Source of the DNA: a virus
Length of the DNA: 36,370 bases
Reading direction: 5' to 3' (one strand)
Virus record (IMG/VR): IMGVR_UViG_3300027759_000221
Coordinates: 1 to 36,370 of that record
The notes under the pieces are model-generated. The model was given only the letters and a program-made list of their open reading frames with translations. It was not told the origin of the DNA and did not search any database. The position numbers were made by a program, and so were the translations under genes. This document shows, one piece after another, positions 1 through 36,370 of this stretch; the stretch's first letter is position 1, and every line of letters begins with the position of its first letter.

Positions 1-502
1 TCACGTTGGAATCTGTTCGCAATAACTTGCACGTTTCCGAAATCGCTGACATAAATGTCAACGGCCCCGACCAATGTGGCAGGCTTTGCTCCTCCATCAA
101 TGTTGAAACGGCTTGAGGCAATACCAGAGAAACCTGACACGCGCTGCTTGTTAACAGGGCCGCACATCAAAATCTTAGGTGTACCGCCTTGTGACCACAC
201 TTTTTGAATCACATTCTTGAGAATGGTTTCAGTAAATGTGCGCACGTTGCCATCTGTACGGGCGCTGTTTGGCAGCGTTGTATAAGATGGATCAGTACCA
301 TTGGTCTGCTTGTCTGTGTTCGTCTTGATATACGCACCCAAAGAAGCAGTCACACGGGCAGTAGTCGAATCACCAGCGACAGCGATACCGCCATTCAACA
401 TCACGAATTCTTGGTCGCGACGTAATTCCGCGCCTCGCTTCGCAATTTGATAGGCCAATTCTGAGCGCCTGCCTGCCTTGTTGACCACTTCTTCAGTGGC
501 TG
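1..502. repeat. Imperfect terminal direct repeat of the contig (copy 1; copy 2 is 35869-36370)
   Basis: Bases 1-502 align without gaps to bases 35869-36370. Reading the two by eye I count about 24 mismatches (about 95% identity), nearly all at third codon positions of the capsid gene and denser toward the inner side (about 360-480). Capsid N-terminal coding lies only at the left end and C-terminal coding only at the right end, so this is best read as the overlap of a circular or circularly permuted genome closed through slightly different strains. A true tandem capsid duplication is less likely but not excluded. Confidence 0.85.
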
Positions 503-785
503 ACAAGATGATTGTCTTGCGTGAAATCTGCGCATAGTTTTGCATACGCACAGTAGCAGTCACAGAGTCAAATGATGCAACATCATCACCCTCTAACTGG
601 GCATTGGCAGCAGCTGCGGCCAATGTATCGGTCTGATATTCAAACAATGCGTTGGACACGTTTTCGCGGCCAATGTTTGAAGCATATGGAGTTTCCTCTG
701 GAGCTATATTTGTAATAATATTGCTCAAATCTTCCCGAATACCCTTTGCAGAGTAAGTCAAGAATGTGTTACTTACGATAGCCAT
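1..785 (-). CDS. Major capsid protein, SU10/DUF5309-like (N-terminal part, cut by window start)
   Basis: Forms the icosahedral head shell. Translating the minus strand from an ATG at 785 gives MAIVSNTFLTYSAKGIREDL, then a region (GREN..ALFEYQTD..QLEGDD) typical of the SU10-type HK97-fold capsid family (DUF5309) as I know it. A GAGGA Shine-Dalgarno lies 5-9 bases upstream of the ATG. The reading frame runs off position 1 after 261 codons. The C-terminal part lies at the other end of the window (35691-36370), and the two parts share 502 aligned bases. Joined through that overlap the protein is 320 residues, a normal length for the family. It follows the acidic scaffold gene by 7 bases in the portal-scaffold-capsid order common to podoviruses. 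Family assignment is from recalled sequence character, not a search. Confidence 0.9.
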   Translation of the reverse strand, partial: MAIVSNTFLTYSAKGIREDLSNIITNIAPEETPYASNIGRENVSNALFEYQTDTLAAAAANAQLEGDDVASFDSVTATVRMQNYAQISRKTIILSATEEVVNKAGRRSELAYQIAKRGAELRRDQEFVMLNGGIAVAGDSTTARVTASLGAYIKTNTDKQTNGTDPSYTTLPNSARTDGNVRTFTETILKNVIQKVWSQGGTPKILMCGPVNKQRVSGFSGIASSRFNIDGGAKPATLVGAVDIYVSDFGNVQVIANRFQR

Positions 786-792
786 AATTTCC

Positions 793-1773
793 TCATTTCA
801 ATAAATGTTCAATTGCAGAAGCCGCATCATCGATGCGACCAGTTTTTGCAAGACGCTGCTTTGCTCGCACACTCTCAGTTGTTGTCGAAACCCGACCAGC
901 TGCACCAGGCTTGGCTGTTCGTGGGCCATTGTTCACCACAGGCTTAATGCCTTGGCGCTTACTTACCATCTGGTCAAACAGTGCTGCTTTACGCAACAAC
1001 AAGACCAGTCGGTGGTCGTAAACGCTCTTCAAATCTTCATCGGTAAAGCCTGCTGCCTTCGCAGACTCAATCACCAGCGCCTTTTCGGCCTTTGCCTTCT
1101 TGGGGTCTTTCCAATCAGGTAAGGCTGCCAAGAGAGCTTCTTGCTGGCTTGCAAGTTGGGCTTCCATGGCGCGCTGCTGTTCATACTGGGACACTTGAGA
1201 GAGTCGTTGCTGTTCGGACTGAATAGCACCAAGTTTCTCTTGTCTCTCCCGCATGACTTCCTTTTGCCTCACCCACTCGATTGGGTCCTCATGGTAGAGG
1301 CGCTCCAAATCGACTTGAGGCTCTGAAGACTGAAGTTGGGTTTGCAATGCTCCCAACAATTGAGCATATTGCTCACGCTCGGCTCGGACTGCTTGCGTTT
1401 CTTGCTCGGCCTGCTTTCGCACTTCGGCAATCTGCTGCGTTTTCCGAGTGTAGTCCTGAGTCCTGGAGTAGCCCTTCTGGAGTTCGTCTAGCGTGACAGA
1501 AACTTCCTTGCCGTCAACTTTGACAGTGAAAGTCTGCTGCTGTTCTTGCTCCTCTGGCTCTTCCTCTTCTTCGGACTGTTCCTCTGAGGTCTCTTCCTCT
1601 GGCGCGTCTTCCACACCAGAGTCATCTTCCTCAGAAGCCGCTGTCTCGGTTTCCTCTTCGGATTCCTCGACTGGCTGCGTCTCGTCAACTTCTGCTTGTC
1701 CCTTTTCGGGGGCTAACATTGCCGAGATAGCACTGGCCGCATCGGCCATATTCATTGCTTGTATTTCTGCCAT
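793..1773 (-). CDS. Capsid scaffolding protein (acidic, coiled-coil)
   Basis: 326 residues, lying between portal and capsid genes where podoviruses encode the scaffold, which directs procapsid assembly and is later released. The N-terminal 80 residues are extremely acidic, with long Glu runs. A short beta-like segment follows (TFTVKVDGKEVSVTLDEL, about 82-99), a motif common to phage scaffold and minor head proteins, then a YSRTQDYTRKTQ stretch. Residues about 115-215 are Gln/Glu/Arg-rich and predicted coiled coil. The C-terminus is basic (RVSTTTESVRAKQRLAKTGR), as expected for a scaffold domain that contacts the acidic inner face of the coat protein. The ATG at 1773 lacks a strong Shine-Dalgarno, but no better start is visible. 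The role is inferred from position and composition. Confidence 0.8.
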   Translation of the reverse strand: MAEIQAMNMADAASAISAMLAPEKGQAEVDETQPVEESEEETETAASEEDDSGVEDAPEEETSEEQSEEEEEPEEQEQQQTFTVKVDGKEVSVTLDELQKGYSRTQDYTRKTQQIAEVRKQAEQETQAVRAEREQYAQLLGALQTQLQSSEPQVDLERLYHEDPIEWVRQKEVMRERQEKLGAIQSEQQRLSQVSQYEQQRAMEAQLASQQEALLAALPDWKDPKKAKAEKALVIESAKAAGFTDEDLKSVYDHRLVLLLRKAALFDQMVSKRQGIKPVVNNGPRTAKPGAAGRVSTTTESVRAKQRLAKTGRIDDAASAIEHLLK

Positions 1774-1782
1774 AGTATTTTC

Positions 1783-2046
1783 TTAAATTAAGGTTTTCTG
1801 TGATTTGCTGATAGCGTTCTGTGCAATTTTCCCGTTGTCCATTATTTTGATCAACTCTTGCCGGAGGCCATCAATGGCCTGCAACATACACCACGCTGTC
1901 TCGCGCCTCGCAGACTCTTCGGGTTTCGATGAACGAAATACCCAAAGTTGGTCGCCTTCTAATTTTGCAATTGCATTGTTGAGGGTTTCATCCTCTAGCA
2001 GCTGCTTGGCCTTTCGGCCTTTATTTACTTGGTCTTCGTTTGTCAC
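1783..2046 (-). CDS. Small hypothetical protein between portal and scaffold
   Basis: 87 residues, GTG start directly after the portal stop codon (TAA then GTG), with an AAGGA sequence about 12 bases upstream inside the portal gene. The protein is charged and helical: residues 8-30 are Lys/Glu/Leu-rich, then a Trp-containing segment (QLWVFRSSKPEESARRETAW) and an amphipathic C-terminal helix. No domain is recognised. Small proteins at this position are frequent in podovirus morphogenesis operons, and the tight spacing suggests it is co-translated with the portal. No function is proposed. Confidence 0.65.
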   Translation of the reverse strand: MTNEDQVNKGRKAKQLLEDETLNNAIAKLEGDQLWVFRSSKPEESARRETAWCMLQAIDGLRQELIKIMDNGKIAQNAISKSQKTLI

Positions 2047-4263
2047 TTACTGTGCCATTCCTTGAAAGGTTGATGGGGGCATCATCTCAGGCACTGGTGG
2101 CTGCGGCTGGGACACAAACTGTGCCGCCTGTTGCTGGGCCAACAATGCCTGCTGACGCATTGCTTCACGATCAATATTTTGCGCAGCGTCAATTTCCGCT
2201 GTGCTGATCTGTGATTTGTACTTTAACTCAATTTCATACTTTTTGAGATACAAATCTTGAGCCATTTTGTCGCGGGTCAGATCGTCATCCATGATCATCT
2301 GCTGGCGTTTTAGCTCCAGCTCGGCTGCTTTCTTCTGGATATCTGCCTTGATCGACTCGGCCTGCACTTGGGCCAGCACCTCTTCGGGGCTTGGTTTTGG
2401 TGTTGGCGTGGGCGGCACATAGTCGGCAGGGATATCTTGGAAAAAGCTGGTCGAATCTTTGAAACCAGATAACTCTACGATTTTGCGCAGGGTATTACTA
2501 AACTGCTGTGGCGTAACCAGGGGATTGGTCGGGCCAAGTTGTTGCAGAATTTGCTCTTGCTTGGACATGATCATCATCAGCGCTTGGAGCTTCTCGTTGG
2601 TGTCGCCATTGCCCAAGGCAATATTAATGTTGGCATCCATCGACACATCCCAGAATCTTGGATCGATCTGCACCCACTCATTGCGCATTCTGACCATGCG
2701 CGCTTTGTCCTGGTGCGTTGTGGCCAAGAACAAAATGCCTTTAAATAGCTTTTTCATGCCTTCAGCCAGAATTCGGGCTGTCAGCTCAATGCGGCCTTGG
2801 CTGGCGTTGATGGTCGCATTCACCGCGGCCTTGGTGCTTGACTGCAATGCATCAGCGTTTAGACCCATGGCGGCCTTGCTCATGCCGGTGCGATCTTCTT
2901 TGATCTGGTCCATGTATTCCATCATCGGGAATGCGGCCTGACCCACAAATGGGGTTGTCAGGGGTTGGACCATGCCAGGCGCTCTCATGCGAATGATCGC
3001 GCCTGTCTCGTTGTTCAAGACATCATCGATATTGACTTGGCCTTCGACCACCGCTGTGCGCGGGTGGATTGACTGGGCCAGGCTGTCCAATGTGTTGCGG
3101 AGTATTTCCGACTTGATCTCTTGCAAGTCGCGGGTGATGTCAAAAATTGACATCGCCTCCAAGGGAGAAGTGTGTGGCTCTGGGTCGCAGGGAAAGTCAG
3201 CAAAGGGAATGTAACTGGCCGGCAGATTACGCACCACCTTATAGCCACCACCCATGCAGCAGACCTTGCGCAGCTCTGCAATGCCGTCACCATCAAAGTC
3301 CACGCGGGAATAAGCCTCGATGTAAAGCACTCTGCGCATCATGGGATTGGCAGCGTCATTTGTGCCAAATGTCGTGGACAGTGGCTGGCGCGCCAAATAC
3401 TCGTCATTGCTATCTAGGTCAGTCGATGACATATTTTCTTCAATTTCATCCTGGTCATAACCCATGGCCAACAAATCGGCCATGGTGGCCATTTGCCGGT
3501 GGGCAATGATGGTCGAATCGTCAAACGATCTGGCGCGTCTGTCCAGTAGCAATTCTTCGGGTGGCACGGCCATGATCCTGATCCGGCCATCCTTTGTGAT
3601 GCGCTTGATCTGCACATCATGGACCATGGCTGGGGGCGCCATCACTGGCTGGCCAGTCATTGGGTCCACAGTGCTGATCTGCAATTCGTCAATGCTTGGG
3701 TCTGGGTAAGAGACCACGATCTTGACCTCACCACCAGGCTCTTGCATCAGCATTTCTAGGGTCTGGTCATCGAGGCCGGTGTACTCTTCAATTCGGACCT
3801 TCTCTTCGTCTTCCCACCAGAATTTGGCAATGCCGCATTTACGCACCAGTGCATCTTTAAAAATGGCGTAACTGGTCAAAAACCCGTTGTTGTCATTCTG
3901 GAAAACATAGTTTGCATAGTCGGTCGCCTGCTGGGCCATCTTCACATCTTCTGGGCCACGCGGTGCAAACTCGACCACATTCTCAGAATTGAAAAACACG
4001 CGCATGAGGCTGGGCAGCATGGCCGAGACAGTGTCCCGCACTTCCATGGCCACCACCTTGCTGTTACCTTCGACCTCATTGCCGAATAAATCACCGCGAT
4101 AGTATTCAGTCCCTTTGGCGCGTGTTGGTGACAGATCACTGTCCACATAGCTGATGGCATCGGTCAGGTCTTGCGTGACAATGGCTTGCAGCTCTGCATC
4201 ATCCATTGGCTCGGTGGCTGCAATGTCGGTATTGATGGCGCTGGTGATGTCTTGCTCGTTCAT
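2047..4263 (-). CDS. Portal (head-tail connector) protein
   Basis: 738 residues. The portal forms the dodecameric ring through which DNA is packaged and ejected, and to which terminase docks. An open frame extends to 4308, but the ATG at 4263 has a good AAAGGA Shine-Dalgarno eight bases upstream, and the longer form would overlap the preceding gene, so 4263 is preferred. Recognisable family features are the early segment DLSPTRAKGTEYYRGDLFGN, then VVAMEVRDTVSAMLPSLMRVFF at about residues 75-95 (quoted here in shortened sense), a FWWEDE segment, and a long Gln/Ala-rich helical C-terminus resembling the barrel of P22-type portals. The gene sits upstream of scaffold and capsid. The size fits P22/BPP-1-like podoviral portals. 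Family call is from recalled sequences. Confidence 0.9.
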   Translation of the reverse strand: MNEQDITSAINTDIAATEPMDDAELQAIVTQDLTDAISYVDSDLSPTRAKGTEYYRGDLFGNEVEGNSKVVAMEVRDTVSAMLPSLMRVFFNSENVVEFAPRGPEDVKMAQQATDYANYVFQNDNNGFLTSYAIFKDALVRKCGIAKFWWEDEEKVRIEEYTGLDDQTLEMLMQEPGGEVKIVVSYPDPSIDELQISTVDPMTGQPVMAPPAMVHDVQIKRITKDGRIRIMAVPPEELLLDRRARSFDDSTIIAHRQMATMADLLAMGYDQDEIEENMSSTDLDSNDEYLARQPLSTTFGTNDAANPMMRRVLYIEAYSRVDFDGDGIAELRKVCCMGGGYKVVRNLPASYIPFADFPCDPEPHTSPLEAMSIFDITRDLQEIKSEILRNTLDSLAQSIHPRTAVVEGQVNIDDVLNNETGAIIRMRAPGMVQPLTTPFVGQAAFPMMEYMDQIKEDRTGMSKAAMGLNADALQSSTKAAVNATINASQGRIELTARILAEGMKKLFKGILFLATTHQDKARMVRMRNEWVQIDPRFWDVSMDANINIALGNGDTNEKLQALMMIMSKQEQILQQLGPTNPLVTPQQFSNTLRKIVELSGFKDSTSFFQDIPADYVPPTPTPKPSPEEVLAQVQAESIKADIQKKAAELELKRQQMIMDDDLTRDKMAQDLYLKKYEIELKYKSQISTAEIDAAQNIDREAMRQQALLAQQQAAQFVSQPQPPVPEMMPPSTFQGMAQ

Positions 4264-4294
4264 GGGGAATCCTTTTGTATGGCTCAAATCAATT

Positions 4295-4903
4295 CTAATT
4301 GTGAACAAACAGAATATGCGGTAGTTTTACCACCAAAATCTCTTGGTCGTCTAGCAAGATATCTTCAAAATAACTCGCATCTCCAGCATAGCCTTTGTCT
4401 CGAAATCCAACCCTTTTAGCTCTGTCTGTCTTCACAATTGCAGCGCTTATATCAATTGAATTGCGCCTATAACTTGTTTCAAAGTAAGAATAAGGCGGCA
4501 AATCTCTACCGCCAGGGCGGTTGTGGGAATGCACCATGTCAAACAAAATGACATCAGGCTGCCCAGTGGCCACGTTCAAAATCTCTACTGCTCTTGGGAT
4601 AAAGTAATTATCTGCATTGGTCAGCAGCAAATAATCGCCCGTGGCCTGCTCAATCCCAATCTGCCTCAAAGAATGCCCGTAGTCGTTAAATCTAGACTCT
4701 GTACAAAAATACTTGATTTTCTTTGGCATCTGCTTGGCCAGTGGCCGCATTGCCTTTTCAAACTCGGTGCTTGGCCCATCGTGAATGACTGTAAGTCGCC
4801 AGTTGTCTGCGCTCTGATTTATCCAAGACTGGACAAACACCCGCATTTCATTGGTGCGCTCATAGGCCACCGCGAATACATCAATCAAACCATGCCTTCG
4901 CAT
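4295..4903 (-). CDS. Glycosyltransferase, GT2-like (GT-A fold)
   Basis: 202 residues from the ATG at 4903. A frame extends to 4960, but that start lies deeper inside the upstream gene and gives an atypical N-terminus. The protein begins with a strand typical of GT-A enzymes (GLIDVFAVAYERTNEM) followed by WRLTVIHDGPSTEF, the usual second strand ending in a nucleotide-contact Asp. The expected DxD region reads TGDYLLLTNADNYFIPRAVE, with NAD in place of a canonical DxD. Family-2 transferases move a sugar from a nucleotide-sugar to an acceptor. The gene overlaps the next transferase (stop at 4881) by 23 bases, so the two are probably translated together. Targets could be a virion protein or host surface glycans. 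Acceptor and donor are unknown. Confidence 0.75.
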   Translation of the reverse strand: MRRHGLIDVFAVAYERTNEMRVFVQSWINQSADNWRLTVIHDGPSTEFEKAMRPLAKQMPKKIKYFCTESRFNDYGHSLRQIGIEQATGDYLLLTNADNYFIPRAVEILNVATGQPDVILFDMVHSHNRPGGRDLPPYSYFETSYRRNSIDISAAIVKTDRAKRVGFRDKGYAGDASYFEDILLDDQEILVVKLPHILFVHN

Positions 4904-5573
4904 ATTCGGGTCGATTCTCTTTGAGCCATGGCATTGCATCCTCATGCAGCTGCTTGGCATTCATGCCAATGGTGTTGCTGCCAATGTGGTGGACATAGCT
5001 TGCGCTGACATAGTGGCCGTAGCCTTTTTGGATTAAGTCCATACAATGCACATCATCGCTGTACCAATTCAGAGGGGGAAACTTTGCCTCTTCAAATGCG
5101 TCACTTGATATCCATGCAAAGATTGGGCTAACCTCTTGGACCAGTTTGATGTGGGCCTCAGACGGGAATTTGTAGAAGCTCAGTCGCTCACCAGGCTGGC
5201 AAATGCGCACATTCTGGCCAGACCTTGCCGCATCACTTCGAGCCGCCACCCACCCAGCTTTGTAGCTGTTCATGGTCCTGACAATGGCCACATCTTCCAT
5301 CAGCACCTTCACGCTGGTGGGTGTCAGCACAATGTCATCATTGGCCACAATGCATGATGACCAGTCCTTGAGCGCTGCCTCAATCACCTCGTTGTAGTCC
5401 TCGCCAAAGTTCCTTGGCTGGCCAAAGAGTTTGTAATCGGCATCAAAACGCTCAATGACAGACTCTGGGCCGCGCAGATAGACCGGACACTCTGGCGCGT
5501 ATTGCTTGATGGATTCCAGCAGCACGGCCAGACCATGGCCCCTCACAGTGGCAATGACAATCGGACAAATCAT
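4881..5573 (-). CDS. Glycosyltransferase-like protein (GT-A fold)
   Basis: 230 residues. The N-terminus (MICPIVIATVRGHGLAVLLE) and a later VANDDIVLTPTSVKVL segment, where NDD stands in the DxD position, look like a GT-A glycosyltransferase. Further on, PPLNWYSDDVHCMDLIQKGY and YVHHIGSNTIG resemble the acceptor-side acidic motif and metal-binding His of the family. It starts with an ATG overlapping the stop of the preceding small basic-protein gene (ATGA at 5570-5573). Together with its downstream neighbour it forms a two-transferase block between the terminase and portal genes. An enzyme that decorates the capsid, tail or host surface is plausible. The specific reaction cannot be read from sequence. 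Confidence 0.72.
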   Translation of the reverse strand: MICPIVIATVRGHGLAVLLESIKQYAPECPVYLRGPESVIERFDADYKLFGQPRNFGEDYNEVIEAALKDWSSCIVANDDIVLTPTSVKVLMEDVAIVRTMNSYKAGWVAARSDAARSGQNVRICQPGERLSFYKFPSEAHIKLVQEVSPIFAWISSDAFEEAKFPPLNWYSDDVHCMDLIQKGYGHYVSASYVHHIGSNTIGMNAKQLHEDAMPWLKENRPEYAKAWFD

Positions 5574-5866
5574 TTCTTGGCCTTGTTTCTGGCACTAATG
5601 GCAGCCGCCTTTGACTTGGCATCAGCCTTGGAGCTTGCGCCCCATGCCTTCAATGACAGCAGCAGTCTGGTTGGCTCACCGGCCTTCATCTCAGGCCCAG
5701 GCATATTGCCCATGCGCGCCAAGAAGCTGGCACGCCTTGGGTTGTCGCCAGCCTTGACTGGCGCTTTCAAATCCATACCCTGCGCCTTCGCACTGGCACG
5801 GCCCTTGGCATTTAAGCCGCCTGATGGGCTTTTACCCTCTTTACGCTGCCAAGCTGGGGTCTTCAT
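5570..5866 (-). CDS. Small basic phage protein (DUF6321-like)
   Basis: 98 residues, very rich in Lys, Arg, Ala and Gly. The pattern TPAWQRKEGKSPSGGLNAKG followed by LKAPVKAGDNPRRASFLARM and MPGPEMK is one I recall from a widespread small phage protein family labelled DUF6321. Its function is not established. It is linked by ATGA overlaps on both sides, with the preceding 50-residue gene and the following glycosyltransferase. Small basic proteins in this genomic position may bind DNA or be minor virion components, but that is inference only. Confidence 0.7.
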   Translation of the reverse strand: MKTPAWQRKEGKSPSGGLNAKGRASAKAQGMDLKAPVKAGDNPRRASFLARMGNMPGPEMKAGEPTRLLLSLKAWGASSKADAKSKAAAISARNKAKK

Positions 5867-6015
5867 TTCTTTTTCACTGGCTTGGCGGTTTTAGCCGCTG
5901 CTTTAAAGTCAGCAGCGCTTGGAGCGCCTTTTGCCCCAGGCTTGCGCATTTTCTCTTTGCTGCCAGCAGCAATTCTTTCGCGTTTTCGATGAATATTTTC
6001 ATACAAACCTTTCAT
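5863..6015 (-). CDS. 50-residue conserved basic phage protein
   Basis: A short gene. From the ATG at 6015 the translation begins MKGLYENIHRKRERIAAGSK and continues EKMRKPGAKGAPSAADFKAA to a Lys-rich end (PVKKK). This pattern (MKGLY.NIH.KRERI..GS.EKMR.PG.KGAP) recurs in many phages as far as I remember. The gene is joined by ATGA overlaps to its upstream (stop at 6012-6014 inside its ATG) and downstream (its TGA inside the ATG at 5866) neighbours, which strongly supports it being translated. Highly basic, no known enzyme motif; function unknown. Confidence 0.75.
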   Translation of the reverse strand: MKGLYENIHRKRERIAAGSKEKMRKPGAKGAPSAADFKAAAKTAKPVKKK

Positions 6016-6482
6016 TCCTCTTCTCCTTCATCTTCCATGTCTTCAGTCTCTTCACCCGTATTCGGGCCACCCACCACCCATGCATCGCACGTTCTGCTGG
6101 CTGCGCACTTAAAATCAAAGATTTCGCAATAACCGAGATCGGCCAACTTGATTGTCCCCCACGGGTCTGCTTCCATGCCAATGCCGTTTGCTATGCACTC
6201 TTTGATCTTGTCAGACACGTTGAATGCCGCGCAGTTACCGCATAGGCTTTGCTTTGCGTCATCCATGCTGACATCCCACTGGTCTGCTTTCTTACGCCAA
6301 AAAGCCTCGTTTGGCAGCTTGGGATTCTCAGGACCATAGGCCGCGCTGGTGATTGCCTTGGCGCGGTTTTTAAGATTGAGGGTAATGTCTTGCGTGGGCA
6401 TAGGGCAGTTCTCGCCTGCGCTCATGTCTTCGCCCTCTTCTTTATCCATGACCTGGCTCATGGTGCGCTGCATAGTAGCCAT
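6012..6482 (-). CDS. Cysteine-motif phage protein, possible metal or Fe-S binding
   Basis: 156 residues. The C-terminal half has a conserved cysteine pattern: LCGNCAAFNVSDKIKECI, then GYCEIFDFKCAASRTCDAW followed by VVGGP. This gives C-x2-C, C, C-x6-C-x5-C spacing, which I recall from a common phage protein family whose Cys arrangement has been compared with small iron-sulfur proteins. The last 15 residues are almost all acidic. The N-terminus contains an acidic linker and a NPKLPNEAFWRKKADQW segment. It is coupled by a TAATG overlap to the upstream gene and by ATGA to the downstream one. Role unknown; it may bind zinc or an Fe-S cluster. The family resemblance is secure in pattern only. Confidence 0.72.
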   Translation of the reverse strand: MATMQRTMSQVMDKEEGEDMSAGENCPMPTQDITLNLKNRAKAITSAAYGPENPKLPNEAFWRKKADQWDVSMDDAKQSLCGNCAAFNVSDKIKECIANGIGMEADPWGTIKLADLGYCEIFDFKCAASRTCDAWVVGGPNTGEETEDMEDEGEEE

Positions 6483-6670
6483 TATTTTTTCGCCTTGTTT
6501 GTGGCCGTGCGCTGACCGCGCATGGGCATCTTTGCTTCTGACATGGCAATGGCCACCGCCTGCTTGGGGTTGGTCACAACCTTGCCAGTGCCACCACTGT
6601 GGAGCTTGCCGGCTTTGTACTCACCCATCACCTTGCCGACCTTCTTTTGCGCTTTGGTCATCATCTTCAT
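6482..6670 (-). CDS. Small basic phage protein (DUF6496-like)
   Basis: 62 residues from the ATG at 6670, which has a GGGGGAA stretch a few bases upstream. The frame continues to a TTG at 6694 without a convincing Shine-Dalgarno. The sequence KVGKVMGEYKAGKLHSGGTG followed by KVVTNPKQAVAIAMSEA matches my memory of DUF6496, a small family common in phages and some bacteria (KLHSG..G.VVKNPKQAIAIALSEA). Function unknown. It follows the large terminase gene by about 30 bases and is coupled to the next gene through TAATG. Confidence 0.72.
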   Translation of the reverse strand: MKMMTKAQKKVGKVMGEYKAGKLHSGGTGKVVTNPKQAVAIAMSEAKMPMRGQRTATNKAKK

Positions 6671-6702
6671 AGGTTTCCCCCATTGGTTTGTCAATACCCG
6701 AA

Positions 6703-8109
6703 TTATGCAACCCTAGACAGATTTCTGCGCAATGGTTGTGACCACTTATTGCCGCCTGCGCTGCCATACATCCCCATGACCGCATCACTTGCAAATGTCA
6801 GGACAAAAGCATCGGCCTTGTCGGGGCTTGGCAGGCCGCGTCTCTTGATCTCATCTTTCCCCTCGATGGCGATCTTGCCGTTTGAAGTGAATGAGTACCG
6901 CACTGTGGCCAGTTCAGCAATCAAGACCTCATCCTTTGGCATCTTGCAGTCTCGCGCCTCAAGCCACGCCCTTGCCTTGTACCAAAGCTCTGCCTTCAGA
7001 TTCCTGTAAGTTCCACCCATGGCCGGTGATTCCGAGACATTGATCCCTCTGGCCGGCAGGCCCAGCTCTCTGAGCCGGTCCACCACCCCAGCGCCTAATC
7101 CAATTGAATCGACCAAAATCTCTTTCGGCTGCTGGCTCGGTGGCAGTGCTTGGTATTCGGCCACCACCGCGCCAGTCAATTGCATCAGGTCCAGATTTTT
7201 CCATGTCCTGATCGCCTCAGTCACCGCATTGCCCTGGCGCTTGCACAGAGCTGACCTGTCACTACCAAACCGCGCCACATCCAAGCCCCATAGCATGGGC
7301 GCGTAGTCACTTGGCGCGACATCCCGATTGACCGCGCTCTCCAGCAAGTCCATGGCAATCACAGTGTCATCATCGCCCTTGGGGAATTCACCGATCACCC
7401 TGATCCGGTAGACGTTGCTTTCCTCGCCATAGCGCATGGCCATCTCTTTGACGTACTCATCACTCACCCTTGGCGAGTCAGTGCAGGCCACTTGAAACGT
7501 GGTCCACTCATCAGCCAGGCGCGTGTGGGTGTCGTAGAAAAACCCAGAGCTTCTCACCGGATTTCCCAATAACAGCGTCACCGCGTTGTGGCCAGACATC
7601 GATCCAGCCGCGGCCTCAAACACTTGCTCTGGCACACCACTGGCCTCATCGGCCACCAGCATCACATTCTCTGAGTGAATCCCCTGCAAAGCCTCTGGCT
7701 GCTCGGCCCGTGATGTCCTGGCACTTATAAACATCTCAGTCGGTGCAGCATTGAATTCAATCCTTTCCTGCTTGACAGTGAGTAACTGCTGCAAAGGCAA
7801 AGGCATCGCATTGATCCACCTCTTCAGCTCTGCAAACATCGCGTCATAAAGCTGGCTGCTTGTCGGTGCTGTCACCACAACCTTGACCGGACTTCTGGTC
7901 ATAAAGTACCAGAGCATGGCCCAGCTGCTTGCCGTACTTTTCCCCACCCCGTGGCCAGACCTGACAGATATCTTCCGATCCCCCCGTGCAATGGCCTTCA
8001 AAAACTCAATCTGCCACGGGTCAGGGTCAACCCCCAGCACCTCTTGCACAAACAAGACTGGATCAGGCTGATATCGGTCTACCCACTGGGCAAAGACGTT
8101 CTCTTTCAT
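6703..8109 (-). CDS. terL: Terminase large subunit (ATPase/nuclease)
   Basis: 468 residues. This is the DNA-packaging motor, which cuts concatemeric DNA and pumps it into the procapsid through the portal. The ATPase domain carries Walker A SGHGVGKST (51-59), Walker B VMLVADE (149-155) and the coupling segment LLLGNP (about 179-184). The C-terminal RNase H-like nuclease has its acidic residues in WGLDVARFGSDRS (D277), ILVDSIGLG (D334) and PDKADAF (D430/D433). Length is normal. The ATG at 8109 overlaps the stop of the upstream gene (ATGA). The small subunit is not adjacent but about 1 kb upstream, separated by four small genes and a candidate origin or packaging region. Confidence 0.95.
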   Translation of the reverse strand: MKENVFAQWVDRYQPDPVLFVQEVLGVDPDPWQIEFLKAIARGDRKISVRSGHGVGKSTASSWAMLWYFMTRSPVKVVVTAPTSSQLYDAMFAELKRWINAMPLPLQQLLTVKQERIEFNAAPTEMFISARTSRAEQPEALQGIHSENVMLVADEASGVPEQVFEAAAGSMSGHNAVTLLLGNPVRSSGFFYDTHTRLADEWTTFQVACTDSPRVSDEYVKEMAMRYGEESNVYRIRVIGEFPKGDDDTVIAMDLLESAVNRDVAPSDYAPMLWGLDVARFGSDRSALCKRQGNAVTEAIRTWKNLDLMQLTGAVVAEYQALPPSQQPKEILVDSIGLGAGVVDRLRELGLPARGINVSESPAMGGTYRNLKAELWYKARAWLEARDCKMPKDEVLIAELATVRYSFTSNGKIAIEGKDEIKRRGLPSPDKADAFVLTFASDAVMGMYGSAGGNKWSQPLRRNLSRVA

Positions 8110-8309
8110 GGGTGGATCGTCTCATAGATGGCCCAAGCCTTGGGACTCATCGCCCACTTATGCGCCTCTAGCTCATCAGTCCGCACCAGTATCAGCAAAT
8201 GCATCGTCATCGCCAGGTCAAACCGATCCTCTTCAATCGCTTCCATCATCCGAATCTTTAAATCCAGAAGTAGTACCGACAAGTGCAGCGCTGTCAATAA
8301 ATCAGTCAT
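8106..8309 (-). CDS. Small hypothetical protein upstream of terminase
   Basis: 67 residues, predominantly helical. It begins with a Leu-rich stretch (MTDLLTALHLSVLLLDLKIR), then acidic residues and another hydrophobic helix (FDLAMTMHLLILVRTDELEA). The hydrophobic parts are interrupted by charge, so helical packing or dimerisation is more likely than membrane insertion. It is joined by ATGA overlaps to the zinc-ribbon gene upstream and terL downstream. No recognised family. Confidence 0.6.
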   Translation of the reverse strand: MTDLLTALHLSVLLLDLKIRMMEAIEEDRFDLAMTMHLLILVRTDELEAHKWAMSPKAWAIYETIHP

Positions 8310-8500
8310 TTGGCCATCTCCTTTAAGTTCTGACTGGTGATCCTATTGGTCCAGCATGATGCACAAATCCATCTCGATGCACTCATCTGCACACCACCCT
8401 CTGGCGGCTTTTTCTCTTCGCATTTATTACAAAGCCGTAATTTATGGCCATGCACATTCCCATTCAGCCTTATATGGTTATTTACAAAATTACTCTTCAC
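8306..8500 (-). CDS. Small zinc-ribbon-like protein
   Basis: 64 residues with two CxxC pairs (CNKCEEKKPPEGG then WICASCW), a four-cysteine arrangement typical of small zinc ribbons. The start is GTG at 8500, overlapping the stop of the preceding gene as GTGA, the same coupling style as its neighbours. Such small phage proteins often bind nucleic acid or host factors; here the partner is unknown. The arrangement inside an unbroken chain of overlapping genes supports it being real. Confidence 0.65.
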   Translation of the reverse strand: MKSNFVNNHIRLNGNVHGHKLRLCNKCEEKKPPEGGVQMSASRWICASCWTNRITSQNLKEMAK

Positions 8501-8658
8501 TGGATTCTCTGCACTTTATTATGTGGGTGCGTTAACCACTTATCACCTAATATTCTTAATGCCTTAATATACTGTCTCTGATTATGTCTATTAGTGCTAT
8601 TAGGCACATAATCGACACAGAATAATTTTCTCACTTTAGTTAATATACATATATTCAT
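8497..8658 (-). CDS. Small hypothetical protein
   Basis: 53 residues starting MNICILTKVRKLFCVDYVPN. An upstream ATG at 8691 is in frame, but the ATG at 8658 overlaps the stop of the preceding gene (ATGA at 8655-8658) and has a GGGG stretch 5-6 bases upstream, so I prefer it. Basic and Asn/Gln-rich, AT-rich codons compared with terL. No motif recognised. Confidence 0.55.
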   Translation of the reverse strand: MNICILTKVRKLFCVDYVPNSTNRHNQRQYIKALRILGDKWLTHPHNKVQRIQ

Positions 8659-8819
8659 ATAATCCCCACTATTTGATTTATATCGACCCATGCGTGTAAA
8701 GCAGTATGCCCGTCTGGACTCATTAAAGTGCAGAACACTTTCCCGTCTTTAGTCTCAGTAGTGTCAATCACAATCCACTCCTGACCTTTAAGTATCACTG
8801 TCGCTTGCTTAGATTTCAT
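8655..8819 (-). CDS. Small hypothetical protein, first gene of the packaging cluster
   Basis: 54 residues from the ATG at 8819, chosen over an in-frame ATG at 8858 because a GGAG Shine-Dalgarno lies seven bases before 8819. It reads MKSKQATVILKGQEWIVIDT and ends in a beta-rich region (FCTLMSPDGHTALHAWVDIN). It looks like a small beta-sheet protein. It is the first gene after the roughly 310-base gap that holds DnaA-box-like sites, and its stop overlaps the next start. Confidence 0.6.
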   Translation of the reverse strand: MKSKQATVILKGQEWIVIDTTETKDGKVFCTLMSPDGHTALHAWVDINQIVGII

Positions 8820-8869
8820 TCGTTTGCTCCGTTGTTTGTGGAGTTGACATTTTTGCACAATTTGACTTA

Positions 8870-9070
8870 GTTGTTACTTTTTTAAAAAATTTTTTTTGTA
8901 GGTGTTTAGTGCCGCCACAGTCGCCCCCGCCAAGCCGGCCACGGGGGGCCACGGCCACCGACCGCCAGCGACCACCGCTGGGTTATCCACGGATTTTGGC
9001 CAACTTTATCCACAGATTCCTGTGCATAAGTAGGTCTGTAATACTTTAATGCACTTAATTCTGTGGATAA
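8870..9070. other. AT-rich tract, GC-rich block and DnaA-box cluster (candidate origin or packaging site)
   Basis: The interval between the small gene starting at 8819 and terS (ending 9131) has no plausible gene. It holds, left to right: a nearly pure A/T tract (8877-8900); an abrupt GC-rich block (about 8910-8980) with the word GGCCACGG repeated about 12 bases apart; and four DnaA-box-like sites. These are TTATCCACG (8983-8991, one mismatch), TTATCCACA (9006-9014), TGTGCATAA (9021-9029, reverse of TTATGCACA) and TGTGGATAA (9062-9070, reverse of TTATCCACA). The consensus TTATNCACA is known for host DnaA. An unwinding element plus DnaA sites is origin-like. Proximity to terS also makes a packaging site possible. 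Confidence 0.5.
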
Positions 9071-9130
9071 CGACTTGTCCACTTAACATAATGGTCGTTG
9101 TATAAAGTGACTGAATCATTTGGTATTCAC

Positions 9131-9637
9131 TTATGCAGAATCGTCTAGTGATACGACAGTGCGCTTGCGCAGTGCATCGAGCGCCATGCTTCCAAGGTCG
9201 ATATTGACCAGGGGCTGCTGCTTGTCACCATACTCATCTGGCGCCTGCTTAGAGGCCAGCCAGCGCCTTGTGTCCACCCGTAGCTTGGCCACTTGCGCTT
9301 CTTGAGGGGTTGCAGCGTCTGCAATTTCTATCGTTTCCTCTGCTAAACTTCGGCCACCACGCGCCCGCGCACGCGCAAGGGCAGAAGCCCGTGCTTCGCC
9401 TCCCCTATCGATCCAATCATAGAAAGCCGTGTGACTTACCTTCAACGACCTTGCCAAGCTGAGAATGGTCTCGCCTTCGGAGAGTCTGTCTAGCATGGCA
9501 ATTTCGCCACCGGCAGCGTGAATCTTCTTGTTGACATCGGTGGCTTCTTTGCGCACAAGAGCTGCCTGCTCTTTCAATCCCATTTGTCTGGCTGCAATGT
9601 TGTCTGCCACCTCTGCCAATGTTTTAGCTTTTGCCAT
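9131..9637 (-). CDS. terS: Terminase small subunit, Sf6-like
   Basis: 168 residues. The small subunit recognises phage DNA and recruits the large subunit. Residues about 48-80 form a helix-turn-helix (LDRLSEGETILSLARSLKVS then HTAFYDWID), followed by an Arg/Ala helix (ASALARARARGGRSLAEETI) and the segment EAQVAKLRVDTRRWLASKQAP ending near DEYGDK. This order (HTH, A-R-A-R helix, E-x2-I, K-x-R-x3-RW, YG) is what I know from Sf6-like small terminases. The start is ATG at 9637, overlapping the end of the VRR-NUC gene by 14 bases. Separation from terL by about 1 kb of small genes is unusual but not unknown. Confidence 0.85.
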   Translation of the reverse strand: MAKAKTLAEVADNIAARQMGLKEQAALVRKEATDVNKKIHAAGGEIAMLDRLSEGETILSLARSLKVSHTAFYDWIDRGGEARASALARARARGGRSLAEETIEIADAATPQEAQVAKLRVDTRRWLASKQAPDEYGDKQQPLVNIDLGSMALDALRKRTVVSLDDSA

Positions 9638-9998
9638 TCAGATAATCCTCAATTGATTTAATTGCTTCGGCAGCTGATCTGGCGATAACTGCTCGATACC
9701 CTTTTGCATTTAACTGCAAACCTACAGCGCTTTGCTTGGTTGAAACCACACCGGCCTTGGTCTTCATCTCCACAAATAACGCATGAAACCCGTTTTTAGG
9801 CTCCAAGACGCAAAGGTCAGGCATCCCTGCCAATACCCCTTCAGAATGCAATCTGACGCGCTCTGAGGCCGTTCTATCGCCTCCATTCGGTATTGCTGCA
9901 ATGATGATGTCCGGATAGAACGCTCGAAAGTGTTGGACCACCTTGACCTGGTCAATGTGTTCAATGCTTTTGCGCTTGCGCTTTATGTCAACCACCAT
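9624..9998 (-). CDS. VRR-NUC domain nuclease
   Basis: 124 residues from the ATG at 9998, which overlaps the preceding gene by 16 bases. The frame is open to 10121, but the extra N-terminus has no family character. VRR-NUC is a compact PD-(D/E)XK-type nuclease found in phages, often beside DUF2800, DUF2815 and SNF2 helicase genes, all of which occur here. Visible motifs are EHIDQVKVVQHFRAFYPD, then AIPNGGDR, then GVLAGMPDLCVLEP (catalytic Asp) and FHALFVEMKTKAGVVSTKQ (E-x-K). It probably cleaves branched or junction DNA during replication or before packaging; that role is inferred. Confidence 0.85.
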   Translation of the reverse strand: MVVDIKRKRKSIEHIDQVKVVQHFRAFYPDIIIAAIPNGGDRTASERVRLHSEGVLAGMPDLCVLEPKNGFHALFVEMKTKAGVVSTKQSAVGLQLNAKGYRAVIARSAAEAIKSIEDYLNGKS

Positions 9999-10303
9999 GA
10001 CTCGGATTCTACTGCCGAGGCTTTGGTCTGAAACATATGGCATCGGTGTTTGACATCGGTTGGGAATGCAGCCAGTCCAGTTCGGCTGCACTGATGTTCG
10101 GACCATGTGACTGTTGCCCATCCACCTTTAACCTTTGCCTGGTCAAACATCCACTGCAATGGTTTTGCGTTGACCTTTCTGTGTCGTTCCATCTGCTCTG
10201 CTGGCATCGACTGGCGCTGCTCGACCATTTCCGCATTAGCGCATTGATGGCAGAAAACGCGCTCATCTTCGATGAAATCTAAATTTGTGGATAAGCTGTG
10301 CAT
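9983..10303 (-). CDS. Small Cys/His protein next to the iteron region
   Basis: 106 residues. The ATG at 10303 has an AAAGGA Shine-Dalgarno about eight bases upstream. The N-terminal third contains FCHQCANAEMVEQ (CxxC), and later His/Cys residues (SEHQCSRTG, VKHRCHMF) could complete a zinc site. The middle contains MPAEQMERHRKVNAKPLQWM. No family recognised. Its start codon region overlaps two DnaA-box-like sites (10286-10305), so expression and any origin function would be physically linked. It precedes the VRR-NUC gene with a short overlap. Confidence 0.65.
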   Translation of the reverse strand: MHSLSTNLDFIEDERVFCHQCANAEMVEQRQSMPAEQMERHRKVNAKPLQWMFDQAKVKGGWATVTWSEHQCSRTGLAAFPTDVKHRCHMFQTKASAVESESWWLT

Positions 10304-10305
10304 AA
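10286..10305 (-). promoter_or_regulatory. Paired DnaA-box-like sites
   Basis: TGTGGATAA at 10286-10294 and TGTGCATAA at 10297-10305 are both reverse complements of the consensus TTATNCACA, in the same orientation and two bases apart. They cover the start codon of the 106-residue gene and lie about 35 bases from the first iteron-like element. A third copy, TGTGGATAA, is at 10417-10425. Binding by host DnaA is inferred from the match. Confidence 0.55.
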
Positions 10306-10339
10306 CTTTCCTTTGTGTTGGACCATCAAATGCTCGTTT

Positions 10340-10520
10340 CTAATACGGAAAGCCCTTAAGGAATTTTCCGCCTTTCCGCATTAGAAACTGAAGTACCTTC
10401 CAAGCCGAGACTGGTCTGTGGATAAGTGGGTCTAACGACCCCACTTATCCAACAATCCCTGCCATTGTCTAATACGGAATTCCGTATTAGTTCCGCATTA
10501 GTTCCGCCTTTCCGCATTAG
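10340..10520. repeat. Iteron-like array: six CTAATRCGGAA elements (candidate replication origin)
   Basis: Six copies of an 11-base element lie in 181 bases just past the 3' end of the primase-helicase gene. They are CTAATACGGAA at 10340-10350; TTCCGCATTAG (inverse) at 10374-10384; CTAATACGGAA at 10469-10479; TTCCGTATTAG at 10480-10490; TTCCGCATTAG at 10491-10501; and TTCCGCATTAG at 10510-10520. Copies three and four form a perfect 22-base palindrome. Copies one and two lie within a 17-bp near-perfect inverted repeat (10336-10352 with 10372-10388). Repeated protein-binding sites beside a replication gene and DnaA boxes are the usual make-up of an iteron-type origin. No gene is seen in the 10304-10525 gap. 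Confidence 0.7.
10419..10451. other. Perfect 12-bp-stem inverted repeat overlapping a DnaA box
   Basis: TGGATAAGTGGG (10419-10430) is followed nine bases later by its exact reverse complement CCCACTTATCCA (10440-10451). The left arm includes most of the DnaA-box-like TGTGGATAA at 10417-10425. There is no adjacent T-run, so it does not look like an intrinsic terminator. A protein-binding palindrome, or a structured single-strand initiation site for the AEP primase encoded immediately upstream in the operon, are possibilities. Confidence 0.6.
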
Positions 10521-10525
10521 ACTGA

Positions 10526-12655
10526 TCATGCGAGTCTGACCCAGCCTGACAGTGGCTCATTTGATGCGAATCTGGTGAAGATGGCCGTGCCAATGTGCTT
10601 GCGGATATAGCCTGCATCTGAGCCTTTGACAGTTGAAAAGATTTCAGTCCAGTCCAGTTGGTAGGCGTTTTGGAGTTCTTTTGGCACGATTGGCCTACCT
10701 GGTCCTCTTCGCATAATGACGCTGCCTTTGTCATTGATGATGGCTTGAACATGGTTGCAGACCTCATCGCACTTGTCTTGGATGCGCTGCTCTTTGGCGC
10801 TGTCTTGTATTGATTGCTTGGCGGCCATTCGGTCTTGTTCTGACGACATGGCTGGAATTGCCACCCGACAAATAATCTCTTGCACATCGCCAGCTGGGGT
10901 GATAACTAATTCTGGGAATGTGATGGAGTCGAATTTGATCTCTCTAAATTGTGGCTCGTAGCGCGTTTTTGTCAGCTTTAAGTATCTCTGGTTATCCTCA
11001 TCCATGAAAAGCACGCCTGTCAGGGTTGCGTCACCCGTAAAGGCAGAAGCTCCACGGGCCATGGCATCGGAGTCTTGTCTAGAGATTGTTTTGTTTGTAT
11101 GGGTCAGGATGCAGACTGGCGCTTTTTGTTGTATGAAAATGGTCTGCTTGATGGCGGCAATGTAGGCTCCAACTTCAGAGTTGTCATTCTCGTTGTCAAT
11201 ATCCATGGTCGCATTGGCCGTGTCTAAAACTAATAATGGCTTAATGCCATTAACAGTGTGGCGCTCAATATTATGTGCAAGTCTGAGTAAATCCTTGACA
11301 TTAGACCTTCTGGCATCAATAACCACAAACCAGTCATTCAGATTATTTATCTTGTAATGCTTTGAATATGCAAATAGTGTTCGGATTATCTGGTCACTAT
11401 CTTCTGTCACGATAATTGACTTGCGTTTCTTTTTAGCGTGAATCTCGCAGCCATCAACTTTAAACCCTGCCATGACCATGCACATTGACAGCACTGCTGT
11501 GGTCTTACCCACGCCAGGCTGACCGGCCAAGATGAAAAAAGAATGGGCCATGAAACCTTCGATCAAATAATCGATGGGGTTTAGATGGGTCAGGTCTAGC
11601 GTCAGCTCTGGCCATGATGGGTCTGGTGCATCAGTTAAAGCTGGTGCATTGATCACCGCGGCAAAGTCTTCCACCGCGCTTTTGCGCTCGGCCTGTTTGG
11701 TTGGAGCTTCCCACCCACAGTCTTTGGCGTGCTTGAAGAGTGTGCCAATGCCAACACCTTTGCCCTGGTGAAAGCTCTTCCAGTGGGTCTCAATGTCTTT
11801 TGTCCCTGCATACTTGTTGCCGGCCATGGACCAAGTCATCCATGGGCCTAATCCCATCTCGCCAAACTCAGTGTGTAGCGCTTGGCCTAGTTCAATCCAC
11901 TGGTCGTAGTCGCAGTCTGGGGAAATATGGTGCAAAGCCTTGACTGCGCGATCAAGGTCGCTGTCATCCAGTCTTGAGCCTAATTGGGTGAAGTCAAATG
12001 ATTGTGATGGGGCGACTGGCTTTGGCTCTTGGAGCTGGTGCTGCTCAATAATGCCCCAGTCCATTAACAATTCATGCAAATCGACTGCCTCTTGGAATTC
12101 ACCGACCACAGCATTGCCACTGAGTAGGACTGACTTGCCTGCACTGTTTGGGAGGCCAAATACCTCAAGCTCTTGGCCACCGCCTAGTTTGTACTTCGGC
12201 AGCACAAGGTCAGATTCTTTGGGTGGTTGGACCCATAAGAATACATGGCGACCACGGCCTGAGACAGAAACCTCGGTCAGCATATTGTTGGCCTTGACAT
12301 ACTTAGCCATGCGCTGGATGGCCACATTGGTTGGTCCTGATGCGTGCTTCATGTCCACATCAAGGCAAACCAGATAGTTCCCTGATGCACTAATGATGGG
12401 GCGCTGCTGGACTAAACCAAGATATTGGCCATGTGGGGCCTCTTCCATGGTCCAGACGTCTTCAGCGTTGTAGAGATCGCTTGGGTCTGTATCACGGGCC
12501 ACACCTTGGCCAGACCGCTTGTACGGGATTTTTTTGGAGCCTTGCAGGGCAAAAGTGCAGAAGACTGCATCGGGCGCCACAGCGCCTATTTTGCAGGCCA
12601 GTGTTTGGGACTGGCTGAATGTATCTGGCAGGGGTGTTTCAGTTATAGTTGACAC
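10526..12655 (-). CDS. AEP primase/PrimPol fused to RepA-like helicase
   Basis: 709 residues from a GTG at 12655 with AAAGGA six bases upstream; an in-frame ATG at 12682 lacks a Shine-Dalgarno. Domain order: an archaeo-eukaryotic primase domain with LVCLDVDMK (catalytic D-x-D, about 95-103) and SVSGRGRH (about 130-137); a PriCT-type linker with CDYDQWIELGQALH and THWKSFHQGKGVGIGTLF (about 240-310); then a RecA/RepA-type ATPase with Walker A GQPGVGKTT (about 378-386), Walker B KPLLVLDTA (about 472-480) and ILTHTNK. This combination primes and unwinds DNA at the fork. The C-terminal tail is charged and may bind the origin. No family A or B polymerase gene is visible in the window. The iteron array starts just past its stop codon. 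Confidence 0.88.
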   Translation of the reverse strand: MSTITETPLPDTFSQSQTLACKIGAVAPDAVFCTFALQGSKKIPYKRSGQGVARDTDPSDLYNAEDVWTMEEAPHGQYLGLVQQRPIISASGNYLVCLDVDMKHASGPTNVAIQRMAKYVKANNMLTEVSVSGRGRHVFLWVQPPKESDLVLPKYKLGGGQELEVFGLPNSAGKSVLLSGNAVVGEFQEAVDLHELLMDWGIIEQHQLQEPKPVAPSQSFDFTQLGSRLDDSDLDRAVKALHHISPDCDYDQWIELGQALHTEFGEMGLGPWMTWSMAGNKYAGTKDIETHWKSFHQGKGVGIGTLFKHAKDCGWEAPTKQAERKSAVEDFAAVINAPALTDAPDPSWPELTLDLTHLNPIDYLIEGFMAHSFFILAGQPGVGKTTAVLSMCMVMAGFKVDGCEIHAKKKRKSIIVTEDSDQIIRTLFAYSKHYKINNLNDWFVVIDARRSNVKDLLRLAHNIERHTVNGIKPLLVLDTANATMDIDNENDNSEVGAYIAAIKQTIFIQQKAPVCILTHTNKTISRQDSDAMARGASAFTGDATLTGVLFMDEDNQRYLKLTKTRYEPQFREIKFDSITFPELVITPAGDVQEIICRVAIPAMSSEQDRMAAKQSIQDSAKEQRIQDKCDEVCNHVQAIINDKGSVIMRRGPGRPIVPKELQNAYQLDWTEIFSTVKGSDAGYIRKHIGTAIFTRFASNEPLSGWVRLA

Positions 12656-12711
12656 TGAAATTCCTTTAAGTTGGGGTTTCATTTGTAAGTTGCCATGAGA
12701 GATTGACCTTT

Positions 12712-12750
12712 GACCTGGCAGTGTTAACGCGCTGTCAGGTCTTTTCTTTT
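12712..12750 (+). terminator. Hairpin plus T-rich tract, oriented for plus-strand transcription
   Basis: GACCTGGCAG (12712-12721) pairs with CTGTCAGGTC (12732-12741) with one G-U wobble, followed on the plus strand by TTTTCTTTT (12742-12750). As an intrinsic terminator it would stop rightward transcription, although all nearby genes run leftward. On the minus strand the hairpin lies in the 100-base leader between the DUF2800 gene and the primase-helicase and has no U-run after it. It may block antisense transcription, or act as a leader structure or operator. Confidence 0.4.
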
Positions 12751-12766
12751 GGCAGGGGATGTGATT

Positions 12767-13774
12767 CTATTCCTTCGCCTTAACAAGACTTGGCGCAGCC
12801 ACCTTCTCACCGACTAGGTCTTCGGACACCTCGACCCCGAGTTTCAAGACAGCACCGGGGCTTTTCAGTTCCCATGCTGTAGGCGTGTCTTTGAATGCTT
12901 CCATGACCAGCGCCTCATCTTTCCAAAATTTTGTCTTACGGCCTGCGCGCATGGTCCAGCCATCAATGGCCTTGCCTTCAGTGATCTGAGCCTTGGCAGC
13001 AGACTGCACTGCATCGGCCCATGCGGCTACTAGGGCCGCGTTGTCCAGCATCTCAGGGGTAATGCTTGTGTCTGGCAGAAAATCGTTCCTAGCGACCTCT
13101 TGGACCTTCTCACGCATGGATGGGCAAATGGTCTTGGCCTTACAGTACCGGCAGGCATCTGGGCTTGGATGGGTTGGTGCATCGCTTGAGAGCGCCAGCT
13201 CGGCAGCTGAAAGCAAGCGCCTGCCATGCAAGTTCAAGTAGTTGCCAGACACTGTCCACTTGCTGTGGCCAACACGGGGCTGGAATATGTGCATGGTGCA
13301 AGTGATGGTGCTTGGCGCTTTGAGCTGGCGCATAGCTCCCAGTGCATAGGTCAGCAGCTGCTTGTTCTCATTTGCGTCAACGGCCACACGGCCAGTCTTC
13401 AGATCAATGACATGAAGATGGTCCCCATCGACCAGGATTGCATCGGCTGTCCCGCCAAGCGCTGGGTGCAGGGACTGTAGGCCCTCATCGAGATTGACCT
13501 CGATGAGCTTCTTGCGCGGATTCTCGACCAGGGTGTTGACAAAGTTGGCATAACCTTGGGCCATGGATAAATGGTCAGGGTCAGTGCCAGTGGGTATCTC
13601 ACCACCGCGCAAAATGATCTCAGAGAGTTCATGGATCGCTGTGCCAATGGCAGCGGCTTCGCCTGCTGGCTCATAAGGCATGAGGGATTCAAGCCTGTAT
13701 GAGCCAGGGCAAGACATGAAGCGGTCTGTTCTGGATGCTGAGAGTCGGGCGTGTTTTCGGGTTTCATGTTGCAT
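12767..13774 (-). CDS. DUF2800 PD-(D/E)XK nuclease (Cas4/RecB-like)
   Basis: 335 residues with an AGGAG Shine-Dalgarno before the ATG at 13774. RecB-type nuclease motifs appear in order: SRTDRFMSCPGSYRLE (first Cys), GTAIHELSE (motif I His), GGTADAILVDGDHLHVIDLK followed by TG (D and D-x-K), QLLTYALGA (Q-x3-Y) and CRYCKAKTICPSM (three further Cys). The four cysteines could hold a 4Fe-4S cluster as in Cas4/AddB. This is what I know as DUF2800, commonly located with DUF2815 and an SNF2-like helicase in phage replication modules. Exonuclease action in recombination or replication is likely. It lies 12 bases after the helicase gene. Confidence 0.85.
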   Translation of the reverse strand: MQHETRKHARLSASRTDRFMSCPGSYRLESLMPYEPAGEAAAIGTAIHELSEIILRGGEIPTGTDPDHLSMAQGYANFVNTLVENPRKKLIEVNLDEGLQSLHPALGGTADAILVDGDHLHVIDLKTGRVAVDANENKQLLTYALGAMRQLKAPSTITCTMHIFQPRVGHSKWTVSGNYLNLHGRRLLSAAELALSSDAPTHPSPDACRYCKAKTICPSMREKVQEVARNDFLPDTSITPEMLDNAALVAAWADAVQSAAKAQITEGKAIDGWTMRAGRKTKFWKDEALVMEAFKDTPTAWELKSPGAVLKLGVEVSEDLVGEKVAAPSLVKAKE

Positions 13775-13786
13775 GGTTTCTCCTGG

Positions 13787-15013
13787 TTAAATGATTTGAT
13801 TCACGATATTGAGCTTCTTCAAGACCTTGGCCAAGACTGTATGGTCCAAGCTGGCCTTGATGGTCAGAATGTAGATGACGGGTAGAATGCCAGACTTGTT
13901 GATGTTCTCAACCCTGCTACTGGCCTGCTCCAGTGCTGATGTGGACCAAGTGCATTCAACAAAGACAATCGTGTCGGCAGCACTTAGGTCCACGCCTTCA
14001 GACATGGCGGCAATGTTGCCGATGATGCATTTGGTTTGGCCAGACTGAAAGTCTTTGAGTGCCTGGTCGCGCTTGGCCCGTGATGTATCACCCACCACAA
14101 TGACGGGTTTGTGGGTTTTGAGTTCATCTTCCAGGGCTTGGACCACATCCTTATGGTGCGCAAATACCACAACTGGCTCATTGGCCTGGAGCAAATCATC
14201 GATAAATTCACTGGCGGCCTTCACCTTGCGCATACCGGCCTCGCGCATGATCTCTGCCAAGCCTTCAAAGGCCAGCAAGGCATTCGGGTTTGCCATCAAG
14301 GCATCGGCATCAAAGGCTTGCTCGCGCTTGTCATTGGCCAGATCAAAGGTGATCAGGCTGACTTGTGGGTCTTTGTAGTCTTTGAAGATGTTTTCTTTTT
14401 TGCGTCTCAGCACATGAGGCTTCATCAGCTCTTTGAGTTCGACCAGGTTAGACGCGCCACTGGTGTCTAGGCCCCATGGCGCGTTCCACATCTTTGCGTA
14501 TCGGGCCGCAAAGTCAAACCAGCCGCCCCTGTAAATGCCAAGGCCGTGCAGAATGGGCCACAGCTCGATGGGCCGGTTGGGTATGGGCGTGCCAGACAAT
14601 GCATAAACATGGTCTACTTTCTTCATGGCCAGCATGGCTGCCTTGGTCCTTTGGGCTTTTTGATTCTTAATTCTGTGGCACTCATCCAAAACTAGAGTGT
14701 TATATCTGTCCAAATCTGTTTGTGCATATTGCAAAACATCGTAGTTAATGATGGTGATATCTGCGCTGTTCACCTCTGAAGCGCCTCGTTTTCCATTGAC
14801 CACATGGACCGAGACGTTGGGCGCGAGCTTGGCAAATGCAGACTCCCAGACTGTCTTGGCAATGGCTGGGCAGACGATCAGTGCGGGTAGGTTTTCAAGT
14901 GCAGCAGCTGCTGTGGGTAGCGTCTTACCAACACGGGGCTGATCGGCCAGTATGGCCCTGCGCCTAGACAGCAAGAAGAGCTTGGCCTCTTGCTGGTGGG
15001 GGAATAGTTGCAT
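13787..15013 (-). CDS. SNF2-family (SF2) DNA helicase/translocase
   Basis: 408 residues, GAGGAA Shine-Dalgarno before the ATG at 15013. Motif I is LADQPRVGKTLPTA; Ia ALIVCPAI; II LVLDECHRIKN (DECH rather than the usual DEAH); III ALSGTPIPNRP; the second RecA lobe has VVVFAHHKD, GDTSRAKRDQALKDFQSG (V-like) and ASSRVENINKSG (VI, with Ser-Ser-Arg where Gln-x2-Gly-Arg is usual). Phage SNF2 proteins of this compact size lack extra domains and are thought to remodel forks. It is the first gene of the leftward replication operon and is preceded by a candidate sigma70 promoter. Confidence 0.88.
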   Translation of the reverse strand: MQLFPHQQEAKLFLLSRRRAILADQPRVGKTLPTAAAALENLPALIVCPAIAKTVWESAFAKLAPNVSVHVVNGKRGASEVNSADITIINYDVLQYAQTDLDRYNTLVLDECHRIKNQKAQRTKAAMLAMKKVDHVYALSGTPIPNRPIELWPILHGLGIYRGGWFDFAARYAKMWNAPWGLDTSGASNLVELKELMKPHVLRRKKENIFKDYKDPQVSLITFDLANDKREQAFDADALMANPNALLAFEGLAEIMREAGMRKVKAASEFIDDLLQANEPVVVFAHHKDVVQALEDELKTHKPVIVVGDTSRAKRDQALKDFQSGQTKCIIGNIAAMSEGVDLSAADTIVFVECTWSTSALEQASSRVENINKSGILPVIYILTIKASLDHTVLAKVLKKLNIVNQII

Positions 15014-15041
15014 TTCGGTTTCCTCGTTTTAAGTTGTTGCG

Positions 15042-15070
15042 ATCATATCTGCATTTGTGCTAAAGTGCAA
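15042..15070 (-). promoter_or_regulatory. Candidate sigma70 promoter for the leftward replication operon
   Basis: On the minus strand TTGCAC (15065-15070) and TATGAT (15042-15047) are separated by exactly 17 bases. The -10 matches consensus at five of six positions; the -35 matches only its TTG. The start codon of the SNF2 helicase is about 30 bases downstream. It lies in the divergent gap with two palindromes immediately upstream. Confidence 0.45.
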
Positions 15071-15101
15071 TTTCTGCAAACGCAGAAAACGATAAATCGT
15101 T
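15071..15101. promoter_or_regulatory. Two adjacent operator-like palindromes in the divergent control region
   Basis: TTTCTGC (15071-15077), AAAC, GCAGAAA (15082-15088) is a perfect inverted repeat. Directly adjoining it, AACGAT (15088-15093), AA, ATCGTT (15096-15101) is another. They lie between the leftward promoter candidate and the DUF2815 gene starting at 15132, where a repressor could control both directions. The neighbouring HTH gene is the obvious candidate regulator. No clear rightward -35/-10 pair was found. Confidence 0.45.
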
Positions 15102-15131
15102 AAACCTCGTAAACCCTTAAAAGGAAAAACC

Positions 15132-15701
15132 ATGTCAACCAGAGTCGTAACCGGAAAAGTTCGTTTCTCATATTTCAGCGCTTTGACTGCGCGTAAGAAT
15201 GAAATGAACGGGAAAGAAGAGTTCTCAACGCAAGTGCTTGTCCCAAAGACAGACCTTGACACTGTGAACCAATTGAAAGCGGCAGCCAAGGCCGCATTGA
15301 TGGCCAAGTTCGGAGACAAGATTCCGAAAACAGTGCGCAATCCCTTGCGTGATGGCGATACAGAAGTCAAATCTGATGGCGGCCCACTGGGTCCAGAGTA
15401 TGCGGGTCACTATTTCTTCAACACCAAGTCAACCAATAAGCCTGGCGCTGTGGATGCCCATGGCCATGACATCTTGGGCAGCCAAGATATTGTTTCTGGC
15501 GACTATGGCCGAGTCAGTTTGAATGCCTATGCCTATGACCAGGCAGGCAACAAGGGCGTGTCGTATGGCCTCAACAACATCATGCTTTTGTCAAAGGGTG
15601 ATTCGCTGGGTGGTGCAAAGCCAACAGCTGCCAGTGACTTTGGCGTGGTGGCCAGCAAGGCCGCGCCAGCTGCTGCCGAATCAGTCGATAACGACTGGTG
15701 A
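15132..15701 (+). CDS. DUF2815 single-strand DNA-binding protein
   Basis: 189 residues, AAAGGA Shine-Dalgarno before the ATG at 15132. Family marks are TRVVTGKVRFSYFSALTARK, the FSTQVLVPKTDLDT strand, RNPLRDGD, YFFNTKST, VSGDYGRVSLNAYAYDQAG and KGVSYGLNNIML, followed by a Ser/Ala-rich linker and an acidic tip (SVDNDW) like those SSBs use to bind partners. DUF2815 has an OB-fold like the Enc34 phage SSB and binds single-stranded DNA. It is transcribed away from the helicase/nuclease genes it probably works with. Its 3' end overlaps the convergent HTH gene by 21 bases. Confidence 0.88.
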   Translation: MSTRVVTGKVRFSYFSALTARKNEMNGKEEFSTQVLVPKTDLDTVNQLKAAAKAALMAKFGDKIPKTVRNPLRDGDTEVKSDGGPLGPEYAGHYFFNTKSTNKPGAVDAHGHDILGSQDIVSGDYGRVSLNAYAYDQAGNKGVSYGLNNIMLLSKGDSLGGAKPTAASDFGVVASKAAPAAAESVDNDW

Positions 15702-15881
15702 TTTGTCGATCAGCTTATTAAGCGCCAAGTGCAATTGATTGACTGATGTCCACAGTGGCTCCACAGTTCCAGACAGCCATCGGCTTACCTGGGACTGCTG
15801 GATGCCAGCCTCATTGCACACCGCAGCCATGGTTATCTTGTGAGCCTTGGCCTTTGCCTTGATATCGTGAATTGATTGCAT
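15681..15881 (-). CDS. Small Cro/CI-type HTH regulator
   Basis: 66 residues. A helix-turn-helix is clear at about residues 16-38: ITMAAVCNEAGIQQSQVSRW then LSG, with Ser-Arg-Trp in the recognition helix. The rest is a short helical C-terminus, so it lacks a CI-like cleavage or oligomerisation domain and resembles Cro-like regulators. It is transcribed toward the SSB gene, overlapping its 3' end. A TTGACA/AAGAAT promoter candidate lies upstream. Its likely targets are the palindromes at 15071-15101 and 15901-15925. No integrase is present, so control of early lytic transcription is more likely than lysogeny. Confidence 0.75.
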   Translation of the reverse strand: MQSIHDIKAKAKAHKITMAAVCNEAGIQQSQVSRWLSGTVEPLWTSVNQLHLALNKLIDKSPVVID

Positions 15882-15900
15882 GATCGCATTCTAATTGCGC

Positions 15901-15925
15901 TTTATGTATAAAAACAACACATAAA
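15901..15925. promoter_or_regulatory. Inverted repeat upstream of the HTH gene
   Basis: TTTATGT (15901-15907) and ACATAAA (15919-15925) are perfect inverted arms with an 11-base A-rich spacer. They lie between the start of the HTH gene (15881) and its candidate promoter (15930-15958), a position suited to autoregulation. Confidence 0.4.
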
Positions 15926-15929
15926 AATA

Positions 15930-15958
15930 ATTCTTGCAAGATAAATCAATTCTGTCAA
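15930..15958 (-). promoter_or_regulatory. Candidate sigma70 promoter for the HTH gene
   Basis: On the minus strand a perfect TTGACA (15953-15958) is followed after 17 bases by AAGAAT (15930-15935), which matches four of six -10 positions. The surrounding 15882-15994 gap is AT-rich. Transcription would read into the 15681-15881 HTH gene. Confidence 0.5.
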
Positions 15959-15994
15959 AATTCGTTACTCTCATTCACTTAAACGAAAGAAACC

Positions 15995-16090
15995 ATGAAA
16001 CCGCAAACCGAAACCCTCTTGGATTATTTGACTGCCATTGCCATTGGCGTTGGCATGGCCGCACTCTTGGTCGCATGGTGGTCAGCATGA
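15995..16090 (+). CDS. 31-residue single-span membrane protein
   Basis: From the ATG at 15995: MKPQTETLLDYLTAIAIGVG then MAALLVAWWSA and stop. One hydrophobic segment (about residues 10-29) would span the membrane once. A GAAAG stretch lies five bases upstream, and the stop overlaps the next start (ATGA at 16087-16090), supporting real translation. It is the first gene of a rightward small-gene cluster, where host-takeover proteins are often found. Function unknown. Confidence 0.6.
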   Translation: MKPQTETLLDYLTAIAIGVGMAALLVAWWSA

Positions 16091-16356
16091 AACCAACACC
16101 CAATTGCCCCAGAGGCTTGTTTGAATTCAAAGCCACCATTGAAGACGTTGATCTGGTCTGCTTTCTGGAATACTGCCCTGCTGAAAAAGGCTCGACAGAT
16201 TCCTATGGCGCACCCTATGAGCCTGATTTAGAAGAGTCAATGACCCTCAATAACGCATACATCGCTGGCACTGATGTGGACATTGCCCACATGATCTTGC
16301 AAGGCTTGGTGGACCACATTGAGGTCTCTGCGCTGGAGAAGCTCAATGACCGATAA
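16087..16356 (+). CDS. Small acidic hypothetical protein
   Basis: 89 residues from the ATG at 16087; a longer open frame exists upstream but would run through the preceding small gene. It reads MKPTPNCPRGLFEFKATIED, then FLEYCPAEKGSTDSYGAPYE with PDLEESMTLNNAYI. Acidic, with mixed strand and helix. The S-YGAPYEPD pattern seems familiar from other phage early proteins, but I cannot name a family. Coupled by ATGA to the membrane-protein gene. Confidence 0.65.
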   Translation: MKPTPNCPRGLFEFKATIEDVDLVCFLEYCPAEKGSTDSYGAPYEPDLEESMTLNNAYIAGTDVDIAHMILQGLVDHIEVSALEKLNDR

Positions 16357-16528
16357 AGAACTACCACTGGCCCTTGAGGCTTGTCTTGACCTTGTCAGTG
16401 CCATGGTCGATCCAGAGATTTATGGGTATGCCATCAACAAGGATGTCAGAACCCACGCATACGTTGTCAAAACAATGCTGGAGCGCTTGAAAGCCCGAAT
16501 GGAGAGCAGCACATGGCCAGAGGCTTAA
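16346..16528 (+). CDS. Small helical hypothetical protein
   Basis: 60 residues from the ATG at 16346, which overlaps the end of the preceding gene by 11 bases. MTDKELPLALEACLDLVSAM is followed by an amphipathic helical C-terminus (KTMLERLKARMESS). Mostly alpha-helical by eye; no motif. Third gene of the rightward cluster. Confidence 0.55.
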   Translation: MTDKELPLALEACLDLVSAMVDPEIYGYAINKDVRTHAYVVKTMLERLKARMESSTWPEA

Positions 16529-16899
16529 AACCCCGTGTAAGCCCTGCCATCGAGGCAGCACTCCAAAAGAAAGGCAATCTGTCAGACCTTGACTTGGCCA
16601 AGTTGTGCTTTTGTGCCAGGCGCAGTGCTGCGAGGATTCTGTTTGATTTGCACCGCCATGAATTGGTATATATCAGTGGATATACCAGAGTGAGCGCCAA
16701 TGGCCAGTGGCGGCCTCTGTGGTCATGGGGTGATGAGGAAGATGCCATTGCACCTGGGCCAGTGCCAGGCTCAGAGCGCATCAAAAAATACAGAGAGAAA
16801 ATGAGTGCAGACGACAAAGACTTTGGCTTGGCCAGACGCAGGCAGAAAAGACGGGTTGTTAAACGCGACCCACTTGTAGCCGCGTTTTTTGGGAGTTGA
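16513..16899 (+). CDS. Basic HTH-like hypothetical protein
   Basis: 128 residues. The first 70 look like a winged-helix fold: VSPAIEAALQKKGNLSDLDL, then AKLCFCARRSAARILFDLHR (possible recognition helix) and ELVYISGYTRVSANGQWRPL (wing). The C-terminus is strongly basic (ARRRQKRRVVKRD). This composition suggests DNA binding and a possible regulatory role in early or middle transcription. It overlaps the previous gene by 16 bases. Family not identified. Confidence 0.65.
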   Translation: MARGLKPRVSPAIEAALQKKGNLSDLDLAKLCFCARRSAARILFDLHRHELVYISGYTRVSANGQWRPLWSWGDEEDAIAPGPVPGSERIKKYREKMSADDKDFGLARRRQKRRVVKRDPLVAAFFGS

Positions 16900-16901
16900 T
16901 A

Positions 16902-17084
16902 ATGGAAATTGAAATACTAAAGCGCTTGCTTGAGCAGGCTCAAAACATTGAAGCGGAGACCGGACAAGCTCCAACAGCAGTTGAAGCTCTATCCTGGGCC
17001 ATTGATGAAATCATTCACCAAAGAATGAATCATAAGCAAGCAGACCACCACCACTTGCAGCAGCCAGAGCAGCTGCCAGTTTAG
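16902..17084 (+). CDS. Small hypothetical protein, last of the rightward cluster
   Basis: 60 residues from the ATG at 16902, with GGGAG six bases upstream. MEIEILKRLLEQAQNIEAET followed by a helical acidic middle and a His/Gln-rich tail (QADHHHLQQPEQLPV). Its last 74 bases overlap the convergent 3' end of the large minus-strand gene at 17011-18438, so the tail may simply reflect antisense of that gene. No clear terminator separates the two. Confidence 0.5.
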   Translation: MEIEILKRLLEQAQNIEAETGQAPTAVEALSWAIDEIIHQRMNHKQADHHHLQQPEQLPV

Positions 17085-18438
17085 GGTCTACAAAGCCGGC
17101 ATGGGCTTGGCCACGAATGATCATGTCTCGCGCAGTCTCTGGGGTTACATTCATTCGCTTGGCAGCCTTGTCAATTTGCTGAGATAGCAATTCCAACTTA
17201 GACGCGCCAATTGGTGATGTCACACCAGTTGCACCAGAGCCAGCGCCCCACACAATAGCTTGTGCAGGCACTGCCTCAAGATTCATTGGCCCAGCCACTT
17301 CATTCTTCCACCATGGTCCAAGCGCTGTCATTTCTGGAACGCTAGCGCTTGCATTTGGCACTGATGGAACACCTTTTTTGGTTGTAGCGCCACGCACATC
17401 AGGCAGGCCAACTAAGCGCGACCAGTGCGCATCGCCAACTGGCCACTGGGTTTGGAATCCTGTTTGTGGTACTCCAGACGCATGGATATAGCTTGGCACT
17501 TTGGCCGATCCCATATCAAGAGCGCCAGACTCTACATACTTTGACATTGGTCCACTGTGGGCCGTGCTGTGATACGGGTGGCCAATAATAGCGCGCATAT
17601 CTTGGGGGAAATCTTTACCCCTTCTAAATTCAGCCAACCCACCAAATTTTTGGAAATCACCAAATCGACCTTGATTAGCCAACCAGTTGGCGGCAGTGCC
17701 GCGGTTAAATTCTGTCAGCACCTCACTGCCTGGTGAGGCCATGCCGGTCAATGCGTTAAATTTGTTGTACTCAGCAATTGCTTGCTGTGGACCATAGATT
17801 TGTTCAAAACGCTTAAACAATGGGTCCATGGTGTACCAGGCTCCCATGCCTTTATACAGTTCTGGATATTGCTCTGCTTCGCCAATGATGTTTTGCAGGC
17901 GCTGAGTATTGCGCGGATTTGTGACTTCGCCTGCATGGGCTGCACCTTTAGCGCCAGCAGCTGCTTTAAATGGTCTGGTTGTAATGTTGCCTTGGCGCTG
18001 ACCTTGTTGTGACATTTGCCACAGATCATCTCTGGTCACACCAAAAAGCTGCTTCATTATTGGGTCTTCTGGAGCCACTCTCTTTGCAGCTTCAGCAACA
18101 AGCTCTTTGGGATTTTTATAAATCTCAGGATAAGCCAGGCGCTGTGGCCGCATGACAGTTGCATCTTTTTTAGTGATGCCTTTGGTCATCCCGACTGGGG
18201 CAAATGACAATGGGCCAGCCATGGCCATCTCGGTCAGTTCAGACAAAGCCTTTTTGTCTGTGACTTTGGCTATATTTTTTGGATCGCCAAATGCCTTGTC
18301 ATAAAGGTCTTGAAACTTTTTGTCTTTCTCTTCAATACTTAGCAGACCTTGTTGAATTGCCCTGCCCGTACCCTGCAATTGCTGGGTGCGTCTGGGGTCT
18401 TGCATATATTGCAAAACATCATCTAATAAGCCTGCCAT
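17011..18438 (-). CDS. Putative internal/ejected virion protein (475 aa)
   Basis: 475 residues, AGGAG Shine-Dalgarno before the ATG at 18438. Last gene of the late minus-strand block. Residues about 230-345 form a globular region (MASPGSEVLTEFNRGTAANW, GHPYHSTAHSGPMSKYVESG, GDAHWSRLVGLPDVRG) rich in conserved-looking His, Trp and Gly. Similar segments occur, as I recall, in large phage polyvalent or virion proteins. The C-terminus has an Ala/Gly-rich hydrophobic stretch (LAAALAAASGGGLLAY) that may be membrane-active. Position after the tail and internal-protein genes suggests it is packaged and ejected with DNA. Enzymatic activity cannot be asserted. Confidence 0.6.
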   Translation of the reverse strand: MAGLLDDVLQYMQDPRRTQQLQGTGRAIQQGLLSIEEKDKKFQDLYDKAFGDPKNIAKVTDKKALSELTEMAMAGPLSFAPVGMTKGITKKDATVMRPQRLAYPEIYKNPKELVAEAAKRVAPEDPIMKQLFGVTRDDLWQMSQQGQRQGNITTRPFKAAAGAKGAAHAGEVTNPRNTQRLQNIIGEAEQYPELYKGMGAWYTMDPLFKRFEQIYGPQQAIAEYNKFNALTGMASPGSEVLTEFNRGTAANWLANQGRFGDFQKFGGLAEFRRGKDFPQDMRAIIGHPYHSTAHSGPMSKYVESGALDMGSAKVPSYIHASGVPQTGFQTQWPVGDAHWSRLVGLPDVRGATTKKGVPSVPNASASVPEMTALGPWWKNEVAGPMNLEAVPAQAIVWGAGSGATGVTSPIGASKLELLSQQIDKAAKRMNVTPETARDMIIRGQAHAGFVDPKLAAALAAASGGGLLAYDSFFGE

Positions 18439-18440
18439 GT

Positions 18441-20297
18441 TTACTCCTGTGCGCCAATAGCCGCGCCAAATCCAAGTTGCTCTGCTTTTTTGCGCAATGA
18501 TTGGGCCATTGGCTCAACCTTCATTATGTTGGCCTTGCCCATCATCATTGCTGCCAGCTTGGGGTCAAGCATAGCCTCAACAAGCAATTGTTGAATCTGC
18601 TGATCAGGCAATTTATAAAGAAAGTCTAGCGGCCTTGTCATGGTGCGCAGTGTGGTGTTGTCAGCCATGGACTCGCTAAATACTCGGCCAATCAGATTGC
18701 CCATGCTCATGTTTTGGAATGTGTTTGAACCAGGGGCTTTCACGCCTGGTGCAGTTGCAGCCTGACCACGATTGATCTCGTTGATGATGTTGTCCAAACG
18801 GGTCTGAGCCGCTGGCGATAATTGGGCGCCAATCTCATCAGCCTTGGCTGCCACTTGCCTTCGCAATGCAGCAGCAGCCAAGACTGGCTCACCCGTCATT
18901 AAGTTGGGTTGGCCCGTTGTGACTTTGGACTCGATGCCTTGCAACAAGCGCATCTGGTCAATGGCGCTCGATGACTTTTCAAACTGGCGCATATAGTTCT
19001 TAAAGCCTGGAGCGCCAGCCTCAATTGCGTTGTCGATAACTGGCAACAACTCAGCCAGTTGGCCTTTTGCCAAACGCAAATTAGATTGCTCTCCGGCCAA
19101 CTTGCCAGCCATGGCATCTGTGATGTCTTTTCTGACACTGTACAAAGCCATTGGGTCAATGGTCCCAGTCTCAGGATTGACTCGCTTGGCCAATAGACTA
19201 TTGACATAGCCCATCGCCTCATCGACTGTTTTACGTTGCGTTGCAGGGTTGGCCATGATGCCGGAAATGGCATTTGTGATCGGCTCAACGCTTACGGCCT
19301 GCTTGTTGGCAAATGCCGATTCACGCAATGGGCCTGTGATGCCGGCACGTTTGGCTTCAGCGTATGGAATAGAGCCAGGGGTAGTCACATCGCCACCACG
19401 GCCACCAAGTCTTCTGAATGACTCAAGCAAAGCCTGCTGATTTGCAGACAACACGCTTGGGAATGCACCAGACTGATCCAAGCCGCGAATAGCAGTCTCA
19501 GCCGCAGCCAAGCCAGGATCACGCGCACCAGCTGCTGTCGTGACTCTTACCCCTGGGACAAGTGGCTGGGCCTGCTGCAAATTCAATGCTGCACGTTCCG
19601 CATCTGTGGCCAGTCGATTCAAGACATTCCCAACAATGACTTCTCGGCCTGCTTGCGTAAATGGTTTGACCATTGCACCAGGCGCTGCCAATGCTCTTTG
19701 AGTTGTCGAAAGTGTTGGACCACCAGGCGCGACCATGCCGGCCAACATTGCACCGCCAACTTGAAGCGCTGGAGGCGCACCACCTTCGCGCAACATTCCA
19801 CCGGCAGTGGATGCTGTCAGCGCAGCCGCTGTCTGGGCCTTGGGGCTTTGCGCAAAGAATTGAGCCAAGTCTCTGCCCATGCCAGGCAGCCTTGGCGCGA
19901 CTTCACCTGCAACACGGGCAACACCGCCAGTGCCATAGCCGGCAGTAGCCACATCTTGCATGATGCGCTCTTGGGGCGTTCTGGCCTCTGGAAACCCAAT
20001 GCCGGTCAATGTCTTTTCAACCGCTTGGCTTTGCGTTGGAATCCTTGTTCCAGCAGCCAAATTAAAAAGATTGACCATAGGATCGACTACCATGGGCAGC
20101 AGGCCACCAGCAGTCAATGCCGCTTGGGCCATGGGGCGAACAGCCAAACCAGCCTGTCGACCTAATGTGTCTGGTGGCATTGCTGGCGCAGCAGTTGGTA
20201 GAGGCATTGTCTTCAATATCTCTGTGATCTGCTCCATTGTCATGTCGTCTGGAAATCCGACAGGACCAACACCGATCACATTTACATATTTGGTCAT
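18441..20297 (-). CDS. Putative internal/ejected virion protein (618 aa)
   Basis: 618 residues, Ala-, Gly- and Pro-rich. The start resembles a short motif seen at the beginning of many podovirus internal proteins: VIGVGPVGFPDDMTMEQITE (V-x-FPD-x-M-x3-I). Two long Ala/Gly hydrophobic stretches occur at about residues 50-80 and 160-200, followed by a helical body with coiled-coil character. No enzyme motif was found. It is packed between two other large structural-looking genes with 2- and 9-base gaps. Probably ejected to help DNA cross the cell envelope; inferred from context. Confidence 0.6.
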   Translation of the reverse strand: MTKYVNVIGVGPVGFPDDMTMEQITEILKTMPLPTAAPAMPPDTLGRQAGLAVRPMAQAALTAGGLLPMVVDPMVNLFNLAAGTRIPTQSQAVEKTLTGIGFPEARTPQERIMQDVATAGYGTGGVARVAGEVAPRLPGMGRDLAQFFAQSPKAQTAAALTASTAGGMLREGGAPPALQVGGAMLAGMVAPGGPTLSTTQRALAAPGAMVKPFTQAGREVIVGNVLNRLATDAERAALNLQQAQPLVPGVRVTTAAGARDPGLAAAETAIRGLDQSGAFPSVLSANQQALLESFRRLGGRGGDVTTPGSIPYAEAKRAGITGPLRESAFANKQAVSVEPITNAISGIMANPATQRKTVDEAMGYVNSLLAKRVNPETGTIDPMALYSVRKDITDAMAGKLAGEQSNLRLAKGQLAELLPVIDNAIEAGAPGFKNYMRQFEKSSSAIDQMRLLQGIESKVTTGQPNLMTGEPVLAAAALRRQVAAKADEIGAQLSPAAQTRLDNIINEINRGQAATAPGVKAPGSNTFQNMSMGNLIGRVFSESMADNTTLRTMTRPLDFLYKLPDQQIQQLLVEAMLDPKLAAMMMGKANIMKVEPMAQSLRKKAEQLGFGAAIGAQE

Positions 20298-20306
20298 GGC
20301 CTCACC

Positions 20307-21773
20307 TTACTGGTAAACAAATTGTTTCTTGACTGGGTCCCATGTTGGGACACCAGGCATCATTGGCTGTGTAGCAGGGGCAGCACTAGGTTGTGGTGTT
20401 AATGGTGTGTAAGGCTCATAAGCCTTACCCGCAGACTTTTGCATTCCCAATGTAACAACACGCCTAGCTTCTGCTTTTTGAGCAATCTTTTCCGCTGAAT
20501 CACCAACCATTGGGAAGTAGGTCGCATATTCTTGTTTTGCTTCATCTACACCAATGGCAGCACCAGACTCTTTGCGCAGCTTGGCGCGAATCCAGTCTTG
20601 TGCCGCTTGGTCAAATTGTTGCGTCTGCACACTTTGGCCAGTTCGGGCCAATGCACCACCAAAAAACGGCACGGCCTCGGCAAGTCGGGTCCCTGCTCCT
20701 GGTTGTGAGCCAGCGGGTAAATTGTTAATGATGCTTTGAGCCAATTCCATACGCTGGGCAAAGCCAGCAGCATTTGTTTCGCCCTCTGTCGGCTTACTGC
20801 CAGAAACACCTTTGAGTTGTTGACCACCAGCACCCATGACTGGCATGGCTTGACCGCCTGGTGCTTTTGGCACATAGGCAAAACCTTCTGGGGTTTCTCT
20901 GATCTCTGTCGCACCACGCAAAAATTCTTGTTGACGCAAGCCAAGACCACCTTGAGCCACGGCCAAGTTGCCTTGGGCCACTTTCAAGTTGGCGATATCT
21001 GTCGGAGTCATTGTCTGGGCAAATGTTTCCCCACCTTTTAATGAAGACTTGTTGACAGCCACAGTCTGACCACCAAGATTTTGCAAAACAACATCACGCT
21101 TTGGACCATAGCCTGTCATTGTCTTAACGCTGCCGTCTTTGTATTGCTGGACCAAAATGGGGTTGCCTTTAGTGTCAGTCACCTCAATAGGTTGGCCAAC
21201 TATCTCTGGTCTTGGGTTGATTTTCTCAGCCATTTCTTGGAATCTTTTGGCATCTTCAGACCTGCCTTGAGCTGCATAGATGTCGGCAATCTGCTGATAC
21301 TGACCAGCCTTTAGTTCGTTGGCGCTTGGCGGCTGAATGCTTGCAGCCAGTTCAGCACGGGCGACTTTGGGGCCAAATGGTCCAGCCTCAGAAACAGGCG
21401 CTCTCAAAGCCTGCTGCTCTGGGCTTAATACAGTTGGCGCTGGACCTGTCAAAACTCCAGCGACTTGAGTTTGTAAGTCTCTAGCACGTTGACCCTCTTT
21501 TAGCTTCTCACCCAAAAGCATTTGCTGGAATGCGTTTGTTGTGCCTCTCTCATAAGCACCTTGGCCGGCTTGCAGGGCAGAGCCTAATGCTTGGCCCAAA
21601 CCAATTCGCTGTGGGCTTCGGCCACCAGCCTGGAGTAATGCAGCCGCGGCTGACAGTGTCGATTGCAAACCCAATTGCTCGCGTTGCTTGGCAGTCAGTA
21701 GCTTTTCAAGCTCACTGTCGCCACCGCCACCAAACAGATTGCCTAGTAGTCCATCAAAATTAAATTCAGCCAT
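20307..21773 (-). CDS. Putative internal virion protein (488 aa)
   Basis: 488 residues. N-terminus MAEFNFDGLLGNLFGGGGDS, then Gln/Ala/Leu-rich helices (LGQALGSALQAGQGAYERGT), a short beta-like stretch (QPIEVTDTKGNPILVQQYKD), and a final region (EYATYFPMVGDSAEKIAQKA) that precedes a Pro/Thr-rich end PTWDPVKKQFVYQ. The WDP...F.Y ending and the Gly-rich start are common in virion proteins of this phage type. Neighbours on both sides are similar in composition. Role inferred only from position. Confidence 0.6.
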   Translation of the reverse strand: MAEFNFDGLLGNLFGGGGDSELEKLLTAKQREQLGLQSTLSAAAALLQAGGRSPQRIGLGQALGSALQAGQGAYERGTTNAFQQMLLGEKLKEGQRARDLQTQVAGVLTGPAPTVLSPEQQALRAPVSEAGPFGPKVARAELAASIQPPSANELKAGQYQQIADIYAAQGRSEDAKRFQEMAEKINPRPEIVGQPIEVTDTKGNPILVQQYKDGSVKTMTGYGPKRDVVLQNLGGQTVAVNKSSLKGGETFAQTMTPTDIANLKVAQGNLAVAQGGLGLRQQEFLRGATEIRETPEGFAYVPKAPGGQAMPVMGAGGQQLKGVSGSKPTEGETNAAGFAQRMELAQSIINNLPAGSQPGAGTRLAEAVPFFGGALARTGQSVQTQQFDQAAQDWIRAKLRKESGAAIGVDEAKQEYATYFPMVGDSAEKIAQKAEARRVVTLGMQKSAGKAYEPYTPLTPQPSAAPATQPMMPGVPTWDPVKKQFVYQ

Positions 21774-21782
21774 TTTTATTCC

Positions 21783-22739
21783 TTACAAAAGCCCAAGCAA
21801 GGCGCCAACACCAGCGCCAATGCCAGTGCCAACACCTGGAATAATGCTGCCAATTTTTGCGCCAGCCAATGCACCACCAAGCGCGCCAGAGGCAGGGTTT
21901 TGGCTGTATGGAGTCGTTGCCACCATGCCAAGGTTTGCAGGCTGCGCACCCAGTGAAGACTGGACCACACCAAGACGCTGCAAGCCAATGTTGCGGATTG
22001 CATCCATTTGTTGCTGGTCCAGAGCCTGACGCGCACCGCCAGCACCCATGACCGCTTGAGCGCCACCAAGACGCAATGCTTGTTGTTGTGCAGCCAAATT
22101 ACCAAGCTGGCTTGCACCGCCAAGCCTCAATTGCGCGCCTTGCAAGCCTGCTTGCTGATTGGCAATGTCAGCTGCTGATCTGCGCGCAATGTCTGCCTGC
22201 TGCATGGCCATTGCCTGGTTGAATGCCTGCTCATTCAAAGATGTGCCAAGTGTGGCGGCCTGCTTGGCAAACCCTTGGTTTGTCAGAGCCTCGGCCACAC
22301 CTTGGCGCGACCCACCAAATGCACGGGCTTGTGTGGCGCGTTCACCAGTTTGCTGGATGGCAGCGCGTCTTGCAGATTCCAGATCAGCCAGTGCATTGGT
22401 GCGCACAGCTGATGTATATGGATTCATGTAGCTGCCAATTGAGCCTGGACCTTGGCCCATGCTCAAATTAGTCTGCTGCGCTGTAAGTTGTGCAGGCTGA
22501 TAGACACCGCCATAAGCCGCCATCTGCGCGGCCAAGTCTGTGCCAGTAATGCCTGGGCCAGCGAGGCCCGTGTTGACTAGAGCTTCCTCGCCTGCCTGAT
22601 ACATTGGGTTATAGCCAGCAAATTGCTGGACTGGCAATGCGCCAGCGACCCCTTGGGCCTGCTGGAAGTTGGCCAAGAATGCTTCTTTGATCTGTGGATC
22701 AATGGAGCTTGTTGAGGTTGTTGTTCCACCTTTTGACAT
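21783..22739 (-). CDS. Putative internal virion protein with glycine-zipper C-terminus (318 aa)
   Basis: 318 residues, unusually rich in Gln, Ala and Gly. Middle part: AFGGSRQGVAEALTNQGFAK, NQAMAMQQADIARRSA, then repeated LGGAQ/QQQALRLGGAQ units, which suggest long amphipathic helices. The last 30 residues (ALAGAKIGSIIPGVGTGIGA then GVGALLGLL) form a glycine-zipper-like hydrophobic hairpin capable of entering membranes. Such tails are frequent in proteins ejected by short-tailed phages to build a transenvelope channel. AAGGTGG lies upstream of the ATG at 22739. Confidence 0.6.
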   Translation of the reverse strand: MSKGGTTTSTSSIDPQIKEAFLANFQQAQGVAGALPVQQFAGYNPMYQAGEEALVNTGLAGPGITGTDLAAQMAAYGGVYQPAQLTAQQTNLSMGQGPGSIGSYMNPYTSAVRTNALADLESARRAAIQQTGERATQARAFGGSRQGVAEALTNQGFAKQAATLGTSLNEQAFNQAMAMQQADIARRSAADIANQQAGLQGAQLRLGGASQLGNLAAQQQALRLGGAQAVMGAGGARQALDQQQMDAIRNIGLQRLGVVQSSLGAQPANLGMVATTPYSQNPASGALGGALAGAKIGSIIPGVGTGIGAGVGALLGLL

Positions 22740-22748
22740 ATTGCCACC

Positions 22749-24464
<1,716 letters not shown>

Positions 24465-24468
<4 letters not shown>

Positions 24469-25943
24469 CGCTTCCCGCTGGCCACAGCGTCAAGCCTCAT
24501 TACGCCAATGCGCCAGTCGGCCAAAGTGTTGCCAGTCACCTTCATATTGACTTGACGGCCAGAAAACCGGACAGAAGTCGGGTTGGCTGCCGTATATGGT
24601 CCAAATGACGATTGTGTGCCTGTCGGGTAATTTCGGGTTTTGAATGAAACCACCGCCTCACCTAGAGTCTGCTCATCTGGGACAACTTGGCGCACAGACA
24701 TAATGTTGTCGCCATTGCCCAATTGGACTGGCCCAGACTCGGCATAAAGACTGGCGCTGTCATAGTTAAACCCGACCTCATGCTCGTAGATGTAGCCAGT
24801 GCTTGAGACCATTAAAGGGTATGTGTAAACACCAGCATCAACCCCAGCAGTTCGGGCCAATGTGCCAATGTTCCAGTGGTTTTCGCGGTAGTTGAAAGTG
24901 ACATAAGAGTCATTCTCATTGCTCGATGCACTTGGGTAAAACCACCAGATTTCACCAAATTTACTGACATGGACCGAATAAATCTTAGATGCCTGGGCAA
25001 AGTTGATATTGGTAAAAATGTAATCTGACACATCACTTGGCAGTGGTTTGACATAGCCGTCATAAATCCAAAAGCCAGAATTGCTCATCCAAATGGCTGC
25101 CGTGTCAATGGCCGCCACAGCCTGGGCCGAAATGAGGCCGCAGCCGCTTGCAGCCTTCTCAAAGCCATAAACAAATGGAGCGCCAACATACTGGGCCGTG
25201 TGGACATCCACATCTGTAAACAGTAGATTGACACCCTTGACCCTTTTGCCAGCGATCAATGTGCCAGGGCTGGCCAAGTCATAGTCGCCTGCAAGGTTGT
25301 CGCCTGCTGGTGTCCACTGGGTATTGTTCTCTTGGTCGCACCACTGCACTTTGCGTGGGTTTCCACCAGCGCCAAGGGCAAAGATAATGCGCTCTTGGGT
25401 GACTAAAACCGCCTTGTTGTTGACTGGTGCATTGGTGATTGCCGCTGCCTTGGTAGGCGTTGAAAAGCCCAATTGCCACTCATAAATCTTGCCATCCCAT
25501 GAAGAGCAAGCAATCAAATACTCACCCCATGTATCAAGTGACCAGGTGGTGGCTGCAATGGGTGTTCCAGTGTCTGGCCGTGCCACGCCATAGGCCAATG
25601 TGCCATAAGTGCTGTAACCATAGCCTGTCAGCACTGTGGAGCTGGCATAGCCGCTTGTGAAGCCTGTGGGCGTAATGTCTTTGAGTGTGCCAGCCTCATT
25701 CATGGCATAGAGTTTGGAATGCGTACCAGCGCCAATGTATCGGTTGCCACTGTTATCGCGCCAAGTAATGATGCCTCGGCATGAGCCTGTCATCTGTGAG
25801 CTTGACCTAGTACGCCATCCATTGATGGGGCGCAGTGTCCCCTCATACCAGCGAACTAGGTTTGCGTCATACCAGCGGCCTGCTGCCTGGTATTCAGTAC
25901 CATTTCGGAAAACACCTGGGGGTAGCTTTAAAGGTATGTACAT
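24465..25943 (-). CDS. P22 gp10-like tail (packaged DNA stabilisation) protein
   Basis: 492 residues. The sequence begins IPLKLPPGVFRNGTEYQAAG, RWYDANLVRWYEGTLRPING, which is the characteristic opening of the P22 gp10-like family (Phage_stabilise) in my memory. It continues with repeated beta-blade-like segments (GAGTHSKLYAMNEAG, WDGKIYEWQLG, WCDQENNTQWTPAG, GFWIYDGYVKPL, WWFYPSASSNENDSYV), consistent with a beta-propeller tail hub. It closes the portal channel and connects to fibers or needle. Late-operon position agrees. The ATG at 25943 has no strong Shine-Dalgarno, suggesting coupling to the gene ending at 25952. Confidence 0.82.
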
Positions 25944-25951
25944 GGCAGTAT

Positions 25952-26593
25952 TTAGGTAATGTTTGAGACAAATGTCATTGTCGCAATAAGTGATGCCGTT
26001 GAGGGGTAATTTCCTGATGCAGCATAGGATTGAATACTCACCTGAGTGCTGTCAGTCTCCCACCAAAGCTCCACATAATTTGTTGCATTTAAGCTCAAAA
26101 AGTAATTCCAGCCGACCAGAGCATGGCCATTGACAGAGCCATGCTTGCTTGGCACTGCAAAGAATCCAGTTGAGCCAGTGACCACAGTGCCATTGATCTT
26201 GAGCCAGACCCTGACATCATGGTCCTGAGAGTCAGGGTTTTCAAACTGGCCAGACCATTGCAGATTCCAAATTCCAGCGTCAGCCACTGTGATCCGTGAA
26301 TTGCTTGCGACACTCACGCCATTGGCGTAATCGACAGTATTCAGTGTCATGGCATAGGCCGTGTTGGCCGCTGCTGCCGTTTGGTCCACAGTGCTTTGAA
26401 AAGCCCCATAAGGCGCATTCATAAACCGGCCACCTCTTGGTCCAAACAAAGAACCCAGCACAAATGACAGTTTCTTAAAGTAAACAGTCAATGCGCCATT
26501 GTTTTCATTGAAATGCCTGCGCTCATAGGTCTCGGTCGGATAACCGAGTCCTGGTGGAGCTGGATTCTCAAGTTGTTGTGTTTGGCTGGCCAT
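25952..26593 (-). CDS. Virion appendage protein with jelly-roll-like C-terminus
   Basis: 213 residues. After an N-terminal segment with basic and aromatic residues (TYERRHFNENNGALTVYFKK, GSLFGPRGGRFMNAPYGAFQ), the protein turns into beta-strands (AGIWNLQWSGQFENPDSQDH, DVRVWLKINGTVVTGS, LNATNYVELWWETDSTQVSI). The D-V-x-V-W-L-K-I-N-G pattern resembles C1q/TNF-like jelly rolls used in phage appendages. It is next to the gp10-like tail gene. A tail or head fiber role is likely, exact family not identified. Confidence 0.65.
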   Translation of the reverse strand: MASQTQQLENPAPPGLGYPTETYERRHFNENNGALTVYFKKLSFVLGSLFGPRGGRFMNAPYGAFQSTVDQTAAAANTAYAMTLNTVDYANGVSVASNSRITVADAGIWNLQWSGQFENPDSQDHDVRVWLKINGTVVTGSTGFFAVPSKHGSVNGHALVGWNYFLSLNATNYVELWWETDSTQVSIQSYAASGNYPSTASLIATMTFVSNIT

Positions 26594-26600
26594 AGGCTAA

Positions 26601-27194
26601 TTATGTCAGGACAGACAGTGCATGGTTGATGTGCTTGATCCGGTCATCTAAGCCAATAAAGCCGCCATTGATCTTTTTGGTCAAGGTTTTATAGTCTTGG
26701 GAGTCCGCATACTGGTTGAGCTTGTGGGTGTCCCAAAACCACCCAGCAGTCAGGGCTGCATACTGGGGCGTGGCCACCAGCTCTGGCTGCATGATCAAGT
26801 CCACGCCAAGCGCTTGGCCAGCATGGTGGTAGTTCGCAGACCCTGTCAATTGGATGCAGCCTCGGCCTCGGAAACGATAGCCATCGCCACTTGCCTCATC
26901 CCTGTTGCCCATGCGGCTGCTGTAGACAGTGTTTGCAATGAGCTTGGGATTTCTGGCACACATTTGGGCCTTGGCAGCGTCAAACCTTCTGGGCCAGAGC
27001 TTTTGCAGTGCTTCAGCTTTGTAATTGAGGTTTTCCTCAAGCACCCTAAAATTGCCACACTCATGGCCACACTGGCCAATAAAAGCAGCCTGGCGCAGGG
27101 GCGTTGAAATGTCAAAGCGCTGAAAAGTCTCATTAAGCGCATCGACCCACTCTGGGCCAATGTGCAGTTGCTGGAGCTGCTGACTATTGACCAT
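26601..27194 (-). CDS. Endolysin, GH19 chitinase/lysozyme family
   Basis: 197 residues from ATG 27194, which has AGGAG nine bases upstream; a TTG at 27200 would place the Shine-Dalgarno too close. The glycoside hydrolase 19 fold is visible: RQAAFIGQCGHECGNFRVLE contains the catalytic Glu after His, followed by ENLNYKAEAL, then GYRFRGRGCIQLTGSANYHH and a final helix with GLDDRIKHINHAL. It degrades peptidoglycan at the end of infection. No signal peptide or SAR segment is seen, so export would depend on a holin. Its start overlaps the Rz gene end by 11 bases. Confidence 0.9.
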   Translation of the reverse strand: MVNSQQLQQLHIGPEWVDALNETFQRFDISTPLRQAAFIGQCGHECGNFRVLEENLNYKAEALQKLWPRRFDAAKAQMCARNPKLIANTVYSSRMGNRDEASGDGYRFRGRGCIQLTGSANYHHAGQALGVDLIMQPELVATPQYAALTAGWFWDTHKLNQYADSQDYKTLTKKINGGFIGLDDRIKHINHALSVLT

Positions 27195-27660
27195 TGACAA
27201 GTCTCCTTACTTCTTCATAGGCGCTGGCGCAGGCGTTGAGCTTGGTGATGGCTTTGTCTCCATCGGCTGCGATATCGATAAGAGCTGCAATAGTCTGTCG
27301 CTCAGATTCGCTTGCATCGGACTGGCTGGGTTGTGTATTTCCAGTGGCAGCGCTGGCACTTGCACTGTTTTGTGGACAACTTGGGGTTGGGAGGCGCAGC
27401 CGACCAGTGCGAGCAAGCTCATGCATAGCAGACTGTTTTTTCTTGACATCATCTTGGGCCTTTCTGAGTTTCGTTTCCTGATCTTGCAGTTTTTCGCCAA
27501 GTTCTTTCTCTTTGGCTCTGGCTTCATCATTCTTTTGGGCAATGGCCAGTTTCATGTCATTGTCCCTGTCTTCCCAGCCAAAGTGATAGCCACCTCGGTA
27601 AGAACCAAACAAGGCAATGCCGATTGCTAGGGCGATATAGGGTAGTGGGATGCCAAACAT
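27184..27660 (-). CDS. Rz: Rz-like inner-membrane spanin (i-spanin)
   Basis: 158 residues. N-terminal membrane anchor IPLPYIALAIGIALFGSYRG (about 4-23), then a long Lys/Glu/Gln coiled coil (DDVKKKQSAMHEL and before), and a Ser/Ala-rich region ahead of a helix ending AYEEVRRLVNG. Spanins join the inner and outer membranes and fuse them in the last step of lysis. AGGAG precedes the ATG at 27660, which overlaps the upstream stop as TAATG. A lipoprotein gene is nested in another frame (27207-27452), the classical Rz/Rz1 arrangement. Confidence 0.85.
   Translation of the reverse strand: MFGIPLPYIALAIGIALFGSYRGGYHFGWEDRDNDMKLAIAQKNDEARAKEKELGEKLQDQETKLRKAQDDVKKKQSAMHELARTGRLRLPTPSCPQNSASASAATGNTQPSQSDASESERQTIAALIDIAADGDKAITKLNACASAYEEVRRLVNGQ
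27207..27452 (-). CDS. Rz1: Rz1-like outer-membrane spanin lipoprotein (nested in Rz)
   Basis: 81 residues from the ATG at 27452 (a second ATG follows directly), with AAAGG six bases upstream. Signal sequence and lipobox are clear: MSRKNSLLCMSLLALVGCAS, cleavage before Cys. The mature protein is Pro- and Gln-rich (VHKTVQVPALPLEIHNPASP, PSPSSTPAPAPMKK), as usual for o-spanins. It lies entirely within the Rz gene in a different frame, which matches known embedded Rz1 genes. It would be anchored in the outer membrane and bind Rz in the periplasm. Confidence 0.85.
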   Translation of the reverse strand: MMSRKNSLLCMSLLALVGCASQPQVVHKTVQVPALPLEIHNPASPMQANLSDRLLQLLSISQPMETKPSPSSTPAPAPMKK

Positions 27661-28163
27661 TATTCTGACTCCTGTCTGGCCTGCGCCAGTTGTTCGCGCT
27701 CATGGTCATCTTCAAGATGGTCCGGTGGCGTTGTGGGTGGTGGACCAGGTGTCCAAGACTCGTCTAATTCTGGATTGGTCCACTTGGGCATAGCGCCAAA
27801 TGGCTGGTTTGGGATGCCATTGGTGGTCGCATTAAACCCGTGATTGTTGCTGTAACCATATTGGCCATAGCCTTGCATGGGCTGGCACATTGGCTGGCCC
27901 ATGGGTGGTGGCTGCTGCCTAGAAGTCATTGCCCGTTTACCAATAACACCGCCAATGCCGCCCACAATCAATAAAACGATATCGTTCAGCATTTTGGTAT
28001 ATGCCTGGTCAATCGGGGCCATGCTCTTGATTGGCTGGGTGACAAAAGTCACAGAGTACAAAAGAGCAATCACGATAAAGAAAAGAATCAGAGTGACAGC
28101 AAGCACCACAATGCTCCAGACTCTGACCTCGATCTCTTCAGTTGTTAGGCTTAACTTCGTCAA
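27660..28163 (-). CDS. Two-span membrane protein, holin candidate
   Basis: 167 residues with a TTG start at 28163, GGAG eight bases upstream. Two hydrophobic spans: VWSIVVLAVTLILFFIVIAL (about 15-34, continuing) and NDIVLLIVGGIGGVIGKRAM (about 60-79). The last half is hydrophilic, Pro/Gly/Gln-rich (GQPMCQPMQGYGQYGYSNNH, PGPPPTTPPDHLEDDHEREQ) and probably cytoplasmic. Located directly before Rz/Rz1 and the endolysin, so it may be the holin that lets the endolysin through. The long soluble tail is atypical for a simple holin, and another small membrane gene nearby could do that job. Confidence 0.6.
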   Translation of the reverse strand: MTKLSLTTEEIEVRVWSIVVLAVTLILFFIVIALLYSVTFVTQPIKSMAPIDQAYTKMLNDIVLLIVGGIGGVIGKRAMTSRQQPPPMGQPMCQPMQGYGQYGYSNNHGFNATTNGIPNQPFGAMPKWTNPELDESWTPGPPPTTPPDHLEDDHEREQLAQARQESE

Positions 28164-28329
28164 CTTTTTTCTCCAAGATTGGTGCTACCAAATATTCTGG
28201 GCAAGTCTGGGTAAACAGACACCGAGGCTTTTGACACTCCGTCGCATGAAAATTGTCAGGGTTCTGGCACTTATAGCGATATTTTTCTTCGCAGCCAGTC
28301 AGCAGTAAAAGAAGCAATAGATATCTCAT
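28138..28329 (-). CDS. Small Cys-rich lipoprotein
   Basis: 63 residues. Signal peptide with lipobox MRYLLLLLLLTGCEEKYRYK, then a short mature part with Cys residues (CQNPDNFHATECQKPRCLFT, QTC) that could form disulfides in the periplasm. I recall similar short lipoproteins in other phage lysis regions (TGCEE-YRY-CQ-P). Start overlaps the stop of the 51-residue gene (ATGA), and its 3' end overlaps the holin candidate by 26 bases. Could be anti-superinfection or lysis-related; unproven. Confidence 0.7.
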   Translation of the reverse strand: MRYLLLLLLLTGCEEKYRYKCQNPDNFHATECQKPRCLFTQTCPEYLVAPILEKKVDEVKPNN

Positions 28330-28481
28330 TTGCCTAATCCTATCCTACCAAGCAATAAATTGACAATTTTGTCAGATAAGTCATCAGGTAAGAACTTCAG
28401 AAAACCTAAGAAATAAAGTGCCACGCATCCATAAACGAATATCTTGAGGCACATATCAAAGGTCTTCTGATACTCATTCAC
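28326..28481 (-). CDS. 51-residue membrane protein
   Basis: GTG start at 28481 overlapping the previous stop as GTGA, with AGAAGG upstream. Translation: MNEYQKTFDMCLKIFVYGCV, ALYFLGFLKFLPDDLSDKIV, NLLLGRIGLGK. One clear membrane segment (about 13-31). Its stop overlaps the lipoprotein ATG (ATGA at 28326-28329). Both overlaps support translation. Unknown role; possibly part of the lysis set. Confidence 0.65.
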   Translation of the reverse strand: MNEYQKTFDMCLKIFVYGCVALYFLGFLKFLPDDLSDKIVNLLLGRIGLGK

Positions 28482-28975
28482 CGACCGCACCTTCTTGTTG
28501 TCTCACAGAATGTCATCAACTCATTCACACCGACAAATATCAGAAACAAGACAAACGCACAGCCGCCAATGATCATGGCCAGCTCATTCATCTCTTGTTC
28601 TTTTTCTTTGGCTTTCTTATCTGCGGCTTTCAATGCGCTCAATTCTTTGGCATCGGCCAAGTCCATCTCGGCCTGCCTGGCTTTAATCTTGTTCCAGACA
28701 TCGATCTTGCCTGTCTGCATGAAAAGCATTTTCAGCTCTTCCTCAAAGGCTCTGGCCTGCTCCAGTGCCATCTCAATCTGCAAAGCTGTCCCCATGTTGG
28801 ACCCCTTGCCAGACTGTTTGGCTTGAAGCATGGCCTTGGTGGCCACACTCCTTGCGTCAAACATCTTGCCAATCATTGGCGCAAGTGAGCCTAAGTCATT
28901 GGCAACCTTTGCTGCCTTCTTGACCATGCTGATGGCGCTTTGTATTCCCGCCAGGGCTGTAATCGGATCGATCAT
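28478..28975 (-). CDS. Helical protein with C-terminal membrane anchor
   Basis: 165 residues from the ATG at 28975, preceded by AAAGG-like sequence; a GTG at 28996 is an alternative start. N-terminus MIDPITALAGIQSAISMVKK, long Lys/Glu/Ala/Gln helices through the middle (predicted coiled coil), and one C-terminal membrane span LAMIIGGCAFVLFLIFVGVN. The arrangement resembles a tail-anchored structural or lysis accessory protein. It belongs to a chain of coupled small membrane-protein genes. No named family. Confidence 0.65.
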   Translation of the reverse strand: MIDPITALAGIQSAISMVKKAAKVANDLGSLAPMIGKMFDARSVATKAMLQAKQSGKGSNMGTALQIEMALEQARAFEEELKMLFMQTGKIDVWNKIKARQAEMDLADAKELSALKAADKKAKEKEQEMNELAMIIGGCAFVLFLIFVGVNELMTFCETTRRCGR

Positions 28976-29097
28976 TTCTTTTCTACCTTTTTCCACTCAA
29001 GGCAAACAACCCTCCGATTGTAGACATCACCAGTCCATGTCCACTTGGTGCATCGATATTCGGCAGCAGCTGCTAGTAAGACCAGAGCATAGATCAT
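28972..29097 (-). CDS. 41-residue protein with hydrophobic N-terminus
   Basis: Starts MIYALVLLAAAAEYRCTKWT and ends WKKVEKK. The hydrophobic start may be a short signal or anchor, the rest is basic with two Cys. It is bounded by ATGA overlaps with the 30-residue gene upstream (29094-29097) and the helical anchored protein downstream (28972-28975). That double coupling is the main evidence for it. Confidence 0.6.
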   Translation of the reverse strand: MIYALVLLAAAAEYRCTKWTWTGDVYNRRVVCLEWKKVEKK

Positions 29098-29186
29098 GGC
29101 CACATCAAAATGATGACAAAACTACCCCAAATGACAAAGACAGTGATGCAGACCGCGGCAATGAGTGCCACGGCCCAGTCTTTCAT
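29094..29186 (-). CDS. 30-residue single-span membrane protein
   Basis: MKDWAVALIAAVCITVFVIW then GSFVIILMWP. Nearly all residues form one membrane span. A GGGG stretch lies upstream of the ATG, and both ends overlap neighbours through ATGA (29183-29186 and 29094-29097). Proteins this small can be pinholins or lysis regulators; nothing in the sequence decides. Confidence 0.6.
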   Translation of the reverse strand: MKDWAVALIAAVCITVFVIWGSFVIILMWP

Positions 29187-29392
29187 AGCCCCAACATTTT
29201 TTTCACAAATTCGGCAGCCACCCCTGGTCCAAACAAAACCGCGGCAATCACGATATACAGCAGATATTCAATCTTTGTCATGCGCTTTGAGCCAGCAGCA
29301 AAACTTTGCTGAATGCCCTCGTATCGTTCAGCACAAATGGCTTCATGCACTGACAGTTTGGCCTCTGTCTCACTGATCATTTTATCGCTCAT
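29183..29392 (-). CDS. Small coiled-coil protein with C-terminal membrane segment (XhlA-like architecture)
   Basis: 69 residues from the ATG at 29392. N-terminal helix (KLSVHEAICAERYEGIQQSF) followed by basic residues and a membrane span IEYLLYIVIAAVLFGPGVAA, then a short basic end. A soluble helix plus one C-terminal span is the layout of XhlA/holin-accessory proteins; similarity is architectural only. The start overlaps the stop of the kinase fusion gene (TGATG). First gene of the small membrane cassette. Confidence 0.65.
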   Translation of the reverse strand: MSDKMISETEAKLSVHEAICAERYEGIQQSFAAGSKRMTKIEYLLYIVIAAVLFGPGVAAEFVKKMLGL

Positions 29393-30177
29393 CACACACC
29401 CATTTGTTTTCTTATCTTGGTTGCTGAGATAGCGTGTGTTGCGTCATCGAAAGACTCTTGCTCGATTTTGTAGCCAACATCACGCCCATAGGTGATGTTA
29501 ACAATATTTGGGACAAGCTGAATTTCATACTGACCTTGGTACAAAGGGTCTAAATCACGCTTGATAAAGTCTTTGACCTGATTGGCCGCAAACGGGTTTG
29601 AGCCGTTCCAGCCCTGGCAGTCTCTAATCTGGATCACAACTTGACCAGTCTTTGCCAATGCTCTCTCAAACAGTTTTCGATGGCCTTCATGCCAAGGTTG
29701 CCATCTTCCAAGCATCTGAACAGTCTCTTTCTGCCAATCAAAGACAGGGCGTTGGCGGTTGTCTAAGATGTGAGCAGCAATAAACTCACCCCACTTCTCA
29801 GCCTTCTGCTCAGTAATCCTAAAGTCATACTGCTCTGGGGCTACAAACACCTTGTTGGTGTCTTCAAAGCGGCCTTGGTTGATGGTATCAACCCAGACAG
29901 TCCAATCTGCTTTAAAGTTGTTACGCATCTCAACCAGAGGGGCAACAAAGTCGCAGATCACATAATCCACATCGTAACTGTCAGCAAGATCACGCATTCT
30001 CAAACTCTGGCGAATACGGCCTTCATGGGAGAAGTCCCAATCGTTGTATTTCTTGCGCACATCATCAGCATTCAGCCACATGACTGTCTTGCGGTTGCTT
30101 TGCAAGTGGTCAAGAATGTGCTGTGCTAGATAAGTTTTACCAGCACCAGGCAAACCCATGATTAGAATTCTTTTCAT
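29392..30177 (-). CDS. Fusion of APS-kinase-like and nucleotidylyltransferase domains
   Basis: 261 residues from the ATG at 30177 (ATGA overlap with the sulfotransferase stop); the longer frame to 30231 is less likely. Residues 1-120: P-loop kinase with GLPGAGKT (8-15), LNADDVRKKY (36-44), DFSHEGRIRQSLRMRDLADS and ICDFVAPLVEMR, matching the order in adenylylsulfate kinase (N-A-D, FS-x-E-x-R, phosphosulfate-loop region, F-x-P). Residues about 155-261: a nucleotidylyltransferase with GRWQPWHEGH (HxGH, 163-166), NPFAANQVKDFI, YGRDVGYKIEQ and ISATKIR (250-256), like NMN/cytidylyl-type enzymes. APS kinase makes PAPS from APS. Whether the second domain adenylates sulfate or another substrate is unknown. 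Confidence 0.78.
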   Translation of the reverse strand: MKRILIMGLPGAGKTYLAQHILDHLQSNRKTVMWLNADDVRKKYNDWDFSHEGRIRQSLRMRDLADSYDVDYVICDFVAPLVEMRNNFKADWTVWVDTINQGRFEDTNKVFVAPEQYDFRITEQKAEKWGEFIAAHILDNRQRPVFDWQKETVQMLGRWQPWHEGHRKLFERALAKTGQVVIQIRDCQGWNGSNPFAANQVKDFIKRDLDPLYQGQYEIQLVPNIVNITYGRDVGYKIEQESFDDATHAISATKIRKQMGV

Positions 30178-30995
30178 CCCTTGACCTTGTAAAGTTGTTT
30201 GATTGCAAACTCTGGTGCGGGTGTGCGCCAAAACTCTTTATTGCCATATTTATCCCAAACCGATTTTGGCAAGATTGAGGGGCGTTCTTGCCATGTCACT
30301 TCTTTTCTGACTGTATGTAGACTTTTCATGTTCAAGGCTTTGTCGTATACCTCGTTGTCATACTCTACATTCTTGAAGTCATGGTCAAAGTAAGGCTTGC
30401 CAATAAACCCATAAATCTCACGCATCACGCTCTCAGGCTGTTTGCATAAAGATTCATATTCCACCAACATAATCATGTCGGGGTTTAGAAGTAAACCTTC
30501 TTCTAGAAAGTAATAAGGCTTGACCACTTGCCCTTCCTTCTGAACATCCATTAAGGCATCACATCTTGTAGTGACTGTTTGGTTTGCCTCATTATCTGTA
30601 AGGCTTGCACCATACAAAGAATTCTTGGCAGCAATGCGTTCAAAGCTGTCCAGTATCCAAGGCAAATCACGCACACAGCAAATAATCTTGGTCTGTGGGT
30701 ATAGGTCTTTCAGCAAAGATGTTTTGGCAGTCCATCCCCTGCTAGTGTCAAATACTGTGTTTGGCTTAACTGCTTTGTAGTAAGAGTTAAACAAGTCTTT
30801 GAGTATTTGCTTGCGTCTTTCTTCATCAATCAGGTGATTGCTTTCACTTCCAGTAATGACATTGATGGTAGATGACACCAGGTGCTGTACTGGCGAGGAA
30901 ATATCTGCATAGAACTCAGGGTTCTGACGCAAGATAGCTGAGAGCAGGGTTGACCCCGACCTTGGTAAACCAGAGATGAAGAAAAACTCTTTCAT
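30174..30995 (-). CDS. Sulfotransferase (PAPS-dependent)
   Basis: 273 residues. The 5'-phosphosulfate loop is FFFISGLPRSGSTLLSAILR (GLPRSGST at 9-16), and the 3'-phosphate binding strand/helix is KIICCVRDLPWILDS (R109, S117). It is probably of the Sulfotransfer_3 type. The C-terminal part (EVTWQERPSILPKSVWDKYG) resembles the usual substrate-side region. The enzyme transfers sulfate from PAPS to a hydroxyl or amine of a sugar, lipid or protein. It lies between an appendage gene and the APS-kinase-like fusion, coupled by ATGA overlaps at both ends, which strongly suggests the kinase supplies its donor. Confidence 0.82.
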   Translation of the reverse strand: MKEFFFISGLPRSGSTLLSAILRQNPEFYADISSPVQHLVSSTINVITGSESNHLIDEERRKQILKDLFNSYYKAVKPNTVFDTSRGWTAKTSLLKDLYPQTKIICCVRDLPWILDSFERIAAKNSLYGASLTDNEANQTVTTRCDALMDVQKEGQVVKPYYFLEEGLLLNPDMIMLVEYESLCKQPESVMREIYGFIGKPYFDHDFKNVEYDNEVYDKALNMKSLHTVRKEVTWQERPSILPKSVWDKYGNKEFWRTPAPEFAIKQLYKVKG

Positions 30996-31420
30996 TCTGC
31001 TGGAATCCAGTTGACTGTGCTTTCATCCCATTGATAGCGCACGTTGCCACCATTCATAATGGCATTAGCGGGTCTTGGTACTGGCGCACCCCATGTCATT
31101 GTGTCCGAGTAACCAATCCATGAGGGGTAAGGTTTACGGGCTTCATGTTCAGCAGCTCTAGCAGCGTTGTATTCTTCTTCGGTCAAGACTTGCAACACAC
31201 CCGCAATGGTAGTGTCGGCATCGTCATCACAAGTGCCATAGTATCTTGGCGCACGCAAATATGTACCATCAGAGGCTGTCGTTATAGGCCATGATGAATT
31301 GTCACTCCATAAATAAATCCATCCTTTGACATCAGGCATAGATGGGCCTGTGCGTTGTGGCTCGGATGTGCAAGGTATTTTAGTTACTGCATCAACTTCA
31401 GTTAGGCAAATATATTTCAT
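30992..31420 (-). CDS. Tail-associated protein, chaperone/appendage type
   Basis: 142 residues. Middle: DADTTIAGVLQVLTEEEYNA followed by ARAAEHEARKPYPSWIGYSD and TMTWGAPVPRPAN, then YQWDESTVNWIPAE. The (R/K)PYPSW-x10-W-x-APVPxP...Y-x-WDE...W pattern is one I know from small phage fiber-assembly/appendage proteins encoded just after fiber genes. Here it follows the lectin-like protein, overlapping it as ATGA. It may help fold that protein or be part of the tail. Confidence 0.65.
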   Translation of the reverse strand: MKYICLTEVDAVTKIPCTSEPQRTGPSMPDVKGWIYLWSDNSSWPITTASDGTYLRAPRYYGTCDDDADTTIAGVLQVLTEEEYNAARAAEHEARKPYPSWIGYSDTMTWGAPVPRPANAIMNGGNVRYQWDESTVNWIPAE

Positions 31421-32070
31421 GCGGACACCCTTCTAACTGCACGTACATTTTTTACGCCAGTTTTAGATTCACGATATAAAAGGCCATAACTAAAATGCTG
31501 TCGCCATGCCGTAGCTTCATTACCCGTATTTGCCGTACTAGACCAGTAATTGTTAGCCGTAAATGCTTGCGCACCGCCTGATTGGAAAGCCGCTGCTGAA
31601 GTTTGCGCTGGTGAACCAGAACTGTAATTAGTGCTTATTGGTTCTGGTGAAACTGCATTTGCGTTTGCGCCAGAACTTGTGTCGTTAGCTGTTGTTGTAG
31701 GCTTTAAAAAGTAATAACACACTTCTAATTCATTTTTAGCTGGCATATACCAATCACTAAAACCACCAATTACAAGGTCATTACAAAAGTGAACCGCTGG
31801 ATAAACAGTTGAACTACCATCAGCCACCAAATCAGCAGTATTTTGTGGGCCATCTATAAGACTAACGGGAATAATTCCAGTTCCTATATTTTTCCATGCA
31901 AGCGAACTTTGAGCAGAAGAAACAGGGCCAATAACAAGGTTATAAACTGTTCCACTTTGGTTAATTTGACCCGCAAAAAAACCACCGCCATATGCCGCAC
32001 CAATGTCTGCTGGCAAAGGAGGAATAAAACTCCTATGGTTTTGAAAAACAGCTTGTAGTGCGCCACTCAT
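31417..32070 (-). CDS. DUF1566-like lectin-fold tail protein (putative receptor-binding)
   Basis: 217 residues. The C-terminal half has the DUF1566 (C-type-lectin-like) pattern: [60 protein letters not shown] then RRV. Such domains occur at the tips of phage fibers and as variable proteins of diversity-generating retroelements. No reverse transcriptase is present in this window. The N-terminal part ([20 protein letters not shown]) resembles other DUF1566-bearing appendages. The gene is clearly AT-richer than the structural genes (two sampled 60-base stretches are 32-33% GC), hinting at separate acquisition. Coupled at both ends by ATGA. Confidence 0.75.
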
Positions 32071-32828
32071 GTTAAGCCACTCCCAGAAATAAGCCAGTTG
32101 GTAGAAGTAATTTTGATTGCCGTGGCAGAACCATACTGAGCAAGACTTCGTGAGCCAGTTGTACCAGCAGGAGACAAATACATTGTGTCTGTGGTAATTG
32201 CAATTGTCACCACTTGGCTTGTCATGTTTATAAATGTCAAGGCAGTGCCTACTGGATAAGCCACATTTGCATTTGAATCAATCGTAAATGTTCTGGCATT
32301 GGCATCAGTTGATGGGTGAAAAATCACCTTGCCTGAGTCTGCCAATACTGCTGTGTATGCTGCGCTTTGACTGTTAACTGGAATATTTCTAAAGCCAACT
32401 GCATTAGTTCCATCAACTGTGAGTGTATTGTCTGCACCACTAATTGTTTTATTTGTCAGGGTCTGTGTCCCTGTCAAAGTGACATCACCAGTGGCAGCAG
32501 CTGCAAAACCTAATGTGCCAGAGCCGTTTGTCTTCAAAACATAATTGGCCGTGCTGTCAGCTGTGGGCAATGTGAATGCCGTGACAAAGCTCTGCAGGTT
32601 GGAATCATAGGCCAGCACATCAGTGCCAATGGCCAAGCCAAGTGCTGTCCTGGCAGCTGATGCAGTAGCGCCACCAGTGCCACCTTTTGTGACTTTTAGC
32701 ACTGGGCCGGTGTCAAACAATGCGTCAATAGAGTCTAAGTCTGTATTGATCTTCGTTCCCCAGGTGTCGGTAGATGCACCGACTTCGGGTTTAGTCAGCA
32801 ATAGATTCGTGGTGGTTGTATCAGCCAT
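32067..32828 (-). CDS. Tail fiber-like protein
   Basis: 253 residues, GAGGTG before the ATG at 32828. N-terminus [20 protein letters not shown] then [14 protein letters not shown] is the recurring start of phage tail fibers that attach to the virion. The centre is Gly/Thr/Ala-rich ([20 protein letters not shown]), and the C-terminus has beta-rich repeats ([40 protein letters not shown]). It probably forms trimers and precedes the lectin-like protein, with which it could make one composite fiber. No enzymatic domain. Confidence 0.8.
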
Positions 32829-32836
32829 TTTTCACC

Positions 32837-33649
32837 TCATGCGGCAATTTGCCAAGATTCACTATTATCAGCAATTGGAGTCCAAGTTTCACTTGAATCA
32901 CTAATTGCAGTCCATGTTTCTGATGCGTCAGAGATTGGGGTCCAAGTTTCTGAATTATCAGATATTCCAGACCAGCTTTCTGCCGTATCGTTTTCTTGTT
33001 CCCATTTTAGTCTTGCATTGACCGCCATGGATGACACTGCAATGAAGAGAATTTGGGCAGACTGCCTGCGCTGCGCATCCACCGCCATGACGCTGGTGGC
33101 CACAATGACCATGCCACTATTGCCAATGATGGTGGTGGACACTGCCAGGGTTGATGTATCAACAATGTCAAATGCGCCAAATGCCACCCTGGTGGCCGCA
33201 ACAGAGACTGTGCTGGTGTCGCTAATGGCGGCTGCACCTATCGCATATCTGACACCATCCACAGCCATGGTAGATGTGTCGCTGATGGCAGCTGATGCAG
33301 TTGTTAACCTATTGGCCTCCACGGCCATGGTGCTTGTGCCAGTGATGGCCAGTGATGCATCAATGATGACATTTGCGCCAATTGAGACTGTGCTTGTGTC
33401 AGATATTAAGACTTCAGCAAATGCAAATCTGGTGGCTGCCACCGACATGGTGGACTGGGCGTAAATCTCAAACTGGGCATTGGAGACCACTGTGGCCGAC
33501 ATGGCCATGGTGGATGTGGCTGTAATGTTTACAGCCGGCTCAAACGTGCCTTTGGAGTAATTGCCCTTGCCGTATGACCCGTAGCCGTAACCTACCCTCG
33601 GATCAGAGTATTGGCCAGCACCAAAATTCCCCGATCCATAGGCTGCCAT
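32837..33649 (-). CDS. Repeat appendage protein: 20-residue and 10-residue tandem repeats
   Basis: 270 residues. The N-terminus is Gly/Tyr-rich (MAAYGSGNFGAGQYSDPRVG). Residues 46-205 are eight exact-length 20-residue repeats, each starting STMAV/STVSV and ending in I-x-D-T or similar (for example STMAVEANRLTTASAAISDT), followed by a partial ninth. Residues 233-270 are 10-residue repeats (SETWTPISDA, SETWTAISDS, SETWTPIADN, SESWQIAA). Constant-length beta-strand repeats suggest a beta-solenoid rod; the Trp repeat end may be a trimer or receptor surface. It sits in the fiber block. No named family is recognised, so it could be new. Confidence 0.7.
   Translation of the reverse strand: MAAYGSGNFGAGQYSDPRVGYGYGSYGKGNYSKGTFEPAVNITATSTMAMSATVVSNAQFEIYAQSTMSVAATRFAFAEVLISDTSTVSIGANVIIDASLAITGTSTMAVEANRLTTASAAISDTSTMAVDGVRYAIGAAAISDTSTVSVAATRVAFGAFDIVDTSTLAVSTTIIGNSGMVIVATSVMAVDAQRRQSAQILFIAVSSMAVNARLKWEQENDTAESWSGISDNSETWTPISDASETWTAISDSSETWTPIADNSESWQIAA
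32840..32953 (-). repeat. 30-bp repeats encoding the Trp-containing C-terminal decapeptides
   Basis: About four copies of a 30-base unit coding SETW(T)PIxDx decapeptides at the C-terminus of the appendage gene (residues 233-270), the last truncated. A fainter additional copy precedes them (ESWSGISDN). Confidence 0.75.
33035..33514 (-). repeat. Eight degenerate 60-bp repeats within the appendage gene
   Basis: DNA underlying residues 46-205 of the appendage protein: eight units of exactly 60 bases, each coding a 20-residue motif starting Ser-Thr/Val-Met/Val. The protein pattern is stronger than DNA identity, so the repeats have been held by selection on structure rather than by recent duplication. 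Confidence 0.8.
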
Positions 33650-33650
33650 A

Positions 33651-34046
33651 TCAAGCCAAAGTGATGCTCAATGAAGAGGCTGGAATGCGCAAGACATCGC
33701 CAGAATTGATTGTGCGTGCCGTAGTCAAAGGAGCCCAGGCTAAAAGGTTTCCACCCGTAGACGCATCAAAAATGCCGGCCCAGCCGACTGATCCCCAGTT
33801 TCCACCAGAAGCAGCTGCAAACTCGATGGCCGCTGCATTGGTGAATGTTGTGGCCGTGCCAGAGCCGGAGATCGTGCCAGTGACCACGCGAGCATAGCCA
33901 TTGCCAGAGACCTCAGTGCCGCCACCCGTGTCGCTTGGTGCAGCCGTGAAAAGGCCAACATACCAGGCTGTGGGTCGCGTTGCTGAACCAGTTGTGAAAA
34001 CCCAAGTCAATACTAGGTTTTCGGTGTAGTCGGTAAAAGATGACAT
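33651..34046 (-). CDS. Conserved small virion protein (tail/head fiber family)
   Basis: 131 residues, AAGGA before the ATG at 34046. Sequence pattern AWYVGLFTAAPSDTGGGTEV, SGNGYARV, NAAAIEFAAASGGNWGSVGW, AGIFDASTGGNLLAWAPLTT, ARTINSGDVLRIP is a well-known phage family in my memory: a compact beta-rich protein usually annotated as tail fiber or virion decoration protein. It lies between the head-tail adaptor and the repeat appendage gene. Structural role likely; exact position on the virion is not known. Confidence 0.8.
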   Translation of the reverse strand: MSSFTDYTENLVLTWVFTTGSATRPTAWYVGLFTAAPSDTGGGTEVSGNGYARVVTGTISGSGTATTFTNAAAIEFAAASGGNWGSVGWAGIFDASTGGNLLAWAPLTTARTINSGDVLRIPASSLSITLA

Positions 34047-34055
34047 ATACAGTCC

Positions 34056-34679
34056 TTATCCAAAAGTCTTTGCACGGGTTAGCAATGCACCACCAGAAGA
34101 TGCACTTCGATCATCGGCAGTTTGTGAATCGTTCAAGGCGCGCTCATAGAGTGTTGCCCATGTCTGGATTCTCGCATCATCTTGCAAGTATGGTGCAGCC
34201 TGGAGCAATGCTCCATACAGATAAATGTCGGGGTTTGATGCCAAAAGCCAATTGCTTGAGACACTGCTTGATAACTTTGTCAACTTTGCGTAATAGGTCA
34301 GCTCGGTCGTGTAGTTACTGTCTGGTGTCGGGACAATTCGGAATTGGCCACCGACCACACCAAAGAATTTGGGCTTGCCGCTGGCCGTGTACTTGGTCAT
34401 TTCATTGTCAAGCGCATCAATGCTCAAAAACTGCAATGGTGTCTCAGGGTTTGTGCTTGTGAGCTTGAGGGATTTGGTCTCCAAGAAGTCACTTGGCACA
34501 GCGCCATATTGCGCATCAAAAGACGCATTGGCCCTGACGATCATCTGCCTGGTGCGCAGTGTTCGCTCCACTTGTGCCTCGGCCAGAGAGATAAAGTCAG
34601 GAATGACAGAAGTCAGGTCTGACCGGTTCAGCCAGTCACCAATGGATGTCTTCAGTTCCGCGTATGTAGTCAGTGCCAT
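34056..34679 (-). CDS. Head-tail adaptor protein (SU10/P22 gp4-like)
   Basis: 207 residues from the ATG at 34679, which overlaps the upstream stop as TAATG; the longer frame to 34718 runs into the previous gene. Sequence MALTTYAELKTSIGDWLNRS, DLTSVIPDFISLAEAQVERT then LRTRQMI matches the typical opening of adaptors that bind below the portal. Later segments QFRIVPTPDSNYTTELTYYA and PDIYLYGALLQAAPYLQDDA also fit. It extends the portal channel and accepts the tail hub. The position in the structural block supports this. Confidence 0.82.
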   Translation of the reverse strand: MALTTYAELKTSIGDWLNRSDLTSVIPDFISLAEAQVERTLRTRQMIVRANASFDAQYGAVPSDFLETKSLKLTSTNPETPLQFLSIDALDNEMTKYTASGKPKFFGVVGGQFRIVPTPDSNYTTELTYYAKLTKLSSSVSSNWLLASNPDIYLYGALLQAAPYLQDDARIQTWATLYERALNDSQTADDRSASSGGALLTRAKTFG

Positions 34680-35329
34680 TATTGGGCCTCTTTTTCCATC
34701 TCTTCTTTCACAATCCAAGTGTGTTCATGGCGAAACTCAAATGTGCCAATGTGGCCAATTTCCTTTGAGACATCATGGTCGATGTAGACCTTGTAACCTA
34801 GCTCTTGAGCTTTCTTACAAAAGAACACATCCTCACCCATGTAGCCTCTGGTGGTCTGCCATGGCATATCAAACCATGGCTCACTCATGCCCTCAAACAC
34901 CTCGCGCTTGATCAGCATTATGCCCGTTCCAATGCTTCCCACCTCTTCCAATCCAGTCGATTCTGGCATGGTGTAGACCGATTGGCGCTTGCCGTTCTCG
35001 TCATAGTTCTGGGCAGTTGGTCCAGTGGGCATTCTGCGCCTGGCACAGTTGGCAGCCACAATCTCTTTGTCGTGCTTCAAGAGCCGCTGGACCATGTCCT
35101 GTGGAAACGTCATGTCCGAGTCAATGAAAAGAATGTGGGTGCAGCCTTCGGCCATGGCATCCAAGCAAAGGTCAGCCCTTTGGTTTTGGATAATCGTGCC
35201 TTGCATCAATTTCAGGCTGATTGCGTCTGTGGTGTTGAGTGTGTGATAAGCCACCATATTCACCATGCAATAGGTGTAATTTGTGTGGACCTGATCACGG
35301 GCCGGTGTGCATACAGCAATGTAGTTCAT
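34679..35329 (-). CDS. Glycosyltransferase (GT-A fold)
   Basis: 216 residues. N-terminus MNYIAVCTPARDQVHTNYTY, then GTIIQNQRADLCLDAMAEGC, a clear DxD stretch HILFIDSDMTFPQDMVQRLL, VAANCARRRMPTGPT, GSIGTGIMLIKREVFEGM and later GYMGEDVFFCKKAQELGYKV, followed by IDHDVSKEIGHIG (metal-binding His). This is the standard order of a family-2-type GT-A enzyme with DSD and GED motifs, the best conserved of the three transferases here. Coupled to neighbours by ATGA and TAATG overlaps between capsid-related genes. It probably modifies a virion protein or host surface polysaccharide. Confidence 0.85.
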   Translation of the reverse strand: MNYIAVCTPARDQVHTNYTYCMVNMVAYHTLNTTDAISLKLMQGTIIQNQRADLCLDAMAEGCTHILFIDSDMTFPQDMVQRLLKHDKEIVAANCARRRMPTGPTAQNYDENGKRQSVYTMPESTGLEEVGSIGTGIMLIKREVFEGMSEPWFDMPWQTTRGYMGEDVFFCKKAQELGYKVYIDHDVSKEIGHIGTFEFRHEHTWIVKEEMEKEAQ

Positions 35330-35643
35330 ACTTTCCCAGGGCGAGTTCTAAAAAATTGATTGTCGGAGTCGTTGAGCCAGCGCTTCATGTATTCCTGGTC
35401 ATCGATCTTGCCCTCGGCCTTCATCTTGTAAAAAAGGGATTCGGGGATGGATGCCACCAAGTGCCATTCACCAGTCCAGTTGGCTTTCTCATCCACAGCG
35501 TTATAGATGGCCTTGTTGGCCTCAATCACCGCTGTGACATCTTGTTGGGTCTCAATGGTCACATCGCCAGTTTCTGGATTTTCATGCCAGATGCGTTTGA
35601 TGCCTTGATCTTTGTTTTCGCTAAATAGTCTTTTGTGAATCAT
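35326..35643 (-). CDS. Conserved small phage protein downstream of capsid
   Basis: 105 residues. Pattern WHENPETGDVTIETQQDVTA, VIEANKAIYNAVDEKANWTG, EWHLVASIPESLFYKM then DDQEYMKRWLNDSDNQFFRT with RPG is one I associate with a small conserved protein found after capsid genes of podoviruses. Function unknown; probably head or neck assembly. The start codon at 35643 lies only a few bases after the T-run of the capsid terminator, and no Shine-Dalgarno is seen. The 3' end overlaps the glycosyltransferase gene as ATGA. Confidence 0.75.
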   Translation of the reverse strand: MIHKRLFSENKDQGIKRIWHENPETGDVTIETQQDVTAVIEANKAIYNAVDEKANWTGEWHLVASIPESLFYKMKAEGKIDDQEYMKRWLNDSDNQFFRTRPGKV

Positions 35644-35644
35644 G

Positions 35645-35677
35645 TTAAAAAAAGGGCCAAGTTTCCCTGGCCCTTTC
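35645..35677 (-). terminator. Intrinsic terminator after the major capsid gene
   Basis: On the minus strand AAAGGGCCA (35668-35676) and TGGCCCTTT (35651-35659) form a perfect nine-base stem with an eight-base loop, continued by a run of T (35647-35653). It starts about 15 bases after the capsid stop codon. It is the best intrinsic terminator in the window. It should limit transcription into the 35643-17011 late genes, giving more capsid than downstream proteins. Confidence 0.85.
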
Positions 35678-35690
35678 CGTTTACCTTCGA

Positions 35691-36370
35691 TTAAGAAGTG
35701 ATCAAGTCAGCGGCCAAACCATGGGCCAGCTCAGAAGTCACCTTGTGACCCCATTCCACGATCAGCATACGCTTTTCAGCATCGCCAGTCTTGGCCAATT
35801 CAACTTGCTGATAAGGGCGCAACATAACCATCTTGGCGTAGTCAGGATCGATCACCCATGCATCACGCTCACGTTGGAATCTGTTCGCAATAACTTGCAC
35901 GTTTCCGAAATCGCTGACATAAATGTCAACGGCCCCGACCAATGTGGCAGGCTTTGCACCACCATCAATGTTGAAACGGCTTGAGGCAATACCAGAGAAA
36001 CCTGACACGCGCTGCTTGTTAACAGGACCGCACATCAAAATCTTAGGTGTACCACCTTGTGACCACACTTTTTGAATCACATTCTTGAGAATGGTTTCAG
36101 TGAATGTGCGCACATTGCCATCAGTACGGGCGCTGTTTGGCAGCGTTGTATAAGATGGATCAGTGCCATTGGTCTGCTTGTCTGTGTTCGTCTTGATATA
36201 CGCACCCAAAGAGGCAGTCACACGGGCAGTTGTCGAATCACCAGCGACAGCAATGCCGCCATTGAGCATGACAAATTCTTGGTCGCGACGTAATTCAGCG
36301 CCACGCTTCGCGATTTGGTAGGCCAATTCTGAGCGACGCCCTGCCTTGTTCACCACTTCTTCAGTGGCTG
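35691..36370 (-). CDS. Major capsid protein, SU10/DUF5309-like (C-terminal part, cut by window end)
   Basis: Carries residues about 95-320 of the capsid protein of which the first 261 codons are at 1-785. The frame is open to the window end; apparent internal starts such as the GTG at 36356 are not real starts. Motifs of the C-terminal domain: RRDQEFVMLNGGIAVAGDST, GGTPKILMCGPVNKQRVSGF, VDIYVSDFGNVQVIANRFQR, AWVIDPDYAKMVMLRPYQQV and VEWGHKVTSELAHGLAADLI. The DFG-V-V-x-N...D-P-x3-M-x-LRPYQ pattern is typical of the SU10-like capsid family. An intrinsic terminator follows the stop codon. Mismatches with the 1-502 copy are almost all silent. Confidence 0.9.
   Translation of the reverse strand, partial: ATEEVVNKAGRRSELAYQIAKRGAELRRDQEFVMLNGGIAVAGDSTTARVTASLGAYIKTNTDKQTNGTDPSYTTLPNSARTDGNVRTFTETILKNVIQKVWSQGGTPKILMCGPVNKQRVSGFSGIASSRFNIDGGAKPATLVGAVDIYVSDFGNVQVIANRFQRERDAWVIDPDYAKMVMLRPYQQVELAKTGDAEKRMLIVEWGHKVTSELAHGLAADLITS
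35869..36370. repeat. Imperfect terminal direct repeat of the contig (copy 2; copy 1 is 1-502)
   Basis: Gap-free partner of 1-502 with about 24 differences. Examples at the codon level: the Ala/Gly codons around 35958-35961 differ silently, and a cluster of changes lies at about 36230-36350. See copy 1 for interpretation. Confidence 0.85.

Follow-up and report, generated by a model that had tools for sequence, protein, structure and literature searches.

Does the cluster of short repeats directly behind the primase-helicase gene of a freshwater phage mark the place at which its genome replication starts? To answer this question, we analyzed a 36,370-bp virus record (the window, meaning the whole stretch of DNA analyzed) and compared it with its relatives. 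The window encodes SU10-type portal, adaptor and major capsid proteins, together with an Sf6-like TerS, a VRR-NUC protein, the primase-helicase, an exonuclease, an SNF2-type helicase and a gp2.5-like SSB. It also carries a glycosyltransferase-like gene (4295-4960) and a sulfotransferase-like gene (30174-30995), and a scan of the window for RNA families and tRNAs gave none.

The repeat array and its neighborhood

The 11-bp element CTAATRCGGAA (iteron) is present in seven exact copies within 292 bp (10229-10520) adjoining the primase-helicase gene, and no further site with fewer than two mismatches lies elsewhere in the 36-kb window. The genes and iterons concerned are as follows.

10526..12682, minus strand: primase-helicase of 718 aa with PrimPol, PriCT-2, RepA-like helicase and C-terminal domains (Pfam and fold matches), the putative initiator
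9983..10303, minus strand: conserved downstream ORF of 106 aa, with DnaA boxes and iteron 7 in its 5' part
10510..10520, minus strand: iteron 1, CTAATGCGGAA, exact match, closest to the primase-helicase stop codon
10491..10501, minus strand: iteron 2, CTAATGCGGAA, exact match, 11 bp from iteron 3
10480..10490, minus strand: iteron 3, CTAATACGGAA, exact match, right half of the palindrome
10469..10479, plus strand: iteron 4, CTAATACGGAA, exact match, left half of the palindrome
10374..10384, minus strand: iteron 5, CTAATGCGGAA, exact match
10340..10350, plus strand: iteron 6, CTAATACGGAA, exact match, inverted partner of iteron 5
10229..10239, minus strand: iteron 7, CTAATGCGGAA, exact match, in the downstream ORF, slot kept in most relatives

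The original prediction described six copies in both orientations within a gene-free gap. The repeats and their orientations are real and the count is seven: six occupy the 222 bp that separate the primase-helicase stop (10526) from the downstream ORF start (10303), and the seventh lies inside that ORF, whose start is also overlapped by the DnaA boxes at 10286 and 10297. The 22-bp palindrome expected from two fused copies is perfect (10469-10490, iterons 4 and 3). The downstream ORF contains a CxxC motif, and a search for a family match to its 106-aa product found none.

Conservation of the array, the DnaA boxes and a hairpin

A search with the primase-helicase returned 80 relatives, and over 100 relatives were compared overall. 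The repeat array is found at the same place in every relative with enough downstream sequence, and its slots and orientations are conserved. Among the 77 sequences with an aligned near-full-length protein, we distinguished class A (CTAATRCGGAA, 34 sequences including the window), class B (GTAATGCGGTA, 8 sequences) and class C (GTAAASCGGTA, 35 sequences). Within one genome nearly all copies share one class, including the copy in coding sequence. Conservation of the 11-mer among relatives had been proposed as a check. The exact 11-mer is missing in over half of them, and another 11-mer occupies the same slots in the same orientations; because this different 11-mer arrives with a different primase C-terminus, the origin reading is strengthened. 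A second clade (MW202879 and L084-L118; 51% protein identity) has the same layout with GTCGARGATACC-type elements and their derivatives, and a contig binned in a MAG (L152) has a further variant, TAATCCGGTAA. In MW202879, an annotated CDS across the array (L001 3078-3311) is probably spurious, since it overlies the inferred origin. The arrays of L034, L043 and L085 are of mixed class, the proximal copies matching the protein C-terminus and the distal copies belonging to another class. As some distal copies keep another class (second clade, L034 and L043), distal iterons may be less critical.

Beyond these contigs, tblastn against named phages and plasmids found one full-length relative only, and a scan of genome contigs yielded a single locus; it belongs to an Acidimicrobium MAG, the host assignment of which is untrustworthy. 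An alignment-based viral scan returned the same contigs again and added nothing.

The array is accompanied by DnaA boxes, a stem-loop and a second conserved element.

10286..10294, minus strand: perfect DnaA box TTATCCACA, in the 5' end of the downstream ORF
10297..10305, minus strand: DnaA box variant TTATGCACA with one change, overlapping the downstream ORF start
10417..10425, minus strand: perfect DnaA box TTATCCACA, in the 3' arm of the hairpin
10419..10451, minus strand: stem-loop with 12-bp arms that includes most of the 10417 DnaA box, conserved with compensatory changes
8878..9070, no strand assigned: second conserved element, located between TerS and small ORFs and containing DnaA boxes, a GC stretch rich in GTGG and an A8T6A6 tract

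Two of the three predicted DnaA-box matches (10286 and 10417) are perfect and the third (10297) is one change away from TTATCCACA, although this site reads as a perfect box in most B- and C-class relatives. Perfect boxes are kept at fixed positions among relatives, and in 11 genomes strict TTATCCACA boxes are confined to the origin region and one second cluster about 1.45-1.53 kb downstream. The second element contains at least one DnaA box in 57 out of 57 sequences with enough flank, and its A/T tract is also found in the two second-clade loci checked; its possible roles are DNA unwinding, promoter activity or packaging (pac).

The hairpin, which adds to the features originally predicted, is recognizable in nearly all of 111 loci. 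Its pairing is maintained by compensatory changes among relatives, such as G-C to A-T and T-A to C-G pairs, and is retained in L056 despite an altered DnaA box. Because the count of paired positions mis-registers about four C-class rows, we used the compensatory pairs and dropped percentages. A terminator scan calls no intrinsic terminator at the hairpin. By analogy, it may present a pair of DnaA sites or act as a priming hairpin as in RSF1010.

Iteron class and the primase-helicase C-terminus

For eleven proteins, we asked at each position whether the residues follow iteron class across the 77 sequences. In the primase-helicase, 32 positions separate class A from classes B and C without overlap, all of them at residues 619-716, and 14 positions separate B from C, all at residues 623-712. 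No position separates A from B and C in TerL, the four small ORFs, TerS, VRR-NUC, the downstream ORF, the exonuclease or SNF2, and among these ten genes a single position (TerL 392) separates B from C. The same picture emerges from the trees. Iteron class changes twice on the C-terminus tree, which is the minimum for three classes, and 8, 19 and 22 times on the trees of the helicase, PriCT and PrimPol parts of the same protein. For the neighboring genes the counts are 7 (downstream ORF, where shuffled class labels give about 30), 13 (TerS), 19 (VRR-NUC), 20 (exonuclease) and 23 (SNF2).

Recombinants show the same association. Three relatives (L028, L030 and L034) combine a window-like backbone with a B tail and B iterons, and L055 combines a divergent N-terminal primase half with an A tail and A iterons. 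In the second clade, L084 and L085 show 92-100% identity in each 40-aa bin as far as about residue 640 and 67% beyond it, and their proximal iterons differ (GATACC type versus GGGACC type); at the sequence level, this pair is an independent replicate of the joint change of C-terminus and iterons. The C-terminal codons adjoin the iterons, so hitch-hiking adds to the association, and the change counts climb with distance on both sides of the array and C-terminus, which indicates that linkage contributes. We rejected plain linkage as the whole explanation: the inferred recombination events fall on both sides, separating helicase from C-terminus and array from downstream ORF. In the interval that joins the C-terminus to the proximal array, where distances are similar, no such event was inferred. 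Taken as sequence patterns, iteron class and primase-helicase C-terminus change together in a lock-and-key-like manner. The covariation with residues 619-718 suggests, indirectly, that the repeat sequence is specific to its cognate initiator, and the extreme C-terminal ~100 residues of the primase-helicase are the likely iteron binder.

10529..10840, minus strand: putative iteron-binding C-terminal domain, aa 615-718 (class-separating residues, two tree changes, pLDDT)

In a separate observation, the helicase part (aa 360-600, L002-L081) exists in two sharply different versions, with about 60% versus 95% identity to the window in places, which recombine independently of the PrimPol part.

Pfam recognizes PriCT_2 (248-319) and AAA_25 (365-532) in the primase-helicase. 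An AF2 model of modest overall confidence matches the NrS-1 PrimPol (6a9w, E 3.6e-7, Foldseek), RecA-fold ATPases and, more weakly, RSF1010 RepA (E 1.9e-3); because confidence in the helicase portion of the full-length model is low, we relied on strong fold matches only. Sequence similarity to NrS-1 PrimPol is near background (E ~0.8). In a 32-sequence alignment, LDVDM (D108, D110), SGRGRH (H146) and E171/E173 are invariant or nearly so, and by analogy they correspond to the AEP catalytic motifs DxD, SxxxxH and acidic motif III. The Walker A residues are conserved. The N-terminus is thus predicted to adopt the AEP fold of an NrS-1-like PrimPol. The NrS-1 enzyme is reported to be a replicative polymerase that starts DNA de novo (PMC8718748), and because the phage enzyme resembles it, the earlier statement that this phage has no polymerase of its own is open to doubt.

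The C-terminal domain (aa 599-718) is modeled with a mean pLDDT of 87 and has no match in the PDB (fold or sequence), Pfam or PHROGs. Its one match in BFVD is a 715-aa phage AAA protein, probably of the same family. An RRGxGRP stretch, which resembles an AT-hook and may act like one, is found in this domain in the classes with TAAT or TAAA iterons, and is replaced by RRGSNAP in the clade whose iterons lack TAAT/TAAA.

The origin reading, its alternatives and known systems

The minimum of detrended cumulative GC skew, which had been suggested as a check, falls 16-223 bp before the primase stop in 11 out of 11 genomes, which are related and hence non-independent. Its amplitude was equaled in 0-16 of 500 block shuffles. 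Gene orientation is not the explanation, since the genes flanking the minimum on either side run in the same direction; the maximum is not opposite the minimum. Together with the conserved architecture of the array, this minimum supports the predicted iteron-type origin beside the primase-helicase gene. The locus also has short repeats clustered by a putative initiator gene, as iteron origins do, and DnaA boxes, which are frequent but not universal at such origins. Based on these sequence features, the repeat stretch behind the primase-helicase gene is very probably the start of genome replication.

The repeats could instead be operators at which the primase-helicase C-terminus or another regulator controls the transcription of its own gene or of the downstream gene, with replication starting elsewhere. 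Plasmid iterons often double as operators, the array occupies the intergenic space ahead of a conserved ORF with DnaA boxes across its start, and TTGACA motifs lie beside the iterons in D-clade relatives. However, the array within the window contains no sigma-70-like match and lies 3' of the gene of its inferred binder, away from the promoter of that gene, and the GC-skew minimum and DnaA boxes suit an origin better. We therefore consider a purely regulatory array unlikely; a dual role as origin and operator is possible.

A packaging (pac/cos) site read by the nearby-encoded TerS would fit the position of TerS, 0.6-1.1 kb from the repeats, and headful phages commonly have their TerS-binding sites close to terS. 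Iteron class, however, changes 13 times on the TerS tree versus twice on the primase C-terminal tree, which makes this reading very improbable, and as a site read by TerS it was rejected, since zero TerS residues separate the iteron classes. Recombination or partition sites (a resolvase res site or parS) are brought to mind by the gamma-delta-type resolvase annotated near TerS in the relative MW202879 and by the resemblance of the palindromic 11-mers to res half-sites. Yet the window has no resolvase-sized ORF between TerL and TerS, the proteins scanned include no ParA/ParB-like match, and iteron class tracks the primase C-terminus, so that we give this explanation hardly any credence.

We have high confidence in the reading of ~10220-10530 as an origin at which the C-terminal ~100 residues of the primase-helicase bind the iterons, DnaA helps to open the DNA and PrimPol primes. 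For the mechanism, we infer binding, opening, dependence on DnaA, direction and the use of PrimPol as polymerase. The primase-helicase would bind the 11-bp iterons through its C-terminal ~100 residues, and host DnaA would bind the conserved boxes and assist in opening the duplex, with the DnaA-box hairpin as a possible site or means of opening. The RepA-like helicase and PrimPol domain would thereby be placed at the open site, where PrimPol would prime and perhaps also polymerize. More tentatively, and with a good deal less confidence, the locus is a candidate one-protein, DnaA-aided phage replicon in which the C-terminal domain is a new DNA-binding fold and specificity and iterons form a cassette that is repeatedly swapped or rewritten. 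Primase, polymerase, helicase and origin recognition would then reside within a single 718-aa chain, and swaps would occur between co-circulating freshwater phages, perhaps pressed by competitors or origin-targeting nucleases.

The original prediction regarded such a plasmid-like mode as uncommon, and it is not unique, given the precedents of SaPI, PLE, P4, RSF1010 and pRN1. SaPI Rep uses its C-terminal domain to recognize an iteron origin located immediately behind its own gene (PMC7581432, citing Ubeda et al. 2007). As proposed for our locus, SaPI Rep/ori and SCCmec Cch2 have an initiator helicase, C-terminal recognition and an iteron origin directly downstream of the gene or operon. The iterons here have the SaPI-like position, and C-terminal recognition is suggested by the covariation. 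Unlike SaPI and Cch2, the protein joins PrimPol and a RepA-like RecA-fold helicase in one chain, and the setting is a phage genome, where DnaA boxes are present and the C-terminal domain is of an undescribed kind. RepA_N of PLE, a Vibrio cholerae satellite, covaries with its origin and swaps between lineages, with experimentally proven specificity (PMC8263062). Covariation of the initiator DNA-binding domain with the origin and repeated swapping are likewise seen here, from sequences alone; PLE RepA has an N-terminal RepA_N domain and ~30-bp semi-palindromic iterons, whereas we find C-terminal ~100 residues and 11-bp iterons.

In pRN1, a stem-loop origin lies immediately 3' of the PrimPol gene (ORF904; PMC4234260), so that the layout of a PrimPol-helicase-DNA-binding protein and the position of the origin resemble those proposed for our locus, whose hairpin may correspond to the stem-loop. 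However, pRN1 has an SF3 helicase, a winged-helix C-terminus and no iterons (PMC4234260), while our locus has a RepA-like helicase, iterons and DnaA boxes, and its conserved hairpin (12-bp arms) is smaller than the ~100-nt pRN1 stem-loop. The SF3 helicase and winged helix are absent here: the helicase is RecA/RepA-like and the C-terminus has no PDB fold match. P4 alpha, which is discussed in PMC4234260, also combines primase, helicase and origin recognition in one protein with origin iterons, but its primase is of the Toprim type, in contrast to the AEP-type PrimPol, RepA-like helicase and DnaA boxes found here. Iterons, RepA helicase, AEP primase and origin hairpins are described for RSF1010 RepA/RepB'/RepC (PMC4234260); these are three separate proteins, of which RepC binds the iterons, as opposed to one fused protein here. 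NrS-1 (PMC8718748) shares the predicted N-terminal PrimPol fold and a fused helicase, likewise in a phage. Finally, Kazlauskas et al. suggested origin recognition for the C-terminal winged-helix domains of some PrimPol-helicase fusions (PMC5862659).

Given the SaPI, PLE, pRN1 and PrimPol-helicase precedents, the initiation mode is already known. Novelty seems to lie in combining these functions within a single phage protein, in DnaA boxes that accompany a phage helicase, in the so far undescribed C-terminal domain and in how deep the natural covariation runs; our literature searches gave no account of this phage group, which leaves such absence unproven. The relatives form a natural series in which three close and several more distant iteron classes are each paired with a cognate domain of ~100 residues, and which includes chimeras; this series makes the evolution of initiator-origin specificity directly testable, as well as possible replication incompatibility between co-infecting phages. 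Overall, our findings mark a probable origin in a widespread environmental phage group, and, judging from the predicted fold, PrimPol may serve for replication in a podovirus that has no classical DNA polymerase.

Follow-up and report, generated by a model that had tools for sequence, protein, structure and literature searches.

A virus-encoded fusion of an APS-kinase-like domain and a nucleotidylyltransferase as a proposed minimal PAPS synthase, and related candidate ATP sulfurylases in SAR11 bacteria

How does a phage that encodes a sulfotransferase obtain the PAPS that such an enzyme consumes? Homologous PF13469 sulfotransferases have been found in the Synechococcus phages S-SKS1 and S-SRM01 and in OM43 phages, where their function was called unclear and no PAPS-making partner was described (PMC10580990). 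In the present study, we analyzed a stretch of 36,370 nucleotides (IMG/VR record IMGVR_UViG_3300027759_000221, positions 1 to 36,370; hereafter, the window) from a freshwater virus of bacteria. The window pairs its sulfotransferase gene with a gene that fuses an APS-kinase-like domain to a nucleotidylyltransferase (NT) domain. We examined the two genes and their relatives in viruses and bacteria; our literature searches for the kinase-NT module found no paper that names the gene.

The sulfotransferase gene (30174..30995, 273 amino acid residues) and the fusion gene (29392..30177, 261 residues plus the stop codon at 29392-29394) both lie on the minus strand, at the positions given by the first-pass annotation. 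The fusion starts at the ATG at 30177, as opposed to the TTG at 30231 that opens the longer open reading frame (ORF). Because this ATG overlaps the stop codon of the sulfotransferase gene by four nucleotides (ATGA, 30174..30177), translational coupling of the two genes, as had been claimed from the sequence, is plausible; the overlapping run is, however, longer than the claimed pair and comprises six genes that abut or overlap. In minus-strand order, these genes encode a tail-fibre-like protein (32067..32828; phrog_24210 tail fiber, E 3.7e-4), an Lcl_C-domain protein in the fibre block (31417..32070; PF07603, 52 bits against a cut-off of 34.9), a 142-residue ORF that overlaps the sulfotransferase start (30992..31420; a weak match to phrog_7759, which has no assigned function in PHROG), the sulfotransferase, the fusion, and a 70-residue ORF (29183..29395). 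The lysis genes follow downstream, among them an endolysin gene on the same strand (26601..27200; phrog_181, E 2e-78), and the pair is located between fibre and lysis genes as the annotation had stated. Elsewhere in the window, an ORF with a long low-complexity Thr-Gly repeat was observed in the structural gene region (22749-24089), and two small ORFs between a portal-like gene and the terminase gene (4295-5573) may, at a guess, be glycosyltransferase-like.

The sulfotransferase exceeded the gathering cut-offs of both PF13469 (Sulfotransfer_3; 67.4 bits versus 27) and PF00685 (46.6 versus 22) and matched phrog_27463. A PAPS 5'-phosphosulfate motif (GLPRSGSTLL) near the N-terminus and a 3'-phosphate-type motif (RDLPWILDS) can be read from its sequence, and the protein is predicted from family and motifs to be a PAPS-dependent sulfotransferase. 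The fusion matched PHROG_10255 over residues 1-260 (E 3.9e-50), and relatives were found in at least 597 viral stretches (viral contigs); the whole-length match and the number of relatives argue that the gene is not a chance ORF. Its AlphaFold2 model was confident (pLDDT 92.9, pTM 0.80). Pfam, PHROG, the motifs, and the model folds thus agree with the anatomy first proposed for the pair, namely, a sulfotransferase beside a fusion of an APS-kinase-like domain and an HxGH/ISxTKIR nucleotidylyltransferase.

The kinase domain (residues 1-141, 29755..30177, minus strand) carries a Walker A motif or P-loop (GLPGAGKT, residues 8-15, 30133..30156) that is near-invariant in 51 relatives. It scored above the gathering cut-off of PF01583 (37.2 bits versus 21.1) and below the equivalog cut-off of TIGR00455 (25.9 versus 138.7); we therefore call it APS-kinase-like and not an apsK equivalog. 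When its model was compared with the PDB, the best matches were all APS kinases (VIA Z 18.9-15.8; best with 4fxp, 141 residues, rmsd 1.9), followed by gluconate kinase (15.0), in agreement with the annotated assignment. Profile searches that used either the stand-alone kinases or a single Bradyrhizobium kinase as the query gave almost only APS kinases as top matches, and the domain is similar to PRK05541, a broad 'adenylyl-sulfate kinase' group. In APS kinases, the APS site consists of a DxxR motif, a Phe, an Arg, an Asn, and a C-terminal Lys/Phe lid. In the kinase domain studied here, D38, R41, F49, and R54 are conserved at what we take to be the APS-binding positions, Q57 replaces the usual Asn, and the C-terminal half, including the lid, is shortened.

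The NT domain (residues 144-261, 29395..29748, minus strand), about 118 residues long, was modelled alone with a pLDDT of 92.0. Fifteen positions were invariant across 54 NT sequences. They include most of GRxQPxHxGH, with both His residues of the HxGH nucleotide-binding motif (HEGH, residues 163-166, 29680..29691); the first Gly, the Arg, and the Val of YGRDVGY, a hallmark of the family (29470..29490); and the Ala and final Arg of ISATKIR (residues 250-256, 29410..29430), in which the first Ile, the Ser, and the Thr were each present in at least 90% of the sequences. The HxGH and ISxTxxR motifs together with the fold place the domain in the HxGH nucleotidylyltransferase superfamily. The comparison with NMN adenylyltransferase (NMNAT) that the annotation had proposed gave a fold of the PPAT/NMNAT type (Z 11.2 / 10.5 for the model; PPAT 5h16, Z 11.2, 108 residues, rmsd 2.7). 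By profile, the nearest solved relatives were the archaeal/NadM-type NMN adenylyltransferases (MJ0541, 1ej2, 2qjt; E 1e-9), which share GRxQPxHxGH and ISxTxIR with the NT, and sequence alone would suggest NMN as the substrate. However, the NT scored far below the NMN adenylyltransferase equivalog cut-off (TIGR01527, 28.1 versus 181.2), lacks much of the second half of NMNAT in the profile alignments, and has YGRDVGY; its neighbours, outside the Casjensviridae, are related to sulfate and not to NAD.

Is the NT then a form of classical ATP sulfurylase? Searches with Pfam and TIGRFAM-type profiles gave no match of the fusion to PF01747/TIGR00339 or to TIGR02039 (CysD/CysN-type ATP sulfurylase), the stand-alone NT gave no Pfam match at E 1e-4, alignment to a SAR11 Sat with hhalign detected no kinship (probability 1.6), and the NT sequence search returned no PF01747-type chain; the absence of Sat from the fold list was not counted as evidence. 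Classical ATP sulfurylase homology was thus dropped. The first reading had placed the domain in a different fold family; a separate family nearest to NMNAT/PPAT is what we found, within the same HxGH superfamily. ATP sulfurylase, too, belongs to the HxGH enzymes, with the motif HNGH in human PAPSS (PMC11697783), and adenylyl transfer to sulfate by the NT is therefore chemically reasonable.

Known bifunctional PAPS synthases (human PAPSS1; Aquifex Sat-APS kinase, 2gks) likewise fuse an APS kinase with an HxGH adenylyltransferase. PAPSS1 has the same kinase-first order as the window fusion and ranked first (1x6v) when the entire fusion model was searched with Foldseek. The fusion differs from these enzymes in its size (261 versus about 620 residues), in its short kinase, and in its NT of NMNAT/PPAT type instead of PF01747. 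CysD/CysN with CysC, and NodPQ, reach the outcome proposed here, APS and then PAPS for sulfotransferases, by means of unrelated proteins.

If the fusion supplies sulfotransferases, the two should occur together, and the first-pass annotation had proposed a survey of this co-occurrence. Among the 62 viral loci with flanking sequence in the clade of the window, 61 had a sulfotransferase gene no more than 5 kb from the fusion, and in 43 the two genes were adjacent; of 14 longer records, 13 encoded PF13469. In diverged viruses, it was detected near the fusion in at least 14 of 58 loci, a lower bound because the one home-made profile missed some TPR-type and PF03567 enzymes; PF03567 genes were located at three such loci (directly downstream in L126; also L099 and L123). 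At two others (L090 and L095), we found a gene for a small, unnamed protein that has a similar P-loop. Genome searches of five isolate phages that carry the fusion, four of them Casjensviridae, gave no PF13469 match. The expected co-occurrence therefore holds in the clade of the window, whereas many diverged lineages and these isolates have no detected PF13469 gene; the annotation had named, as evidence against its idea, a fusion that is widespread without any sulfotransferase and turns over only unrelated substrates, and our survey bears out half of this. We looked for a single universal partner gene in the diverged phages and found none, as the neighbours differ. In marine T4-like contigs (L089-L121), the fusion was near genes for PurA, MetK, a phosphoribosyltransferase (APRT), and MazG. 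In Casjensviridae, the fusion overlaps at its start with a same-sized gene, which encoded NADAR in both loci that were checked (L082 6559-7732 and L083 6559-7735).

The module also exists in bacteria, namely SAR11, SAR86, Bradyrhizobium, SAR116, and a marine alphaproteobacterial lineage. The fused form occurs in phages, Bradyrhizobium, SAR116, and some SAR11, and a split form of two adjacent genes (about 135 and 125 codons) in SAR11, SAR86, and the marine alphaproteobacterial lineage. As split and fused states recur, the two activities seem to belong to one pathway. The phosphatase CysQ removes the PAP that remains after sulfotransferase reactions. A cysQ gene was directly upstream of the module in 17 loci, close relatives that we counted as one lineage, the marine alphaproteobacterial one; a representative scored above the TIGR01331 cut-off (287 versus 229). 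Sulfotransferase genes of two families adjoin the module: PF13469 in SAR86 (L207 and four more loci); a relative of the window sulfotransferase 40 bp from the fusion in Bradyrhizobium (L173); TPR-PF13469 genes in L183, L185, L188, and L171; and PF03567 in one bacterium (L220). In three of these loci, all from Bradyrhizobium (L183, L185, and L188), the fusion and TPR-sulfotransferases are accompanied by type I secretion-like genes, possibly as a sulfation-and-secretion cassette. Some SAR11 fusions (L164 and L165) are in surface-polysaccharide loci next to a phosphoheptose-isomerase-like gene.

PF13469 sulfotransferases were present in 37 of 48 module-bearing genomes versus 2 of 14 controls. Canonical Sat was found in 4 of the 48, an APS kinase above the cut-off in 6, and CysD in 8 (not found in 40), although individual absences are weak because many of these genomes are single-cell or metagenome assemblies. 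The SAR86 genome G037 (L221, CP097973.1), titled a complete chromosome, carries the module in split form together with two sulfotransferases, and its genome profile search gave neither Sat, nor CysD, nor an apsK over the cut-off.

To relate the NT to APS metabolism, we surveyed 118 genomes of Pelagibacteraceae (SAR11) with a requested completeness of at least 80%. Most SAR11 have APS reductase and no known ATP sulfurylase (PMC10356861); in our survey, AprA was found in 65 genomes, Sat in 8, the NT in 75, and PF13469 in 48. The NT was present in 60 of the 65 AprA genomes and in 15 of the 53 others (table [[60,15],[5,38]]; Fisher p 2e-13), and a sulfotransferase in 34 of the 51 kinase-bearing genomes and in 14 of the 67 others (table [[34,17],[14,53]]; Fisher p 6e-7); both p values ignore relatedness and overstate independence, because the genomes are mutually related and partly incomplete. 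Twenty-five genomes had the NT without the kinase; AprA was present in 22 of these, and just 5 of those 22 had a sulfotransferase. This pattern is the one that APS chemistry predicts, with the NT wherever AprBA works and the kinase added where PAPS is needed.

The kinase-less NT of SAR11 lies directly upstream of the APS reductase genes aprM-B-A; in 21 genomes, the end of the NT gene and aprA are 1394-1423 bp apart, which is the space of aprM and aprB. We read 70 apr loci. The gene immediately before aprM encoded the NT at 22 of them and, at 38 others within L264-L330 (e.g. L266 8098-8493), a protein with a HIT domain (PF01230); none of the 70 had both the HIT gene at this site and the module. 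Some HIT proteins are reported, according to the title of the cited work, to cleave APS by hydrolysis or phosphorolysis (PMC8704414), so that two unrelated candidates for APS handling seem to trade this slot. The HIT protein could take the place of ATP sulfurylase, acting as an APAT-like enzyme (APS phosphorylase or hydrolase). The NTs of apr loci as a single clade were rejected (AU p=0.001), with the lone, fused (L168 and L169), and split (L294 and L296) forms separate; thus, the linkage of the NT with apr probably arose more than once. Many independent events had also been considered; this idea was dropped, since the lone apr-linked NTs form one clade and the non-single-clade result holds for the wider apr-linked set.

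From these observations, we consider it quite likely that the fusion acts as a minimal PAPS synthase, in which the NT, derived, we suggest, from the NMNAT/PPAT branch, represents a sulfate adenylyltransferase family apart from Sat (PF01747) and CysDN. From ATP and sulfate, the NT would form APS by AMP transfer, with release of PPi; the kinase, strongly supported by the fold of its model, would then phosphorylate APS at its 3'-OH and so yield PAPS; and the coupled sulfotransferase would spend PAPS late in infection on some acceptor. Candidate acceptors are a glycan of the host surface or the products of the fibre genes immediately upstream, as suggested by the position of the cassette between fibre and lysis genes. 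That one protein makes PAPS for the adjoining sulfotransferase, the central claim of the annotation, is the best-supported reading through its genomic context, i.e., CysQ, the two sulfotransferase families (PF13469/PF03567), and AprM-B-A. Counting against it are the diverged phages with no detected sulfotransferase, the T4-like neighbours, the NADAR overlap, the kinase score below TIGR00455, the shortened C-terminal half of the kinase, and the proximity of the NT to NMN adenylyltransferase instead of ATP sulfurylase.

If the NT were degradative only (ATP formation from APS and PPi, or a different reaction that consumes APS), the phage kinase alone would make PAPS from host APS. The lone SAR11 NT accompanies AprMBA, which is thought to run as sulfite oxidation, and swaps places with the HIT protein, which speaks in favour of this; however, APS synthesis is needed where the NT is fused with an APS kinase and where sulfotransferases accompany the module in genomes that have neither Sat nor CysD, and ATP sulfurylases are reversible, so we regard a purely degradative role as improbable. 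Equally doubtful is a module whose product is some other nucleotide, activated or phosphorylated at the 3' position, for instance one that donates a sugar or a phosphoramidate. Campylobacter has an APS-kinase relative, Cj1415, that reportedly makes such a nucleotide, and the similarity to PRK05541 and the surface-polysaccharide loci of L164 and L165 are in accord, but the kinase-less NT at AprMBA and the module-adjoining CysQ would be left unexplained. NAD salvage by a NadR-like enzyme of reversed order, with nicotinamide riboside converted to NMN by the kinase and NAD then formed by the NT, was first considered on account of the NMNAT matches (nearest by profile, among the nearest by fold) and the NADAR neighbour, and was demoted to the least probable reading, since the kinase is nearest to APS kinases, NadR appeared only among the weaker NT matches, the equivalog score and the missing second half speak against NMNAT, and the linkage with AprMBA, CysQ, and sulfotransferases would have no explanation.

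With the NT as an ATP sulfurylase, the kinase-less form probably serves sulfite oxidation in SAR11, converting AprBA-made APS to ATP and sulfate, and it may supply the Sat function that most SAR11 lack. It is likely, in our judgment, that the NT (about 125 residues, of NMNAT/PPAT descent) constitutes a third, previously unrecognised ATP sulfurylase family that closes the SAR11 gap, and that its fusion with a short APS kinase is the smallest known PAPS synthase. The module thus bears both on how SAR11 finish sulfite oxidation and on how sulfotransferases are supplied in genomes that have neither Sat nor CysDN, and a named candidate gene makes the gap directly testable. In phages, it would give the sulfotransferases a supply chain and would explain sulfation in hosts without PAPS synthesis. 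The split module of SAR11 (L213-L241) was often observed near a DmdA-like gene, a Rieske oxygenase gene, and a methyltransferase gene. In one SAR11 genome (G033), which carries the new module elsewhere, a Sat-like gene and a gene for an APS-kinase-like protein (above the PRK05541 cut-off) adjoin sugar-nucleotide-like genes (L271 6873-9876).
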